A stretch of 64,000 nt of DNA from Steroidobacter gossypii. GTDB lineage: Bacteria > Pseudomonadota > Gammaproteobacteria > Steroidobacterales > Steroidobacteraceae. Where the stretch lies: the NCBI RefSeq assembly GCF_016801985.1, contig NZ_JAEVLS010000008.1:310001-374000 (forward strand), given 5' to 3'. The position numbers and the translations under genes were made by a program. The notes beneath the pieces are model-generated. The model was not told where the DNA came from, ran no database searches, and saw only the letters and a program-made list of their open reading frames with translations. The first letter of the stretch is position 1, and the number at the start of each line of letters is the position of its first letter. This document shows positions 1 through 64,000 of the stretch, in pieces.

Positions 1-66
1 AAGTTACTTGCAAGTACCCAAGGACCGTTAGCCTACGCCGACTTTGTATGCAGTGCAATAAACGCC

Positions 67-1137
67 CTATCCTCCGGTGTACGGCAGCTTTATTCGACCA
101 ATTGCAGTGAGCCGCTCTTCGGCCAGGCGGCGCGCTGCCTGCCAGGTCGGAATATTGCTGCGGGCGGCGAGGGCAAGGATGCGGCCGATGATGTCGTGGA
201 TCCGGGCCACACTGCGCAGGGCGCGATCTTCGTTGTAGCCCTGGAGCTCCATGGCGCTGTTCATCAAGCCACCTGCGTTGATGGCGTAGTCGGGTGCGTA
301 CAGGATGCCGCGACGGTCCAGCTCGGTTCCGAGCTCTTCCGATTCGAGTTGATTGTTGGCGCCGCCGGCGACAATGCGACAACGCAGGCGAGGAATCGTG
401 TCCTCGTTGATGACTGCGCTCATTGCGCAGGGAGAAAACACGTCGGCATCGACATCGTAGATTTGTGACATCGGCACCGCCTCCGCGCCGAACTCGGCGA
501 CGGCATGTTCGATGCGGTCTTCGTTGATATCGGTGACGAACACCTTTGCGCCCGCCGCGCGCAACGATTTCACCAGGTGATAGCCCACTTGACCCGCGCC
601 CTGCACGGCGAAGCTCGTCCGTCGCAGGTCCGCGTGTCCGAGCTTGAATTCCAAGCACGCGCGAATGCCATGCAAGGTGCCGAGCGCAGTGAAGCGCGAA
701 GGATCGCCGCTGCCGCCGACCAGTTGCGGCACCCCGACCACGTGGCGTGTCTCCTGGCGGATCCATTCCATGTCGTCGGGATTGGTGCCGACGTCTTCGG
801 TGGTGATGTAGCGACCGCCGAGCGATTGTATGAATCGGCCCAGCGCTCGAAACAGCGCTTCGCTCTTGTCAGTCTCGGGATTGCCGATCAGCACGCCCTT
901 GGCGCCGCCGAGATTCAGTCCGGCGATGGCGGCTTTGTACGTCATGTCCGCGGAGTGCTTGAGCACATCGCGCACCGCATCCGCTTCGTTCGCATACGGC
1001 CACATGCGCAAGCCGCCGAGCGCCGGTCCCAGCGCGGTGTTGTGAATCGCGATCACACAGCGCAAGCCGCTTTCGCGATGATGAAAGAACACCACTTGCT
1101 CGTGACCGAGCCGGCCCACCGCTTCGAACAGATTCAT
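67..1137 (-). CDS. Leucine/branched-chain amino acid dehydrogenase (Glu/Leu/Phe/Val dehydrogenase family)
   Basis: This 356-residue protein should catalyse NAD-dependent oxidative deamination of leucine or another branched-chain amino acid to the 2-oxo acid in the cytoplasm. The N-terminal catalytic half carries the family signature GGAKG around residues 77-81, with the catalytic lysine at K80 and a second conserved lysine at K68. The C-terminal half is a Rossmann NAD domain with GAGQVG at 180-185. Length matches leucine dehydrogenases rather than the longer glutamate dehydrogenases. Substrate preference (Leu, Val or Phe) cannot be fixed from sequence. It lies 50 bp downstream of the plsC-like gene on the same strand, so the two may be co-transcribed. 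The 66 bases to its left hold nothing recognisable. Confidence 0.9.
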   Translation of the reverse strand: MNLFEAVGRLGHEQVVFFHHRESGLRCVIAIHNTALGPALGGLRMWPYANEADAVRDVLKHSADMTYKAAIAGLNLGGAKGVLIGNPETDKSEALFRALGRFIQSLGGRYITTEDVGTNPDDMEWIRQETRHVVGVPQLVGGSGDPSRFTALGTLHGIRACLEFKLGHADLRRTSFAVQGAGQVGYHLVKSLRAAGAKVFVTDINEDRIEHAVAEFGAEAVPMSQIYDVDADVFSPCAMSAVINEDTIPRLRCRIVAGGANNQLESEELGTELDRRGILYAPDYAINAGGLMNSAMELQGYNEDRALRSVARIHDIIGRILALAARSNIPTWQAARRLAEERLTAIGRIKLPYTGG

Positions 1138-1187
1138 CGCCGCCCCCGAGTGACCCAGGCACGGCGATTATAGGGGTCGCACGCGTC

Positions 1188-2009
1188 TCAAGTGGAAGAC
1201 GACGAGCGTCGCGCTTGAATCGCGGCAATGCCGTCGTTGGAGGACAGGTCCGGTTCGCCGAGCTCGGCAAGAATTCGCGCATGCGCCACATCGCGCATGT
1301 GAACGACCGCATCGGGCGCCTTCATGTCGCGCATCGGACCGATCGACGGCAGAACGTGGATATCGATGCGACCGGGCCGCGGCAGGAATCGACCGGATGG
1401 CAAAATGTGCCGGGTGCCGCGCAGTGCGAGCGGCACCACCGGCAGATCCACACGAGCCGCGATCGTGAATGCGCCGTTGTGAAATTTGCCCAGGCCTGGC
1501 TCCGCGAGGAAGGTGCCTTCGGGGAAAAATGCCAACGCCTGACCTGCGTCCGCCGCCTTCAACAGTCGGCGCGTATCCATGCCGCCGGCGTGACGATTGA
1601 AACGATCCACGAACTCCGAACCGATCCGCCGCAACAGCAGGCCGGCCAGCGGCACGCGGCTGAACTCCTTTTTGATGACGAACGAAAAGCGCGCGGGCAG
1701 GGCGGCCTTGAGCACGATGCCGTCGAGATAGCTGGCGTGATTGGCCACCACCACGCAGGGCCCGCTCGGCAGCAGATGTTCATCGATCAGACGAATGCGC
1801 AGCCCGGCCACGGCGAAAAAAGCGCGAGCCGCGAAGTGGGCGATATGCCGACGTGTCTTGATCCCGAAAGGCAGCAAAACTGCCACAAACGCGCTCAGGC
1901 CAAAGACCAGGAACACTGCCAGGGCATACACGCCATAAATGATTTCCAACACGACCCTGAGCGGCGACCATAGCGGCCCCAGGGCGGAGCGCCGCACGTC
2001 GTCAGTCAT
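1188..2009 (-). CDS. 1-acyl-sn-glycerol-3-phosphate acyltransferase (PlsC/LPLAT family)
   Basis: The 273-residue protein should transfer an acyl group to lysophosphatidic acid or a related lysolipid at the inner membrane. A hydrophobic N-terminal segment (about residues 22-50) is followed by the LPLAT catalytic box NHASYLD (NHxxxxD) and by the acceptor-binding FPEGT motif, then by a short variable C-terminus. This is the usual PlsC architecture and length. Paralogues also serve in ornithine-lipid synthesis, so the exact acceptor is open. It is transcribed leftward, divergently from xerD, with a CRP-like palindrome in the shared 253-bp intergenic region. Confidence 0.85.
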   Translation of the reverse strand: MTDDVRRSALGPLWSPLRVVLEIIYGVYALAVFLVFGLSAFVAVLLPFGIKTRRHIAHFAARAFFAVAGLRIRLIDEHLLPSGPCVVVANHASYLDGIVLKAALPARFSFVIKKEFSRVPLAGLLLRRIGSEFVDRFNRHAGGMDTRRLLKAADAGQALAFFPEGTFLAEPGLGKFHNGAFTIAARVDLPVVPLALRGTRHILPSGRFLPRPGRIDIHVLPSIGPMRDMKAPDAVVHMRDVAHARILAELGEPDLSSNDGIAAIQARRSSSST

Positions 2010-2115
2010 AACTCGACACGGAAGTCACCAGGGTTTTATGTAGCGTGATCATGGAATGCGTGTGCGCGTCGATTTCTGTGAACTGAGTCTCTTTATGTAA
2101 ACCCTGCGGGGGTTC

Positions 2116-2131
2116 TGTGATTGTAATCACG
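2116..2131. promoter_or_regulatory. CRP/Vfr-like palindrome between plsC-like gene and xerD
   Basis: The sequence TGTGATTGTAATCACG fits the CRP consensus TGTGA-N6-TCACA with one mismatch at the last base. Its 14-bp core is a perfect palindrome. It lies in the divergent intergenic region, about 107 bp from the plsC-like start and 132 bp from the xerD start, where it could act on either promoter. Binding by a CRP/FNR-family regulator is inferred from the pattern only. Confidence 0.45.
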
Positions 2132-2262
2132 CCTTGCGCCGACCCCGGTCTCCATACTGCCCGCCATCGATTAACCGGTCTGCCGTGAGCGATTGCGGTG
2201 AAAACCCAAAGGCGATGAGCAGCGTAACCAAAGCATCAGTCTACTCGAGGTCAGGCGAGGAT

Positions 2263-3162
2263 ATGCCGGAGACGCCGTCGTTGGCGGCCATCGACCGCTT
2301 TCTCGACGCGGTGTGGATGGAGCGTGGCCTGTCCCCCAACACTCTGTCGGCCTATCGCGCCGATCTGACTGCCCTCGATCGTTGGTTGCAGGCGCGCGGC
2401 ACCACCAGTGTCGCCGCCACGCGTGACGATCTGAAGGCGTTCATCAAGCATCGAGTCGACGCCGGGGCGCGACCGCGCTCCACCGCGCGTCAGCTGTCCA
2501 GCTTTCGCCGATTCTACCGTTATCTGATTCGCGACGGTGCGATCAAGGAAGATCCGACCGCGCAGATCGCCATGCCCAAGATCGGCCGCTCGCTGCCGAA
2601 GTCGCTGACCGAGGAAGAGGTCGAGGCTTTGCTCAAGGCGCCGGTGATCGAAGATCCGCTCGGTCATCGCGACCGTTGCATGCTCGAAGTGCTGTACGCC
2701 ACGGGCCTGCGCGTCTCGGAGCTGGTGAATCTCAAGTCCAGCCAGGTGAACATGAATCAGGGCGTGCTGCGCATCGTCGGCAAAGGCGATCGCGAGCGAC
2801 TGATTCCGCTCGGCGAGGAAGCGGTGTCCTGGCTGCAAAAATTCATCAACGGTCCGCGCCTGGAAATCCTGCTGGAGCGCCAGACCGACTATCTGTTCCC
2901 CACGCGTCGTGGCGATCGCATGACCCGGCAGGCGTTCTGGCACATCATCAAGCGTTATGCGCAGAAGGCCGGCGTGCAGAAGGCGTTGTCGCCGCATACT
3001 TTGCGTCATGCATTCGCAACGCATCTGCTGAATCACGGCGCCGACCTGCGCGTCGTGCAGATGCTGCTGGGGCACAGCGACTTGTCCACCACGCAGATCT
3101 ATACCCACGTGGCACGTGAGCGCATGAAGGAGCTGCATGCGCTTCATCATCCCCGCAGCTGA
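2263..3162 (+). CDS. xerD: Site-specific tyrosine recombinase XerD
   Basis: XerD with XerC resolves chromosome dimers at dif, coordinated by FtsK at the septum. I chose ATG 2263 because AGGCGAGG sits directly upstream and the resulting 299 residues match XerD length; an open frame extends upstream to 2134 but looks untranslated. The N-terminal SAM-like core-binding domain covers about residues 1-90. The catalytic domain has all active-site residues: R150 (TGLRVSE), K174 (GKGDRER), H245 and R248 (HTLRH), H271 (LGHSD) and the nucleophile Y280. The gene is followed by dsbC, a common gammaproteobacterial arrangement. Confidence 0.95.
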   Translation: MPETPSLAAIDRFLDAVWMERGLSPNTLSAYRADLTALDRWLQARGTTSVAATRDDLKAFIKHRVDAGARPRSTARQLSSFRRFYRYLIRDGAIKEDPTAQIAMPKIGRSLPKSLTEEEVEALLKAPVIEDPLGHRDRCMLEVLYATGLRVSELVNLKSSQVNMNQGVLRIVGKGDRERLIPLGEEAVSWLQKFINGPRLEILLERQTDYLFPTRRGDRMTRQAFWHIIKRYAQKAGVQKALSPHTLRHAFATHLLNHGADLRVVQMLLGHSDLSTTQIYTHVARERMKELHALHHPRS

Positions 3163-3224
3163 CGCCCCGAGCTGACAGCCCGAGCTGAAGTCCCCGCGCG
3201 GCGAGGCTGGCCGCCGCCAAAAGA

Positions 3225-3242
3225 CAGCCCGCGCCCGGGCTG
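3225..3242. terminator. GC-rich hairpin downstream of xerD
   Basis: CAGCCCG and CGGGCTG form a perfect 7-bp stem around a CGCC loop, 63 bp after the xerD stop and 118 bp before dsbC. There is no following T-run, so it may be an attenuating hairpin rather than a true intrinsic terminator. Confidence 0.3.
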
Positions 3243-3360
3243 CTAGACTCCAACCGTCTCCTCCGGCCGAATTCCGTTGAACTTACGGAGCCGTCGCGGC
3301 GTCGAAGCTGGGCCGAGCACGTTGGCGCCGGACACTCCGGCGAGGGTCACGAGAGTCCCC

Positions 3361-4110
3361 ATGAAAAAGCTGTTGTTGTGTCTGTTGGCCTGTGTGGCTG
3401 CCTCGGCGGTGGCTGCTCAAACGCCCGCATCCGGCGATCACAAGGCCGCGGCGGCGACCATTCGCGCCGCGATCGCCAAGAAATTCCCCGACGTGACCGT
3501 CAACGACGTGCGCCCCAGCCCCATGGCCGGCATCTACGAAGTCGCGATGGGCGCGGAGGTCGCGTATGTGAGCGCCGACGGTCGCTTCCTGCTCGCGGGC
3601 GACATGTACGACATGGACTCGCGCACCAACCTCACTGAAGCCGGTCGGCAGAAAGCTCGCGTGGCGGCGCTTTCCAAGCTGGACGAGCGCGACATGATCG
3701 TGTTCAAGCCGGAGAAAGTGAAACACACCATCACTGTGTTCACCGACGTCGACTGCGGTTACTGCCGCAAGCTCCACAGCGAGATCGCGCAGTTGAACGA
3801 GCGCGGCGTGCAGGTCCGTTATCTCGCCTATCCGCGTGCCGGCCCGGGCAGCGAGGACTGGGCGAAGATGGAAGCGGTGTGGTGCTCGATGGACCGCAAG
3901 AAAGCGATCACCGACGCTAAGGCGGGTCGCGACGTCAAGGCTCAGTCCTGCGCCACGCCGGTCGCCAAACAGTTCAAGTTGGGCGAGCAGCTGGGGGTGC
4001 GCGGCACCCCGGCGATCTTCACCAACAATGGCGACTACATCGGCGGCTATCTGGCGCCGGATCAGATGTCCAAGGAACTGGACCGCCTGTCCGCCGCGGC
4101 CAAGAACTAA
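3361..4110 (+). CDS. dsbC: Periplasmic thiol:disulfide interchange protein DsbC
   Basis: DsbC isomerises wrong disulfides in periplasmic proteins and is kept reduced by DsbD. The 249-residue product starts at ATG 3361 with a Sec signal peptide (about residues 1-19, ending SAVAA). The N-terminal dimerisation domain spans about 25-85. The thioredoxin fold contains the active site CGYC at 132-135, the second structural cysteine pair C175/C197, and the cis-proline motif TP at 216-217. Length and residue layout fit DsbC better than DsbG. The upstream open frame to 3277 has no signal peptide and was not used as the start. Confidence 0.93.
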   Translation: MKKLLLCLLACVAASAVAAQTPASGDHKAAAATIRAAIAKKFPDVTVNDVRPSPMAGIYEVAMGAEVAYVSADGRFLLAGDMYDMDSRTNLTEAGRQKARVAALSKLDERDMIVFKPEKVKHTITVFTDVDCGYCRKLHSEIAQLNERGVQVRYLAYPRAGPGSEDWAKMEAVWCSMDRKKAITDAKAGRDVKAQSCATPVAKQFKLGEQLGVRGTPAIFTNNGDYIGGYLAPDQMSKELDRLSAAAKN

Positions 4111-4132
4111 GCGGCGTATCGAATCTGGCAGG

Positions 4133-4155
4133 GCTCACCCGCGCAGCGGGTGAGC
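4133..4155. terminator. Hairpin between convergent dsbC and fdxA
   Basis: GCTCACCCGC and GCGGGTGAGC form a perfect 10-bp stem with a 3-base GCA loop. It sits 22 bp after the dsbC stop and 11 bp beyond the fdxA stop, so it could end transcription from both sides. No long T-tract follows on either strand. Confidence 0.5.
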
Positions 4156-4166
4156 TGGCCCGGCGC

Positions 4167-4490
4167 TCAGCGCTCCAGCAGCTTCAGCTTATCCGGCTTG
4201 CCGTCCCATTCCTTGGCGTCGGCGGGCATGGCCTTTTTCTCGGTGATCACCGGCCAGGACTTGGCCAGTTCGGCATTCAGCTGCTTGAACTGCTGCTGCC
4301 CCTCGGGCAACTCCTCTTCCGAGAAAATGGCTTCGGCCGGGCACTCCGGCTCGCACAGGGTGCAATCGATGCACTCGTCCGGATCGATCACCAGGAAGTT
4401 CGGACCTTCGTGGAAACAGTCGACCGGGCACACCTCGACGCAGTCGGTGTACTTGCACTTGATGCAGTTTTCAGTGACGACGAAGGTCAT
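4167..4490 (-). CDS. fdxA: 7Fe-8S ferredoxin FdxA
   Basis: This 107-residue soluble electron carrier has the cysteine layout of 3Fe-4S/4Fe-4S ferredoxins. The N-terminal cluster motif is C9-x2-C-x4-C-x3-CP and the second is [12 protein letters not shown], followed by the roughly 50-residue C-terminal extension typical of the Azotobacter FdI/FdxA group. It is a monocistronic-looking housekeeping gene, convergent with dsbC and separated from it by a strong hairpin. Its redox partner cannot be told from context. Confidence 0.93.
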
Positions 4491-4633
4491 CGGCTACTCC
4501 GGAAAATCGCTCGCCGTCGCGGTGACCAAAGAATGCGCCGTGCGAGGGCGCGCATTGTGCCAAACAGGCTGCGGGGATGCGAGGCTGGCCGGTTATGAGC
4601 CCCCCGCTGCCTGGAATCAGGATCGGGCGGGGC

Positions 4634-5203
4634 TCATTGGGACGGGCCGTCGGTCATGACGGGCTTGCCGTCGCGCCAGTCGATATCGCGAAAATGCAGC
4701 AGCTCCCGGCCCAGCCGCCGGTCTTCGAGATAGCGGCGCAGGGCGAATTCGACGCTCAGGAAGGCGATGTCGGGCCAGGGAATTTCCTCCTCGGCGTACA
4801 GTCGCGATTCCAGGCTTTCGGGGCCGATACCGAACGACGGGTCGGCGAGCGTGGCTCGGAACGTGATGTGCACCTGATGCGCGCGCAGCACATTCACGAT
4901 GGACAGCATCGAGCCAAGCCGCACGTGGGCCAGGGCCTCCTCCATGGCTTCGCGCGCGGCGGCCTGTTGCACCGATTCGCCGTTTTCCATGAAGCCGGCG
5001 GGCGTGGTCCAGAAACCGTAGCGCGGCTCGATGGCCCGTTTGCACAACAGGATCTTGCCTTGGTGCTCGATCACGCAGCCGGCGATGATGCGTGGGTTCT
5101 CGTAGTGGATGGTTCCGCAACTCGCGCAGACGTAGCGGGGCAGATGATCGCCGGGCGGGACGGTGAGGCTGACCGGCCCGGCGCAGTTGGAGCAGAACTT
5201 CAT
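4634..5203 (-). CDS. NUDIX hydrolase with N-terminal zinc ribbon
   Basis: The product (about 189 residues) should hydrolyse a nucleoside-diphosphate derivative such as NADH, FAD or ADP-ribose. The N-terminus has a zinc-ribbon pattern (CSNC and CASC). The NUDIX box runs from GFMENGE to REAMEEA, retaining the G-x5-E-x7-RE-x2-EE core, with alanine in place of the usual glycine after the EE pair. I chose ATG 5203 (MKFCSNC) over the in-frame TTG at 5221 because it places the zinc ribbon at the N-terminus, although neither start has a clear Shine-Dalgarno. It is divergent from the aromatic-CoA operon; a functional link to that operon's flavin and NADH enzymes is possible but unproven. Confidence 0.85.
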
Positions 5204-5298
5204 CGGGCAAGGATAAAACAAATGGCAGGCGCGGTGCCCGAGGGTCTGCGGGCGACAGTGCTACCATGGGCGCCATTGTTGGCTTCCGGCGCAAGGTC

Positions 5299-7581
5299 AT
5301 GAAGCGCATCGTATGTCTGGGCGGCGGGCCGGCCGGGTTGTATGCCGCCATTGCGTTCAAGAAGGCGCTGCCCGGCGCCAGCGTGGAAGTGTTCGAGCGC
5401 AATCGGCCGGACGACACTTTCGGCTGGGGCGTGGTGTTCTCCGATCGGACCATGCAGGGATTTCGCGCCACGGATCCCGAGTCTCACGACGCGATCGTCG
5501 GCAGTTTTTATCACTGGGACGACATCGACGTGCACTTCCGAGGCGAGCGAGTTCGCTCCGGCGGCCACGGTTTCTGCGGTATTTCACGCAAGCTGCTGCT
5601 GAACAAGTTGCAGGAACGCGCCGCCGCTCTGGGCGTAAAGCATACCTTTCAACATGAAATCGAAGATCTCGCGCCGTTCGCCGATGCGGACCTGATCGTC
5701 GCCGCGGACGGCGTCAACAGTCGTACCCGCAAGCGCTTCGCCGCGGTGTTCGAGCCGGACATCGATGTGCGTAAGTGCCGTTACATCTGGCTCGGCACCA
5801 AGCAGCGCTTTCCCGCATTCACCTTCGCGTTCGAACACACCGAGCACGGCTGGTTTCAGATCCACGCGTATCAATTCAGCGATGACCTGTCGACCGTCAT
5901 CGTCGAGACGCGCGAGGAAACGTGGCGGGCGCACGGCCTCGATCGGGCCAGCACCCAGCAGAGCATCGAGTTCTGCGAGCAGTTGTTCGGCCGCTATCTC
6001 GACGGCCATGCTTTGATGAGCAACGCGAACCATCTGCGGGGCTCGGCCTGGCTCAACTTCAATCGCGTGCTGTGCAAACGCTGGCACACCGACAATATCG
6101 TGCTGATCGGCGATGCCGCGCACACCGCGCATTTCAGCATTGGCTCCGGCACCAAGCTCGCGATGGAAGACGCGGCTTCCCTGGTCAAGCATGTGGCGCA
6201 TGCCACCGACGTGCAGGCGGGGCTCGAATCCTACCAGGCCGAGCGCAGCCTCGAAGCGCTGAAGCTGCAGAGCGCCGCTCGCAATCGCATGGAATGGTTC
6301 GAGAACGTCGCGCGCTATGTGCATCTGGAGCCGCTGCAATTTGCCTATAGTTTGCTGACCGGAAGCCAGCGCATCGGTCATGACAATCTGCGCTTGAGAG
6401 ACCGTCAGTTCGTCGACGTTGTGGAGCGAGACCTGGCGCGCCGCTTCGGCCTCAGTGAGCCGCGGCCGCCGATGTTTCTGCCGTTCAAGCTGCGGGGGAT
6501 GGAGCTGATCAACCGGGTGGTCGTCTCACCGATGGCGCAATATCTCGCCGTCCAGGGCGTGCCCGGCGATTGGCACCTGATGCACTACGGCTCGCGTGCC
6601 GCGGGCGGCGCTGGATTGGTGGTGACCGAGATGACTTGCGTGTCGGACAAGGGGCGCATCAGTCCCGGTTGCACAGGCCTGTGGAATGAAGCGCAACGTG
6701 ACGCATGGAAACGCATCGTCGATTTCGTCCACACACATTCGGCCGCGAAGTTCTGTTTGCAACTCGGGCACTCCGGTCGCAAAGGCTCGACGCAACTCGG
6801 TTGGGAGCGCGCCGACCATCCCTTGCCAGAAGGGAATTGGGATGTGATTTCCGCCTCGGCGCTGCCGTATCTCGAGGGCATCAGTCAGACGCCGCGAGCA
6901 ATGACGCTGCAGGACATAGAAGAAGTCACACAACAGTTTGTGCGCGCCGCGCAGCTCGGTGCACAGGCGGGCTTTGACATGCTCGAGCTGCACATGGCGC
7001 ACGGCTATCTGTTGGCGAGCTTCCTGTCGCCGCTGACCAATCGGCGCACCGACGAGTTCGGTGGCGACATCCAGAATCGCATGCGCTTCCCGTTGCAGGT
7101 ATTCGAGGCAACGCGCGCCGTGTGGCCGGCGGACAAGCCAATGTCGGTGCGCGTATCCGCAAGCGATTGGGCCGAGGGTGGTTTGAGCGAACAGGACCTG
7201 GTGACTTTCGCACGCGCTCTTCGCGCCGCTGGCGCCGATCTTATCGATGTGTCTTCCGGCCAAACCGTGCCGTGGCAAAAGCCTGTTTACGGGCGCATGT
7301 ATCAGACGCCGTTCTCAGACCTGCTGCGCAACTGCGTCGATATCGCCACCATCGCGGTGGGCAATATCTATGAAGCGGATCATGTGAACTCCATCATCGC
7401 CGCCGGTCGCGCGGATCTGTGTGCGCTCGCCCGGCCGCATCTGGCCGATCCGTCGTGGACGCTGCACGCCGCCGCCGCTCAGAACTTCAGCGAGCAGCAC
7501 TGGCCGAAGGCCTATTTGTCTGGGAAGAGTCAGCTGGAACGAAACCTCGCGCGCGCCGCGCAGATGATCGGTGCAGTTTGA
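5299..7581 (+). CDS. Bifunctional 2-aminobenzoyl-CoA (or salicylyl-CoA) monooxygenase/reductase
   Basis: This 760-residue flavoprotein fuses two enzymes. The N-terminal half (about 1-390) is a class A FAD monooxygenase with the dinucleotide motif GGGPAG near residues 8-13 and the FAD-ribityl motif IGDAAH. The C-terminal half (from about 397, PPMFLPF) is an Old Yellow Enzyme-type FMN reductase ending near residue 745. This fusion is the hallmark of 2-aminobenzoyl-CoA monooxygenase/reductase of Azoarcus-type aerobic anthranilate catabolism; the related annotation salicylyl-CoA 5-hydroxylase/oxidoreductase is the alternative. ATG 5299, preceded by AAGG, puts the FAD motif at the N-terminus. It is the first gene of a five-gene coupled operon and overlaps the next gene by 4 bases. 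Confidence 0.85.
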
Positions 7582-8360
7582 GTACGAACACTTCACCGCT
7601 GGCGGGCAAACACGCGTTGGTCACTGGCGCAAGCCGCGGCATCGGGCTTGCCATTGCGCAGCGATTGCTGGACGAGGGTGCGCGAGTCACTCTACTCGGG
7701 CGACAGCTCTCGTCGGTCTCCGAGGCGGCTGCGAAGTTGAGCAACACTGACGCCTTCGCAGTAGCCGCCGACGTGGGTAGCAGGGAGCAGTTGCGCGCAG
7801 CCATCGATGTGGCCGGCGACCGTTTCGGCCCCGTCGATATTCTGATCAACAACGCAGGGCAAGCCGTCAGTGCTCCCATGCACAAGATGGACGATGCGCT
7901 GTGGAACGCCATGTTGTCGGTGAATCTCACCGGGACCTATAACGGCATTCGTCACGTCTTGCCGTCGATGCTCGCCCGCGACTTCGGTCGCATCGTAAAT
8001 GTCGCCAGCACCGCCGGCCTCAAGGGCTATCCGTACGTGGCTGCGTACAGCGCGGCGAAGCACGGCGTCATTGGTCTTACTCGATCTGTCGCGTTGGAAG
8101 TGGCCGGGCGGAACATCACTGTCAATGCGGTGTGCCCGGGCTACACGGATACCGATATCGTTCGCGAGACCATCGGTAATATCCAGGCAAAGACCGGGCG
8201 TTCCGAAAGCGAAGCCATTGCGGTGCTGGTCGATCACAATCCGCAACGCCGTCTGATTCGGTGCGAGGAAGTGGCCAACGCGGTCGCGTGGCTATGTCTG
8301 CCGGGTAGCGAGAGCATCACCGGCCAGAGCATCGCGATCGCCGGCGGCGAGATCATGTAA
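7578..8360 (+). CDS. Short-chain dehydrogenase/reductase, probable 3-hydroxyacyl-CoA dehydrogenase step
   Basis: The 260-residue SDR has the cofactor motif TGASRGIG, the structural NNAG motif, a catalytic serine in VASTAG and YSAAK as the YxxxK pair. Its probable role is oxidation of a hydroxyacyl-CoA intermediate made by the neighbouring hydratase. The best start is a TTG at 7578, which overlaps the upstream stop as TTGA; no ATG or GTG is available between there and the cofactor motif. That implies translational coupling to the monooxygenase. Substrate is inferred from operon context only. Confidence 0.85.
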
Positions 8361-8377
8361 CACCGAGGCGAGGACGC

Positions 8378-9202
8378 ATGTCATTCACTCAACTCGACCT
8401 GTCCAGCTACGAGGCCAGGCACTTCCTTTGGCGTGTGGAGGAGAGTGTCGGGTATGTGACGCTCAACATTCCGGAGCGCAAGAATCCGTTGACGTTCGAG
8501 TCCTATGCCGAGCTGCGCGATCTGTTCCGCAACCTGGTTTACGACCAGGGCATTCGAGCCATCGTCATCGATGGCGCCGGCGGCAATTTCTCTTCCGGGG
8601 GCGACGTGCACGACATCATCGGTCCGCTCACTCGCATGAGCATGCCCGAGCTCCTGACGTTTACGCGCATGACGGGCGATCTGGTGAAGGCGATTCGTGG
8701 CTGTCCTCAAGTTGTCATTTCGGCGGTGGACGGCATCTGTGCCGGCGCGGGCGCGATCATCGCGATGGTGTCGGATCTGCGCATCGGCACGCCTCAGGCG
8801 AAAACTGCGTTCCTCTTTACGCGCGTCGGATTGGCCGGTTGTGACATGGGCGCGTGCGCCATCCTGCCGCGGTTGATCGGGCAGGGGCGCGCGGCCGAGC
8901 TGATGTTCACCGGTCGCGCGATGACGGCGGAAGAAGGCGAGCGCTGGGGCTTTTTCAATCAGCTCGTGGCTGCGGAACAATTGTTACCAGAGGCGACGCG
9001 CCTGGCGCGCAGCCTTGCAAGCGGTCCCATGTTCGCGCATAGCATGACCAAGACCATGCTCAACCAGGAATGGAACATGAGTCTCGAGCAGGCGCTGGAG
9101 GCGGAAGCTCAAGCGCAGGCCATCTGCATGCAGACCGAAGACTTCCGCCGCGCCTTCGAAGCTTTCGCAGCCAAGCGCAAGCCGGAGTTCGTTGGCAAAT
9201 GA
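8378..9202 (+). CDS. Enoyl-CoA hydratase/isomerase (crotonase family)
   Basis: The 274-residue crotonase-fold enzyme begins at ATG 8378 behind GAGGCGAGGA. It has the oxyanion-hole segment FSSGGD and a second segment, AGAGAIIA. The region where classical enoyl-CoA hydratases carry the first catalytic glutamate reads [11 protein letters not shown], so the usual acid/base arrangement is altered and the reaction may be ring opening or isomerisation rather than plain hydration. It is probably a beta-oxidation-type step acting on the alicyclic CoA thioester made by the upstream fusion enzyme. It overlaps the acyl-CoA dehydrogenase gene by 4 bases. Confidence 0.85.
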
Positions 9203-10395
9203 ACGTGCAGCTGGATCTGAGCGAACGACTCGGCTGGCCGTTCTTCGGGCCGGAGCATCGGGCGCTCGCGAATCTGGTAACGACGTGGGCCGCTGGGCAC
9301 CTGAGCGATCATGCGCATGGCGAAACACGCGCGCAAGTGGATGAGCAGGCTCGCAAGCTCGTCGCCGCGCTCGGCGCGGCTGGCATCACTCGCTACTGCG
9401 TGCGAGCTGAGCATGGCGGCGCGCTGGACGATTTCGATTCGCGCGCGATTTGTTTGATCCGCGAGACCTTGGCTTATCACGATGGCCTGGCCGACTTCGC
9501 CTTTGCCATGCAGGGGTTGGGCAGCGGCGCATTGTCTTTGGCAGGTGAGAGGGCGCTTCAGCAGCAGTATCTGCCCCACGTCGCCGCGGGCACGGCCATC
9601 TCCGCGTTCGCGTTGTCCGAGCCGGACGCGGGCTCCGACGTCGCGGCCATGCAAACATCAGCTCGACTGGACGGTGGGCATTATGTTTTGAACGGCACCA
9701 AGACCTGGATCTCAAACGGTGGCATCGCCGATGTATATTGCGTGTTCGCGCGCACTTCGCCCGGAGAGAAACGTGCTGACGGTACGGTGAGCGCGCAGGG
9801 GATCACGGCGTTTCTGGTGGAGCCGACAGATCCGGGATTCGAGGTTGAGCAGCGCATCGATGTCATCGCGCCTCATCCGCTGGGGAGGTTGCGTCTCGAG
9901 AATTGCCGAATTCCCGTGGCTCGCCGCATTGGTGCGGAAGGCGACGGGTTCAAGCTGGCCATGCGGACGTTGGATATTTTTCGCGCCTCCGTCGCGGCGG
10001 CGGCGCTTGGATTCGCGCGGCGGGCATTCGATGAAGCCGTCGCGTATTCGCGTCAGCGGGCGATGTTCGGAAAGACCTTGGCGGATTTTCAGTTGACGCA
10101 GGCAGCGATTGCCGAAATGGCGACTGCAATCGACGCTGCCGCGCTGCTGACGTACCGGGCGGCGTGGCAGAGAGACACAGGTCAGCCTGTTACCAAGACC
10201 GCCGCCATGGCGAAGATGACCGCGACGGAGAGCGCCCAAACGGTGATCGATCGAGCCGTACAAATGTTCGGCGGTCGCGGTGTCGTCCACGGCGAAGTGG
10301 TTGAGCGGCTGTATCGAGACATCCGAGCATTGCGCATCTATGAGGGCGCGACCGAGGTGCAGAAACTGATCATCGCGCGCGAGGTTTTGAAATGA
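9199..10395 (+). CDS. Acyl-CoA dehydrogenase
   Basis: This 398-residue FAD enzyme should introduce a 2,3-double bond into a CoA thioester and pass electrons to ETF. The mid-domain FAD-binding stretch reads [10 protein letters not shown] and WISNGG. The C-terminal four-helix domain contains RAMFGK and ends in IYEGATEVQ, where the glutamate matches the catalytic base of the family. The start ATG 9199 overlaps the previous stop (ATGA), and the gene in turn overlaps ridA by 4 bases. In this operon it probably acts on a cyclohexane- or pimelyl-type CoA ester; no ETF genes are in the window. Confidence 0.9.
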
Positions 10396-10784
10396 CCATT
10401 CAAGTGCTGCAACCCCCTGGCTGGCCGCGGCCCAAGGGCTACTCGAATGGCATGCTCGCGGAAGGCCGCCAGGTGTTCGTCGCCGGCCAGGTCGGTTGGA
10501 ACGAGCGGCAGGAATTTCCCGATTCGCTCGCGGAGCAGGTCCGTCAGTCATTGCAAAACATCGTGACTGTGCTCAAGGAGGCTGGCGCACGGCCGGAACA
10601 TATCGTTCGCCTCACTTGGTACATCACCAGTCGTGACGAGTACCACGCGGAATTGCCACAGATCGGCGAGGCATATCGCGAGGTGCTGGGCCGTCATTTC
10701 CCGACCATGGCCGTGGTTCAGGTCGTCGCCTTGATGGAAGCGAAAGCAAAAGTAGAAATCGAGGCTATCGCTGTCATTGGATGA
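10392..10784 (+). CDS. RidA/YjgF-family protein, probable enamine/imine handling in the aromatic operon
   Basis: The 130-residue protein has the Rid fold signature near the C-terminus (KVEIEAIAV). RidA proper hydrolyses reactive enamine/imine intermediates using an arginine in the FPAR segment; here that segment reads FPTM, so the catalytic arginine is absent. This places it in one of the other Rid subfamilies, whose members often sit in catabolic operons. Because the proposed pathway generates a 2-amino-cyclohexene (enamine) CoA ester, a role in deamination of that intermediate fits, but is inference. It is the last gene of the operon, coupled by ATGA to the dehydrogenase. Confidence 0.8.
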
Positions 10785-10953
10785 TAAAGCTCGGCATCGG
10801 GCATCCTGCCACGACCCTCGTGCGACCGGCAAAAGGCGCAACTGGTGCCAGTCGCTCGCCGCCGAGCGGCGGCGTACTTCCCTGTAGCCGAAGCGCATTT
10901 GTATGTGCGGTCAAGTTGCTACATGCCGCAGGTTGCCCGCCGTGCGGATCGCT

Positions 10954-10983
10954 TTGACGGTCGGCGAACCGGAACTCTATAGT
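10954..10983 (+). promoter_or_regulatory. Sigma-70-like promoter of glcB
   Basis: TTGACG (-35) and TATAGT (-10) are separated by 18 bp, and the -10 ends 31 bp before the malate synthase start. The match is good, but spacing is one base longer than optimal. Confidence 0.55.
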
Positions 10984-11014
10984 CACTGCAAGTTCGGCCT
11001 GGCGAGTGACGGAA

Positions 11015-13177
11015 ATGAACACAAGAATCAAAGTGGGCGCGCTGGAAATCGCGCCGGTGCTGCACGATTTCATCCGGCGTGCGTTGGCGGGCACGGGTGT
11101 GCAGGAACAGGCGTTCTGGACCAGCCTGCAGCGCATCGTCAGCGCATTCTCACCTCGTAACGAGCGTTTGCTCGCCAAGCGAGACGAATTGCAGGCTCGC
11201 ATCGATGGCTGGTGGCGGGAGCAGCGAGGCAAGCCGCTGGACGTGACCAAGCAGCGCGAGTTTCTGGAATCCATCGGCTATCTCACCCCCGAGCCGGCGC
11301 CCTTCGAAGTCGACACCGACAAGGTCGATCGCGAGATCGCTCACATCGCCGGGCCGCAGCTGGTCGTCCCGCTCAGCAACGCTCGATATGCGTTGAACGC
11401 TGCGAACGCCCGCTGGGGCAGTCTCTACGATGCGCTCTACGGCACCGATGCGTTGGAAGCGCCGCTGCCGGCCGGCTCGCCCTACAATCCGGAGCGCGGC
11501 GCGAAGGTCATCGCGTATGCCCGAGCATTCCTGGATCAAGTTGCTCCGCTTACCTCCGGCAGGCACGCGGATGCAACCAAGTACGCCATCGAAAGCGACA
11601 AATTGGTCGTGACGTTGAAGGACGGATCTCGAGCCACACTCGCCGTACCTGCGACGCTCGAAGGCTGGCGTGGCGCCGGCCAACAGCCGGACGGAATCCT
11701 GCTGCGCCATCACGGCCTGCACGTCGAGATCGTCATCGATCGCAAACATCCCATCGGCGCGGCCGATGCGGCCGGCGTCGCCGACGTGGTGCTGGAGTCC
11801 GCGATCACGACGATTCAGGATTGCGAGGATTCGGTCGCCGCCGTGGACGCGGAAGAAAAAGTAGCGGTGTACGGCAACTGGCTGGGCCTGATGAAAGGCG
11901 ATCTGCAAGCCACTTTCGCCAAGGGCAAAGGAACGATCACTCGAGCGCTCAATGGCGATCGTGTGTACTCGACGCCGGGCCACAAGCAAATCACGCTGCC
12001 GGGCCGAAGCCTCATGCTTGTGCGCAATGTCGGTCATCACATGCGCACCGACGCGGTGCTGCACGAAGGTAAAGAGATATTCGAAACTGTGCTGGATGCG
12101 CTGGTTACAGTCGCCATCGCCATGCATGACCTGGCGAGCGGAGCTAGGAACAGCCGCACTGGATCGGTGTATGTCGTCAAGCCGAAGATGCATGGGCCGG
12201 AAGAGGCCGCATTGGCGAACGACTTGTTCGGCTGGGTGGAAGAAGCGCTGGGACTGCCGAAGTACACTGTGAAGATCGGCGTGATGGATGAGGAGCGTCG
12301 CACGAGCCTCAACCTGCGCGCCTGCATCGAGCAGGTGAAACATCGCGTCGTGTTCATCAATACCGGCTTCCTCGATCGCACCGGAGATGAGATTCACACC
12401 GCCATGCAGGCCGGTCCGGTGATGCGCAAGGAAGCGATCAAAACTCAGCCTTGGTTGCTCGCTTACGAGAAGCGCAATGTCGAGGTCGGCTTGCAAGCCG
12501 GTTTGCGCGGCAGAGCGCAGATTGGTAAAGGCATGTGGGCGATGCCGGACAAGATGGCTGCCATGCTCGCTTCGAAGGCAGGTCATCCGCGCGCCGGTGC
12601 CAACACCGCGTGGGTGCCTTCGCCGACGGCGGCAACGTTGCATGCTCTGCACTACCATCAAGTCGATGTGCGTGCGGTTCAGAACGACCTGCAGCGGCAG
12701 CTGCAGGCGGGGCAGAGCACCGGCATCGACGATCTACTGCGCGCGCCGCTCGCCGACTCTGGCTTCACCGCCGAGGAGATTCAAAGCGAGCTGGACAACA
12801 ACATCCAGGGCATCCTGGGTTATGTGGTGCGCTGGATCGATCAAGGCGTCGGCTGTTCCAAGGTGCCCGACATTCACGATGTCGGTTTGATGGAAGATCG
12901 CGCCACGCTGCGCATCTCAAGTCAGCACGTTGCGAACTGGCTGCTCCACGGTGTCTGCTCCGAGGCCAAGGTGAAGGAAACATTGGAGCGGATGGCGGCG
13001 GTGGTTGATGAGCAGAACGCCGCCGATCCGCTGTACCGGCCGATGTCGGCCAATTTGAAAGGCAGCGTCGCGTTTCAAGCCGCGAGCGATCTGGTTTTCC
13101 TTGGGCGGGAGCAGCCGAATGGATATACGGAGTACATCCTGCATCGGCGGCGTCGCGAGCTGAAAGCGAAGAGTTGA
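11015..13177 (+). CDS. glcB: Malate synthase G
   Basis: The 720-residue enzyme condenses glyoxylate with acetyl-CoA to malate, the anaplerotic step of glycolate and C2 use. Length and sequence (for example [11 protein letters not shown] at the start, [28 protein letters not shown]-like [15 protein letters not shown]) identify the G isoform, not the shorter AceB. I chose ATG 11015 over the in-frame GTG 11006 because it aligns with the usual N-terminus of Pseudomonas-type GlcB. It converges on glcDEF, whose product glyoxylate is its substrate, so the two transcription units form one glycolate-utilisation locus. Confidence 0.95.
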
Positions 13178-13247
13178 GTCGTCGTTTGCGTTGGGCGGCT
13201 GGTGGAGGGCTGGGGTGGGGAGAGCCTTCAACCTCCAGCCCCTCGGC

Positions 13248-14480
13248 TCAACGGCAGTTGGGCAACGTGAGCTTGGCATCCAGCCACTCGATCCAATGGC
13301 GCACGGGGGTCTTGGCGGCGCTGTCGAGGTGGGTGATGCAGCCGATGTTTGCTGAAAGGATCACGTCGGGCTGGTGCGCTTGCAGAGCATCGAGCTTGCG
13401 ATCTCGCAGTTGTTTACTGAGCTTGGGCTGTAACACGGAGTAAGTGCCGGCGGAGCCGCAACACAAATGGCTTTCCGTCAGAGGCAAAACTTCTGCGCCG
13501 AGCGAGCTGAGCAGCTGCTCGACAACGCCGCGAATCTTCTGACCGTGCTGTAACGTGCAGGGCGGATGAAACACTACGCGCTCGGGGGCGCTCGCCCCCA
13601 TCTTCCTGGCAAGCATCTCGGCATGCGCCGGCAGCATTTCGGCCAGGTCACGAGTTAGCTCGACAATGCGGCGTGCTTTGTCCGCGTACGCTGGATCGTG
13701 ACGTAACAGGTGCGCATATTCCTTGACCATCAAGCCACAACCTGACGCGTTCATCACGATGGCCTCGGTTCCCGCTTCAACATGCGGCCACCACGCATCG
13801 ATGTTGCGTCGGACTTCCATCAACGCCGCTTCATGATCATTCAGATGATGTTTGATGGCACCACAGCACCCGGCCGAGATCGTAATCGCTTCAACCTCCA
13901 GTGCATCCAGCACACGTGCAGTGGCGGCATCAATGCCAGGCGACATCGAGGGCTGAACGCAGCCCAAGGGCAGCAGCACCTTGCGTGTATGCGATCTGCG
14001 CGGCCACGCGCCCGCGTCGCGGCGTTCGGGCACCTTGGCGCGAATCGCCTCCGGTAGCAGCGATCTCATCGCCTGCCCGGTGCGCATGGCGGGTCCAAAC
14101 ATCTTGCTGGTCAAGCCATGTTTCAGCGCCGAGCGCGTCATGCGCTCTGCAACCGGCCGCGCGATCTTTTCTTCAACCAGACCACGACCGATGTCCAGCA
14201 AGCGACCGTACTGCACGCCCGACGGACAGGTGGTCTCGCAGGCTCGACACGTCAGGCAGCGATCCAGGTGCAACTGAGTGCTCTCGGTAGGCTCCACGCC
14301 TTCGAGCACTTGTTTGATCAGGTAGATGCGCCCGCGCGGTCCGTCCAGTTCGTCGCCGAGCAGCTGATAGGTGGGGCAGGTGGCGGTACAGAAGCCACAA
14401 TGCACACAGCGACGCACGATCTCTTCGGCTTCCTTGCCTTCGGGCGTTTCCTTGAGGAAATCGGCGAGCTGGGTTCTCAT
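13248..14480 (-). CDS. glcF: Glycolate oxidase iron-sulfur subunit GlcF
   Basis: The 410-residue subunit carries two 4Fe-4S motifs near the N-terminus (CVHCGFCTATCP and CLTCRACETTCP) followed by the paired cysteine-rich CCG domains (CCGAIKH and CCGSAGT). It channels electrons from the GlcD/GlcE flavins to the membrane quinone pool. It is the third gene of glcDEF, 9 bp after glcE. Its 3' end faces glcB across 70 bp containing an imperfect GC-rich inverted repeat. Confidence 0.94.
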   Translation of the reverse strand: MRTQLADFLKETPEGKEAEEIVRRCVHCGFCTATCPTYQLLGDELDGPRGRIYLIKQVLEGVEPTESTQLHLDRCLTCRACETTCPSGVQYGRLLDIGRGLVEEKIARPVAERMTRSALKHGLTSKMFGPAMRTGQAMRSLLPEAIRAKVPERRDAGAWPRRSHTRKVLLPLGCVQPSMSPGIDAATARVLDALEVEAITISAGCCGAIKHHLNDHEAALMEVRRNIDAWWPHVEAGTEAIVMNASGCGLMVKEYAHLLRHDPAYADKARRIVELTRDLAEMLPAHAEMLARKMGASAPERVVFHPPCTLQHGQKIRGVVEQLLSSLGAEVLPLTESHLCCGSAGTYSVLQPKLSKQLRDRKLDALQAHQPDVILSANIGCITHLDSAAKTPVRHWIEWLDAKLTLPNCR

Positions 14481-14489
14481 GCAGGCGCC

Positions 14490-15566
14490 TCAAAGATCGG
14501 CATACAGCCGGCCGCGATTGAAGATGCCAGCGGGATCGAATTGCGCCTTCAGGCGCTGATGTATCGTGGCAAGGGCAGGTGACAGGGGCGTAAACACGCC
14601 GGCCGAGCGATCTCCGCCGCGAAACAGCGTCGCGTGGCCGCCAGCTCGTTTCGCACATTCGCGCACTTGTTGCGCGCTTAGGTCAGTTCGCAACCATCGC
14701 AAGCTGCCGTTCCATTCGATCAGCAGGGGAGCGTCGATGGACAAAGGCGCTGCTGTTGGCGGCACCGAGACGCGCCACAAAGGCAGCTCGCCGGCAAAGA
14801 ACGGATGTGTCTGCTCGCGGATGCTGTTCCAGAACGCGTCCGCCTCCGCGTTGTCGATGTGATCTCCGCCGAGCTGATGACGTGCCGCTGAAACGGCGGC
14901 GGAAGCGCCTGCGAGTCGCAAGTACAGCGTGCCTTCGTGCCACGTCGATGCCGAGAGCGGCAAGGGGCGACCAGCCCATTCATTCAATCGATCGATCGCT
15001 GCTGCTTCCGACAACTCGAAACGCAGCGTGTGATGCGATAACGGTCGCGGCAGAACTTTGATGGAGACTTCCACGATGACCCCCAGAATGCCCATCGAGC
15101 CGGCCAGCAGTCGAGCAACATCGTAGCCAGCGACGTTCTTCATCACCGTGCCGCCAAAGCTCAGCAGCTCGCCGTGGCCATTGATGAGCTTCGCTCCGAG
15201 CACGAAGTCACGAACGCCGCCATACGTGGGCCCGAAGGAAACACGGCGGGGACCGGCGAGGCCGCCAGCGATACAACCGCCGATCGTTGCACCCGCGCCG
15301 AAGTGCGGCGGTTCGAACGCGAGCATCTGCCCGTTCTCTGCGAGCAACTGCTCCAGCTCCGCTAGCGGAGTGCCGGCGCGTGCAGTGACCACCAGCTCCG
15401 TCGGCTCGTAGTCGACGATGCCCGCGGCACTGCGGGGGTCGAGCAACGTTCCTTGCGGCGTGTTGCCGTAGAAATCTTTGGTGCCGCCCGCTCGAATGCG
15501 TAGTGCTGTGCGTGACGCCGAAGCTGCACGCACTGTCTCGCAGAGCTGGCTCAATGCTTGATCCAT
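14490..15566 (-). CDS. glcE: Glycolate oxidase FAD-binding subunit GlcE
   Basis: The 358-residue protein is a short PCMH-type FAD-binding subunit with the VAO-family stretch GATIGGCIAGGLAGPRR and FGGTVMKNVAGYD. It lacks the full substrate-binding cap found in GlcD and pairs with GlcD in the oxidase. Its ATG at 15566 shares one base with the glcD stop codon, implying translational coupling and fixed stoichiometry. Confidence 0.94.
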   Translation of the reverse strand: MDQALSQLCETVRAASASRTALRIRAGGTKDFYGNTPQGTLLDPRSAAGIVDYEPTELVVTARAGTPLAELEQLLAENGQMLAFEPPHFGAGATIGGCIAGGLAGPRRVSFGPTYGGVRDFVLGAKLINGHGELLSFGGTVMKNVAGYDVARLLAGSMGILGVIVEVSIKVLPRPLSHHTLRFELSEAAAIDRLNEWAGRPLPLSASTWHEGTLYLRLAGASAAVSAARHQLGGDHIDNAEADAFWNSIREQTHPFFAGELPLWRVSVPPTAAPLSIDAPLLIEWNGSLRWLRTDLSAQQVRECAKRAGGHATLFRGGDRSAGVFTPLSPALATIHQRLKAQFDPAGIFNRGRLYADL

Positions 15567-17077
15567 CAGAAGCGCGGCAAATCTGGAAATGAAAGCTTAC
15601 CGCCTTGGACGCGCATACGACCGTACTCGGCGCAGCGATGCAAGGTCGGCACGACCTTGCCCGGATTCAACAATCCCGCCGGGTCGAACGCGTTCTTCAC
15701 CGCGAGGAAGGTATCGAGCGTGGGGCGATCGAATTGCGAGCACATCTGATCCAGCTTCTCGACGCCGACACCATGCTCGCCCGTCACTGTGCCGCCCATC
15801 TGCACACAGAGTTCGAGGATCTCCGCGCCGAACGCTTCGGCTCGCGCCACGGAATCCGGATCGGCATCGTCGAACAGGATCAATGGATGCAGGTTGCCAT
15901 CGCCGGCATGAAATACATTGGGACAGCGCAGCCCGTACTTGGGCTCCAGGGCCTGGATGGCCCTCAGCACTTCGCCAAGACGGCGCCGGGGAATGGTGCC
16001 GTCCATGCAGTAGTATGCGGGCGAGGCGCGACCGGCGGCCGGGAAAGCATTCTTGCGGCCGGCCCAAAAGCGCAAGCGTTCGCTTTCGCTGTTGGAGACT
16101 TGAATGCGAGTGGCGCGCGCCGCGCGCAATACTGCCGACATGCGTTCGATTTCTTCGGCCACTTCTTCGGGCGTTCCATCCGACTCGCACAATAACACTG
16201 CCGCGGCATCGAGGTCGTAGCCCGCATTGGCGAAAGGCTCGACCAGCCGGCTGGCGGCCTGATCCAACATCTCGAGCCCCGCCGGCATGATGCCGTTGGC
16301 GATCAACGCGGCGACGGCATCGCCGGCTTCGCCCACGTCGGCGAAGCTGGCCATGATGCATCGGGCCGTCTGCGCCACGGGCACGAGCCGCACCGTTACT
16401 TCAGTCACCACCGCCAACATTCCTTCCGAGCCGATCACAAGCGCCAGCAGATCCAGACCCGGTGCATCCGGAGCAAGACCGCCGAGCTCGATGGGTTCGC
16501 CCTCCATCGTGAGCCCTCGCACGCGCAGAACGTTGTGCACGGTCAGCCCGTATTTCAAACAATGCACGCCGCCGGAGTTCTCGGCGACGTTGCCGCCGAT
16601 GGTACAGGCGATCTGACTGGACGGGTCCGGCGCGTAGTAAAGACGATGACGCGCGGCGGCTTCGCTGATCGCCAGATTGCGCACGCCCGGTTGCACCGTG
16701 GCCGTGCGAGCGCGAGGGTCGATGGACAGGATGCGATTAAATTTCGCCAGCGACAACAACAGTCCGGCGTGATGGGGCAGGGCGCTGCCTGACAGGCCGG
16801 TGCCGGCGCCGCGCGGCACGACGGGGACCTGGCGCTCGTGACAGAGCTGCAGAATGCGCCTGACCTGGTCCTCCGTTTCAGGCAGCGCGACTACCATCGG
16901 CAACTGTCTGAACAGTGTCAGCCCGTCGCACTCGTAAGGACGCGTGTCTTCCTCTCGATATAGGACGGCCTGTTCTGGCAGGAATGTGCGCAAGGCCGCG
17001 ACCAGGCCGCGCTGACGGCTGGTGTCCACCGGCAGTGAACGCTCGGCTGGGGTCGATGTGGCTGGGGCGCTGTCCAT
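15566..17077 (-). CDS. glcD: Glycolate oxidase catalytic subunit GlcD
   Basis: The 503-residue FAD enzyme oxidises glycolate (or D-lactate) to the 2-oxo acid. The FAD PCMH domain contains VPRGAGTGLSG and the flavin-contact segment NSGGVHCLKYG; the C-terminal FAD-oxidase cap includes NVFHAGDGNLHP and GEHGVGVEK. I used ATG 17077 (MDSAPAT) because it gives the length of E. coli GlcD; the open frame upstream to 17317 would add an 80-residue unconserved extension and was not used. It is the first gene of glcDEF. Confidence 0.94.
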   Translation of the reverse strand: MDSAPATSTPAERSLPVDTSRQRGLVAALRTFLPEQAVLYREEDTRPYECDGLTLFRQLPMVVALPETEDQVRRILQLCHERQVPVVPRGAGTGLSGSALPHHAGLLLSLAKFNRILSIDPRARTATVQPGVRNLAISEAAARHRLYYAPDPSSQIACTIGGNVAENSGGVHCLKYGLTVHNVLRVRGLTMEGEPIELGGLAPDAPGLDLLALVIGSEGMLAVVTEVTVRLVPVAQTARCIMASFADVGEAGDAVAALIANGIMPAGLEMLDQAASRLVEPFANAGYDLDAAAVLLCESDGTPEEVAEEIERMSAVLRAARATRIQVSNSESERLRFWAGRKNAFPAAGRASPAYYCMDGTIPRRRLGEVLRAIQALEPKYGLRCPNVFHAGDGNLHPLILFDDADPDSVARAEAFGAEILELCVQMGGTVTGEHGVGVEKLDQMCSQFDRPTLDTFLAVKNAFDPAGLLNPGKVVPTLHRCAEYGRMRVQGGKLSFPDLPRF

Positions 17078-17186
17078 AGACGGATCATAAAGGACCGCCC
17101 GTCCTGCCGCCCGAGCCCGAGCGATCGGCTTATACTCGACGGCTCCTCGATCCTCAGACGACGACTCAGGCAAAAGGAAGCCGAAC

Positions 17187-17636
17187 ATGAGCACCCACAA
17201 TCGACGACAAGTTCTCACCGCCGCTGCCGCCTTGGCCGGCGCGAGCATCGCCGCCGAAAGCGCGGCTGCACCGGCCTCGGGGAAGGGCGGCAAGGAGTTG
17301 GGCGGCAAAGCCACCACCCCGCCCGTGGTCCATCACGTGTTCTTCTGGTTGAAGAACCCGAAATCCAAACAGGATCTGGACAAGCTGCTCGCCGGCCTGC
17401 GCACCTTGGCCGGCATCGAGACCGTCAAGGCCATTCACATCGGCGTGCCGGCCGAAACCGAGCAGCGCGGCGTGGTCGATGCGAGTTACAGCGCTTCGGA
17501 AATCCTGTTTTTCGACGACGTCGCCGGGCAGAACGCCTATCAGATTCATCCCATCCACAAGCAATTCGTCGCCGACTGCGAACATCTGTGGGAACGCGTG
17601 GTCGTGTACGACGTGAAGCCGGCGCCGCTGTCTTAA
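17187..17636 (+). CDS. Exported Dabb (stress-responsive alpha/beta barrel) domain protein
   Basis: The 149-residue protein has a twin-arginine-like signal ([11 protein letters not shown], cleavage near residue 26) followed by a dimeric alpha/beta-barrel Dabb domain starting at about [13 protein letters not shown]. Such domains occur in small oxygenases, cyclases and stress proteins; no catalytic residue pattern lets me name a reaction. It is divergent from glcD across 109 bp and stands alone, facing a short LysR-like gene. Confidence 0.75.
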
Positions 17637-17656
17637 CGGCGCTCCACCGATTGGCC

Positions 17657-18091
17657 TCAGTTGCCGGAGGACACAGCCTCCGGCTGCTTTGCCGTGCCCC
17701 CGCTATCGCCGCGTTGGATCAGGTCGACGGTGGCTCGCGCGATGATGTCCAGCGCGTTGGCGATGTCACGGTGATAGCGCACGCCATCTTCGGTCAGCAC
17801 GCTGCCGGCCGCGGTTCGCCGGATCAACTTGGTCCCTGTCCAGGTTTCGATGGCGCGCAGATGACGGCTGATCACCGCATGGTCGCGGCTCAAGTACTGA
17901 GCCGCCTTACGCACGCCGCCGAGCCGGGCGATGGCGTCGAAGGCCCGCAACGTTTCGAACGGCGGCAGGGCGCGACGCGACGCCAATGGCGAGCCTGGCC
18001 GGCGCGGTCGTGTCGGCTCTGGGTTCAGCAGCAAAGGTTCGTGGGACAGCGGGTCTCGAGAAGGGTCGGATGCAATGGAAACGGGCTGCAC
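17657..18091 (-). CDS. LysR/GcvA-like DNA-binding domain protein without effector domain
   Basis: The 144-residue product has an unstructured proline-rich N-terminus (1-40), then a GcvA-type LysR winged HTH (about 42-128, from LPPFETLRAFDAIARLGG to ALDIIARATVDLIQ). It stops just after the linker helix. Full LysR regulators are about 300 residues, with a C-terminal inducer-binding domain that is absent here. It may bind DNA as a constitutive or dominant-negative factor, or be a truncated gene kept open by chance. It converges on the Dabb gene. Confidence 0.7.
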   Translation of the reverse strand: MQPVSIASDPSRDPLSHEPLLLNPEPTRPRRPGSPLASRRALPPFETLRAFDAIARLGGVRKAAQYLSRDHAVISRHLRAIETWTGTKLIRRTAAGSVLTEDGVRYHRDIANALDIIARATVDLIQRGDSGGTAKQPEAVSSGN

Positions 18092-18326
18092 GGATCACCT
18101 CACCCCATCAGAGGCAATGTTGAAACTCCCTGAAGGCTTGCGTAGCAGTGCTGGCTGCTTTGTATCCGTCATTTACATGGTGCACATTCGTGATGTTTGA
18201 CGCAAGGCCGTTTCTGTAATCGAACGTGCGTTGTAGTTGCAACACTGAATGGCCGATCTCAATCAAGGCAGGTCACACGCGCCCGTGGTTGTTCGACGGG
18301 CGCGCGATTTCATCCTGCAGCTCGGC

Positions 18327-19469
18327 TCACTTGTAGAGATCGTAGACCGCCGACCCCGCCAGCAGCAGCGCGCCGACACCGTAGAATTGAGTATCCTTCT
18401 TGGCCACTTCCTCGGGCCGATCGCTCACCTGTTGTACCCAGCCGAGCCGGCCGTCGGCATCGACAGCTGCCTCCAGCGCTCGCCAGCCACGAGCGACCGC
18501 GGGCTCATAGGTGTCACGATCCAGCAGACCCGAGTTGATGCCCCACGCGAGGCCGTACACGAAGAACCCCGTGCCGCTCGATTCCGGTGGTGAATTTTCC
18601 GGCGCGAGCAGCGAGCTCGGCCAATAGCCGTCCGGCTTTTGCAGGGTCTTCAGTCTTGCCGCCATGTCTTTGAACAGCTTCTGGTACTCGGGCCGGGCGG
18701 GATCGTCGTTCGGCAGCAGGGCGAGGACACGCGCCAGGCCCGCGAACACCCAGCCGTTGCCGCGGCTCCAGAACAGTTTGCGACCTTGCGCGTCCCGACT
18801 CGCGAAGAAGCGGCTGTCCCGATAAAACAAATATTCCTCGGGATCGTACAGGTAGTCCTGAGTGGCCTTCCATTCCCGGTGGGCAAAGGCCGCGTATCTC
18901 ACATTCTTGGTGACGTTCGCCAGCTCGATCCACAGCGGCGGCGCCATGAACAACGCGTCACACCAGCACCATCGATCCCAACACTGGTTGTCGCGAGCAT
19001 CGAGATCGACCGGAGACGGGCTGGCCAGGATTTCATTCAGCCGGCGCTGCGTCGGTTCAATGGCCGCCGGTCCCGCGCCGTGCGTGGCTGCCCAAAGATA
19101 ACTCTGACCGATCACATGATCGTCGGCGTGATACTTTCGATCGCCCAGCTTCCAGCTTTGGCTGCGACCGTGACTTAGGATGGCTTCCTGAAAGCGGTCG
19201 CTCTTGCTTCGCTCGGCCAAGGCTGTCAGACCGACATAAAACGCGCCTTGCTGCCAGCTGCGAGGATTGCTCGTCTCCTTGCGTGTGAACGTAATGCTAG
19301 CCACCGGCTCGAGGTGCGCAAGCTGCCAGTCGGCGGCTTTTTCCGCGAGCGCCAGCGCTCGGTCGGGATCAATGGTCGTGTCCGCAGCGCTCGGCAGCGC
19401 CGGCAGGATCAGCATGGCCGCCGCCATTAGCGAGGACATGATGCGAGTAACGTGAGCAGGAGCATTCAT
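18327..19469 (-). CDS. GH105 unsaturated glycuronyl/rhamnogalacturonyl hydrolase, exported
   Basis: The 380-residue protein has a Sec signal peptide (ending near LPSAAD, residue 30) and an alpha/alpha-barrel of the GH88/105 type, with conserved stretches YHADDHVIGQSY, FWSRGNGWVFAGL and GTGFFVYGLAWG. Family members remove unsaturated galacturonic acid from pectin-derived oligosaccharides released by lyases. No pectin lyase or sugar transporter is adjacent, so the natural substrate is open. It is divergent from a membrane AraC regulator with only 57 bp between starts, making that regulator its probable controller. The 235 bp to its left (18092-18326) hold no gene that I can see. Confidence 0.85.
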   Translation of the reverse strand: MNAPAHVTRIMSSLMAAAMLILPALPSAADTTIDPDRALALAEKAADWQLAHLEPVASITFTRKETSNPRSWQQGAFYVGLTALAERSKSDRFQEAILSHGRSQSWKLGDRKYHADDHVIGQSYLWAATHGAGPAAIEPTQRRLNEILASPSPVDLDARDNQCWDRWCWCDALFMAPPLWIELANVTKNVRYAAFAHREWKATQDYLYDPEEYLFYRDSRFFASRDAQGRKLFWSRGNGWVFAGLARVLALLPNDDPARPEYQKLFKDMAARLKTLQKPDGYWPSSLLAPENSPPESSGTGFFVYGLAWGINSGLLDRDTYEPAVARGWRALEAAVDADGRLGWVQQVSDRPEEVAKKDTQFYGVGALLLAGSAVYDLYK

Positions 19470-19526
19470 GCAGTCGTTCCTTCCCTTTTAAAATGCAACA
19501 TAGGGCAATTCCGGGACCGAGCCAAT

Positions 19527-20552
19527 ATGGACACGATCAGCATCGCTATCGCCGGCTTCTCCGCAGTGAGTGCGCTGCTGCTGCTGCTGATCTACGCGTG
19601 CTTCATCGACGTGCCGGGCAAGTCGGCGCAGTCGGTGTTCTGGGGTGGCATGTTGCTGACCGGCCTGGCGGTGGTCCAGATCTGCCAGCTGCTTTACTTC
19701 ATGGGCGGCCCGCCGCCGCTCGATCTGTTCGTGTACCGGCTCGCCTTGTTCGTGTTGCCGACGTCGTTCTATTTCTTCGGTCGCTGGGCGCTGCAGCCGA
19801 CCCAGCCGCTGTGTCCCATGGCGCTGTTTCACCTGCTGCCGCTGGTGCTGCTGTTCGTGGCGCCTATAGAGATCGCGTTGCCCGTGCTGTTGTTGTTTGG
19901 CGCGGGCTATTCGCTCTGGCTGGGTTATTTCGTGTATGGGCTGCGGGCGCAACGACGGCAATTCCGTTTCGAGTTTGGCTACTTTCTGCTGATGTCGGTC
20001 ACCGCGGTGATCGTGCTGGCCCTCGGCTTTGCCTTGCCGTACATGAACCCGGCGTTCTTCTATCACTTCTATACGAGCGCCATCGGGTTGGCGCTCGCCA
20101 TCATGATCGTGGCGCTGATCTCCAATCCGAACCTCATCGGCGATCTCTCCGAAGCGGCGCGCGTGCGCTATGGCGCTTCCACCTTGCGCGGCATCGATGT
20201 GGATGCCTGCCTGAAGAAGCTGAACGAAGTCATGGTCGTTGCCAAGGCCTACCAGAACGAGAGCCTCAGCCTGGCCTCCCTGGCCGAGCAGGTGGGCCTC
20301 TCCGGACACCAGCTCTCGGAACTGGTGAACACCCGCTTGGGAATGGGCTTCTCGCGCTACGTGCGGGAGTGCCGGATCGAAGCCGCCAAGGCGCTGTTGG
20401 TCTCGTCCCCCTCGCAGTCGATCCTGTCCATCAGCATCGACACCGGCTTTCGCTCCCAGTCGGCGTTCTATGCCGCCTTCAAGGAAGTCACCGGCCAGTC
20501 GCCCGGCGACTACCGCAAAGCTCGCGCGAGTGCCTCTGCGAGTCCGCATTGA
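19527..20552 (+). CDS. Membrane-anchored AraC-family transcriptional regulator
   Basis: This 341-residue protein has six to seven hydrophobic helices over about residues 1-205, then a cytoplasmic AraC/XylS double-HTH domain at about 240-335 (LASLAEQVGLSGHQLSELVN; SISIDTGFRSQSAFYAAFKE). It should sense a signal in or across the membrane and act on nearby DNA, most likely the divergent GH105 gene. I chose ATG 19527 over an earlier in-frame start at 19452, because the earlier one lies in the upstream GH105 coding sequence. Two hairpins lie downstream, before the convergent lipoprotein gene. Confidence 0.88.
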   Translation: MDTISIAIAGFSAVSALLLLLIYACFIDVPGKSAQSVFWGGMLLTGLAVVQICQLLYFMGGPPPLDLFVYRLALFVLPTSFYFFGRWALQPTQPLCPMALFHLLPLVLLFVAPIEIALPVLLLFGAGYSLWLGYFVYGLRAQRRQFRFEFGYFLLMSVTAVIVLALGFALPYMNPAFFYHFYTSAIGLALAIMIVALISNPNLIGDLSEAARVRYGASTLRGIDVDACLKKLNEVMVVAKAYQNESLSLASLAEQVGLSGHQLSELVNTRLGMGFSRYVRECRIEAAKALLVSSPSQSILSISIDTGFRSQSAFYAAFKEVTGQSPGDYRKARASASASPH

Positions 20553-20603
20553 TCTTTCTGGAAGCATCGCTCCTTTACGACGCACCAGCGATGGGATTCC
20601 TCA

Positions 20604-20626
20604 GCGGCTCTTTATCCAAGAGCCGC
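20604..20626. terminator. Hairpin after the AraC regulator gene
   Basis: GCGGCTCTT and AAGAGCCGC form a perfect 9-bp stem around a TATCC loop, 52 bp past the AraC stop. No U-tract follows on the + strand. Confidence 0.4.
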
Positions 20627-20728
20627 ATCACGCCCAGGCCTATGCTCACAACCGGCAGCTTGATGCTCGTTGACCACTGAATGCCCAATCAAGTTGCAGA
20701 ATAATGCAAATTGTCGGACAGCCTCAGC

Positions 20729-20752
20729 TGCCCGGGGCTGGTGCCCCGGGCA
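20729..20752. terminator. Strong GC hairpin before the GH128/GDSL stop
   Basis: TGCCCGGGGC and GCCCCGGGCA pair perfectly (10 bp) around a TGGT loop, 8 bp beyond the stop of the leftward lipoprotein gene. It probably ends that transcript, and may also block read-through from the AraC gene. Confidence 0.5.
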
Positions 20753-20759
20753 CCCGAGG

Positions 20760-22808
20760 TCACGGCGCGAGAAAGGCGTTGAGTTCGATCGCCTCCGCGA
20801 TCGCGCGATGGCCGGCGGCATTGGGGTGAAGGTGATCGCCGGAATCGAACATCGGCAGGAGTTTGGTCGGCTGGGCGGGATCGCGAAGCGCGCGGTCCTG
20901 GTCGATGACGGCATCGCAGCCGCTGTCAGCGCCGCGGATCGCAGCGTTATACATCTGCCGGACGCGTTCGCTCGCGGCATTCCAACTGGGGTGTCCTTCG
21001 TACGGCGTCAGGGTGGAGCAGAAGACTTTCACCTTCTGCTGGCGCATGCGCGAAATTGTTTCTCGCAGCGGTGCAACTGCTTGTTCATAGGTCGGCTGTT
21101 CGAAGCGAAGAGCGTCGGCGGGGAGGTCTGAGTAGATAGCCCAGCGAAGATTCGGTTGATCTAATGCCTCGGCCTCGTCCTGTTGCTTGAGCACGCCGAC
21201 GTGAATGTTCGCTGCCACCAGTCGCTCGGAGAGCACATCGGGCCAGCTTTGGCCGACATCATCGATACCGACACCGGCCGTGATCGAGCCACCAATCGTC
21301 GCGACACTTCCTCGCAACGCCTCGCCCTGCACGTCGAGGCTGGCAAGCAAGGGATGGCCGCCGAGCCGTTCGATGGCTGCGATATCGGGGCTGCCGCTAA
21401 CGTTTCCTGCTGCGACATAGGTGAGCTGCTGCTTGTCTCCTTCACCAGTGACTACCGTCGCGCGACGCAAGTAGAAACTGATCGCAACGTCGGTGTGCGC
21501 AGGTACGGAGAATGCGACGGTGTCGCTAAATACTTCAGTGCCGGGTGGCAGTGTGACGCTCGCTTGTCCACCAAAGGTGATCGTTTGATCCGTGCGCGCA
21601 TCGATCGATGCATCGCTGCTGCGAACTGCGATGTGCACATTGCTCACGGAGACGGGCTCGGAACCCTGCGTGTTGGACAACCGAATGCGCGCGGCGCTAC
21701 CTGCGATCGACGTGCGCACGACCTGACGCAGCGTCCGCTGATCGAAACTCAGGCTTGTGACTTTGTTGGAAGCCTGCGGTGTGATCCAAGTGCCAACCCA
21801 ATAAGGTTGCGCCAGATAGTGTTGGCCCAACTCGGTCAACTCTCCAGCGCGCCCCAGCAAGCTGGTGTGACGGTTGGCTTCATCATCCCAGCGTCCCGTG
21901 AACCAGGCGTAGCGAAACACATCGTTGCGGCTTTCGCAGATGGCGACCATTTCGGTCATCTGCGCCTTTTGTTTGGCGACGCTATCGATCTGCGCACCAT
22001 CGTTGCCGCTGTGCCAGTTGGCGAACTCGGTCACCCAGAACGGCTTGCCATACTTCGTGAGCCGATCGAGCTGCGCGTTCAGGCCGTAGTCGTACCAATG
22101 AAACGCAAGATAGTCGATGCGGGGATCGCGACCGCCATTGGCGGCTCGATAGGCGGCATAGAAAGCGTCGAGCCACACGACCGGATCGGCAAAGCCCGGC
22201 ATCGTGCCCCAGGTCATGGCCGGGCCGACGAGTTGTACACCGGTATTGGCCGCAACCGTCTCATAGCGGGGCCACAGCTGCGCGGCCTGCTGCGGTGTCA
22301 GGTTCGCTTGATCGGTTAGATTCGGCTCATTCAACAGCAGCAGGAACCTGATCTGCGGATTGGCCCCGAGAAAAGTTTCGACCTCAGCGGCGTTGAAGTT
22401 GCCATTCCACAGCATCGGGATGAAATCCATGCCGTAGCGACTCTGATAGTCGGCGGGCACGCTGGCGGAGGGCTTCAATGCCCACCGATACCACCAGGAC
22501 ACACCAGGGGCGAGCGCGGCGAGATCGCTCGGATCAGCCAGATCGTATGCCACGCCACGCTTGGCGCTCTTGGGCGTGGCCGGTGTTTCCGGCGGAGGAT
22601 TCGGCGCCGGCGGCGGCTCCGGTGTGGGCTCGGGCGTCGAGGGCGGATCAGGCGTGGGATTCGGAGTCGGCGCCGGCGTTTCCCCGATCGGAGTTGGAGT
22701 GCTGGCCGGTGGGTCGCCGCCTCCCGATCCTCCTCCGCACGCTGTGGTGAGCAAGCACGCGACGAGCAATGCCAGTCCTTTTCGCAAGACACGGTCCGGT
22801 GTGTTCAT
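20760..22808 (-). CDS. Lipoprotein with GH128-like glycanase and C-terminal GDSL/SGNH-like domains
   Basis: The 682-residue protein starts at ATG 22808 behind AAGGCGAA. It has a lipoprotein signal with lipobox TTAC and lipidated cysteine C24, then a Pro/Thr-rich linker (about 31-80). The catalytic module (about 84-320) has the two glutamates of GH128-type beta-1,3-glucanases, E161 in LNEPN and E261 in VTEFANWH. A beta-rich connector follows. The C-terminal region (about 490-680) resembles SGNH hydrolases: IGGSIT with the presumed serine and DHLHPNAAGH with the Asp/His pair. The segment between, which normally holds the G-x-N-D block, is short and I cannot find it. It is probably a cell-surface polysaccharide-degrading and perhaps deacetylating enzyme. 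Confidence 0.8.
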   Translation of the reverse strand: MNTPDRVLRKGLALLVACLLTTACGGGSGGGDPPASTPTPIGETPAPTPNPTPDPPSTPEPTPEPPPAPNPPPETPATPKSAKRGVAYDLADPSDLAALAPGVSWWYRWALKPSASVPADYQSRYGMDFIPMLWNGNFNAAEVETFLGANPQIRFLLLLNEPNLTDQANLTPQQAAQLWPRYETVAANTGVQLVGPAMTWGTMPGFADPVVWLDAFYAAYRAANGGRDPRIDYLAFHWYDYGLNAQLDRLTKYGKPFWVTEFANWHSGNDGAQIDSVAKQKAQMTEMVAICESRNDVFRYAWFTGRWDDEANRHTSLLGRAGELTELGQHYLAQPYWVGTWITPQASNKVTSLSFDQRTLRQVVRTSIAGSAARIRLSNTQGSEPVSVSNVHIAVRSSDASIDARTDQTITFGGQASVTLPPGTEVFSDTVAFSVPAHTDVAISFYLRRATVVTGEGDKQQLTYVAAGNVSGSPDIAAIERLGGHPLLASLDVQGEALRGSVATIGGSITAGVGIDDVGQSWPDVLSERLVAANIHVGVLKQQDEAEALDQPNLRWAIYSDLPADALRFEQPTYEQAVAPLRETISRMRQQKVKVFCSTLTPYEGHPSWNAASERVRQMYNAAIRGADSGCDAVIDQDRALRDPAQPTKLLPMFDSGDHLHPNAAGHRAIAEAIELNAFLAP

Positions 22809-22939
22809 TTCGCCTTGAATACGCGCATCTGAATTCGACTTCGAAGCGAGCATATTGACGCGTCCGCCGCTCAAACGGAGCTGTCTCAAGAGCGATACGT
22901 CACCGGTAAGCGACAGTGAGGCTCACGTGCACGGCGCTT

Positions 22940-24349
22940 CTATCCACGTGTCGCCAATTCCGCGAGACGATGGCAGTCCGCCGCCAGTCGACGTTCGTCG
23001 ATGTTTGTAACACCGAGTAGCAATCCGCGGCGCGGCGGCGCGTGCATCGACCAGGGAGACAACGGGGTGGGCGCCAAGCCGAAGGGCAGGGCGCGCAACG
23101 CGATGTCAACGTCAGAAGCAGACGCAGCGAGTGATGTCACGACCGCCAGCCCGGCCGTCGCCGCTGGCTTTATCACATCCGACGACATGTCCTGCAGACA
23201 GCGCAGCAAAGATTCTCTCTGTGCCCGATAGAGCGCTTTCATGCGGCGGAGATGACGAAGATAGTGGCCTTGGCGCAGAAACTCGGCGACGGCGCGTTGC
23301 ACGGTGGCGCTCGGCGCCGGCGCCAGGCACGCGGCGAACTCGCCGCAGCGACGGACCAATGCGGGCGGCACCACCAGAAAGCCCAAGCGTAACGACGGAC
23401 TGATCGTCTTGCTGAAGCTGCCGATGTGCAAGACGCGTCGCTCCTGGTCCAACGAGGCCAGCGCGGGAGCAGCCCGACCGTGCAGCTGCAGCTCACTGAG
23501 ATAGTCGTCTTCGATGATCCATGCACCGGTGCGCCGGGCCCACGCCAGCAAGGCAAGGCGCCTCGGCAGTGACATTGTCATTCCGAGCGGCGCGTGTTGA
23601 CCGGGCGTCACAACCACCAACGCCGCCGCGGGCGCGCTGCGCTCGCCAGCGCTGATGTCCAGACCTTCGTCATCGACACGGACGCCGGTCACGTTCATTC
23701 CAGCCAGGCGCAGGGCGGTGCGAGTGAGCGGAAAGCCGGGGTCTTCAATCCATGCTTCTTTTCCTTGAAGTTGAAGCGCGCCCGTTGCGACACCGAGCGC
23801 ACCGGAGAATCCGCCCGTGATCAGCAGTTGCGAAGGCTCGCAGTGAATGCCTCGTGCAATGGCCAGGTATGCCGCAATCTCCTTGCGCAATTCCGGATCG
23901 CCGCGTGGGTCGGGATAGCTGACCGGCGCCGCCGCCACCTGCCGGCTCGCTTGCGTCAACACGCGAGACCACAGCTTGAAAGGGAACGCGCTCTGCGAGG
24001 GCACGCCCATTTGGAATGTCAGCGGTGACGTTCCGAAGTCATGGAACAGCTGCGGCAGCGGTATCGCCTCGGGCGCCTGGTCCAATCTCGATGAGCCCGC
24101 GGGGCGCTCGGCGACGCGCGTTCCCGCCGGTCCCATGCCGATCGCGAACTGCTCGTCCATCAAGCGCTCGTACGCGACACGCACGGTGCCGCGTGAAACG
24201 CCAAGCTGTGCCGCCAGATCCCGCCACGATGGCAGCCTTGTACCGGAGGGAAGTTGTCCGCTCTCGATGGCGCTGCGGAGCCCGCGATAGATTTGTGTAG
24301 TCAGCGGCGTCTTGTCGCCGCGATCGACTTCAACGTGCAGTGGGGGCAT
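22940..24349 (-). CDS. MocR/PdxR-type regulator (GntR HTH fused to aminotransferase-like domain)
   Basis: The 469-residue protein has an N-terminal GntR winged HTH (about 1-75, with TRLPSWRDLAAQLGVSRGTVRVAYERL) and a type I aminotransferase fold with the PLP-lysine region HIGSFSKTISP. MocR regulators bind PLP adducts to control neighbouring genes. I chose ATG 24349 (MPPLHVE), which starts close to the HTH and leaves a 91-bp divergent promoter region; an open frame reaches 24421. It diverges from the CMD/cupin pair, its likely target. Confidence 0.9.
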   Translation of the reverse strand: MPPLHVEVDRGDKTPLTTQIYRGLRSAIESGQLPSGTRLPSWRDLAAQLGVSRGTVRVAYERLMDEQFAIGMGPAGTRVAERPAGSSRLDQAPEAIPLPQLFHDFGTSPLTFQMGVPSQSAFPFKLWSRVLTQASRQVAAAPVSYPDPRGDPELRKEIAAYLAIARGIHCEPSQLLITGGFSGALGVATGALQLQGKEAWIEDPGFPLTRTALRLAGMNVTGVRVDDEGLDISAGERSAPAAALVVVTPGQHAPLGMTMSLPRRLALLAWARRTGAWIIEDDYLSELQLHGRAAPALASLDQERRVLHIGSFSKTISPSLRLGFLVVPPALVRRCGEFAACLAPAPSATVQRAVAEFLRQGHYLRHLRRMKALYRAQRESLLRCLQDMSSDVIKPAATAGLAVVTSLAASASDVDIALRALPFGLAPTPLSPWSMHAPPRRGLLLGVTNIDERRLAADCHRLAELATRG

Positions 24350-24440
24350 GCCTGGATGGTACAGCTCGAAACGACAGTCTTGGTACTGTCGTGCGAGGCG
24401 CGGTGCAAGCATCCTTGCCACAGTGTCCAGGAGGTGTGAG

Positions 24441-24890
24441 ATGACTCAACGCATGGATTACCATGCTGTGGCTCCGGCCGGCGTGAAGTCGCTGGGCGGC
24501 GTGTACGGTTACGTCATGCAAAGCGGCTTGCCGAAGCAAATGCTGACTCTGGTTTTTCTTCGGGTCTCGCAGATCAACGGGTGCGCATACTGCATCGACC
24601 TGCATTCGCGTGATTTGCTGAAGGAAGGCATGGCGACGGAGAAGCTGGTGCTGGTGCCGAGCTGGCGCGAGAGTGGCGCCCTGTTCGACAGGACCGAGCG
24701 TGCCGCGCTCGCCTGGGCCGAAACGGTGACGTGCGTGGCGGAGACGCATGTGCCCGATGCGGACTATGAGGCAGCTGCCGCCGTGTTCGATCAGAAACAG
24801 CTCGCCGATCTCACGATCGCGATCGGGCTGATGAATGTCTATAACCGGCTGGCGATCAGCTTTCGCGTGCCGCCCGCGGCGGCGAAGTGA
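24441..24890 (+). CDS. Carboxymuconolactone decarboxylase-family protein (AhpD-like)
   Basis: The 149-residue protein starts at ATG 24441 behind a strong CAGGAGGTG. It has the AhpD-type redox motif CAYCIDLH (C-x2-C-x3-H), so it is more likely a peroxidase/thiol-redox member of the family than a true lactone decarboxylase. It lies divergent to the MocR regulator, and its stop overlaps a GTG that could start the next gene (GTGA). Confidence 0.85.
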   Translation: MTQRMDYHAVAPAGVKSLGGVYGYVMQSGLPKQMLTLVFLRVSQINGCAYCIDLHSRDLLKEGMATEKLVLVPSWRESGALFDRTERAALAWAETVTCVAETHVPDADYEAAAAVFDQKQLADLTIAIGLMNVYNRLAISFRVPPAAAK

Positions 24891-24898
24891 GCACTCCC

Positions 24899-25309
24899 AT
24901 GAATCGACTCGGAATTGGCGCCGCCTTCGGCATGTTCCTGCTCAGTGCCGTGAGTCAGGCCGCGGAACCGAAAAGCACAGCGGTCGTTCAGGCGCTGATG
25001 ACGGAGCCGCTCACCGACATTCCGGGCAAGGAAGTGACGGTCCTCACCGTCGAATACTTGCCGGGCGGCGCATCGCTGGCCCATCGACACGATGCCGACG
25101 TCTTCGTCTATGTGCTCGAAGGCGCGGTGATCATGCAGGTCGATGGCAAGGACCCGGTGACGGTGCGCAAAGGCGAGACATTTCGCGAGCGTCCGACCGA
25201 CATTCACAGGCAATCGGCAAACGCGAGCGCCACCGAGCCGGCCAAGTTCGTCGTGTTCATGGTGAAGGATCAAGGCAAGCCTGCGACACGGCCCCTCGAG
25301 GGCGGCTGA
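24899..25309 (+). CDS. Exported cupin-domain protein
   Basis: The 136-residue product has a signal peptide (about 1-21, ending SQAAE) and one cupin beta-barrel with metal-ligand positions in HRHDADVFVYVLEG and a second motif RPTDIHRQ. It probably binds a metal and acts in the periplasm; CMD-cupin pairs are common in oxidative-stress or aromatic-lactone contexts. A GTG at 24887 overlapping the upstream stop is an alternative start that would add four residues. The 181 bp to the next gene hold nothing recognisable. Confidence 0.8.
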   Translation: MNRLGIGAAFGMFLLSAVSQAAEPKSTAVVQALMTEPLTDIPGKEVTVLTVEYLPGGASLAHRHDADVFVYVLEGAVIMQVDGKDPVTVRKGETFRERPTDIHRQSANASATEPAKFVVFMVKDQGKPATRPLEGG

Positions 25310-25490
25310 AGGAGGCGTGCGACATGGTAGAGTCTTCATCGCCGGACCTCGAGGCCACTCGGACTAGCGATCCTTGCTTCGGCGGCGTTACAACCTGCGG
25401 GCCCGTGCAGGTGAGGGCACGGCCGGGATTGCTGCGGCGGGACGCCACTCATGATATGAGCATTCGGGCGACCTACCTAGATCAGCATCG

Positions 25491-28400
25491 ATGCCGAATA
25501 CCCGCAAACCGAAACCATCGAGCTTTCGATCATGGCTTGCCGGGCTGGGATTGTTCTTCGGGATGCTGTCGCTCGCGTTCGGATTCGATGCCGAGCGTAC
25601 GCTGCCGGAGCTCGATCACACTCGCTGGACGCTGGCCGATGGAGCGCCCGGCCAGATCGGGGCTATCGCGCAAACCGCAGACGGCTATCTATGGCTCGCC
25701 TCTGGAACGTCTTTGTACCGGTTCGACGGCGTACGCTTCGTGCGGTATGCGCAGCCGAGCGGCTATCCGGCTGGCGTCGTCTCATCGCTGCTGGGCGATG
25801 CCAACGGCCAACTCTGGGTCGGCTTTGCGTTGGGCGGCATCGCGCTGATTCGGCCCGACGGACTGCGCCCCTTTGGCCCGGCGGATGGATTGCCCGGTGG
25901 GATTGTTTATAGCCTGGCGCGCGACCGCGCCGGCGGAATCTGGGCGGCGACTGGTGCAGGCCTGGTGCGCTGGGATGGCGCCCGATGGCAGTCGGGCGCG
26001 GAGTTCGGCTTCACCGCTTCCAATGTCCACGCGGTATTCGTCGCTCGCGACGGCGCCGTCTGGGCGAGCGCCAATGGAAAGCTCTTTTGCCTTTCGCCGA
26101 CCTCGAAGCGCTTCGAACCGATCGCTGTCGCCGTAGGATGGATCGCGAGATTCGCGCAGTCGCCCGATGGTGCGCTGTGGATTGCCGAGCGCGACGACGG
26201 TTCAGTGCGTCCCATTGTCGCAGCGGATGGCGAGTTGATCGCTGCGCAGAGCAACGGCCAGAGCGGCGCGACCGGACTCGTCTTCGATCGCAGTGGCGCG
26301 CTCTGGTTCAGCACGCCAGGAGATGGCGTTCATCGCATCGCTCGTCCACATGAGCGGCTCGCATCGGGAAGCTCCGAAAAATACACCGAGCAGGACGGGC
26401 TCACTGCAGATTACACGACCACGCTGTTCGAGGACCGAACCGGCATCGTATGGATCGGCACCAGTGCAGGGCTCGACCGCTTCCGCACCTCGCCGCTGGT
26501 GCGAGCGGCCCTGCCCAGCGGAACCTACAATCTCGCGCTTGCGGCCGGCGGCGACGGCAGCATCTGGATTGGCTCCGCGAATCGGCCCGTCATGCGGCTC
26601 CATGATCGAACGTTGACCAGGGCAGGTATGCCACCGCCGGTTGGCGTAGCGCACACCGATCGCGACGGCGTGGTGTGGATGGGTGGGCCAGCCGGGATCT
26701 GGCGTAGCGCGAATGACAAGCTGGAGAAGGTCACCGAGCTGCCCGTCCCCGCGAGTGCAGATCTTCGGGTGCGCATGTTGGTGCATGACTCCGCCGGCCG
26801 TTTGTGGGTTGCCATCGAACGGCATGGCCTCTTCCAATATCACGGCGGGAAATGGATCGCACTCGCTGCCCCGACCGAGAACCCGCTGCACGCCTTCCCC
26901 GTGATCGGCAGCATCGATGCGCAGGGGCGAGTTTGGCTTGGCTATCGCGACAACCTGCTCATGCGAATCGATGCGGACGGCGCCATGCGCCGCTGGACAC
27001 CCGCAGAAGGTGTGGACATTGGCCATGTGACCTCGATCGCTCACGGGGCGGGTAGAACTTGGATCGGCGGCCTTCGCGGTCTTGCGTATGTGGAAGATGA
27101 TCGTGTGGTTCGCGTGCGAATCGCTAACAGCGAAGATGTCAGCGGCGTGCACGGTTTGATCGAATCCGAGAAGGGCGAGCTGTGGGCGCACGCGAACGCC
27201 GGGTTGCTGCGCTTCCCCGCAGCTGAGATTGCGCGCGCAGTCGTCGCCCCCGATTCCGCTGTCACGGCGCGTCTGATTCGCGGCATCAGCCTTCTTACGG
27301 CAGACCCGGTGATGATCCGTCCCCTGCCTACCGCGGTCGCCGACCAAAAAGGCCGCCTATGGCTATCCACCAATCGTGGCGCGGTATGGCTCGACTCCGC
27401 GCAACTCGATGCGACCTCAGCGGCGCCTGCGGCCCATCTCGAAACGCTGGTGGTGGACGATGTGAGCTACCCCATCGACGGCTCCGCTACGTTGCCGCCG
27501 CGACCAGCGCGTGTCACGTTCGGATTCACCGCGCTCGATGCGCATGCCCCAGAGCACGTCAGGTTCCGTTATCGCCTGGATGGCTACGACCAGAACTGGC
27601 AGGAGACCGGGACGCTGCGCCATGCCACCTACACTGGCCTGGCGCCCGGCGAATATCGGATTCAGGTCGTCGCTGCAAACGCAGACGGTCCGTGGAGCCA
27701 GGTACCGGCATCCGCTGCGTTCCATGTTCGACCTGCGTTCGTTCAAACGAAAACCTTCCTGGCGCTGTGCATGGCCGCGGTTGCGTTGCTGCTGTGGGCG
27801 CTCTATCGGATCCGGCTGCGAATCCTGGCCGCTCGTCTGGAATTCGCCCTGGAGCAGCGACACACCGAGCGCGAACGGATCGCGCGTGAGTTGCACGATA
27901 CTTTGTTACAGGGCTTTTACGCCTTGCAGCTTCGGTTTCACTCAGCGGCGATGGCGCTCGATGCGAGCTTGCCCGCCCGAGCGTCGATCGAGCAAGCGCT
28001 CGACCAGGCCGATGAAGTCCTCGCCGAAACGCGCGACCGAGTGACTCAGCTGCGTACTGGGAGCATCATCGATCTGCCGGAAGCATTGCGGATGATGGGC
28101 CAGTCCCTGTTCACCGAGCACGGCGTGCAGTTTGGGTTCAGGCAAGAAGGAGTGGCTTCGCGGTTGCGGCCGTTCGTCAGCGAGGAGATCTACCTGATCG
28201 CACGCGAAGCGCTGATCAACGCGCTTCAGCATGCAAAGCCACAGCGCGTCGAAGTGGTGCTCGAGCAGGGGCGTCGCAAGTTCAGGCTGATCGTCCGTGA
28301 CGATGGTTGCGGCCTGCCGGATGACATCCTCATGCACGGTGCTCGTACCGGGCACTGGGGCATACCCGGCATGCACGAGCGAGCGCGGCGGATTCGGGCT

Positions 28401-28493
28401 CGACTTCACATCCGTCGTCGCGCCGAAGGCGGCAGTGAAGTTGAGCTGAGTGCCGCGGCGAGCGTGCTCGCCCGATACGAGCCCGGTATGTAG
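25491..28493 (+). CDS. Large sensor histidine kinase (Reg_prop beta-propeller, Y_Y_Y, HisKA_3)
   Basis: The 1000-residue kinase begins with a signal/anchor helix (about 12-32). A periplasmic sensor made of Reg_prop propeller repeats (about 45-630, recurring WIGT/WLGY/WFS blades) follows, then a Y_Y_Y domain (about 660-750), one transmembrane helix (about 755-777) and a HisKA_3 core. H802 in RELHDTLLQG is the phospho-acceptor; the HATPase has EALINALQHA and DDGCGLP. Such hybrid-like sensors often detect oligosaccharides or aromatic degradation products. It should phosphorylate the NarL-type regulator at 29018. A small protein resembling its dimerisation helices lies between them. Confidence 0.92.
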   Translation: MPNTRKPKPSSFRSWLAGLGLFFGMLSLAFGFDAERTLPELDHTRWTLADGAPGQIGAIAQTADGYLWLASGTSLYRFDGVRFVRYAQPSGYPAGVVSSLLGDANGQLWVGFALGGIALIRPDGLRPFGPADGLPGGIVYSLARDRAGGIWAATGAGLVRWDGARWQSGAEFGFTASNVHAVFVARDGAVWASANGKLFCLSPTSKRFEPIAVAVGWIARFAQSPDGALWIAERDDGSVRPIVAADGELIAAQSNGQSGATGLVFDRSGALWFSTPGDGVHRIARPHERLASGSSEKYTEQDGLTADYTTTLFEDRTGIVWIGTSAGLDRFRTSPLVRAALPSGTYNLALAAGGDGSIWIGSANRPVMRLHDRTLTRAGMPPPVGVAHTDRDGVVWMGGPAGIWRSANDKLEKVTELPVPASADLRVRMLVHDSAGRLWVAIERHGLFQYHGGKWIALAAPTENPLHAFPVIGSIDAQGRVWLGYRDNLLMRIDADGAMRRWTPAEGVDIGHVTSIAHGAGRTWIGGLRGLAYVEDDRVVRVRIANSEDVSGVHGLIESEKGELWAHANAGLLRFPAAEIARAVVAPDSAVTARLIRGISLLTADPVMIRPLPTAVADQKGRLWLSTNRGAVWLDSAQLDATSAAPAAHLETLVVDDVSYPIDGSATLPPRPARVTFGFTALDAHAPEHVRFRYRLDGYDQNWQETGTLRHATYTGLAPGEYRIQVVAANADGPWSQVPASAAFHVRPAFVQTKTFLALCMAAVALLLWALYRIRLRILAARLEFALEQRHTERERIARELHDTLLQGFYALQLRFHSAAMALDASLPARASIEQALDQADEVLAETRDRVTQLRTGSIIDLPEALRMMGQSLFTEHGVQFGFRQEGVASRLRPFVSEEIYLIAREALINALQHAKPQRVEVVLEQGRRKFRLIVRDDGCGLPDDILMHGARTGHWGIPGMHERARRIRARLHIRRRAEGGSEVELSAAASVLARYEPGM

Positions 28494-28660
28494 ATAGGTT
28501 CGAGCGATCGCCTCGCGTGAGCACAAGCCTGTTTCGATCAATGCGGGTGCTCTTGGGATTCGCACGACCATCCAAGCCGGTACTTCTGGCGCGCGCATAG
28601 TCTCGTGGCATCCATCCTGCGCGATACGAGCGCGAGCATCTGGTTGGCGGAGGAGCGCTT

Positions 28661-28999
28661 TTGCACGGGCTTGTGTCTCAGTTCGTCCACGATCACGGGT
28701 TCGTACTGCTGTTTTGCTGCCTCATCGGCGCCGTCCTCGGTGGCTTCTGTCACGCGCGCTCGCGCCGCTTGCGCGAACGAGAACGCCTGGCGCGCGAAAT
28801 CGAGGATGCGCTGGTACAAAACGCGCAAAGCGTCATCCTCAGCGTGCATGGAATCGTCAAGAAACTGGCCGCCAGCGACCCGACGCGCCAGAAAGTGGAG
28901 CAGGCCCTCGATCGGGCCGACAAACAGTTGTCAGAGGATCGGGATAGGGTGCAGGATCTGCGGGCGAGAACCAGGCCCGGCAATCAGCCGCCGCGTTGA
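28661..28999 (+). CDS. Small membrane protein with degenerate HisKA_3 dimerisation domain (phospho-histidine lost)
   Basis: The 112-residue product starts at TTG 28661, five bases after a perfect GGAGGAG. A GTG at 28673 is the alternative. It has one N-terminal membrane helix (about 11-30), then a helical region that aligns with the dimerisation domain of the adjacent kinase: RERERLAREIEDALVQN against RERIARELHDTLLQG, then VEQALDRADKQLSEDRDRV against IEQALDQADEVLAETRDRV. The phospho-accepting histidine is replaced by glutamate (E48) and no ATPase domain follows. It could heterodimerise with the kinase and damp or redirect signalling. Alternatively it is the remnant of a lost second kinase. 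Codon use looks coding. Confidence 0.7.
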   Translation: MHGLVSQFVHDHGFVLLFCCLIGAVLGGFCHARSRRLRERERLAREIEDALVQNAQSVILSVHGIVKKLAASDPTRQKVEQALDRADKQLSEDRDRVQDLRARTRPGNQPPR

Positions 29000-29017
29000 A
29001 AAGCTCCAAGGTCCGCG

Positions 29018-29671
29018 ATGAATCAGGGCTCGACACCATTGAAGCAGATTCGCGTCCTGGTGGTGGACGATCATCCGCTCATGCGCGATGGCATCGTTTC
29101 GATGATCGACAGCGAGCCGGACATGACGGTGGTCGCGCAAGCGAGCAACGGGCTGGAGGCGATCGAATGCTTCGAGCGACATCGGCCCGATGTCACTCTC
29201 ATGGATTTGCAGATGGCCAAGATGGACGGCGTGACCGCGATCGAAGCGATCTGTCGGGCACATCCTGGAGCACGCATTCTTGTGCTCACGACTTACAAGG
29301 GCGATGTGCAGGCGCTACGCGCGCTCAATGCTGGTGCATCCGGCTACTTACTCAAAAGCATGATCCGGAAAGAACTCGTCGATGCTCTGCGTAAAGCGCC
29401 GCTCGGGCGCCGGCAGATCGTGCCGGAGGTCGCAGCCGAAATCGGGTTGCACGCACTGGATGAGCCACTCTCATCGCGCGAGATCGAAGTGCTCAGGCAA
29501 GTTTCGGCCGGACGCGCCAACAAGCAGGTGGCGGCTCAGTTGGACTTATCCGAAGAGACCGTCAAGACTCATATGCGCAACATTCTCGCGAAACTCAAGG
29601 CGCGAGATCGCACGCACGCCGTGATGATCGCGCTCGATCGCGGCATCATTTCCGGGTGGGATCGCTCGTAG
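29018..29671 (+). CDS. NarL/FixJ-type response regulator
   Basis: The 217-residue regulator has a receiver domain (about 10-125) with acidic pair VDDH, phospho-acceptor D63 in LMDLQM and the switch lysine in LLKS. A LuxR-type HTH (about 148-210, SSREIEVLRQVSAGRANKQVA) follows. It is the presumed partner of the kinase at 25491. A LuxR-type remnant at 51.5 kb is similar to its C-terminal half. Confidence 0.92.
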   Translation: MNQGSTPLKQIRVLVVDDHPLMRDGIVSMIDSEPDMTVVAQASNGLEAIECFERHRPDVTLMDLQMAKMDGVTAIEAICRAHPGARILVLTTYKGDVQALRALNAGASGYLLKSMIRKELVDALRKAPLGRRQIVPEVAAEIGLHALDEPLSSREIEVLRQVSAGRANKQVAAQLDLSEETVKTHMRNILAKLKARDRTHAVMIALDRGIISGWDRS

Positions 29672-29815
29672 CACCGCCGACCGCAACGACCCTGCCTGCA
29701 GCAAACGAGGCCCGCTTGGCTTCCCTCGAAAGAGTGAGAGGATGCACGTCCGAACTGGGGTGTCCTCTCCGTCATCGACGCGGCACTCTGCCGTTCGGCA
29801 CAGGAGACCGCGTCG

Positions 29816-30442
29816 ATGAGCAGTATCGCAGCGTTGGCCAGCGAGCCTCGGGAACACAGCCGGCAGGGTGAGGTTGCGTGGACAGCGACTTTGCTGGAGT
29901 TGCTCACCGTGGCGCAATCCAAGGTCGAAGTCGATCGTCAGACTGCGCAAGCATATTTGTCTCGCGCGACGGCGTTGCTGGCCGCCAATCTGGAACGAGA
30001 CACCGAACCGAAGGCCGACAGCGCATTCCGCGGCAGACTGCCGCGTTGGCAGGTGCAGCGCCTGGTTGCTTACATCGAGGAGAATCTCGATCAGCCCATC
30101 ACGAGCGAGGACCTCGTCGCGCTCACCGGGATCAGCGCCGGACACCTCTTTCGAACTTTCAAGGCCACTTTCGGCCAGACGCCATTCGCCTATATCGCAA
30201 GTCGGCGCGTCGAGCGGGCTCAGCAGATGATGCTGACGAGCAGTGATCCTCTTTGCAAGATCGCGCTCGATTGCGGGCTGTGCGATCAGTCCCATCTCAC
30301 GCGCTTGTTTCGCCGGCTCGTGGGTACGACGCCGAATGAGTGGCGGCGGGAGTATGCTCGCGGGTTGTTCGAGTCGGCGCCGCGGATGCGGGCGGCGCCT
30401 GACGCCGAATTCCCGGTCGGCGCGCGATCATCGCAGATGTAG
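29816..30442 (+). CDS. AraC-family regulator (copy 1 of a duplicated pair)
   Basis: The 208-residue protein has a short helical N-terminal region (about 20-75) without a recognisable ligand-binding cupin, and a C-terminal AraC double HTH (about 80-180, LVALTGISAGHLFRTFKATF; IALDCGLCDQSHLTRLFRRLVG). It closely resembles the regulator at 53036 over the whole HTH and in the N-terminal helix LLELLTV. Both copies stand near an isochorismatase-type hydrolase gene. The stop is 21 bp from the convergent hydrolase stop. No promoter was assigned. Confidence 0.88.
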   Translation: MSSIAALASEPREHSRQGEVAWTATLLELLTVAQSKVEVDRQTAQAYLSRATALLAANLERDTEPKADSAFRGRLPRWQVQRLVAYIEENLDQPITSEDLVALTGISAGHLFRTFKATFGQTPFAYIASRRVERAQQMMLTSSDPLCKIALDCGLCDQSHLTRLFRRLVGTTPNEWRREYARGLFESAPRMRAAPDAEFPVGARSSQM

Positions 30443-30463
30443 TCGCTGCCACCGGTCTGCGAG

Positions 30464-31114
30464 TCAGCCCCGTCCGCCCGCCCGGGCGTTGAGCAACTGC
30501 ATTTCCCACGCGTAAGCCACCCCGGTGCCGCCGCCATGTGGAGCGAGCACGTCCGCCAATGCGGCTGCGGTCTTCTCGCGTGCCCAGTCTCTTTGCCATT
30601 CGCTTACTACCGCAAGCCAGTTGATGGGTACGGCGCCGGCGGCGGCCATGCGTCGCACAGCCATCTCGTGTGCTTCCACCGAAACGCCACCCGATGCGTC
30701 GGTGACGACGAATACGTCGTAGCCTTCCGCCAGCGCGTGGATGGCAGGCATCGCCAGACAGATTTCGGTCCACAGCGCCGCGAGCACCAGTTGTTTGCGG
30801 CCGGTGCTTTTCACCGCGTCGACCACGCGCCGGTCCTCCCAGGTGTTGATGAAAGTGCGATCGATGGGCTTTTGCTCGGGGAACACGTCCTGCAAGCCCT
30901 TGATGAGATAGCCGCCTCGTTCCTCGAGCACCGTTGTGAGAATGGTCGGGACACCGAAAGCCTTCGCGGACTTCGCAAGCCCAATGACGTTGTTCACGAT
31001 CATGGTCGGCTCGTGACTGTGCAGATTCGCAAACTGGAAAGGCTGGTGGTCGATGAGAACGAGAACGCTGTCCTCGGGGCGCAGTAGTGCGTCGAGGCCG
31101 GTTTTGCTGGTCAT
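30464..31114 (-). CDS. Isochorismatase-family cysteine hydrolase (YcaC-like)
   Basis: The 216-residue cytoplasmic hydrolase starts at ATG 31114 behind CCAGGAG. It has the family aspartate in VLIDHQ, an NTWED segment and the nucleophile cysteine in WTEICLAM. Relatives include YcaC and various amidases and nicotinamidases of unknown substrate. It is more distant from the two other isochorismatase paralogues of this window (34526 and 54521) than those are from each other. It diverges from the MFS transporter with about 210 bp between. Confidence 0.85.
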   Translation of the reverse strand: MTSKTGLDALLRPEDSVLVLIDHQPFQFANLHSHEPTMIVNNVIGLAKSAKAFGVPTILTTVLEERGGYLIKGLQDVFPEQKPIDRTFINTWEDRRVVDAVKSTGRKQLVLAALWTEICLAMPAIHALAEGYDVFVVTDASGGVSVEAHEMAVRRMAAAGAVPINWLAVVSEWQRDWAREKTAAALADVLAPHGGGTGVAYAWEMQLLNARAGGRG

Positions 31115-31324
31115 CGTGAGACTCCTGGGGTTGCCGCGGAAAGTTGCGAACATCGGCGTCGTTCTGGCATCCAGTGTCGATCAAGGAGGAACCGAGCGAT
31201 TGCAGCTCAGTGCTGCTGTTTGTATCCAGATGCTGTGGTCGTTGTGCTGGAGCGAGCGACACGCAGGGCCTAGATGCGTCAGGCAGGTCCAAGCATCGTT
31301 TTCTGATGTTGTCCACACTGCGTC

Positions 31325-32947
31325 ATGCAGCACTCGAAACAGACACCGGACAGCATGACTGCACTGAGCCCGACAAAAACCGTTGGTGGAGCCGGACCGC
31401 TGAGCTTCCCGGTGTTCCGTGCGCTGTGGATCGCGACGATCGTTTCCAATGTCGGCACCTGGATGCACGATGTCGGCGCGGGGTGGTTGATGACCTCGCT
31501 GTCGCCGAGCCCGCTGCTGGTCGCGCTCGTCCAAGCGGCCACCACGCTGCCGATGTTTCTGCTCGCGCTTCCCGCCGGTGCGCTCGCCGACATCATCGAC
31601 CGGCGCAAGATGCTACTGGCGGCTCAACTGCTCGGCGTATTTGCGGCGGCTCTGCTCGCGCTTTTGACGCTGCAAAACCGAGTGACGCCCGAGGTGCTGC
31701 TGGCTGCGACTTTCGTGCTTGGCATCGCCGCGGCGCTCAGTGCGCCAGTGTTCCAGGCGATCGTGCCTGAGTTGGTCGATAAGCAATCCCTGCCAGACGC
31801 CATCGCGCTCAACAGTCTCGGAGTCAACATTTCGCGCGCGATCGGGCCGGCGCTCGGTGGCATCATCGTCGCTCTTGCTGGGACGCCCGCCGTCTTCGCA
31901 CTGAACGCGGTGTCGGTTCTGGGCGTACTGGCGGTGCTGTTCTCATGGCAGCGTCCTCTGGCCGTTCACAATCTTCCGCCAGAACATTTCTTCGGCGCGA
32001 TGAAGGCTGGCTATCGCTATACGCGCCATTCCCCGGCCATGCGTCTCGTACTGATCCGAGCGATAGGCTTCTTTTTGTTCGGAAGCGCGCTCTGGGCGAT
32101 GTTGCCGCTCGTCGCCCGGCGCGGACTTGGGCTCGATGCCGCGGGCTACGGTGCACTGCTCGGCTGCATGGGCTCGGGAGCAGTGGTGGGAGCGATCCTG
32201 CTGAAGCGGTTGCGAAGGAAGATCCCTGCCAACACGATCTCGATCGGCGCGACGCTACTCTTTGCATCCTCAACGTTGGCGCTCGCCTTGGCCACCCATG
32301 CGTGGATCGCCGGATCGATCATGTTCGTGGCCGGCCTCGCCTGGATCGGCATGCTGACCTCGCTGAACGTAGCGGCGCAAATGGCCTCGCCGGGCTGGGT
32401 GAAGGCACGCGCGCTCGCCGTCTATCTGCTCGTCATGCAAGGTGGGATGACGGGCGGCAGCATCCTGTGGGGCTCGCTTGCCAGCACTACTAGTGTAGCG
32501 ACCGCTCTGATGGTCGCGGCCGTTGGACAAGCAGTGGCCCTGATCCTGGCGTTGCGCTGGCGTCTGCCGCAGGACTCGGCAGCCGATCTTTCGTCTTCGA
32601 ACCACTGGGCAGATCCCGTCGTCTCGATCCTGCCGGCGCAGGAGCGTGGTCCGGTGCTCGTCGAGATCGAATATCGCGTTCAACCTGCGCGACTCGCCGA
32701 GTTCGTGTCGGCCCTGCGCAGATTCCGCTCCACACGGTATCGCGACGGTGCCATCCGTTGGGACGTATGGGAAGATGTTGCCGAGCCGGGTCGCGTTGTC
32801 GAAAGCTTCGTGGTCGAGAGCTGGCTCGAGCATCAGCGCCAGCATGCGCGAGTAACCCATGCCGACCAGCTCGATCAGCGAACACTTCACACCTTCCTTG
32901 CAGGTGACCAGCCTCCCCTGGTGCGACATCGGCTGCGGCCGCTGTGA
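31325..32947 (+). CDS. MFS exporter (DUF894/EntS-like) with C-terminal ferredoxin-like domain
   Basis: The 540-residue protein has about 12 transmembrane helices (roughly 30-425) with the MFS loop GALADIIDRRKM, typical of the enterobactin-exporter-like MFS_3 group. It ends in a soluble domain of about 100 residues (VLVEIEYRV to HTFLA) that resembles an antibiotic-biosynthesis-monooxygenase/dimeric alpha-beta barrel. An internal ATG at 31355 is a second possible start; neither has a clear Shine-Dalgarno. Substrate is unknown. The gene lies between isochorismatase-type hydrolases and a porin, suggesting small-molecule transport. Confidence 0.85.
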   Translation: MQHSKQTPDSMTALSPTKTVGGAGPLSFPVFRALWIATIVSNVGTWMHDVGAGWLMTSLSPSPLLVALVQAATTLPMFLLALPAGALADIIDRRKMLLAAQLLGVFAAALLALLTLQNRVTPEVLLAATFVLGIAAALSAPVFQAIVPELVDKQSLPDAIALNSLGVNISRAIGPALGGIIVALAGTPAVFALNAVSVLGVLAVLFSWQRPLAVHNLPPEHFFGAMKAGYRYTRHSPAMRLVLIRAIGFFLFGSALWAMLPLVARRGLGLDAAGYGALLGCMGSGAVVGAILLKRLRRKIPANTISIGATLLFASSTLALALATHAWIAGSIMFVAGLAWIGMLTSLNVAAQMASPGWVKARALAVYLLVMQGGMTGGSILWGSLASTTSVATALMVAAVGQAVALILALRWRLPQDSAADLSSSNHWADPVVSILPAQERGPVLVEIEYRVQPARLAEFVSALRRFRSTRYRDGAIRWDVWEDVAEPGRVVESFVVESWLEHQRQHARVTHADQLDQRTLHTFLAGDQPPLVRHRLRPL

Positions 32948-32969
32948 CCGGTTGCGAACTCGAGCTTCG

Positions 32970-34289
32970 TCAGAATTTGAAGCGGGCCGTCAGCTCCACG
33001 AAATCAACCGCTTCAGAGGGGCCGGTCTGTTCCAGAAACCTGCGCGGGGAAAAATGCGTGTAGATCGCGGTGAAGCTGAAATGGCGATTGACCGTCCACT
33101 CGGATGTGAGCGATAGAGCCGTTGCGACCCATCGCTCATCGCTGCCATGGGCTGATCGCAACAGCGAGCCGTTGGGCGCGTAGACGCCATCGTCGGTGGA
33201 TAGCCGCCAAAAGCCGTTGTAGTCGACTGTCACTGTGAGGCTGTCCAAAGGATTCAGCGTCAGGAACACATGCATGTTGTAGAAGTTCTGCGGTCCCAGG
33301 ATGGCGTCCTCCGAGAAATAGTTGCCCCGCGGAAACAGCGGATGGAAGCTTTCCAGATCCGGGTCGCTTCGATCGCGGTCGCCGCTTGCGATATTCGCGC
33401 TCAAGCGCACGCTCGGCTGCCATCTCCGGTCGGACCAGGTGTAGCCGGTTTCGCTTGCGATCGTCCAGGCGCGCAGGCGCCGTCCATCGAACTTGCCGAA
33501 CTGGAGCATCGGCTCGATGTTCCATTGCCAACCTGCCTTCGAGCCGAACAGCCGCACACCGAGCGTCTGTCGTCGCTCGGCGCCGTTGCCCTGGTCATAT
33601 GCCGCTTCATCGTCTTCGCGAGTCAAGTAGTAGAGATCGAGGCCGAGTTTGCGAGTTTCGAGCGGCTCGCGCGTGGCGTACACGCCCCAAAGCAGCTGCG
33701 AATCATGAGTTGAATCGTCGAAAACACCCGGACGATCGCGCCTGGGTGACAGCGCCAGCGCATTGATCGTCCATGCGCCGGTCTTCGCCAGCACTCGCAA
33801 GCCATCGAACGTTCTTCTGACATTCGGTCCGTCGCGAACACTCACCAGTCGCGCCGAGCCCAATTGGACTTCCTGCCGGCCTGCACGCACGTGAAGATCC
33901 CAGTCGCGGGATAAGGAGTAGCGTCCTTCGAGGAACGCGTTTTGAAACTCCAGTTCGTTTTCGTCGACCCGGCTCGGGCCGCTCGCGCGACCACTCTCGA
34001 GTGCACTGTGCAGTTCTACGAAGGCGCGCAGATGGCGTCCCCACTGCACATCCGCGTGCAGGGCATAGCGTTGCAGCCACGCCCCGTGTGTGTCCTGTGG
34101 TTCAGCGCCGAACCCCGGGTTGTGCGTGTACTCGTACCGCTGGCGAACTTCACCGCCGAGCTGGACGTATCCGTCGGGGATGTCGACACAGGCCGCGTCG
34201 ACTGCCGCGCACGACAACGCCGAAGCCCAAACAATCGATCGAGTGCGGCAGCGCTCGTTCGCAGTTGACACACACGTAGCTGCAGTCAT
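32970..34289 (-). CDS. Outer-membrane porin of the alginate-export (AlgE-like) family
   Basis: The 439-residue protein has an N-terminal signal-like stretch (about 15-33) and then a beta-barrel of alternating amphipathic strands, ending in phenylalanine (TARFKF) as outer-membrane barrels do. The RQEVQLGSARLVSVRDGPNVRRTFDG segment is typical of alginate_exp-domain porins. It should pass an anionic or aromatic small molecule; no alginate genes are present, so the name reflects the fold only. It is convergent with the MFS gene (22 bp) and divergent from an isochorismatase gene. Confidence 0.85.
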   Translation of the reverse strand: MTAATCVSTANERCRTRSIVWASALSCAAVDAACVDIPDGYVQLGGEVRQRYEYTHNPGFGAEPQDTHGAWLQRYALHADVQWGRHLRAFVELHSALESGRASGPSRVDENELEFQNAFLEGRYSLSRDWDLHVRAGRQEVQLGSARLVSVRDGPNVRRTFDGLRVLAKTGAWTINALALSPRRDRPGVFDDSTHDSQLLWGVYATREPLETRKLGLDLYYLTREDDEAAYDQGNGAERRQTLGVRLFGSKAGWQWNIEPMLQFGKFDGRRLRAWTIASETGYTWSDRRWQPSVRLSANIASGDRDRSDPDLESFHPLFPRGNYFSEDAILGPQNFYNMHVFLTLNPLDSLTVTVDYNGFWRLSTDDGVYAPNGSLLRSAHGSDERWVATALSLTSEWTVNRHFSFTAIYTHFSPRRFLEQTGPSEAVDFVELTARFKF

Positions 34290-34525
34290 GGTTCAAAGAT
34301 GCGGCGTCGTGTAGCGCGTGGCTTGCTCCACAATGCTCTCTATGGGACGGAAATGCCGTTATTGATGTGGTTCATCGCAGTTGTCACCGCGAGTCACAGC
34401 AGGGTGATTCCATCCGCGGTAGTGTGGTTCTAGAGGCGAGCTCGAGCCGCACGCAGACTTGGCGACGTAACATCTCCGCAGTGTTGCAGCACTGCCTTCA
34501 TCAACCTGATCCAGGAATGCACGCC

Positions 34526-35182
34526 ATGTCTGCCAGATTCACTCCGACACCGGGTTCACTGCTGCTCACTCCCAGGGATCACGTGCTGATTCTGATCGAC
34601 TTCCAGTCGCAGATGGCTTTCGCAACTCATTCCATCGATGCGGTCAACTTGCGAACCAACGCTGCGCTGATCTCGCAAGCCGCCGCGGGCTTCGAGGTAT
34701 CTACGGTGCTCACGACGGTGGCCGAGAAGAGCTTCTCCGGTCCGATGTTCAGCGAGGTTACGGATGCATTCCCGGGCCATGCGCTGCTCGATCGGACCTC
34801 AATGAATACTTGGGAGGACGCTGCGGTCATCAAGCGGCTGAACGAGATCGGTAAGCAGCGTGTTGTGCTCGCGGGCCTGTGGACCAGCGTCTGCATCGTC
34901 GGTCCCGCGCTTTCCGCTATCGAGCAGGGATGCGAGGTCTATGTGATTGCCGATGCCTGTGGGGACATATCGGTCGAGGCGCACAACCGCGCGATGGACC
35001 GCATGGTACAGGCTGGCGCGCGGCCCATTACCTCGCTGCAGTACCTGCTCGAACTGCAGCGCGACTGGGCGCGAGAGTCGACCTACGATCTGACTACTGG
35101 CATCGCCAAGAAAGTCGGTGGTGCATATGGTCTGGGCATCACCTATGCCAAGGCGATGTTCGGCGCCTCGGAAGGCCACTGA
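34526..35182 (+). CDS. Isochorismatase-family cysteine hydrolase (paralogue A)
   Basis: The 218-residue hydrolase has the family aspartate D25 in ILIDFQ and nucleophile C123 in WTSVCIVGP. ATG 34526 is nine bases after AGGA and gives exactly the length of the paralogue at 54521; an open frame extends to 34367. A gapless alignment by eye gives about 172 of 218 identical residues with that paralogue, including identical C-termini (MFGASEGH). Substrate unknown. The Tat amidohydrolase gene follows after 106 bp on the same strand. The 236-bp upstream gap holds no gene. Confidence 0.88.
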   Translation: MSARFTPTPGSLLLTPRDHVLILIDFQSQMAFATHSIDAVNLRTNAALISQAAAGFEVSTVLTTVAEKSFSGPMFSEVTDAFPGHALLDRTSMNTWEDAAVIKRLNEIGKQRVVLAGLWTSVCIVGPALSAIEQGCEVYVIADACGDISVEAHNRAMDRMVQAGARPITSLQYLLELQRDWARESTYDLTTGIAKKVGGAYGLGITYAKAMFGASEGH

Positions 35183-35288
35183 CCTTCGAGCTGCTAACAG
35201 TATCGCGGCGCTGTACTCCACAGCGTCAGCAATCAGAAATGGACGCCGGGGCGATGTTCGGACCGGCGTCTTCTACCGGAGCAACAGC

Positions 35289-37244
35289 ATGAGCTGGACA
35301 CGCCGTCAAGTCACCGCGGCGGGCGCCGCGGCAGGTTTATCTGCACTTTCACCCGTGGCATGGCGCGCACAAGGCGCTTCTCCTGGAGGGGCATCGATGG
35401 TTGCCGATCTGATCCTGACCAACGCTCGCTTTACAACCCTCGACCGAGGCAATCCGAATCCGCAAGCCGTCGCGATTGCCGACGGGAAGTTTCTTGCTGT
35501 AGGCGCCGAGCAGGATGTACGAGCGCATGCTGGTCCAGCAACCAGGATTATCGATCTCAAACGACGGCGCGTGATTCCCGGCTTGATTGACAGCCACATG
35601 CACATCATTCGCGGCGGACTCAACTACAACATGGAGATGCGTTGGGACGGCGTGCGCTCACTCGCCACTGCACTTCGGATGCTCAAGGAGCAGGTTGCAC
35701 GCACCCCGCCGCCACAGTGGGTGCGCGTCGTTGGCGGCTTCACCGAGCATCAGTTCGCCGAGAAGCGCCTGCCGACCCTCGATGAGATCAATGCAATTGC
35801 ACCGGATACACCGGTCTTCATCCTTCAACTCTACGATCGCGCATTGTTGAACGCCGCGGCGCTGAGGGTGGTCGGCTACGATAAAAATACGCCGAACCCT
35901 CCGGGAGGTGAGATTACGCGGGATCGTAACGGCAATCCGACGGGCCTGCTGCTTGCTCGCCCGAATGCGAGCATTCTCTATTCGACGCTCGCGAAAGGGC
36001 CGAAGCTGCCGCCGGAGTACCAGAGGAATTCTACCCGTCACTTCATGCGCGAGGTGAATCGACTTGGCGTCACGGGCGTCATCGATGCCGGCGGTGGATT
36101 TCAGAACTATCCCGAAGACTATCGGATCATCGAAGAGCTGCACGCCGCAGGCGAGCTGACAGTTCGTCTCGCTTACAACTTGTTCACGCAAAAGCCGAAA
36201 GAGGAACTGGCCGATTTCAAGAGCTGGGGCGGCCAGGTCAAGCCAGGGCAGGGCGATGATCTCTATCGGCACAACGGCGCAGGCGAGATGCTGGTGTACA
36301 GCGCCGCGGACTTCGAAAATTTCTCCGATGCGCGTCCGGAAATGCCGCCCTCCATGGAGGCTGATCTCGAGCCCGTCGTGCGTCTGCTGGCGGAGAATCG
36401 CTGGCCATGGCGGTTGCATGCTACTTACGATCCAACAATCTCGCGCGCGCTCGATGTCTTCGAGAAGGTGAACAAGGATGTTCCCTTATCCAAGCTGCAT
36501 TGGTTCTTCGATCACTGCGAAACGATCTCGGATCGCAACATCGATCGCGTCGCCGCCCTCGGCGGAGGCATCGCTATTCAGCATCGCATGGCGTTCCAAG
36601 GTGAAAACTTCGTCCAGCGCTATGGCGCACGCGCTGCCGAGCGCACGCCGCCGATCCAACGCATGCTCAAAGCAGGGCTGGCAGTAGGCGCGGGCACCGA
36701 CGCGACTCGGGTGGCCTCGTACAATCCATGGGTGTCGCTGTCGTGGCTCGTCACTGGCAAGACGCTCGGTGGCCTTACGCTTTATCCGGCACAGAACCGG
36801 CTGGATCGCGAGCAGGCTTTACGCTTGTGGACGCACGCGAACACCTGGTTCTCCACGGAGCTTGGCAAGAAGGGACAGATCAAGGTCGGGCAGCTCGCTG
36901 ACCTCGCCGTGTTATCGGAGGACTACTTCAACATTCCGGAAGACGAGATTCAGGACATCACTTCGGTGCTGACCTTGTTGGGCGGGAAGGTGGTGCATGC
37001 GGACGGCGAGTTCAGAGATCTTTCGCCTGCCTTACCGCCGCCTGCGCCCGATTGGTCTCCCGTGAAGTACTACGGTGGCTATCAGGCGCGCGGCGTGGCT
37101 CAGACGCAGACGCGCGCGCTGCTCGTTTCTTCTGGTGGCGCATGCGCGGTCCACCGTCATGCTCACTGCCGGAGTTCATCGGTCCCCGCTTCGGACAGCA
37201 ATGCATTCTGGGGCGCGCTCGGATGTTCCTGCTGGGCGTTTTGA
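35289..37244 (+). CDS. Tat-exported amidohydrolase (YtcJ-like, amidohydrolase_3)
   Basis: The 651-residue protein starts at ATG 35289 with a twin-arginine signal (TRRQVTAAGAAAGLS). It is a metal-dependent amidohydrolase with the HMHII motif in the first metal-ligand strand, HWFFDHCET in the barrel, and the late metal aspartate in GAGTDATR. The C-terminal tail is rich in Cys and His (CAVHRHAHC and GALGCSCWAF), which I recall as natural for this subgroup rather than a frameshift. The substrate is unknown; it likely acts in the periplasm on an N-acyl or cyclic amide. Confidence 0.87.
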   Translation: MSWTRRQVTAAGAAAGLSALSPVAWRAQGASPGGASMVADLILTNARFTTLDRGNPNPQAVAIADGKFLAVGAEQDVRAHAGPATRIIDLKRRRVIPGLIDSHMHIIRGGLNYNMEMRWDGVRSLATALRMLKEQVARTPPPQWVRVVGGFTEHQFAEKRLPTLDEINAIAPDTPVFILQLYDRALLNAAALRVVGYDKNTPNPPGGEITRDRNGNPTGLLLARPNASILYSTLAKGPKLPPEYQRNSTRHFMREVNRLGVTGVIDAGGGFQNYPEDYRIIEELHAAGELTVRLAYNLFTQKPKEELADFKSWGGQVKPGQGDDLYRHNGAGEMLVYSAADFENFSDARPEMPPSMEADLEPVVRLLAENRWPWRLHATYDPTISRALDVFEKVNKDVPLSKLHWFFDHCETISDRNIDRVAALGGGIAIQHRMAFQGENFVQRYGARAAERTPPIQRMLKAGLAVGAGTDATRVASYNPWVSLSWLVTGKTLGGLTLYPAQNRLDREQALRLWTHANTWFSTELGKKGQIKVGQLADLAVLSEDYFNIPEDEIQDITSVLTLLGGKVVHADGEFRDLSPALPPPAPDWSPVKYYGGYQARGVAQTQTRALLVSSGGACAVHRHAHCRSSSVPASDSNAFWGALGCSCWAF

Positions 37245-37529
37245 GTCAGCGGACGTGCAGGTGCGCATTCAATCGTGAGACGGGGGCAACGATGGACGCC
37301 GCGGCGTCCAGCAATTCGAACTAGATAACCCTAAGGACTAGCTCACCGCGTACTCCGCGTGCACCGGTGATGGCGGAGACCGTCGCCAGGTTCCGTCGAT
37401 TCAGACGCCCGATCAATTCTTCCAGACTGCGGGTGAGATGGCGTTCATCCTCATTCGGTAGCGTATGTCCACCGAGGCGCTGCTATTCGGCGCCGCGTGC
37501 CAAACATCTCACGCCATCGAAGGATCACC

Positions 37530-38309
37530 ATGAACAACTTAGCCGGTTTGATTTTGATGCACGCTCTCGCAATGGGCGTCGTTTCGACAGCTTCCGCCGC
37601 AGGCAAGCCGAGCGATGCCGCCGGCACTCCGACCGTCGTCCTGGTCCACGGCGCCTTTGCCGATGGCTCGTCCTGGAACAAGGTCATCCCCTTGCTACAG
37701 GCGAAAGGTTTCAAAGCAGTTGCGGTCCAGAACCCGCTGACCTCGTTGGAGGACGATGTCGCCGCCACCGAGCGCATCCTCGATGCGCAAACGGGACCGG
37801 TGGTGCTGGTCGGGCACTCATGGGCAGGCAGTGTCATCACCCAGGCCGGCGGCCACGAGAAGGTCAAGTCGCTCGTGTACGTCGCATCGTTCGCGCCGGC
37901 GCTGGGGGGGACTTCCGTGGACGCGATCAAGCCGCATCCGACACCTTCGGGGGTGGCGCACTTCATCACCGATCCAAACGGTTACCTGACATTGCCGCCG
38001 GAGGCGATCGCGTCCGAGTTCGCACAAGACGTGAGCGCGGCGGAGGCGAACTTGATCGCCGCCACACAAGGCCCGGTGCGCGCGGCGAACTTCGAGCAGA
38101 AGATCACGGCCGCCGCCTGGACCAGCAAACCTTCCTGGTACATTGTGGCGGCTCAGGACCGCATGATCCATCCCGATGCGCAGCGGGCGCTCGCCAAGAG
38201 GATCGGCGCCTCGACGACAGTGCTTCAGACCAGCCACGTGCCCATGGCTTCGGATCCCACAGCGGTGGCTGACGTGATCGAGGCGGCCGCGCGCGCGGCG
38301 GTGAACTGA
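37530..38309 (+). CDS. Exported alpha/beta hydrolase
   Basis: The 259-residue protein has a signal peptide (about 1-24, STASAAG) and an alpha/beta-hydrolase fold with the oxyanion motif VHGAFADGSSW, nucleophile in GHSWAG, aspartate in AAQDRMI and histidine in SHVPM. ATG 37530 follows GAAGGATC. It resembles salicylate- or pyrethroid-esterase-like hydrolases; the substrate is open. It precedes benE on the same strand by 83 bp. Confidence 0.87.
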   Translation: MNNLAGLILMHALAMGVVSTASAAGKPSDAAGTPTVVLVHGAFADGSSWNKVIPLLQAKGFKAVAVQNPLTSLEDDVAATERILDAQTGPVVLVGHSWAGSVITQAGGHEKVKSLVYVASFAPALGGTSVDAIKPHPTPSGVAHFITDPNGYLTLPPEAIASEFAQDVSAAEANLIAATQGPVRAANFEQKITAAAWTSKPSWYIVAAQDRMIHPDAQRALAKRIGASTTVLQTSHVPMASDPTAVADVIEAAARAAVN

Positions 38310-38392
38310 ACTTCGTTCGGTAGGGAACCGCGGGGAGGCCATGCGCCTCCCCGATTCAATTCATGCGCACCTGAGAGTGCCAGGGAAATGCT

Positions 38393-39586
38393 GTGTCAGA
38401 ACTGCAAGCCAGAGCCGAGCCAATTCGATACGACCTGTGGCGCGATCTGTCGATTTCGGCGGTCGCTGCCGGCTTCGTAACCGTGCTGGTGGGCTTCGCG
38501 AGCTCCGCGGCCATCGTCTTCCAGGCTGCGCAGTCGCTCGGCGCCACGACGGATCAGATCAGCTCGTGGATGTGGGCGTTGGGTTTGGGCATGGGGCTCA
38601 CTTGTATCGGGCTGTCGCTGCGCTATCGAGTGCCCGTTGTAACAGCCTGGTCCACGCCGGGTGCGGCCATGCTGATCAGCAGCGCCGCGGGGGTGCCGCT
38701 GTCGGCTGCCGTCGGCGCGTTCGTCCTGTCGGCGGCGATGATGATGGTGGCGGGTTTCACGGGTGTGTTCGAGCGGATGATCAGCCGCATTCCCGGTTCG
38801 CTGGCCTCCGGCATGCTCGCCGGAGTGCTGTTGCGCTTCGGGTTAGAGGCGTTTCAGGTGCTGAAAACTCAGTTTGGGCTCGGGCTCGCGATGTTTGCGG
38901 TTTATGTGCTCGCGCGCCGGTTGGCGTCACGCTATGCAGTGATTCTCACACTGCTCGCGGGTGTCACGTTCTCGGCGGCGACGGACCTGCTGAAGATGCA
39001 GGAGCTGGCGCTGCAGTGGGCCAAGCCCGTGTTCGTCGCTCCTACGTTCTCCCTCGCCGCGGTCGTCGGAGTCGCACTGCCGTTGTTCATTGTGACCATG
39101 GCTTCGCAGAACGTGCCAGGCGTAGCCACGATCCGCGCCTCCGGATACGACGTGCCGATCTCGCCCACCATTGGCTGGATCGGCGCCGTCAACACCATGC
39201 TCGCGCCGTTCGGTGCGTTCGCCCTGAATCTGGCCGCGATCACCGCGGCGATAAGCATGGGCCGCGAAGCGCATGAAGACCCCAAGCGTCGATACGCGGC
39301 GTCCGTGTCGGCCGGAGTGTTTTATCTTTTGATCGGGTTGCTGGGCGCCACTGTCGCCGCGCTGTTTGCGGCGTTCCCGAAGGAGCTGATCGTAGCTATC
39401 GCCGGGTTCGCGTTGTTGAGCACGATCGGCAACAGTCTGGCTCAGGCATTGCGCGAGGAAACCGAGCGCGAGGCGGCGCTGGTCACGTTCCTCGTCACTG
39501 CCTCGGGGATCACGCTCTTGGGCATCGGGTCGGCCTTCTGGGGACTGGTCGCCGGAGGCGTCACCCTGCTGCTATGGAAACGATGA
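38393..39586 (+). CDS. benE: BenE-type benzoate/H+ symporter
   Basis: The 397-residue inner-membrane protein has about 11-12 hydrophobic helices and the family signatures WSTPGAAM and SQNVPG. BenE members import benzoate or related aromatic acids by proton symport. The start is GTG 38393. No benzoate dioxygenase genes are adjacent; the aromatic-CoA operon at 5-11 kb is a possible but distant beneficiary. It converges on the GAF regulator gene with 18 bp between stops. Confidence 0.87.
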   Translation: MSELQARAEPIRYDLWRDLSISAVAAGFVTVLVGFASSAAIVFQAAQSLGATTDQISSWMWALGLGMGLTCIGLSLRYRVPVVTAWSTPGAAMLISSAAGVPLSAAVGAFVLSAAMMMVAGFTGVFERMISRIPGSLASGMLAGVLLRFGLEAFQVLKTQFGLGLAMFAVYVLARRLASRYAVILTLLAGVTFSAATDLLKMQELALQWAKPVFVAPTFSLAAVVGVALPLFIVTMASQNVPGVATIRASGYDVPISPTIGWIGAVNTMLAPFGAFALNLAAITAAISMGREAHEDPKRRYAASVSAGVFYLLIGLLGATVAALFAAFPKELIVAIAGFALLSTIGNSLAQALREETEREAALVTFLVTASGITLLGIGSAFWGLVAGGVTLLLWKR

Positions 39587-39604
39587 GAGACACCTGATCC
39601 ACCT

Positions 39605-40684
39605 TTATCGGTTCGGTCGCGCCGGTCGTTTGTTGGCGCGAATGCGCACTTCGTCCGATGCAATCGCGGCGAGCGCGAGCAGCGTCTGTTCCTGGGCGGC
39701 CTCGAGCCGGTGAGGCTCGTAGTCCATCACGCAGATGGAGCCCAGCGCGAAGCCATCGGGATCGAACACGGGCGCGCCGGCATAGAAGCGAAAGTGCGGA
39801 GGACCGGCGACTGCGGGATTGGTCGAGAAAAGATTCGACGTGGACAGATCCGGCACCGAATACACGTGCTTCTGCAGGATCGTCTGATTGCACATTGCCC
39901 AGTCGCGCGGCGTCTCGGTGAGATCCAGGCCGACTCGCGATTTGAAGTGCTGGTGAGTGGCGGAGAGCAAAGTCATGAGCGACACGGGCATGTGCAGATG
40001 CTCGCTGGCGAGCCAGGTCAGACGATCGAAGGCCGGCTCGGCAGGAGTGCTCAGCAAGCCGGATCGTTGCAGGGCGGAGAGCCGCTCACGCTCGTTGGAT
40101 GCGATCGGAAAGCTCAACGAGCTCGAGGGTGCGAGCGGAACGTCCGGCGGCCCGGCGGCAGGTACGAACACTGCGCGGACCGCGTCGGCCACTTCATCGA
40201 GTGTCGCTACCAGCGGCCGGCCCCCCTGGCGATCCGTCGGGTCGGAGCTGTCCGCCACGGCGATGAATCGCGTCGTGCCCAGTTCCGGATGTGCCGTCAG
40301 CTGGCGCAGGAATTCGCGACGTTCGTCGCGAGCGTCATGCATGTCCACGATCACGGCTGCCGGTAATCGGGCGCCGATCGCATATGCCGCGATGTGAACA
40401 TCCGGCCAGCTTTCCACCAGACATTCGCTGACCGAGCCGAGCCGCGCATCGAACAGCGGCTTGCGTTCCGGCGAGGTCACCAGAATCGCGAGCGCCGACG
40501 CGAATTCCGGGGAGCGGGGGGTCTGCGTCATGTACGCAAGCACATCCTGGAGGTACACGCGGCGATGGCCGCCAGGCGTCTTCCATGATTTGAGCGGGCC
40601 GTTTTCGATCAACAACTGCGCCGTGCGCACCGAGACGCCCAGTAATTTCGCCGCCTCGGCGGTCGTGAGGACTTGTTGCTGCAT
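39605..40684 (-). CDS. Regulator with excisionase/MerR-type HTH and GAF domain
   Basis: The 359-residue protein has an N-terminal winged HTH of the excisionase/MerR type (about 3-50, LTTAEAAKLLGVSVRTAQLLIE then GGHRRV), a central region resembling a degenerate receiver (about 60-150), and a C-terminal GAF domain (about 205-350, with FRFYAGAPVF and GSICVMD). The GAF type is the one often paired with cyanobacteriochrome-like or kinase sensors, though no chromophore cysteine is evident. It diverges from the GMC oxidoreductase; the 145-bp AT-rich gap has tandem 9-bp repeats and a CRP site, so it probably regulates that gene. Confidence 0.82.
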   Translation of the reverse strand: MQQQVLTTAEAAKLLGVSVRTAQLLIENGPLKSWKTPGGHRRVYLQDVLAYMTQTPRSPEFASALAILVTSPERKPLFDARLGSVSECLVESWPDVHIAAYAIGARLPAAVIVDMHDARDERREFLRQLTAHPELGTTRFIAVADSSDPTDRQGGRPLVATLDEVADAVRAVFVPAAGPPDVPLAPSSSLSFPIASNERERLSALQRSGLLSTPAEPAFDRLTWLASEHLHMPVSLMTLLSATHQHFKSRVGLDLTETPRDWAMCNQTILQKHVYSVPDLSTSNLFSTNPAVAGPPHFRFYAGAPVFDPDGFALGSICVMDYEPHRLEAAQEQTLLALAAIASDEVRIRANKRPARPNR

Positions 40685-40760
40685 GGGGCCTATGTCGGGA
40701 CGGATTCCCGTTTATCAGGGGCAGAGTCTACTCCTGTCTCAAAAAATATACATAAACAGC

Positions 40761-40778
40761 AAATTTGATAAATTTGAT
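40761..40778. repeat. Tandem 9-bp direct repeat, candidate operator
   Basis: AAATTTGAT occurs twice in immediate succession within an AT-rich patch unlike the surrounding GC-rich DNA, between the divergent GAF-regulator and GMC genes. Direct repeats at one helical-turn spacing suit cooperative binding of an HTH regulator; the neighbouring MerR-type HTH protein is the obvious candidate. Confidence 0.5.
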
Positions 40779-40781
40779 ACC

Positions 40782-40797
40782 TGTGATAACGTTCACA
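40782..40797. promoter_or_regulatory. Consensus CRP-binding site upstream of the GMC gene
   Basis: TGTGATAACGTTCACA matches the CRP consensus TGTGA-N6-TCACA exactly. It lies 32 bp before the GMC start and 98 bp before the divergent regulator start, consistent with activation of the regulator or repression/activation of GMC, depending on which promoter is used. Confidence 0.65.
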
Positions 40798-40829
40798 TCG
40801 CTGCAGAGTGCAGCGGTCCGCAACAGGTT

Positions 40830-42422
40830 ATGTCTCCCATGTCGAACTCGTCCCCCGAAACTCCTTGCTTCCGAGGCGCCCCGGTGTCGGGCCGATACGA
40901 CTTCGTTGTCTGTGGCGCAGGGTCGGCGGGGTGCGCAGTGGCAGCGCGCCTTGCCGAAAGTCCAAGCGTCAGCGTCCTGCTGATCGAAGCCGGCGGCAGC
41001 GATGAGCTCCCCGAGGTGCTCACGCCGGGGCAGTGGCCGCTCAATCTGGGCTCGGATCGCGACTGGGCATTCGTCGCGGAGCCAAATCCGCATCTCAACA
41101 ATCGTGCTATCCCGCTCAACATGGGCAAGGTGCTGGGAGGCGGCTCCAGCATCAACGTGATGGTGTGGGCGCGCGGCCACCGGAACGATTGGGAACATTT
41201 CGCCGAAGAGGCTGGCGACGACGCCTGGGGGTACCGTTCGGTGCTCGAAATCTATAAGCGCATCGAAGATTGGCGCGGCGCTCCCGACCCTGTTCGACGC
41301 GGCAGCGGCGGGCCGGTTCACGTGGATACCGTCCGCGACCCGCAGCCGGTTGCGGTTGCGATGGTCGAAGCCGCGAAGTCGCTCGACATTCCTGCCTTCG
41401 ATACTCCGAACGGAGTCATGATGGAAGGCCGGGGCGGCGCGGCTTTGAACGATCTGATCGTTCGGGAAGGCCGGCGCTCCTCGATGTTCCGCTCCTATGT
41501 GCTGCCTAAACTCGGCCAGCCCAATCTCACTGTGATGACGCACGCGCAGGTGAGCCGATTGATCTTCAACGGCACCACCGTGATCGGTGTGGAAGTGGTA
41601 CGAGATTCCCAGCGCGAGCTGATCATGGCGGATCGCGAGGTGATACTTTCGCTGGGCGCCATCAATACTCCGAAGGTGCTCATGCAATCGGGCATCGGCC
41701 CGGAGACGGAGTTGCGCCCGCACGGCATTGGCGTGGTTCAGCATCTGCCGGGCGTGGGACGCAATCACCAGGATCACGTCTCCTTCGGTTGTCTGTTCGA
41801 ATCTCACGAGCCGCTCGGCGTCGGCCATGGCGGCTCCGAAGCGACGCTCTACTGGAAGACCGATCCGAGCTTGAAGCTGCCCGATCTGTTTCATTGCCAG
41901 CTCGAGTTTCCGGTTGCCACGCCCGAGACGGCGGCGCGCGGCGTGCCTCAGAATGGCTGGATGGTGTTCGCGGGGCTGTCACATCCGAAGAGCCGCGGCT
42001 CCTTGCATCTTTCCGGTCCCGACGTGCTCGATCCGATCCGCATCGAAGCCAACACGTTGTCGCATCCGGACGATCTGCGAGCTGCCGTGGCTACGATCGA
42101 GTTGGGAAGGGAGATGGCCAACGCACAGTCGTTCAAATCTCTGCTCAAGCGCGAAGCCATGCCCGGCAAGCTCGCGCCGGCGGAGCTGGAAGTCTATCTG
42201 CGCGACTCGGCAGTCACGTACTGGCACCAGTCCTGCACTGCCAAGATGGGGCGCGACTCGATGTCGGTGGTGGACTGTCAATTGAAGGTCTATGGCATCG
42301 ACCGGTTGCGCATTGCCGATTCCTCGATCATGCCGAACGTCACCAGCGGCAACACGATGGCGCCCTGCGTGGTCATCGGCGAGCGGGCCGCGGAAATGAT
42401 CAAGTCGGCGCACAGAATCTAG
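40830..42422 (+). CDS. GMC-family FAD oxidoreductase (choline dehydrogenase-like)
   Basis: The 530-residue enzyme has the N-terminal FAD motif CGAGSAGC, the GMC signature GKVLGGGSSINVMVW, and the active-site histidine in WHQSCTAKMG with the C-terminal FAD segment NVTSGNTMAP. It oxidises an alcohol (choline, polyethylene glycol or another primary alcohol) to the aldehyde. An in-frame ATG at 40839 is a second possible start. It is divergent from the MerR-GAF regulator, whose operator-like repeats sit in the gap. Confidence 0.9.
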   Translation: MSPMSNSSPETPCFRGAPVSGRYDFVVCGAGSAGCAVAARLAESPSVSVLLIEAGGSDELPEVLTPGQWPLNLGSDRDWAFVAEPNPHLNNRAIPLNMGKVLGGGSSINVMVWARGHRNDWEHFAEEAGDDAWGYRSVLEIYKRIEDWRGAPDPVRRGSGGPVHVDTVRDPQPVAVAMVEAAKSLDIPAFDTPNGVMMEGRGGAALNDLIVREGRRSSMFRSYVLPKLGQPNLTVMTHAQVSRLIFNGTTVIGVEVVRDSQRELIMADREVILSLGAINTPKVLMQSGIGPETELRPHGIGVVQHLPGVGRNHQDHVSFGCLFESHEPLGVGHGGSEATLYWKTDPSLKLPDLFHCQLEFPVATPETAARGVPQNGWMVFAGLSHPKSRGSLHLSGPDVLDPIRIEANTLSHPDDLRAAVATIELGREMANAQSFKSLLKREAMPGKLAPAELEVYLRDSAVTYWHQSCTAKMGRDSMSVVDCQLKVYGIDRLRIADSSIMPNVTSGNTMAPCVVIGERAAEMIKSAHRI

Positions 42423-42496
42423 GAAACCAGTGCGTGCGCCGCCTTCGCGGCGCATGTCATCGCGCAAAGAACCGGACTCGTGAGACCCGACGAACC

Positions 42497-44053
42497 ATGC
42501 ACCTTCACGAAGCGCACAAGATGGTTGGAGAGGACGTCATTGCATTCGGCGCGTTTGAGCTGAACCGGACCCGGCGCATCCTTTCGAAGGAGGGTGTTCC
42601 GATCGCCGTGCGCAGCCGGGCGATGGGCATTCTGCTGGCGTTGACCGAAACAGCGGGCAGCGTCGTGAGCAATCGCGAATTGCTCCGGCGCGTATGGCCG
42701 AACATGGTCGTGGAGAACGGAACGGTCCGAGTCCATGTGTCGCAGTTGCGCAGCGTGCTGCGTAAAGCGGACCCCGGCAACGAATATCTGCACAACGTTA
42801 CCGGCCACGGCTATCGATTTGCGGCGCCGGTCATTCGTCCACGTCGTCCCCCCGACGCGGCGGTCATTCATCTGTTCGGTCCGCGCAAACCGTCGCTGCG
42901 GCAGCCCGTACGGAAGAACAACGTACCGATGCTCATGACATCGTTCGTGGGCGGGGAGCGGGCCATCGGTTCGCTCGTCAGACGCATGGCAAGCAAACGT
43001 TTCGTCACGGTGACCGGGCCCGGCGGCATAGGCAAGACCACGGCGGCGATCCGGGCTGCCGGGGCGCTCGCCGCAGCCCATGCGGACGGAGTGTGTTTTC
43101 TGGATCTCGCCGCAATCGAACGTCCGGAAGAGATCTGGCGACTGTTTGCCGAGACGGCTGGCATATCGACGACAGCGCCTGATCCGAAGCCGGAGATCCT
43201 GAGGTGTCTGTCGGGACAGTCACTATTGCTCGTGCTGGACAATTGCGAACACGTAATCGAGAGTGCCACGCGCCTCGCTGAAAGCGTGCTGCGCATGTGT
43301 GCGCAGGTGAAGATACTTGCCACCAGTCGCGAAGCGTTGCGCGCCAGCGGAGAAGCGATCCACGAGGTCGCGCCGCTGGAACTCCCGCCGGCGCTCGATC
43401 GGACGTCCTGCGAAACACTGTCGAGCTATCCCGCGATCCAATTGTTCGTGGAGCGGGCTGGCGCTGACTTCGACGAGCAGGAGCTGTCATTGATCGCGCA
43501 GACGTGCCGGCGACTTGCAGGCAATCCGCTTGCGATCGAGATCGCGGCGGCTCAGTGCCGATGGCTGGGCTTGAAGGCGCTCGCAGTCGGGCTGGACGAC
43601 CAAATGTATCTTTCGCTGGAAGGACGTCGGACGGCACAGTTGCGGCACCGGACATTACGCGCCAGTTTCGATTGGAGCTACGACTTGTTGTCGGCGCAGG
43701 AGCAGGCGGTCTTCCGGCGCGTGTCGGTACTGGAGACCTGCTTCAGTGCGGATCACGCCGCCGCGGTCATTGCGGATGAGAGATTGCCGCGCTGGCTGGT
43801 GCTGAAATGTCTCGTCAACCTTGCTCGGAAATCGCTGCTCGTCTCCGACACCTCGCGTCAAGATGTCGTGTATGGAATGCACGAACTGGTGCGCGCCCAT
43901 GCTCGCGCGAAGCTGCATGAATGCCAGGACGTCTCGTTCATCGATCCTCGCCCATCGAACATGCGGAGCGAACTGAAAGCTGATCGGGCGCACGCGCACG
44001 CCCGGTTGTCGCTGTCGGCGTCCGCAGGCGCAGGTCGACTATGCGGCTCTTAA
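42497..44053 (+). CDS. Winged-helix/NB-ARC-like ATPase regulator, C-terminally short copy
   Basis: The 518-residue protein begins with an OmpR/PhoB winged HTH (about 12-112, AMGILLALTETAGSVVSNRELL, GHGYRFAAP) followed by an NTPase domain with Walker A GPGGIGKTT and Walker B-like LLLVLDNCEH. Regulators of this type usually continue with a TPR-like sensor half, as does the tandem neighbour at 44298 (940 residues). Here the homology stops near MHELVRAHARAKL, followed by about 40 unmatched residues, so the sensor half is lost. It may work as a constitutive regulator or be decaying. Confidence 0.82.
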   Translation: MHLHEAHKMVGEDVIAFGAFELNRTRRILSKEGVPIAVRSRAMGILLALTETAGSVVSNRELLRRVWPNMVVENGTVRVHVSQLRSVLRKADPGNEYLHNVTGHGYRFAAPVIRPRRPPDAAVIHLFGPRKPSLRQPVRKNNVPMLMTSFVGGERAIGSLVRRMASKRFVTVTGPGGIGKTTAAIRAAGALAAAHADGVCFLDLAAIERPEEIWRLFAETAGISTTAPDPKPEILRCLSGQSLLLVLDNCEHVIESATRLAESVLRMCAQVKILATSREALRASGEAIHEVAPLELPPALDRTSCETLSSYPAIQLFVERAGADFDEQELSLIAQTCRRLAGNPLAIEIAAAQCRWLGLKALAVGLDDQMYLSLEGRRTAQLRHRTLRASFDWSYDLLSAQEQAVFRRVSVLETCFSADHAAAVIADERLPRWLVLKCLVNLARKSLLVSDTSRQDVVYGMHELVRAHARAKLHECQDVSFIDPRPSNMRSELKADRAHAHARLSLSASAGAGRLCGS

Positions 44054-44297
44054 CACCTGTTTTCCGCCGTCCAGGCAATCATGCCCGTGTGTCAGGGGGA
44101 CTAAGTCACCCTCGACTGGATCTGACTCATGCCTCGATCTGTGCCCCCGACCCGCCGGACAGGTTCTCATCGTACGAGTCGTGGCTGAAACTCTCTAATT
44201 CCGCGCTGACTCGCTGGCAGCCCCTTCCGGAGTTCGCGTCGCCGTCCGATCCGGTGAGCTGACCGATTCGTGGCAAGTTCTGATACGCCCATCGACC

Positions 44298-47120
44298 ATG
44301 ACAAACGGCTGGAACTCGGCGTCGCACCAGACGGGCGACGACATCATCGTCTTTGGACCTTTCGAGTTGAACCGCACCCGGTATGAGCTGCTGAAGAACG
44401 GTGCACCCGTTACTCTAGGCAGCCGCGCCACAGCCATCCTGATCGCACTGACGCGCAGCGCCGGCGAAATCGTCAGCAACCGCGAGCTGCTTCGTGAGGT
44501 GTGGCAAAACACCGTTGTCGAAGAAGGCACGGTCAGGGTGCACGTCGCACTGTTGCGAAAGGTGCTGCGCGACGCCGATCCCGGCAATGAGTACGTGCAG
44601 AACGTGACCGGCCGCGGCTATCGTTTCGTCGTGCCCGTCAGGCACCGCCCCGAGCTCGCCGGCAAGAGCTCGGGTTCGCGGACTTCCATAGCGAAGCTGC
44701 CCGTGAGGACGGCGCAGCGAAGAAACAATCTTCCGCAGCGGCCGAAGTCCATCATCGGCCGTGATCAGGTTGTTCGTGCGCTCGCCGACAGAGTATCGAT
44801 ACAACGGCTGGTGACGATCGTGGGGCCGGGCGGAGGAGGCAAAACCACCGTTGCTGTCGGCGTGGCCCACGCCTTGGCGGAGAGATCTCCGAATGGCGTG
44901 TGTTTCGTGGAGCTTGCCTCGATCACCGAAGCGCGGCTCGTGGCGAATGCTCTGGCCTCCGCCCTCGGTCTCTCCCCCTTGGCGCTCGATCCGCTGCCGG
45001 ATGTGCTCGCCTTTCTGTCGAATCAGTCGCTGCTGCTCATCCTGGACAACTGCGAACACGTGATCGACGCCACGGCGCAACTGGCCGAACGCCTGCTGCA
45101 AAGTGCATCGGCGGTTCATATTCTCGCTACCAGCCGGGAACCGCTGCGAGCAGCGGGCGAATCGGTTTTCGAGCTCGCTCCGCTGGAGCTGCCTTCGGAA
45201 CACGCTCCGCAGACCCGCGAAAACCTCCTGGAGTGTCCGGCCATCCAGTTGTTCGTCGAGCGAGCCGAAGCCTATATGGAAGACCAGTTCGCCGCTGACG
45301 ATCTGCGTCAGGTCGCGGATATTTGCCGGCGCCTGGAAGGCAATCCGCTGGCCATCGAGATAACCGCGGCCCACGTGCGCTTGCTGGGGCTGCAAATGCT
45401 CTCGGCCACCCTGGACGATCATTTGTTTCTTTCGATCGACGGGCGCCGCACCGCCGAAGTCAGACACCAGTCGTTGCGTTCGACATTCGACTGGAGCTAT
45501 GGATTGCTCACGCCGGCGGAGCAGGCGACGTTTCGCCGCTTGTCCGTGTTCATCGGCCGCTTCGATCTGGATTGCGCCACCGCAGTGGTCGCTGACGGCG
45601 ACCTCACGGCGATCGCCGTTTTCGAAAGCCTGGTGAGCCTGGCCAGAAAATCCCTGGTGTCCGCCGATACGAGGGGCGGGATCGTGTCGTATCGACTGTT
45701 GGACCTGCCTCGGGCCTACGCGCGCGAGAAGTTGCTGGGCTCCGGCGAGCAGGAGATCGTTCGGCACCGGCACGCACGGATGTGGTGCTCGGTCGGCGCG
45801 ATGCAGATCCAGGCGCATGTCCGCCAGAGTGCGCAATGGATGGACGTGTTCGGCGAGCGCATCGACGATTTGCGTTCGGCGACGCGGTGGAGCTTCTCCG
45901 CTTCATCCGGCAGTTCGCTCGCGACCAAACTCACGCTCACCTCGTTGTGGTTCGAATTCGTGCTCGCTGCCGAGTCGTCAGGAGAGCCGGCGTGGGTCGA
46001 GCTTTATGAATACATCCTGCGCGGCGCCGAGGGAGCGCTGTTGTCCGGTCTGGAGGATATCCTCGAGAGCTCGCGCCGCCGGGACGAGACGCCCGTGCTC
46101 GAGCTGACGGTGCTGCAACAGATCGAGCGCGGCCGCTCCGAATCGAAGACCGCGTTGTGGAGTCTTTGGTTCGAGCGCGTGATCAAACGTGACTATCGGA
46201 TCGCCATCAACCTTGCCAATGCCGCCCGCGAGTGCGGCTCGAACGCCAGCGCCCACAGGGCCGCGCTGGTGGATCGAATGCTCGCCGTCGCTTATCACTA
46301 TGCAGGCGACCAGGTGCTGGCTTGCCGGCATGCGCAGTGGGCGCTGGATGCCGAAGAGCCGAGGCTGACCACGGCCCCCGTGGACGCACTGCTGCGATGT
46401 CACACTCGGAGTGTCCTCGCGCGTGCTCTGTGGCTCCGAGGCTTCCCGAATCTGGCGCTCGAAACTGCGCTTCTCAGCGTTGCCGAAGCGCAGCGCTCCG
46501 ATAGCCCCCGCTTGCTGTGCACGACACTGGTGGTTGCGATCACAGTGGCGATGTGGTGCGGCAACTCCGTCGCTGCCGAGCAGTCGCTGCGGCGCTTGCA
46601 CGAGCAGTCGACCGCCCATTCACTCGAATATCACCAGCTGTGGGCGGAGTGCCTGCGCACGATCACGGCGACCCCGCCGGGGTTGCAGGAGATCGAGCCA
46701 TTGCAGTTGTCCATGGATCCGCTGACGAGCTCCCAATATCTGGATCTGCTGGGCTCGCTCCGAGAAGAGTTGGTGAGCGCGGACGCGATGGTGCGAGCCG
46801 AGGCCGGCCGTAGCGGCTGGTGCACAGCCGAGATCCTGAGAGTGAAAGCGGAGCGGCTCGTCAGAGACAACGGCCACGACGTCAATTCTTGCGCCGAAGT
46901 CCTGTTGCACCGGGCTTTGGAAACCGCGCGTCGTCAGGGCGCGCGGGCCTGGGAATTGCGAACCGCAATGAGCCTGGCGCGACTCTGGAAGGAACAAGGA
47001 CAGACTTCTCAGGCGCGCGCCCTCGTGAGCGACGTTTACGCCCGGTTTACCGAAGGGTTCGAGACCGCCGATCTGAAAGCTGCGCGCGACTTGATCCAGC
47101 AGCTGACGCCCGAGGATTGA
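44298..47120 (+). CDS. Winged-helix/NB-ARC-like ATPase regulator with TPR-like C-terminus
   Basis: The 940-residue protein has an OmpR/PhoB winged HTH (about 15-115), an NTPase domain with Walker A GPGGGGKTT and Walker B LLLILDNCEH (about 160-420), and a long helical TPR-like half (about 480-930). It resembles STAND-type regulators in which ATP and an inducer drive oligomerisation. It is the full-length tandem partner of the gene at 42497. The stop is followed after one base by the start of the membrane protein at 47122, so the two are likely co-translated. The 244-bp gap upstream shows no gene. Confidence 0.88.
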   Translation: MTNGWNSASHQTGDDIIVFGPFELNRTRYELLKNGAPVTLGSRATAILIALTRSAGEIVSNRELLREVWQNTVVEEGTVRVHVALLRKVLRDADPGNEYVQNVTGRGYRFVVPVRHRPELAGKSSGSRTSIAKLPVRTAQRRNNLPQRPKSIIGRDQVVRALADRVSIQRLVTIVGPGGGGKTTVAVGVAHALAERSPNGVCFVELASITEARLVANALASALGLSPLALDPLPDVLAFLSNQSLLLILDNCEHVIDATAQLAERLLQSASAVHILATSREPLRAAGESVFELAPLELPSEHAPQTRENLLECPAIQLFVERAEAYMEDQFAADDLRQVADICRRLEGNPLAIEITAAHVRLLGLQMLSATLDDHLFLSIDGRRTAEVRHQSLRSTFDWSYGLLTPAEQATFRRLSVFIGRFDLDCATAVVADGDLTAIAVFESLVSLARKSLVSADTRGGIVSYRLLDLPRAYAREKLLGSGEQEIVRHRHARMWCSVGAMQIQAHVRQSAQWMDVFGERIDDLRSATRWSFSASSGSSLATKLTLTSLWFEFVLAAESSGEPAWVELYEYILRGAEGALLSGLEDILESSRRRDETPVLELTVLQQIERGRSESKTALWSLWFERVIKRDYRIAINLANAARECGSNASAHRAALVDRMLAVAYHYAGDQVLACRHAQWALDAEEPRLTTAPVDALLRCHTRSVLARALWLRGFPNLALETALLSVAEAQRSDSPRLLCTTLVVAITVAMWCGNSVAAEQSLRRLHEQSTAHSLEYHQLWAECLRTITATPPGLQEIEPLQLSMDPLTSSQYLDLLGSLREELVSADAMVRAEAGRSGWCTAEILRVKAERLVRDNGHDVNSCAEVLLHRALETARRQGARAWELRTAMSLARLWKEQGQTSQARALVSDVYARFTEGFETADLKAARDLIQQLTPED

Positions 47121-47121
47121 A

Positions 47122-47571
47122 ATGACTATGACTGCATACGAAGTGTTGGACCATATCGCGGACTCCGTGAATCCGACCCTGGGATTGCTGGCGATCGCGC
47201 TTCCTTGGTTGAGAGCCTACCGGTCGCTGCGGCCGCCGCCCTGGGTCCGCGTTGCCGGTGCGGTGTTATGTGTGGGGGCGGCTTACCTCGGCCAGGCAAT
47301 CGACAGGCTGACCGGTGCATGGCCGGCATTCTCGCTCGACTATAGTGGGCATTCGGCAGTGTGCGTCGCTCTGTTGGTGTCGCTGGGACATCTCAGTCGG
47401 CGGTGGACAGTGGCGAGCATCGCCATCGGCGCCGCTTATGCGCTGTTGATGATGTATCAGGGCTATCACACGCTCGCCGACATCGTCACGACCGCCACAC
47501 CCGTCGGGCTCGCAAGCGCAGCGGTGTGGCGAGCGATCACGATGCGCTCGCGCGTGAGCGCCGATCACTAA
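47122..47571 (+). CDS. Small membrane protein with partial PAP2-like motifs
   Basis: The 149-residue protein has about four membrane helices. It carries SGH (DYSGHSAV) and a H-x3-D motif (GYHTLADIV), which match the second and third PAP2 phosphatase motifs, but the first motif (K-x6-RP) is missing and the length is short. It could be a minimal lipid phosphatase-like protein or a non-catalytic relative. ATG 47122 follows CGAGGA within the regulator's stop region, implying coupling to it. Its stop is 22 bp from the convergent ankyrin-like gene. Confidence 0.6.
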   Translation: MTMTAYEVLDHIADSVNPTLGLLAIALPWLRAYRSLRPPPWVRVAGAVLCVGAAYLGQAIDRLTGAWPAFSLDYSGHSAVCVALLVSLGHLSRRWTVASIAIGAAYALLMMYQGYHTLADIVTTATPVGLASAAVWRAITMRSRVSADH

Positions 47572-47593
47572 GGCTGCGCCCCCGACGGGTTGT

Positions 47594-48376
47594 TCATGGA
47601 CCCCGTTTCAATTTCTTGCGCTCCGGCTGTTCGTCGGACGACGGACTCGAGTTCCGGGTCCTCGGGTGGGCTGCGCGTTGCTGAGGCGAAGGCGGCGGGG
47701 AGTGTGACGTGCGCTCGAGGGCGCGCTCGAGCTCCTCTTGCGAACCGGAATTTCGACGGAGCGTTCTCGAGTCGTTTCCTTTGCCGTCGCCGCCAAACAC
47801 GGCGCGCCGGATCTCCTGCTCCGGAATGCCGATATCTTTGAGCGTTTCGCAGAGCTTGTCGCAGGCGCCCGCAATGCCCAACTGGATCGCGAGCTGGTGA
47901 GGGGCAAGGCCGGTCTCGCGGTCCTTCGCGACCAGCAATTGCACCTGCTCCTCGATGCCGATGCCGGCCCGCTGCGCCGCATTGCTCAATGCGTCGTAAC
48001 AGCCCAATCGTTTGTTTGCTATCGCTCGCCACAGGGCAGGCCGCCCCCGGCCATCGCGTGCATCGAGCACTCTCATGCGCTCTTCCATGGGCAAGTCGAG
48101 CTGCACGAGCGCAGTGGCGAAGGCACCATACATTTCGAAGTGCCCTTGGGTTGCGGCCAGGTGCAGCGCCGGTGTATCTGCGGCTTCCCGCAGCACGTCA
48201 TCCAGCAGCGTGGGCTTGTCCTCGCTCTCCGGGGTGCTCGCTCGCAGCTCATCGTCATCGTCATCGGACGTGGCCGCAAACGACTCGCCTTGCAGCAGGC
48301 TCACCAGATCCTCCGTCCGTCGTGGAGGCACATCCAGAGAGGGCGTCGCCGATGATGCCGCTCGCACGATAGTCAT
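47594..48376 (-). CDS. Ankyrin-like protein with basic nuclear-localisation-like tail, possible secreted effector
   Basis: The product (about 260 residues) starts at ATG 48376 (MTIVRAA); earlier ATGs at 48466 and 48481 lie inside the trbB remnant in another frame. It has an acidic low-complexity patch (DDDDDE), two or three degenerate ankyrin-like repeats (PALHLAATQGHFEMYGAF; GRPALWRAIANKRLGCYDAL; GLAPHQLAIQLGIAGACDKL) and a Ser/Pro/Arg-rich C-terminus ending PERKKLKRGP, a nuclear-localisation-like basic cluster. These are traits of secreted effectors that act in eukaryotes, though no type III or IV machinery is in the window. The extreme N-terminus is encoded in trbB-derived DNA. It could also be a bacterial protein of unknown role. 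Confidence 0.55.
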   Translation of the reverse strand: MTIVRAASSATPSLDVPPRRTEDLVSLLQGESFAATSDDDDDELRASTPESEDKPTLLDDVLREAADTPALHLAATQGHFEMYGAFATALVQLDLPMEERMRVLDARDGRGRPALWRAIANKRLGCYDALSNAAQRAGIGIEEQVQLLVAKDRETGLAPHQLAIQLGIAGACDKLCETLKDIGIPEQEIRRAVFGGDGKGNDSRTLRRNSGSQEELERALERTSHSPPPSPQQRAAHPRTRNSSPSSDEQPERKKLKRGP

Positions 48377-48746
48377 CGAGCGTGTACACACTGGCCGCGC
48401 GTTTGCGGATACTGAAGCAGGGGCGGCGCACGATCGGCGGCAGCAGCCCCTCGAGGCGTGAGCCATCGAGTGGAAATTCACCTTCGAGGATCGGATTGTC
48501 CCGCGTTACCGTCGTGTGCAGCATGCTGGCGCAAGTCGTCAGAATGCTTTCCGCGGCGCCCGATTCGATGGTCTGACCGTTGAACTGCATGCCTTTTCCT
48601 GCGACATCGACCCACAGCTTGCCGTCCGGATTGAGCAGCACCTCGATGACCGCGGGATCGCGCAGTGCGGCCATCATGGCCGCGCCGCATTCGCGCTCCA
48701 GCTTCTCTTCGAGGCGCTGCCTCAGAATTTGTTTTTGACTGTTCAA
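48341..48746 (-). pseudogene. trbB: N-terminal fragment of conjugal transfer ATPase TrbB
   Basis: About 135 residues align with the N-terminal domain of TrbB-type secretion ATPases: LRDPAVIEVLLNPDGKLWVD, TTVTRDNPILEGEFPLDGSR, IRKRAASVYTLDDYRASGI. Homology ends abruptly near 48341, before the Walker A region, and the frame then runs on in unrelated sequence until a stop at 48261, inside the ankyrin-like gene. It cannot be a working transfer ATPase. It marks a former conjugative plasmid or integrative element, broken at that point. Confidence 0.8.
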
Positions 48747-48809
48747 GGGAATTGCTCATCGAGGGCAAGCAGCGACTGCGCCCGTCATCGGCGCCCCGTT
48801 TCGTTCCGG

Positions 48810-49187
48810 TCAATCCCGCGTCGCCGTGAATGTGCCTTTGCCGATATCGCCGAACTGCACGTCCCCCTGTATCGTGTCCTTCCCGAGCGTGCCGGTGAAC
48901 GTCACTATCAGCGGATAGTCGGGAACCTCGACGCGCAGGCGAAATACGATCTCCTCGCCGTCGATCGTTCCTGTCACGTCGGCCTTGCCGAACTCATCGG
49001 CGTAGGTGCCCAGGAGCTGATTGCGTTGTTGCCTGAGATCGAGCTGCGGCCGCTGGACGCCCGCTTCCGAGCGGATGGTCAGTGCCCATCGCCCGGCGAC
49101 ATCGCGATCCTCTTCAGCCCGCACAGCGGCGGATGCGAACATCGCCGCTGCCAGAAGAAACGCGAACCTGGAATGCACGCCGCTCAT
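48810..49187 (-). CDS. Small exported protein of unknown function
   Basis: The 125-residue product (start ATG 49187, MSGVHSRF) has a signal peptide ending near AVRAEE and a compact, mainly beta-strand mature part with WALTIRSEAG, VTGTIDGEEIVF and VTFTGTLGKD. It looks like a small periplasmic beta-barrel or lipocalin-like protein of the sort that also occurs as the C-terminal part of some amidohydrolases. I do not recognise a family name. An earlier in-frame ATG at 49220 would add 11 residues. Confidence 0.6.
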   Translation of the reverse strand: MSGVHSRFAFLLAAAMFASAAVRAEEDRDVAGRWALTIRSEAGVQRPQLDLRQQRNQLLGTYADEFGKADVTGTIDGEEIVFRLRVEVPDYPLIVTFTGTLGKDTIQGDVQFGDIGKGTFTATRD

Positions 49188-49276
49188 TCGTGTACCTGCT
49201 CGATTGAAGGCGCGCAGCATAGGAGTGCGACTGCGTTACGAGTGTTAAGAGTGGTGATGTGCGGAGCGACGCATCA

Positions 49277-50509
49277 CTACGCGGCCCATCGAACCCGCAA
49301 GTCTCTTACGCTGCGAATGCCCCCGCTTCCGTGCACGATCGCGGGGCCGCCGTCGAGCTCGAGATTCGGCAGGCGCTCGCTCAACGCCGCCAACGCCTCC
49401 TGCAACTCGATCTTCGCCAGTGTCTCGCCGAGGCACCGGTGAACGCCTCCGCCAAACACCAGATGACGGCGAGGATGATCGGTGCGCCGGATGTCGAACT
49501 TGTCCGGGTCGGCGTAAACCGAGGGGTCTCGCAAGGCCGACAGCGTGGACAACGAAACAATGTGACCGCGCGGCAACATCACTCCGTCCAGCGCAATGTC
49601 ATCGACGGTGACGCGCGCGAAGGATGCGACGGAGGGTTCGTAGCGCAGGCATTCGAGCACCGCGCCTGGAATGAGAGTGCTGTCCTTGCACACCGCATTC
49701 CACTGTTCCCGGTGTTCCAACAGCAAGGATGTTTGTATCGCGAGTGCTCCGCGCGTGGTGTCGCTGCCCGCGAGCAGCAGGGTTACGATCTGAACCAGCG
49801 CCTCGACGTTCGACAGCGTCTCGGATCCATCGAGGGCGGTTGCATACGAAGTCAGAAAATCCTCGCGCGGGCGCAGCCGCCGGTCCTCGAGCAGATCGTG
49901 CACGTAAGAGATGAGCTCGCCCGACACCCTTTGCAGCTCCGGCACGTCTTCTTGTGAGAATGACGAGCTCAACGCGCGTGCCAGGCTGTAGACGCGGCGG
50001 GTGAAATCCGGAATGTCGGATTCGGGCACGCCGAGAATGGCACAGATGACGCGTGCCGGGAGCCAGTTGGCAAAGTCCGAGATGAAGTCCATGGCGCCGC
50101 GCCGGTAGTGCTGATCGATGAGTTGCTCGGCGATGCTGCGGACTCGAGGACGCAATTCGGTCATCAGATCGAATGCAAACGCCTTGGCCAGAGGCGCTCG
50201 CCGCTGCCTGTGTTGAACCCCATTGCTCAGCAGGAGCGTGTTCGCCATGAACTGCAGCAGCGGTCCATCCACGACGCCACGAGCCCGGGCCAGCTGCGTT
50301 TCCAGCTGACGGGTGCGAGGATCGGTTATCAGCGCTTCCACATCCGCCGCGCGGATGGCGATATAGACGCCATCCTCTCTTTTCAGCAGAGGCGTCATTG
50401 GGCGGTGCTTACGGAAAATCTCGTGCGGGTCGCGGTCGAGCGACGCGATGGCCCAGGTGTAGCGTGCGTCGAGCTGAGAAAGGGTCTGTGTCATCTGTTG
50501 TCTTGCCAT
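49277..50509 (-). CDS. Cytochrome P450
   Basis: The 410-residue soluble P450 has the I-helix oxygen-activation motif AGSDTTRG, the K-helix ExxR (ECLRYEP) and the heme-ligand motif FGGGVHRCLGE, all intact. Bacterial P450s of this class take electrons from a ferredoxin and reductase not found in this window. Substrate is unknown. It diverges from an alpha/beta hydrolase gene across 267 bp, in which I see no further gene. Confidence 0.92.
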   Translation of the reverse strand: MARQQMTQTLSQLDARYTWAIASLDRDPHEIFRKHRPMTPLLKREDGVYIAIRAADVEALITDPRTRQLETQLARARGVVDGPLLQFMANTLLLSNGVQHRQRRAPLAKAFAFDLMTELRPRVRSIAEQLIDQHYRRGAMDFISDFANWLPARVICAILGVPESDIPDFTRRVYSLARALSSSFSQEDVPELQRVSGELISYVHDLLEDRRLRPREDFLTSYATALDGSETLSNVEALVQIVTLLLAGSDTTRGALAIQTSLLLEHREQWNAVCKDSTLIPGAVLECLRYEPSVASFARVTVDDIALDGVMLPRGHIVSLSTLSALRDPSVYADPDKFDIRRTDHPRRHLVFGGGVHRCLGETLAKIELQEALAALSERLPNLELDGGPAIVHGSGGIRSVRDLRVRWAA

Positions 50510-50776
50510 GAAGGACGAATCGTTTCGAAAGAGCGCTGATGAGGGTTAAGGCGACGGCGCCTGGATGGTGCCGAACCCCCGTTCGGCGCGACAGAGAATG
50601 CGCTGGAGCGCGGGCGCGAGCGCGTTAAAAGGAGTGAAGTTGCGCAGAACGTCGTCACACTGGTTGCTCAGGTGCGCTCGTCGTGAGTGCCGGCTCGGGT
50701 CGTTGCAGCTCATAACAGCTGCTGCATACGATAAGTCTCACCATTCAGCACACAGCTGAAGCAGATTGAGAGAAAT

Positions 50777-51637
50777 ATGAACGAGACGCGCAGGGTCGTA
50801 CCGACATCTCACGCATCGATCGCCGTGGTGGAGCGCGGCGAGGGCGCTTTGCCCGTGCTGTTCATTCATGGAAATTCTTCGTGCAGTGCTGTGTTCGATG
50901 CGCAACTACGCAGCCCTCTGGCCGAGGAGCACCGGCTGATCGCAATCGATTTGCCGGGCCACGGCGATTCGAGCAACGCATTCGATCCTCAGCGCAGCTA
51001 TACGCGGCCGGGTTTCGCGGAGGCCGCATGCGAGGTGCTCGAGCACCTGCATGTCGAATCGGCGGTGATCGTTGGCTGGTCGCTCGGCGGCCACGTCGCC
51101 ATCGAAATGCTGGCTCGCTCCAAGAGCATTCGAGGTGCAATGATCGTCGGGGCGCCGCCCATCCCTCCGGACGGCTGGGCGCAAGGCTTCATCCACTCTC
51201 CACATTCCATGCTCGCAGCGTCAGCGGAGTGGGCGCCCGATGAGGCCGAAGCCTTTCTGGCGCGCGTTTATGGCCAGTTGCCCGAGCGGCGCCTGCGCGC
51301 AGCCGCGATTCGTGCCGACGGGCGCATGCGGAAGCGACTTTTCGAGGCGGCGCGCGAAGGCGCGGGTGTCGATCAGAAGCGCACGGTTGAGTCCAGCCAG
51401 GTTCCTCTCGCCGTGGTCAACGGCGGAGCCGACGCACTCATCAATCTGGACTACTTCGATACCGTTTCCTACGCGAACCTGTGGGAAGGGCGCTGTCACC
51501 GCCTCGGACATCTGGGGCACGCGCCCTTCTGGGAAGCACCCGCTTTGTTCACGCCGTTGCTCGAACGTTTTCTGCAGGATATCCAGGCGGGCCGCTGTCG
51601 CTCGCCGTCCTGCTTCAGTGCGAGCACTAGAGCATGA
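50777..51637 (+). CDS. Alpha/beta hydrolase with tail overlapping a LuxR remnant
   Basis: The 286-residue protein has the fold motifs FIHGNSS, nucleophile GWSLGG, an acidic residue in NGGADAL and the catalytic histidine in LGHLGHAPFW. Homology should end near RFLQDI; the last 17 residues (from QAGRC) are read antisense through the LuxR remnant, so the original stop was probably lost at a junction. It is divergent from the P450. Substrate is unknown. Confidence 0.85.
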   Translation: MNETRRVVPTSHASIAVVERGEGALPVLFIHGNSSCSAVFDAQLRSPLAEEHRLIAIDLPGHGDSSNAFDPQRSYTRPGFAEAACEVLEHLHVESAVIVGWSLGGHVAIEMLARSKSIRGAMIVGAPPIPPDGWAQGFIHSPHSMLAASAEWAPDEAEAFLARVYGQLPERRLRAAAIRADGRMRKRLFEAAREGAGVDQKRTVESSQVPLAVVNGGADALINLDYFDTVSYANLWEGRCHRLGHLGHAPFWEAPALFTPLLERFLQDIQAGRCRSPSCFSASTRA

Positions 51638-51837
51638 GTTCGATCCTTGGCGCCCAGCTTCGCGATGATGCTTTTCATGTGCGTCTTCACCGTGCCTTCG
51701 GTGACATTCAGGGTCTCCGCGATCTCGCGGTTGGCGTTGCCACGCGCAAGCTTCTTCAGCACCTGTATCTCGCGCGGTGACAAGGCATCGTCGCCGGCGT
51801 GTTGGGCCAGCTCCACTGCGATTTCCGGAGGCACCAC
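51496..51837 (-). pseudogene. Receiver-less NarL/LuxR response-regulator remnant
   Basis: The frame encodes a LuxR-type HTH (SPREIQVLKKLARGNANREIA, TVKTHMKSIIAKLGAKDRTHA) resembling the C-terminal half of the regulator at 29018. Homology begins upstream of the first start codon at about 51858 (VHAGRR) and is cut by a stop at 51889-51891, so the receiver domain has been lost. The 3' end runs past the natural terminus near 51606 into the convergent hydrolase gene. It is either a decayed regulator or a solitary DNA-binding domain; a GTG at 51837 is the only start. Confidence 0.65.
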
Positions 51838-51978
51838 GCGCCGGCCGGCGTGGACGGAGCAGCGGGCACCCGGCCGACTTACACCGTTTTACACCTCCTT
51901 ACGAGCGCGTGGATGCGCGATGCCCGACCATAGGAGCAGTTCAATCGAGGGCGGGCGACCCTCGCAGGAGGCTTTCGC

Positions 51979-52383
51979 GTGGGCAGTCGCTCGTGCAATC
52001 CGGTCTTACCCGTCAAAGTCGCGCGATTCTTCGAGGCAGCCAACGCCGGCGATGTTGCTGGGCTGCTGCGAGTATTTGCCCCGGACTCGATCGTCAACGA
52101 TCAGCTGCAAGAGTGGCGCGGACTGACTGCGATAAGGCGGTGGGCCGAATGCGATGTAGTCGGACAGCAACTGTCGCTTCGCGTCGTGCATTGGATCGAG
52201 CACTACGGCCACTGCATCGTCACCGCCGAGGTCGACGGCAACTTCGATAAGCGCGGGCTCCCAGACCCGCTGGAAGTTCATCTCTATTTTACGTTCGCCG
52301 AAGACAAGGTAGTGCAGCTGGTCATGCTGCGAGACCTGTCGGGTACTGCTCGATTAGACGACCTGTTGCGCGGCTCGCGTTAA
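51979..52383 (+). CDS. SnoaL-like/NTF2-fold protein
   Basis: The 134-residue protein starts at GTG 51979 behind GCAGGAGG. It has a single NTF2-like alpha/beta cone (about 12-125: RFFEAANAGDVAGLLRVFAPD, VDGNFDKRGLPDPLEVHLYFTF). SnoaL-like proteins are small cyclases, isomerases or non-enzymatic binders. No catalytic residue pattern allows a name. The next gene, a DoxX protein, lies 117 bp downstream. Confidence 0.75.
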   Translation: MGSRSCNPVLPVKVARFFEAANAGDVAGLLRVFAPDSIVNDQLQEWRGLTAIRRWAECDVVGQQLSLRVVHWIEHYGHCIVTAEVDGNFDKRGLPDPLEVHLYFTFAEDKVVQLVMLRDLSGTARLDDLLRGSR

Positions 52384-52500
52384 GAGCCGCGACGCCCTCG
52401 ACTGAAGATCTCTTTACAGCTGCTTTCAACTCCTTACTCGGTATGTGCGCGAATCGCGTCCATGATGATCGCACCAGGCACACAGACCAGGAGAAAACTC

Positions 52501-52977
52501 GTGATCAACGAATGGCCGACGAGGATCGTGGGACCGTCCTGGCGCGCCAGCGCCGCACCGCTAATGCATCGTCTCGCGCTGCTGCTGCTGTGCGCAGCGT
52601 ACCTGCAGGGCGGCTTCACGAAGCTCATCGATTTCGAAGGCGCTCTGGCGGAGATGCATCATTTCGGCCTGACACCAGCGCTGCCGTTCGCGGTCGCGAC
52701 GATAGCCCTCGAGCTCGCCGCGTCCGCCGCGATCGTGATTGGATTTTATCGATGGCTTGCCGCTCTGGCGCTCGCCGCGTTCACGCTCGCTGCAACGCTA
52801 ATCGCGAATCGCTTTTGGGAAGCGGCTCCGGTTGAGCAATTCGCGATGACCAACAGCTTCTTCGAGCATCTCGGCCTCGTCGGCGCCTTTCTGCTGGTGG
52901 CCTGGTACGACCTCGGGGCTGCAACGCCAGCCGACGCTGCGCCATCGCCGGAGCCCCACCGCAGAGATCATCGGTGA
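52501..52977 (+). CDS. DoxX-family membrane protein
   Basis: The 158-residue protein has four transmembrane helices (about 20-130), with the DoxX pattern AAYLQGGFTKLIDFEGALAEM and ERR-free C-terminus. Some DoxX relatives act with oxidases or in sulfite/thiosulfate pathways, but many have no known role. GTG 52501 has AGGAG seven bases upstream and is preferred over the ATG at 52462. It precedes an AraC regulator by 58 bp. Confidence 0.8.
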   Translation: MINEWPTRIVGPSWRASAAPLMHRLALLLLCAAYLQGGFTKLIDFEGALAEMHHFGLTPALPFAVATIALELAASAAIVIGFYRWLAALALAAFTLAATLIANRFWEAAPVEQFAMTNSFFEHLGLVGAFLLVAWYDLGAATPADAAPSPEPHRRDHR

Positions 52978-53035
52978 GCTCGCTCCGATCATTACCGCGG
53001 AGTTCTGCCAACGCTTGCTTCACAGGGAGATTTCG

Positions 53036-53686
53036 ATGGCCAGTATCGCAGTGTCCGATAGCCAGGGGAGTGAAAGCCAGGCGAGCGAGGCGCCGCTCGC
53101 AGCGACCTTGCTGGAACTGCTAAACATCGTGCAAGCCGCAGTGGGTCGCGATCATCAGGCTGCGCAGGAGTGCCTGGCCGACGCAACTGCCTTGCTCCTG
53201 GCCAACCCCGTTCGCGACAGCGCATCGCATGTTGCCTCGCCTGCGTTGCGCGGCGGTTTTCCGCGCTGGCAGGCCAATCGTCTCGCCGCGTACATCGAGG
53301 AGAATCTGAGTCAGCCGATCAGCACCGCCGATCTGCTCGCGCTCACGCGGGTCAGCGCCGGTCACTTCTTCCGCTCGTTCAAGGCGACATTCGGGGAAGC
53401 TCCGTTCGCGTACATTGCGAGGCGGCGGGTCGAGCGCGCGCAGGAGCTGATGCTGACGACCAATGAACCCCTTTGCCAAATCGCGCTCGCCTGCGGGCTG
53501 TGCGACCAGTCGCATCTGACGCGCCGATTTCGCCGACTGGTGGGAGTGACTCCGAGAGAGTGGCGCCGCGAGCATGCGAGCCACTCTCTCGCTGGAGCGC
53601 GGGCGGAGCAGCGGGGTACTCCCAGGTTCTCACACGTGCCGATGGTCGGCGGCAGACTCGCCATCGATAGAACGGCGAAACCGTGA
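53036..53686 (+). CDS. AraC-family regulator (copy 2 of a duplicated pair)
   Basis: The 216-residue protein starts at ATG 53036 behind CAGGGAGA. It has a helical N-terminal region without a cupin fold and an AraC double HTH (about 85-185: ALTRVSAGHFFRSFKATF; IALACGLCDQSHLTRRFRRLVG). It is closely similar to the regulator at 29816 through both regions. This copy also lies near an isochorismatase-type hydrolase (54521). Confidence 0.88.
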   Translation: MASIAVSDSQGSESQASEAPLAATLLELLNIVQAAVGRDHQAAQECLADATALLLANPVRDSASHVASPALRGGFPRWQANRLAAYIEENLSQPISTADLLALTRVSAGHFFRSFKATFGEAPFAYIARRRVERAQELMLTTNEPLCQIALACGLCDQSHLTRRFRRLVGVTPREWRREHASHSLAGARAEQRGTPRFSHVPMVGGRLAIDRTAKP

Positions 53687-53846
53687 CGTTGCAACGGAGC
53701 GCATGCCGATGCGGAGTCGCCGGTGGTGCGTTCGGACGCGTTCGCGAGATCGAGTCACTCAACCTGCACAAGCCGCTTCCGTGGCTGCACACAGAGCGCC
53801 GTCGATACGAAGGCGGTCGCCCGAGCGTGCGCGCGTGCCTTGATCT

Positions 53847-54413
53847 TCACGGCACGCGCGGTTGCAGCCAGCGCTGGAAGATGTGGGTCAACACAGGCAT
53901 GAATCCCCACGCCAACGAGGCCACGACGAGCGCGTTCACGATCAGCAGAGTGGCAAGCATCGGCAGCGGGCCGAGCACCGCAGGCACTGCGCTCGAGAAG
54001 ATGTAGACTGCCGGATTGACGCCGACCCAGGTCAACACAGCCATCTTCCAGTGAGGTGGCGGGCGATCGCTATCGCGAAAGAAAGCTTCGAGCCCGTACA
54101 GCTTGCGCTTCTGCGGCTCGCCTTGCACGAGCGGACGCACCTCGTCCTGCCAGCGCAGGTACGTATCGGACGCGTAGAACTCTCGCATGTCCGCTTCGCT
54201 CCGGAATGTTCGCAGCACGCCGTATTCCTGTTCGCTCGAGCCGGGGACGGCCCGGATCAGATACGCGCCGGCAACGCCGGGCCGCTGTGCGGCCGCTGCG
54301 AAGAATTCGGTCAGTTTCGCTTCGAACTCTGCCTCGCAGCCTCTGCGCACCTTGCGCAGAATGGCGACGTGCACCAAGGAGCTCGAGTTATCGACAGCAG
54401 CCGCGTTTGTCAT
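53847..54413 (-). CDS. Antibiotic-biosynthesis-monooxygenase-like domain with C-terminal membrane helices
   Basis: The 188-residue product starts at ATG 54413 (MTNAAAV). The N-terminal half (about 12-115) resembles a dimeric alpha/beta barrel of the ABM type, including VLRTFRSEADMREFYAS; the C-terminal half has two membrane helices (WVGVNPAVYIFSSAVPAVLG; LIVNALVVASLAWGF). ABM-plus-membrane proteins are known as a family but have no clear function. A longer open frame to 54746 overlaps the isochorismatase gene and is not used. It lies 107 bp downstream of that gene on the same strand. Confidence 0.75.
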   Translation of the reverse strand: MTNAAAVDNSSSLVHVAILRKVRRGCEAEFEAKLTEFFAAAAQRPGVAGAYLIRAVPGSSEQEYGVLRTFRSEADMREFYASDTYLRWQDEVRPLVQGEPQKRKLYGLEAFFRDSDRPPPHWKMAVLTWVGVNPAVYIFSSAVPAVLGPLPMLATLLIVNALVVASLAWGFMPVLTHIFQRWLQPRVP

Positions 54414-54520
54414 GGCATCTCTCGATTCGACCACGAGGATCCGACCCGGAGCGACGATCGCACCTGCAGACTCGGGAGCACCTTCGTCGAGTCCGGGCGG
54501 AGCTGGCAGATCGGGACAGG

Positions 54521-55177
54521 TCAATGACCTTCCGACGCGCCGAACATCGTCTTCGCATAGATGTAGCCGATGCCGTAAGCGCCACCGAAGCGCTTGGAGA
54601 TGTCGCCTGTGAGACCGTAGGTGGTCGCGCGTGCCCAGTCCCGCTGCAGCTCGAGCAGGTATTGCAACGAGGTAATCGGTTGCGCACCGGCCTGCACCAT
54701 GCGCTGGATCGCGACCTGGTGAGCTTCGGTCGAGATGTCGCCGCACGCATCGCAGATCACGAAGACCTCATAGCCCTGTTCGATCGCGGAGAGCGCCGGA
54801 AGTACGATGCATACGCTGGTCCACAGGCCGGCGAGGACGATGCGTCGCTTTCCGATCTCGTTGACGCGCTTGATGACTGCAGCGTCCTCCCAGGTGTTCA
54901 TAGAGGTCCGATCGATGAGCGGCAGGTTTGGGAACGGATCGGTCACTTCGCTGAACATCGGCCCGGAGAAGCTCTTCTCCGCGACCGTCGTGAGAATCGT
55001 CGAGACCTCGAATCCCGCGGCTGCATTCGAGACCAGCGCGGCATTGTTTCGCAGCGATATCGCATCGATCGAATGAGTCGCGAACGCCATCTGCGACTGA
55101 AAGTCGATCATCATCAAGATGTGATCCTTCGGAGTCAGCAGCCTGGAACCGGGTGCGGTAGTTGCCTTGGCGGACAT
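54521..55177 (-). CDS. Isochorismatase-family cysteine hydrolase (paralogue B)
   Basis: The 218-residue hydrolase is the near-twin of the gene at 34526 (about 79% identical in my gapless alignment by eye). It has D25 in MMIDFQ, C123 in WTSVCIVLP, and the same C-terminal MFGASEGH. ATG 55177 follows GAGG. The ABM-like membrane protein gene follows on the same strand. An AraC regulator similar to the one near the 30.5-kb hydrolase is 835 bp away. Confidence 0.88.
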   Translation of the reverse strand: MSAKATTAPGSRLLTPKDHILMMIDFQSQMAFATHSIDAISLRNNAALVSNAAAGFEVSTILTTVAEKSFSGPMFSEVTDPFPNLPLIDRTSMNTWEDAAVIKRVNEIGKRRIVLAGLWTSVCIVLPALSAIEQGYEVFVICDACGDISTEAHQVAIQRMVQAGAQPITSLQYLLELQRDWARATTYGLTGDISKRFGGAYGIGYIYAKTMFGASEGH

Positions 55178-55527
55178 GGGGTACCTCGTCGTGGGTGCCT
55201 GCAGATGAAGAGCTTCGCACTGGTGGAGCGACTGCGTCCGAGAGCTCGCCAGTGCGAGCCCGCAGAGACTGTCGTTCAGACCACGCTGAGGAGTGTGTGC
55301 TTGGGCCGCTGCACGCCGCTTGCGCGTCAGTGATGCCGATGGAACGCGGATGCTGTTGCTGTCAGTCGGTCCGAGGTCGTTGAGTTCGAGAGCCGCCCGG
55401 AGCCTTGAAGACGTATGCCTGCTGCGTCCGGGTTATAGTGGCGGTATCGAATGCGTTCGCCGATGCTCGCGCGGCCGCACGGAATGCACTTCCTCAAGTT
55501 GGCTTCTATCAAGTTGGCCCTGAACCA
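55178..55527. other. Intergenic region between isochorismatase B and AAC(6')
   Basis: This 350-bp stretch holds the divergent promoters of the two flanking genes. An open frame continues upstream from the acetyltransferase to 55405 but is not conserved-looking. I see no convincing RNA gene or repeat. Confidence 0.4.
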
Positions 55528-56022
55528 ATGATCACGATTCGGAATGCAACCGCAGAAGACGCGAATGCCTGGCTCGAACTGCGATGCGCACTATGGCCCG
55601 AGGGCTCTCTTGATGAGCACCGAGCGGAGATTGCGAGCTTTCTTGCGGGTAGCGCTCGCGAGCCGCAAGCCGTTCTGCTCGCCGAGGATGACGACGGCCG
55701 GATCGTCGGTTTCGTAGAACTCTCGATTCGCCCATACGCGGAGGGCTGCAGTTCAGACCGCGTCGCCTTTCTTGAAGGCTGGTATGTCGAGGCTGAATCC
55801 CGGCGTCGCGGAATAGGGAAGGCGTTGGTTGCCGCCGCGGAGCGCTGGGGCATCGGGCAGGGTTGCACCGAATTTGCTTCGGATACGCAGGCGGACAACG
55901 AGATCAGCCGAGCCGCCCACGGTGAGTGCGGCTTCACCGAGGTCGCTGTCATTCGGTGTTTCAGGAAGGAGCTCCTGCCTAGTTCATTGAGCAACGTCGA
56001 CGCAGTCGATCGGAATCCATGA
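55528..56022 (+). CDS. Aminoglycoside 6'-N-acetyltransferase (AAC(6')-I-like GNAT)
   Basis: The 164-residue GNAT-fold enzyme aligns with chromosomal AAC(6')-I-type acetyltransferases: WLELRCALWPEGS near the N-terminus, FVELSIRPYAEGC, FLEGWYVEAESRRRGIGKAL (acetyl-CoA loop R-x2-G-x-G/A), and EVAVIRCFRKEL near the C-terminus. It would acetylate the 6'-amine of kanamycin-type aminoglycosides. The last 13-16 residues after CFRKELL are read antisense through an integrase remnant, so the natural stop is lost and the tail is a chance extension. Activity and expression are untested. The chosen start is ATG 55528. Confidence 0.8.
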   Translation: MITIRNATAEDANAWLELRCALWPEGSLDEHRAEIASFLAGSAREPQAVLLAEDDDGRIVGFVELSIRPYAEGCSSDRVAFLEGWYVEAESRRRGIGKALVAAAERWGIGQGCTEFASDTQADNEISRAAHGECGFTEVAVIRCFRKELLPSSLSNVDAVDRNP

Positions 56023-56120
56023 CCGGTGTGCTGTTCGTGGCTGAATCCGCGACGACGCAATGCTGCGTTGATCGTGTGGTCGCTGATGGGCCGCTTGTTT
56101 GATCTCAGCGAGCGAAGATC
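55977..56120 (-). pseudogene. C-terminal fragment of a P4-type tyrosine integrase
   Basis: About 45 residues match P4-family integrases near their catalytic HxxR: KRPISDHTINAALRRRG and HTGHGFRSTASTLLNEL. Upstream and downstream catalytic residues (the first Arg and the Tyr) are missing, so this is a remnant. Its 3' end overlaps the end of the AAC(6') gene on the other strand. Integrases of this family usually sit beside a tRNA attachment site; none is visible here. Confidence 0.75.
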
Positions 56121-56906
56121 GCTCTCGCCTGTGGCGTTCATGACCAGAGCCATTTCACACGAATGTTCGCCAAAGCGTTCGGATTCTCTCCCGGCCGGTA
56201 TGCGGATTGCGTTCGCGATCAGAGCGGCCAAGTAGTCCTGAACCTGTCCGTCTGACCGCAAGCCCATCCCGCCCGAGCCGATGAAATCGCTTTCATCAGC
56301 CATCCATCCGAGTTGACCCGTCATCCGGGATCGTTCGCCGGTCGACATTCCGATCCGCTCTGCGGCTCGAAGATGAACGCACGGCCGAAGATGCTCTGCG
56401 TGCGATCAAGAATCGCGATACTGCAGCAGCGGGTCCATCGCCGACGCGTTCACGTCATTTGTCGATCACGGCAGCAATCAGCGTCACGAGAGTGAAACAG
56501 AGCGGCCTTTGCATGCGGCCAGTGGATTGAGTCTGTGTCGCACAACCCTCGCGGCGTCGCCTCGATTCGACTACAGAGTAACCGGCAACGAACATATACA
56601 CCGAGGTATCGTCAACGTCGTGCACGCGAGCGGTGCGCTCATCGAGCGACGATTTCATTCTTTGCGCACATTGAATGTGGCGCGATTTGGGTTAGGCTTT
56701 ACCCGGAATGAATCGTCGCGCGCTGGCCAGCGGTTTGCATCAGTCCCCGCGTAGGCGATTTCTTCTCACTGCAACCTGGCCGCAATGAACTCTACTTGTG
56801 CGTCGGCCGAGTTGTAGCAAACGAGTCAGGCGATCGTCATGCGACGGCAATATGGCGCGCGATATTTTTGCAGCAGGGAAGCGCATCGAGGGAAGGCGCG
56901 ACATCG
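56121..56906. other. Non-coding stretch before the NusG-like cassette
   Basis: About 790 bp have no open frame that I trust; short frames here have atypical composition and no recognisable domain. It probably contains the promoter of the NusG-like gene and the debris boundary of the integrase island. A loose TTGAAT-16-TAGGCT near 56.68 kb is the best promoter-like match. Confidence 0.35.
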
Positions 56907-57407
56907 ATGGGGTCAAGCGTTGAACCGTGGTTCGTGCTTCGCACGCGTTGCCACCACGAGAATGCGGTGCAAAACGAGCTGGAACGAAAGCAAATCGTTT
57001 CGTTTCTGCCGATGCGCACGATCGTGCGCCGTCGCAGCGAGCGTCGATCGCTGCTGAGAGTGCCGCTTTTTCCGGGCTATGTTTTCGTTCAGCCACGCGC
57101 GGACGAATTTCATGAAATCCGCTGCATTCGCGGCTCTTGCGGCTTTGTGCTGGCAGGAGCGAGGCCCGCGCCGATGTCGGAGCAGGAGCTCGAAGCGGTG
57201 CGCATCATCGTTGGCAGCGGCGCCGCGCTCGTAGTGAATCCGCAGCTCATTCCGGGTCAACGTGTCGCAGTCGTCGCCGGGCCCTTCATGGGAGTGCAAG
57301 GCGTGTTGACGCGCGTGAAGTGCCAGCAGCGCCTGGTGATCAACGCGCATCTCCTCAACACGAGCGTGAGCGTGGAGGTCGACGTCGATAAGATCATCGT
57401 GTTGTGA
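56907..57407 (+). CDS. NusG/RfaH-like specialised antitermination factor, copy 1
   Basis: The 166-residue protein starts at ATG 56907 (MGSSVEPWFV). An NGN domain (about 6-105; WFVLRTRCHHE, VPLFPGYVFVQP) is joined to a C-terminal KOW domain (about 115-166; PGQRVAVVAGPFMGVQG). It has the length and layout of RfaH/LoaP/TaA-type NusG paralogues, which ride with RNA polymerase through long operons after recruitment at a leader element. It is clearly paralogous to the gene at 60435 (shared SVEPWFVLRTR, PLFPGY-FVQP, VGSGAAL-VNPQLIPGQRV). Such paralogues are known in polyketide and capsule loci. An ops-like element lies 165 bp past its stop. Confidence 0.9.
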   Translation: MGSSVEPWFVLRTRCHHENAVQNELERKQIVSFLPMRTIVRRRSERRSLLRVPLFPGYVFVQPRADEFHEIRCIRGSCGFVLAGARPAPMSEQELEAVRIIVGSGAALVVNPQLIPGQRVAVVAGPFMGVQGVLTRVKCQQRLVINAHLLNTSVSVEVDVDKIIVL

Positions 57408-57430
57408 TCGACGCGCGATATGTTTTGACA

Positions 57431-57446
57431 CGCGAGTGCACTCGCG
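57431..57446. repeat. 16-bp perfect palindrome after NusG-like copy 1
   Basis: CGCGAGTGCACTCGCG is a perfect inverted repeat 24 bp past the NusG-like stop. It could be a small hairpin or a dimeric regulator site. Copy 2 has a weaker version, GAGCGACGCTC, overlapping its stop at about 60.94 kb. Confidence 0.4.
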
Positions 57447-57496
57447 AGTGACGATGCCAAACGAGTCAGCGTCATATTTGTTTCTTGATCTGGCGA

Positions 57497-57524
57497 TTGA
57501 CACGAAGGTTGGATCTGCTACCTT
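57497..57524 (+). promoter_or_regulatory. Extended -10 promoter of the cysS leader
   Basis: TTGACA is followed after 16 bp by TACCTT, with TG at the extended -10 position (TGCTACCTT). The whole segment parallels the promoter at 60985-61012. Both are followed by an ops-like element starting about 48 bp after the -10. Confidence 0.65.
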
Positions 57525-57564
57525 CCCGACCGCACAGAGGATTGTTAGAAACGTGGCGCAGTTG

Positions 57565-57590
57565 ACGTGACGGGGCGGAGCGTACCCGAA
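57565..57590 (+). promoter_or_regulatory. ops-like recruitment element 1
   Basis: A 26-bp block, identical at 25 positions with 61052-61077, contains GGGCGGAGCGTACCCGAA at its end. The core GGCGGAGCGT resembles the E. coli ops element GGCGGTAGCGTG, short of one loop base. The ops hairpin pairs (CG..CG) can still form, with loop GAG. It lies about 42 nt into the predicted transcript, a suitable place for RfaH-like recruitment. The NusG-like genes beside it are the presumed readers. Confidence 0.7.
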
Positions 57591-57922
57591 AGTCAAAGAA
57601 GCAACTTCAAACGCAGTTCGAATCTCACTGTTTTTGTTAGAGAGCAATAAGCGCCTCGCATCTCGCGAGTATCGCGCGTCTGGCCAAAACACCGTAGCTA
57701 ACAAGCACATCCCGCCGGATTTTCAACGGCGGCGTCTCGTGCGCACACCTGCATGATTGCTTTCCCGACTATCGCAGCGACTGCAGCGATGGCAGGGATT
57801 TCTGCGTGCCGTAAAAGGGGCAATCGGTCCGTTTGGCTCTGCATGTACGCATGCATGACGTCGCGTACGACACTCGGCAACGCAACTCGTTCTGCGGTGA
57901 AATGGTTCCGGAGTTCACGCGC
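57591..57922 (+). other. Leader between ops-like element 1 and cysS
   Basis: About 330 nt of predicted 5' leader separate the ops-like element from cysS. A short frame at 57753 is open but not convincing. No T-box (specifier/antiterminator with conserved T-box sequence) was seen. In-frame upstream starts for cysS were considered and rejected for lack of conserved residues. Confidence 0.35.
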
Positions 57923-59344
57923 ATGCCTATTCAGATATTCAACTCGCTGAGCGGCCGCAAGGAAGAATTCCGCAGTCACGAGGCGGGCGTGGTCCGCATG
58001 TACGTCTGCGGAGATACGGTTTATGACTTCTGCCACATCGGCCATGCGCGATCCAAAGTTGCATTCGATACCGTGCGGCGATATCTGGAGTACCGCGGCT
58101 ATCGCGTCGTCCACGTGCGGAACATCACAGACATCGACGACAAGATCATCCAGCGCGCGAACCAGAACGGCGAGAGCATTCAATCGCTGACGCAGCGTTT
58201 TATCGCAGCGATGCACGAGGACTACGATCGTCTGGGCATCCTCCGGCCGACGCACGAGCCGAGGGCGACCGAGCACATTGGCGGCATCATCGCGCTGACT
58301 CGGCGGCTCGTCGATAAAGGCCATGCATACGTCGCTGCCAACGGCGACGTGATGTATTCGGTCGCGAGCTTCGCGGAGTACGGGCGACTCTCCGGCCGCG
58401 ATCTCGACGATCTGCGAGCGGGGGCGCGCGTCGCGGTCGACGAAGCCAAGCGCGATCCCGCCGATTTCGTGTTGTGGAAACGTGCCAAACCCGGCGAGCC
58501 TTGCTGGCCCTCGCCGTGGGGCGATGGGCGCCCCGGCTGGCACATCGAATGTTCCGCCATGTCGCTGGATCTGCTCGGGTCGCGCTTCGACATTCATGGC
58601 GGCGGAATGGATCTGAAGTTCCCGCATCACGAGAATGAAATCGCGCAATCGTGCGCGGCGACCGGCGATACGTTTGCGACCGTTTGGATGCACAACGGTT
58701 TCGTCAACATCGATGATCAGAAGATGTCGAAGTCTCTCGGCAACTTCTTTCGGATTCGCGACGTGCTCGGCTCGGGTTACCTGCGCGATCCGGAAGTGCT
58801 GCGATTCTTTCTCGCCTCCAGCCACTATCGCGGTCCCATCAACTATTCGCTGGTGCAGATCGAGCAGGCAGATGCCGCGCTGTGCCGGCTCTACACGGCG
58901 CTGCGCGACCTTCCGGAAGCCGCTGCATGGCGGCCGAGCGCAGCGACGCAACGATTCGAGGAGGCGATGGACGACGACTTCAACTCGCCGGACGCCATCG
59001 CCGCGTTACAGACACTCGCGACGCAAATCAATCGTGCGAAGTCGTCAGGCGAGATCGCGACAGCCGCGGCACTGGCCTCCGAGCTGAAGTCGTTGGGGCG
59101 AGTGTTGGGCGTGCTTCAACTCGCGCCCGAAGAGTTTTTGCGCAAGTCGAAAGTCGCGCACGAGCTTGGCGAGCAAACGCCTGACATGAGCATCGCGAGA
59201 ATCGAGTTGCTGATTGCGGCGCGCAGCGTGGCTCGTGCCGCGGGCAAGTTCAAAGAGTCGGACAGCATCCGCGACCAGCTTTCGCACGCGGGCATTCTCC
59301 TGGAAGACAAGCCGGACAAGACCACGACCTGGCGTCGCCTCTGA
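57923..59344 (+). CDS. cysS: Cysteinyl-tRNA synthetase
   Basis: The 473-residue class I synthetase charges tRNA-Cys. ATG 57923 follows GGAG by nine bases; in-frame starts at 57833 and 57902 extend it. Active-site motifs are intact: HIGH at 38-41, KMSKS at 267-271, the zinc ligands C29 (MYVCGD), the C in HIECSAMS and the HHENE histidine. It runs full length to the C-terminal TTTWRR. The stop overlaps the start of the phosphoesterase gene by one base (TGATG). It sits inside what looks like a biosynthetic locus, so it may be a second, dedicated or resistance copy; whether the genome has another cysS is not visible. Confidence 0.95.
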   Translation: MPIQIFNSLSGRKEEFRSHEAGVVRMYVCGDTVYDFCHIGHARSKVAFDTVRRYLEYRGYRVVHVRNITDIDDKIIQRANQNGESIQSLTQRFIAAMHEDYDRLGILRPTHEPRATEHIGGIIALTRRLVDKGHAYVAANGDVMYSVASFAEYGRLSGRDLDDLRAGARVAVDEAKRDPADFVLWKRAKPGEPCWPSPWGDGRPGWHIECSAMSLDLLGSRFDIHGGGMDLKFPHHENEIAQSCAATGDTFATVWMHNGFVNIDDQKMSKSLGNFFRIRDVLGSGYLRDPEVLRFFLASSHYRGPINYSLVQIEQADAALCRLYTALRDLPEAAAWRPSAATQRFEEAMDDDFNSPDAIAALQTLATQINRAKSSGEIATAAALASELKSLGRVLGVLQLAPEEFLRKSKVAHELGEQTPDMSIARIELLIAARSVARAAGKFKESDSIRDQLSHAGILLEDKPDKTTTWRRL

Positions 59345-60105
59345 TGCGGCTGTTCGCGCTGTCCGATGTGCACGTCGATTACGAAGCCAATTTCAAATGG
59401 GTTCGCAATCTCTCCAGGATCGATTATCGCGACGACGTGTTGATTCTGGCGGGCGACGTTACACACCATCAGTCACAGCTCGCCGCTTGTCTGGACACGC
59501 TGGTGGGGCGCTTCAGAAATGTTTTGTTCGTGCCCGGCAACCACGACCTGTGGGTTTGGGGCGAGGAACGCGAGCAGACGTCACTGCACAAGTTTGCCCG
59601 TGTCGTGGCCACGGTCGAGGCAAGCGGCGCCGTGATGCAGCCGTCTTGGTACGGGCAGACGCTGATCGTGCCGCTGCTCGGATGGTACGACTACAGTTTC
59701 GGGGCTCCTTCGGAGGAGCTACGGCAGATGTGGATGGATTATCGCGCGTGCCGCTGGCCCGAAAAATTCGAAGTCGAGGACGTGGCTGCGCATTTCGCCG
59801 GCTTGAATCGCGAGGTCGCGCCGGCGGCCGCGACAAGAGTCATTACGTTTTCGCATTTTCTGCCGCGGGTTGACCTGGTCCCGGCATTCGTGCCCGCTCG
59901 ACATCGCGTGCTCGATCCGGTGCTCGGCAGCACTCGGCTGGAACGTCGATTGCGTCAGCTGCGCTCCACGCTGCACATCTATGGGCACAGCCACATCAAT
60001 CGACGCGTTCGACTCGACGGCGTCACGTACGTGAACAATGCCTTCGGCTATCCCAGCGAATCCGGCATGACCGCCAGAGAGCTGCTGTGCGTGGCTGAGA
60101 TCTGA
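59344..60105 (+). CDS. Calcineurin-like metallophosphoesterase
   Basis: The 253-residue protein has all five metallophosphoesterase motifs: D-x-H (D8, H10), GDVTHH (D38), GNHD (N67, H68), FSHFLPR and GHSHINRR. It is probably cytoplasmic, cleaving a phosphomonoester or phosphodiester; the substrate is unknown. It is translationally coupled to cysS (TGATG overlap), so in this locus it may act on a nucleotide or phosphopantetheine product. Confidence 0.88.
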   Translation: MRLFALSDVHVDYEANFKWVRNLSRIDYRDDVLILAGDVTHHQSQLAACLDTLVGRFRNVLFVPGNHDLWVWGEEREQTSLHKFARVVATVEASGAVMQPSWYGQTLIVPLLGWYDYSFGAPSEELRQMWMDYRACRWPEKFEVEDVAAHFAGLNREVAPAAATRVITFSHFLPRVDLVPAFVPARHRVLDPVLGSTRLERRLRQLRSTLHIYGHSHINRRVRLDGVTYVNNAFGYPSESGMTARELLCVAEI

Positions 60106-60434
60106 CACAGGCCCGGAAGCGGGGCGCTCGAGCGAGCTCGGGCAATGCAGCTTCACCATCGGCACGCGCGTGCCGTATTCACCGCCAGACAGCCGGCACC
60201 GTGACCGCGCCGGCCGATGGTCTTTCCAGCAATTCGCTCCTACGGCCGAGTACCGGCCGCGCCTTGCGCCGACCCGCCAGATCTCGATTCGACCGCTGTT
60301 GCAAGCGTCCGAGCATTCGCGACGGCCCGAGTTATCGGGCGCGGCGCTGATGAAGGGCGCGAGGAACTGGCGTCGCTACGTCATGGCTTGGCGGTTCGCA
60401 AGCGGCTCGGGGCGATAGAACAGGGAGGCACGAG
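60106..60434. other. Intergenic region before NusG-like copy 2
   Basis: The 329 bp contain no gene I can support. CGGCACGCGCGTGCCG at 60160-60175 is a perfect 16-bp palindrome and may terminate or fold. A good Shine-Dalgarno (GGGAGG) precedes the next gene. Confidence 0.4.
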
Positions 60435-60941
60435 ATGATGATGCAGTCGAGCGTTGAACCTTGGTTCGTTCTTCGGACCCGAAGCCATCACGAGAACACT
60501 GCGCATAACGATCTGCGGGTCAGGCGCATCAATTCCTATTTGCCGTTGCGCACGGTGACGCGAAATCGCAATGGCCGCAGGACTCCGATGCAGGTGCCGC
60601 TGTTTCCAGGTTATATATTCGTGCAGCCGCGCCTGGAGCAGTTCGAGAACATTCGCTACGTGCGCGGTTCCTGCGGGCTCGTGCTGCATGGAATGAAGCC
60701 TGCGCCCATGCCCGAAAAGGATCTGGAAGCAGTGCGAATCCTGGTTGGCAGCGGCGCCGCGCTCGCTGTGAATCCGCAGCTCATTCCCGGCCAGCGCGTC
60801 GAAGTGATCGCCGGTCCCTTCATGGGCGTGCAGGGCGAGCTGATTCGCGTGAAGTGTCAGCAGCGCCTGGTGCTGAACACTCATCTGCTCAACAGCAGCG
60901 TGAGCGTGGAAGTCGACGCGGACAAAGTCGTGATCTTGTGA
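60435..60941 (+). CDS. NusG/RfaH-like specialised antitermination factor, copy 2
   Basis: The 168-residue paralogue of the gene at 56907 has NGN (WFVLRTRSHHE, VPLFPGYIFVQP) and KOW (PGQRVEVIAGPFMGVQG) domains. ATG 60435, followed directly by ATGATG, is behind GGGAGGCACG. It differs most from copy 1 in the NGN middle (NSYLPLRTVTRNRNG), a surface that contacts the non-template strand in RfaH. A promoter and ops-like element follow, as in copy 1. Confidence 0.9.
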   Translation: MMMQSSVEPWFVLRTRSHHENTAHNDLRVRRINSYLPLRTVTRNRNGRRTPMQVPLFPGYIFVQPRLEQFENIRYVRGSCGLVLHGMKPAPMPEKDLEAVRILVGSGAALAVNPQLIPGQRVEVIAGPFMGVQGELIRVKCQQRLVLNTHLLNSSVSVEVDADKVVIL

Positions 60942-60984
60942 GCGACGCTCGCGGAATGTTTGCAAATCTGGTTCGAGTTTCCGG

Positions 60985-61012
60985 TTGACACGAGAGCTGG
61001 ATTTGTTACTCT
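60985..61012 (+). promoter_or_regulatory. Extended -10 promoter of the ACP-fusion operon
   Basis: TTGACA is separated by 16 bp from TACTCT with an extended TG (TGTTACTCT). It is the counterpart of the promoter at 57497. Confidence 0.65.
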
Positions 61013-61051
61013 GCAGCTATCCAAAAACGTTCCCTCGCATCGCGTGATCAA

Positions 61052-61077
61052 ACGTGACAGGGCGGAGCGTACCCGAA
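61052..61077 (+). promoter_or_regulatory. ops-like recruitment element 2
   Basis: This is the second copy of the 26-bp block, again ending GGGCGGAGCGTACCCGAA; one base differs from copy 1. It starts 40 bp after the -10 end region, at about +41 of the predicted transcript, and 172 bp before the next start codon. The two copies share promoter, spacing and element, while the flanking DNA has diverged, which supports function. Confidence 0.7.
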
Positions 61078-61248
61078 TGACGAACAGCTCATTCGGCATC
61101 TCATCCAAGTGTTGATCCTGCGGACCTGCGCTCGCCTCCCGAGCGCACTCACCGGCTTCGTTACTTTCATTCTTGGATTGCACAGCTCTTCGCGCGTGGC
61201 GAGGAGTGTTCGTTCGTGCGCGCGCTTCGGCAATCCCATGGAGGCGCT

Positions 61249-61566
61249 ATGGCGATGCAAACTTTCGAAGAGCTGGCGGACGAAGACCTGGACCGGATCG
61301 AAGCTCGAGCGGCGGCCGCGACCACCGGACCCTGGTTCTCATATGTGGCCGGCCGCGATCCGGAAGCCGACGGCAGCTTCATCGAGCTGGGCAGGTGTAA
61401 CGAAGTCGGGACCTTCGAGTCCATCGAGCTCGTCGGCGCGACGGCAGCCGACCAGGACTTCATCGCCAGCGCGAGGCAGGATGTGCCGATGTTGCTGCGT
61501 GCAGTTCGCTGCTTGCGCGCCCGCCTGCGCTACGAATCCGTTTCGAACAAGAACGACTCGCACTAG
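61249..61566 (+). CDS. Small Ea22/Ead-like protein of unknown function
   Basis: The 105-residue product starts at ATG 61249 behind GGAGGCGCT. It has the pattern of phage Ea22/Ead-type small proteins: an acidic N-terminal helix (EELADEDLDRIEARAAAATTGPW), then DQDFIASARQDVPMLLRAVRCLRARL. The role is unknown in the family. It is the first gene after ops-like element 2 and is 10 bp from the large fusion gene. Confidence 0.65.
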   Translation: MAMQTFEELADEDLDRIEARAAAATTGPWFSYVAGRDPEADGSFIELGRCNEVGTFESIELVGATAADQDFIASARQDVPMLLRAVRCLRARLRYESVSNKNDSH

Positions 61567-61576
61567 ATCAACGACG

Positions 61577-64000
61577 ATGGACCAGGACACGTTACAGGAC
61601 CGGACCGAGACTTATCTGACGTCGCTGATCAGCGCGGCGGCACAGACATCCGCTGCGTTCGATGCGCAGGCGCCATTCGGCGAGCTCGGCGTCAACTCGT
61701 TCCAGGTGCTCAAGATCATCAAGCGGCTGGAGCAGGACTTCGGCGCCTTGCCGAAAACGCTGTTGTTCGAGAATTTCAACGTTCGGGATCTCGCGAGCTA
61801 CTTCGTAAAGGCGCATGCGGCCGTGCTGGCTCAAAAGTTTGCAACCGAAACGGCCGCTCCTGTCCGCTCATCCGCGCCGCGGGTCGAGCTCACGGAAAAG
61901 GCGGCGCCGGCACAGAGCGCGCCGACCATCGCAGCCGCCGCGGCGCCGCCGAAGCTCATCGCGATCAAGCACCTGGAGAATTATCCGCAGCTCCAGCGGC
62001 GGCGCCAGGAAATCTTTCATCAGTACAAGAATGAGTCGTCGGTCTCGCGCGGCACCCAAGTGATCGCGCCGCTGCTGTTCTTCGGCGGCGAGCAGCGCGG
62101 CTATTTCAACTGCGGCCGCAGCAAGGACATCTTGCTTGCCTACGGGTACACCGGGCCGGCCGATCACTTCCTGTCGCTCGCCGAGCAACTGTATCGCTAC
62201 TGCACGGACCGCGGACTGCAGTTCAATTTGTTTGCCGAACAGCCGTTGCCCGATATGTGCGGCAAGCGCTTTACCGCGACCCCGTTCGGGGTCATGCAGC
62301 GGATCGTCGACCTGCGCTCGTTCACGCTCGAAGGACAGAAGATGCGCCGTTTGCGCTATCAGGTGTCCAAGTTCGAGAAAGCGGGCGCGTGTCGCACCGA
62401 GGAATACCTCTGTGGCAGCGACCCGCAAAAAGCGCAGACGATCGCGGCCATCATCGACAAGTGGTGCGCTTCGCGCACGATGGTCAATCCGCTCATATAT
62501 ATCGTCAAGGACGAGATCCTCGCCGGCACACTCGCCCGCGAGCATCGGCTGTTCCTGACCTATGTCGACGACGTCATGCAGAACGTAATTCTGATCTCGC
62601 CGATGGCGGCGGGCGAGCAGGGCGATCGTCGGGGCTATCTGATGGACCTGGAGTTCTACGGCGCCGACATGCCGCTCGGCGGCCTGGAGTTCGCGATCGT
62701 CAATATCGTCAACACGCTGCTGGCCGAAGGCTGCGACGTGTTCAGCATGGGCGGTACTTACGGCTGCAAGTGCAGCGACTCGCCGACTGCCGATGCCGAG
62801 ATCGAGAGCGTGCTGAGCGATCTGCGGCAGCAGAACATCTTCAACGACGAAGGTAATCTGCAGTTCAAGAACAAGTTTCGTCCCGAGAACAAGAATATCT
62901 TTCTGTGTCGTGCGGCGGACGCCGGCAAGGCGGACAACGTCATCGACATCATCATGATGATCGCCGATCCGGCGCTCACGCAGGCCGATGATGTCGATGG
63001 CGTAGCTGCGCAGACGCAGCCGCCAGTGGCAGCCGCGATCGAAGGCAATGGGCGCTCGCAGGCGCTGGCCGAAGCCGGGTTCAATCCGCACAACCTTCCC
63101 ACGGAGCACGTCGATTTCGACCTGAAGACGGATTCGTGGGCGCAGCTGCGACTGCCGGCCATCGAAAAGCAGACGTCCACTCTGTTGGGGAGATTGCAGC
63201 AGCCCGTGAACGTCAATTCGGCGCTTCGAGAGCTGTTGCCGTTCAATCATTTCGTGCTGACGGAATCCGGGCGGGCGGCGGAAGAGGTTTTCTGCCGAGC
63301 ATGGCAGAAGCAGGGGCGAGTGCCCCAGAACGTGCTGTTCCCGAGCACGATCTTCCATCAGATCGACAAAGGCTTCGAGCCGCGGGAAATGCCATGCGCC
63401 GCGCTGTTCGATCTGCACGCCAACGCGTTGTACAAGGGCAACTTGGACGTGGCGGCGCTGCGCGCGGAGCTCGAGCAATACAGTGCGAACATCGCCTATG
63501 TCTGCATCGAGTTGGCAAACAACGCGGCGGGCGGCGGGGCGGTTTCGTTATCTCACCTGAAGCAAGTGAAGGCGTTGCTGGAGCAGCACGGCATTGCATT
63601 GGTACTGGATGCAACGCGCGTGCTGGAGAATGCGCTCGCCCTCCTCGAGGACGATTCCGAGTGCCCGGGCAAGTCGCTGTGGCAAGTCGCGACTGACCTG
63701 TTGTCGCAGGCCGATGCTGTTGTCGCGAGTCTGGCCAAGGACTTTTGCGTCAACAAAGGCGGCCTCATTGCGACCAATGATCCGGCGCTGTACGAACGGC
63801 TGCAGGCATTGCTGCAACGGGACGGCAAGGGCCTGGACGTGATCGATAGAAGATGTGTCGCGCTGTCGCTGCGGAATCAAAAGTTCATCGAGAGCCAGGT
63901 GCGTCGGCGCGTCGCAGCCGTGCGCTCATTGCAGCAGCGGCTGCTCGACTGTGGCGTGCCGCTGGCGAATCGGGCGGCGGGCCATTGCGTGCTGATCGAT
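61577..64000 (+). CDS. Carrier protein / acyltransferase-like / PLP beta-eliminating lyase fusion (partial, runs off the right end)
   Basis: The frame is open for 808 codons to the window edge. Residues 1-80 form an acyl carrier domain with the phosphopantetheine serine S41 in LGVNSF. An Ala/Pro-rich linker (about 80-125) is followed by a domain (about 130-430) resembling the GNAT/FemAB-like DUF2156 fold of aminoacyl-tRNA-dependent transferases (MGGTYGCKCSD; LQFKNKFRPENKNIFL). From about 490 the C-terminus is a tryptophanase/tyrosine-phenol-lyase-like PLP domain (LTESGRAAEEVF; VVLDATRVLEN-type LVLDATRVLEN; putative PLP lysine K721 in SLAKDFCVNKGG). The combination suggests loading an amino acid, possibly cysteine given the adjacent cysS, on a carrier and cleaving it. 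The middle domain call is tentative. Confidence 0.75.
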   Translation, partial: MDQDTLQDRTETYLTSLISAAAQTSAAFDAQAPFGELGVNSFQVLKIIKRLEQDFGALPKTLLFENFNVRDLASYFVKAHAAVLAQKFATETAAPVRSSAPRVELTEKAAPAQSAPTIAAAAAPPKLIAIKHLENYPQLQRRRQEIFHQYKNESSVSRGTQVIAPLLFFGGEQRGYFNCGRSKDILLAYGYTGPADHFLSLAEQLYRYCTDRGLQFNLFAEQPLPDMCGKRFTATPFGVMQRIVDLRSFTLEGQKMRRLRYQVSKFEKAGACRTEEYLCGSDPQKAQTIAAIIDKWCASRTMVNPLIYIVKDEILAGTLAREHRLFLTYVDDVMQNVILISPMAAGEQGDRRGYLMDLEFYGADMPLGGLEFAIVNIVNTLLAEGCDVFSMGGTYGCKCSDSPTADAEIESVLSDLRQQNIFNDEGNLQFKNKFRPENKNIFLCRAADAGKADNVIDIIMMIADPALTQADDVDGVAAQTQPPVAAAIEGNGRSQALAEAGFNPHNLPTEHVDFDLKTDSWAQLRLPAIEKQTSTLLGRLQQPVNVNSALRELLPFNHFVLTESGRAAEEVFCRAWQKQGRVPQNVLFPSTIFHQIDKGFEPREMPCAALFDLHANALYKGNLDVAALRAELEQYSANIAYVCIELANNAAGGGAVSLSHLKQVKALLEQHGIALVLDATRVLENALALLEDDSECPGKSLWQVATDLLSQADAVVASLAKDFCVNKGGLIATNDPALYERLQALLQRDGKGLDVIDRRCVALSLRNQKFIESQVRRRVAAVRSLQQRLLDCGVPLANRAAGHCVLID

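Follow-up and report, generated by a model that had tools for sequence, protein, structure and literature searches.

A candidate loading site for UpxY-type NusG paralogues in the leader of a Steroidobacter polyketide synthase operon

A polyketide synthase (PKS) operon and its accompanying genes carry in their 5′ leaders an ops-like cis element that probably loads the cluster's own UpxY-type antiterminator. We found the element in a 64,000-nt stretch of Steroidobacter gossypii DNA (the window), and comparison of genes, element, genome specificity, orientation and conservation shows it as a putative tag common to related PKS clusters. Loading, pausing, hairpin formation, antitermination and a single PKS transcript are what we infer for its function.

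The two NusG/RfaH-like genes proposed in an earlier note on this DNA are both present, on the forward strand at 56907..57407 (copy 1, 166 aa) and 60435..60941 (copy 2, 168 aa). They are 70% identical and of the UpxY/RfaH type, scoring 111.1 and 108.5 bits with the UpxY model NF033644, above the NCBIfam curated cut-off of 100; these alignments cover model positions 1-162 of 164 and span the KOW region in both copies. The NusG N-terminal domain (NGN) was detected above its cut-off at 69.9 and 66.7 bits, and the KOW domain gave 19.9 bits for copy 2 (cut-off 22.3) and no reported match for copy 1. Copies 1 and 2 fall below the cut-offs of the RfaH models TIGR01955 (78.5 and 74.9 bits; cut-off 144.5) and NF006534 (62.7 and 63.3; 124), of the LoaP model NF033641 (64.2 and 57.9; 125) and likewise of the NusG model.

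Each copy is followed, as had been claimed, by a promoter and a downstream element, all on the forward strand. Promoter 1 (57497..57524) consists of TTGACA, a 16-nt spacer and the weak -10 TGC-TACCTT, and promoter 2 (60985..61012), with which it is conserved, has TTGACA, the same spacer length and TGT-TACTCT; the extended -10s read TGCTACCTT and TGTTACTCT, respectively. The promoter calls rest on conservation, because each -10 fits TATAAT at 3/6 positions and a strict sigma-70 scan of 57350-61400 returned no promoter. The 26-bp block ACGTGAC(G/A)GGGCGGAGCGTACCCGAA lies at 57565..57590 (element 1) and 61052..61077 (element 2), with 25/26 positions the same and the ops-like core GGCGGAGC at 57574-57581 and 61061-61068. 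Its 18-mer begins 48 nt (element 1) and 47 nt (element 2) after the -10, that is at about +41/+42 if transcription is assumed to start some 7 nt past the -10 (near 57531 and 61019), in agreement with the distance of about 42 nt given before. Two Rfam hits in 56700-61500, with E values of 5.5 and 5.7, were put down to chance.

The conservation of promoter, spacing and element amid a diverged leader also held: between elements 1 and 2 the core is 1.00 identical and the remaining leader 0.23-0.36. These values bear on the reading of the block as a functionless leftover of a segmental duplication. Elements 1 and 2 do derive from a duplicated nusG-promoter-element segment, and the third element described below shares 0.48 identity with element 2 at +19..+60 after the element, but a leader so diverged around an identical core, and a core kept in other genera, make this origin without function scarcely credible.

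The element is specific to the cluster in its own genome. Within the window, the 18-mer has 2 matches with up to three mismatches against 0.10 expected. Across the genome, 2 sites match it exactly, none differs at one position, 2 differ at two and 6 at three (13 in total for the reversed control). The relaxed block GGGCGGAGCNTNCCCGA occurs exactly three times in the 7.1-Mb Steroidobacter genome, always on the forward strand of contig C30 and in the cluster, where a first-order Markov model trained on 103.9 kb of that contig predicts 0.05 exact matches per genome; there are no matches with one mismatch, and 26 with two against 26 control hits. The block is not scattered at random; wide scatter is what the earlier note had named as adverse to its proposal. 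The third exact match (C30:405072) is a third element, with no NusG-family match within its contig region. Among 369 gammaproteobacterial genomes, an exact match to TGACRGGGCGGAGCNTNCCC is confined to this one. Allowing one mismatch, the 16-mer GGCGGAGCGTACCCGA was found four times in its own genome (2 exact and 2 one-mismatch matches elsewhere) and once in each of 7 other genomes among the 98 searched. Given 18 control hits across all 98, the matches outside the cluster were dismissed as chance. In the five element-bearing genomes, 9/11 matches to GGCGGAGCCTKYSC are elements (control, 13).

Downstream of element 2, the first gene is a 105-aa ORF (61249..61566, forward strand), which has 58-59% homologues after element A of genomes G011 and G001; for the frame overlapping it, profile searches returned no family. 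It is followed by the first PKS gene, which starts at 61577, runs to the end of the window (64000) on the forward strand and continues to C30:381974. With the PKS stretch reaching C30:403615, element 2 stands at the head of some 32 kb of such genes. Element 1 precedes the second cysS (cysteinyl-tRNA synthetase) gene of the genome (57923..59344, forward strand) and a metallophosphoesterase gene (59344..60105, forward strand) that overlaps the cysS stop and has a 59% homologue at the Lysobacter MAG locus; 330 bp then separate it from nusG copy 2. The two phosphoesterase pieces in our joined sequence are an artefact of the 100-bp overlap between stretches. A second cysteinyl-tRNA synthetase gene inside the cluster was observed in three system-bearing genomes, and perhaps such a cysS has a self-protection role.

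No long operon follows element 1 or element 3. Since element 1 heads just cysS and the phosphoesterase gene before nusG copy 2, only one long transcript, assumed from gene order, is likely in the cluster, rather than the two initially proposed. Serial control, with factor 1 governing the operon that carries factor 2, likewise found no support: factor 1 would have no means of telling element 1 from element 2, their 18-mers being identical, and a shared or redundant use of the elements by the two putative factors is likelier. Nor is a self-contained cassette supported, given the third element with no NusG-family match in its contig region and the factor gene of G011 and G001, which lies 81-82 kb past element A and does not adjoin an element. 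In these two genomes, putative luxI/luxR-like genes adjoin the NusG-like gene.

The earlier suggestion to look in related genomes was borne out: the same GGCGGAGC core stands before orthologues of the first PKS gene in a Lysobacter MAG, in Pseudoduganella flava and in two further genomes of Steroidobacter. Relatives with the system include Steroidobacter agaridevorans. In all five genomes the first PKS gene behind the element is an orthologue (54-56% over 1,527-3,114 aa). We collected 11 element copies in five species, 11/11 oriented toward the next gene, although they are not independent, the G011 and G001 copies being near-identical and the three of P. flava tandem. In G011 and G001, two 120-kb stretches gave 25 hits at a tolerance of 5 mismatches, and visual inspection of these left the four elements used here. 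Pairwise identity among seven copies averages 0.97 within the 9-nt core and 0.25-0.32 (near chance) at -60..-8 and +19..+60, the core value being partly circular as the copies were picked with patterns that contain the core. Element 2, the A elements and the Lysobacter and P. flava elements lie in sense orientation ahead of PKS genes, in the predicted transcribed leader of what is presumably a long operon.

A block near the promoter, in clusters with luxI/luxR-like genes beside the NusG-like gene (G011 and G001), could also be a double-stranded operator just past the promoter, bound by a transcription factor peculiar to the cluster, such as one of the LuxR type. We consider this very unlikely, as the core is not palindromic, as operators often are, the copies keep the single orientation, and the core recurs in NusG-paralogue leaders of other phyla that lack such a cluster.

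For example, GTAAGTGACGGGGCGRAGC was found in the leaders of acidobacterial UpxY-type genes, and the same kind of core is present in UpxY-type leaders of other phyla, where the NusG paralogues stand without a PKS cluster. They come from a set of 80 related loci, the best of 533 candidates, and many are related Acidobacteria. A clear motif near the gene is absent in 61 of the 80, and the k-mers over-represented behind the gene are different ones; the GTAA seed was chosen post hoc, after k-mer enrichment on the same loci, and the label "strong" for a motif was also set post hoc, once the element copies had been seen. Alignment A2 comprises 34 of the 80 loci (own matches or slightly longer frames) and four close proteins; locus L064 was excluded for a stop inside the matched stretch.

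The GGCGGAGC core fits a GC-GNA-GC mini-hairpin with a loop one base below that of the E. coli ops. As claimed earlier, the core GGCGGAGCGT misses one loop base of the ops sequence GGCGGTAGCGTG; it has no counterpart of T6, the base that E. coli RfaH reads according to the available part of PMC11001881. For the predicted hairpin, the C-G/G-C pairing is possible on paper. Folded as isolated DNA cores, GGCGGAGCGT and GGCGAAGCTA come out at 0 kcal/mol, so that GGCGGAGCGT has no stable structure, while GGCGGAGCCT reaches -1.4 and the E. coli ops -0.9 kcal/mol. We also considered an outer inverted repeat as a conserved RNA stem and rejected it. Tail shuffles matching the stem, of 2000, number 58 for the third element, 269 for G001B, 301 for G011B and at least 895 for the rest, so that the count falls below 5% in 1/11 copies (the third element). 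This repeat is missing in Acidobacteria, where the short core is present.

The factor might instead bind a hairpin of the nascent leader RNA rather than non-template DNA, as in LoaP, whose control over PKS operons depends on a hairpin in the leader RNA (PMC12691694, in the part available). An outer stem is possible in several elements, the third element and the B elements scoring 6 pairs and B folding at -4.8 kcal/mol. However, in 10/11 copies it does not outdo shuffled tails at the 5% level, it is the short core that persists, even where the outer repeat is missing, and the window's paralogues score below the LoaP cut-off; reading at the RNA level is therefore unlikely.

With loading at the DNA core as the preferred reading, RNA polymerase would start at the promoter behind nusG copy 2 and reach GGCGGAGC about 42 nt later, where the non-template strand could fold into a GC-GGA-GC mini-hairpin; this probably makes the polymerase pause and take up the cluster's UpxY-type NusG paralogue. 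The loaded factor would stay on and keep the polymerase going to the end of the PKS genes, about 32 kb in all. Element 1 would place the second cysS and the metallophosphoesterase gene under the same control. More tentatively, UpxY-type paralogues from acidobacterial and Omnitrophota loci to proteobacterial PKS clusters may share one loading mini-hairpin of the non-template DNA, GC-GN(N)A-GC, of which ops (GC-GGTA-GC) would be the four-base-loop version, with loop length and letters serving as a possible factor code.

Published excerpts show where such an element would matter. In 2020 the way in which NusG paralogues encoded in operons reach their targets was described as unknown (PMC7593976), as was the mechanism of TaA in a 2021 review (PMC7819879), and PMC11001881 asks whether a change of loop bases in ops-like hairpins would bring in a different factor. 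The element bears on that last question of loop bases and factor choice and is a concrete candidate for the site where a UpxY-type factor devoted to PKS genes is loaded; several genera supply natural variants of it. If the proposal is true, silent PKS clusters could be switched on by this route and also found by their motif.

Like the E. coli RfaH/ops system, the one described here combines a NusG paralogue with a short element, GGCGGnAGC, that lies in the transcribed leader before a long operon, and with a possible G2:C, C3:G hairpin (geometry from the accessible part of PMC11001881); unlike it, the proteins are below the RfaH cut-off, the loop is one base shorter with T6 absent, and the factor gene is inside the cluster, where that of RfaH is unlinked. 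LoaP of Bacillus (difficidin, macrolactin) is also a NusG paralogue that serves PKS operons and has an element in their leader (PMC12691694, in part), but our proteins are below its cut-off, and it needs a UNCG RNA hairpin where the part kept here is the GGCGGAGC core. TaA of Myxococcus xanthus, compared by description, is similar in that a NusG-like gene lies in the PKS operon (antibiotic TA) that it activates (excerpts of PMC7819879 and PMC7593976). Finally, UpxY of the Bacteroides capsule operons differs in that the target here is a PKS cluster and the window gene precedes its promoter and element instead of following them within the operon; as with UpxY, the proteins are above the NF033644 cut-off and the gene is within its target cluster (PMC7593976, in part).

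The genome of Steroidobacter gossypii (7.10 Mb, 97.6% complete) contains three matches to the NusG domain. One, on contig C29, was taken as the housekeeping NusG; the other two are copy 1 (56907-57407) and copy 2 (60435-60941) of the window, which spans C30:310001-374000; the two copies share 70% identity. Both exceeded the UpxY cut-off of the family models and fell below the cut-offs for RfaH, LoaP and NusG, and four close proteins used as a profile matched solved structures of NusG (best E 4.1e-14) and RfaH (5.1e-12). The pair of NusG/RfaH-like genes claimed in the earlier note is indeed present, and the promoter and 26-bp block placed there after each gene were also seen. Downstream of both copies, TTGACA and an extended -10 are separated by a spacer of 16 nt, with 48 nt (copy 1) or 47 nt (copy 2) from the -10 to GGGCGGAGCGTACCCGAA; the wider blocks 3′ of the copies match at 25 of their 26 positions. 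The -10 hexamer is weak in each case, and a strict promoter scan missed both promoters, so that it is conservation that supports them.

We looked for the random scatter of the block that had been named as evidence against a dedicated element. The 18-mer within the block has two exact matches in the genome and none at one mismatch. GGGCGGAGCNTNCCCGA occurs exactly three times, always on the + strand of contig C30 (elements 1 to 3, at 367573, 371060 and 405072); at two mismatches, its 26 matches equal the 26 of the control. When 369 gammaproteobacterial genomes were searched for TGACRGGGCGGAGCNTNCCC with at most one mismatch, S. gossypii gave three exact matches and one other genome a one-mismatch match, the control matching once in each of three genomes. 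From the exact-match counts against these controls, the block is therefore not scattered at random. With GGCGGAGCCTKYSC, a pattern that elements 1 and 2 do not fit, 9 of 11 matches in five genomes (S. gossypii, S. agaridevorans, Steroidobacter G011, a Lysobacter MAG and Pseudoduganella flava) were cluster elements, against 13 matches for the control.

Seven copies of the element were compared: the three of S. gossypii, elements A and B of G011, that of Lysobacter and one of P. flava. On the 5′ side, identity averaged over pairs is 0.25 (-60 to -21), 0.32 (-20 to -8) and 0.63 (-7 to -1), and on the 3′ side 0.59 (+10 to +18) and 0.30 (+19 to +60). The 0.97 obtained for the 9-nt core is partly circular because the copies were chosen with patterns holding the core; the non-circular part of the conservation is the near-chance identity on both flanks, together with an orientation common to all 11 copies.

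Element 2 heads a + strand stretch of about 32 kb, the genes of which we infer to form a single transcript. First comes a 105-aa ORF of unknown function (61249-61566, + strand), which is also first after an element in G011 and S. agaridevorans (58-59% identity), then the first PKS gene (61577 to C30:381974, + strand) and further + strand genes, up to C30:403615, for an AMP-ligase, a reductase, KS proteins, a class-III aminotransferase, a KS-thioesterase, an MMPL transporter, a LolA-like protein and a P450. Behind element 1 lie cysS (57923), a metallophosphoesterase gene that overlaps it (59344) and, after 330 bp, nusG copy 2; element 3 precedes the broken remnant of a cysS gene (C30:405473-406073). 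The two long transcripts proposed earlier are not supported, as of the three elements in this genome only element 2 has a long gene stretch behind it. Among the scanned proteins of the ~32-kb stretch, none was assigned to an acyltransferase family; one frame at the stretch join was scanned in part (no family) and frames of 489 and 356 aa were unscanned. Since, in addition, the acyltransferase of the Lysobacter locus is a separate gene, the PKS would be of the trans-AT type. The first PKS protein (L023:1210-12075; in the window from 61577) carries LPG_synthase_C and Beta_elim_lyase besides KS, KR and DH, and both are also found in its Lysobacter and P. flava homologues.

Matches to copy 1 at E ≤1e-12 were found in 4 of 98 related genomes (S. 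gossypii, S. agaridevorans, G011 and the distant G086) and, at E 1e-30 within the genus, in 3 of 14. A collection of 84,980 species was also searched; of the matches listed, those of S. agaridevorans (57%), the Lysobacter MAG (55%) and P. flava (47%) came closest. The stretch that separates the NusG-like gene from the PKS gene contains one element in Lysobacter and three tandem elements, spaced 91 and 101 nt, in P. flava (L045:10665-10870). These PKS genes share 54% identity with the first of the window (over 3,084 aa for Lysobacter and 3,114 aa for P. flava), and their Pfam domains are largely the same. In G011 and S. agaridevorans, element A precedes homologues of the 105-aa ORF and the first PKS gene, element B precedes a further ORF and an unscanned open frame of 5,069 or 5,058 codons, and the NusG-like gene is found 81-82 kb downstream of element A. 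The genes 3′ of it are presumably luxI- and luxR-like (G011, L031:5347-7375; S. agaridevorans, L033:12461-14489).

A second full-length cysS was found in the clusters of S. gossypii (57923-59344), S. agaridevorans and G011 (L147, L148), and one cysS each in G003 and G008, genomes of the genus without the NusG-like gene; the search covered 5 of the 14 genomes available for the genus. The S. gossypii cluster enzyme is 79.5% identical to its C26 counterpart and 63% identical to the cluster enzymes of G011 and S. agaridevorans, which form a separate, fully supported pair in a midpoint-rooted tree of eight rows. The cluster cysS was likely recruited independently, apparently at least twice. Possibly the cluster makes a product that targets cysteinyl-tRNA synthetase, from which the extra copy would protect the producer; a literature search combining this enzyme with self-resistance and gene clusters returned no paper.

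The wider family was represented by the best 80 of 533 candidate UpxY-type loci. On the + strand, GAC(A/G)GGGCGGAGC has five occurrences close to the gene, in a zone reaching from 500 nt ahead of it to 700 nt beyond it. In the remaining sequence of these loci, about 1.09 Mb, it is found once on the minus strand and never on the + strand. A motif-free k-mer count placed CCTGTAAGTG upstream in six loci but in none of the 1,275 far windows; for GGGCGAAGCT the figures were eight loci and four far windows. Of 15 occurrences of [CG][CT]GTAA[CG]T[CG] near the gene on the + strand, 11 have GCGN(N)AGC no more than 28 nt downstream, compared with 0 of 7 near the gene on the minus strand and 0 of 37 far from it. 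The loops after this seed have three bases (GCGGAGC, GCGAAGC) or four (GCGGTAGC in L079; GCGAAAGC in L116), and GTGACGGGGCGGAGC is common, letter for letter, to element 1 and the acidobacterial leaders L070 and L099. A motif labelled clear post hoc lies near the gene in 19 of the 80 loci and is absent from 61, including L044 of S. agaridevorans. In addition, CATAACTACTTGACTT-like words and TGTGCAGCTTTT are enriched downstream of the NusG-like gene across the 80 loci (L043-L122), which suggests that some of the family carry another conserved element.

In GGCGGAGC, G2 could pair with C8 and C3 with G7 around the loop G4-G5-A6. DNA mini-hairpins with GNA loops are unusually stable. A hairpin of extraordinary stability is described for a CGCGAAGCG segment (PMC10527192); the folding program did not show a mini-hairpin for the window core. 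For E. coli ops, a hairpin of the non-template strand with the pairs G2:C9, C3:G8 and G4:A7 is described, in which G5 and T6 are the bases recognized by RfaH (PMC11001881). The leader could instead be read as nascent RNA, for which LoaP provides the precedent (PMC12691694). With moderate confidence, we favor loading through the DNA hairpin over such RNA reading. Since elements 1 and 2 do not differ, each may be used by either factor, and the serial cascade suggested earlier, with factor 1 controlling the operon of factor 2, is not indicated. In the literature searched, which left out most subscription papers, no ops-like element was seen for proteobacterial or acidobacterial NusG paralogues that are UpxY-type or linked to PKS genes (PMC7593976, PMC12691694, PMC7819879, PMC13015549, PMC11001881, PMC10527192). 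Finally, a 2026 preprint reports that the genes of most RfaH-like proteins in its monomorphic clade adjoin or sit inside a long operon (PMC13015549), and the layout of the window is in line with this.
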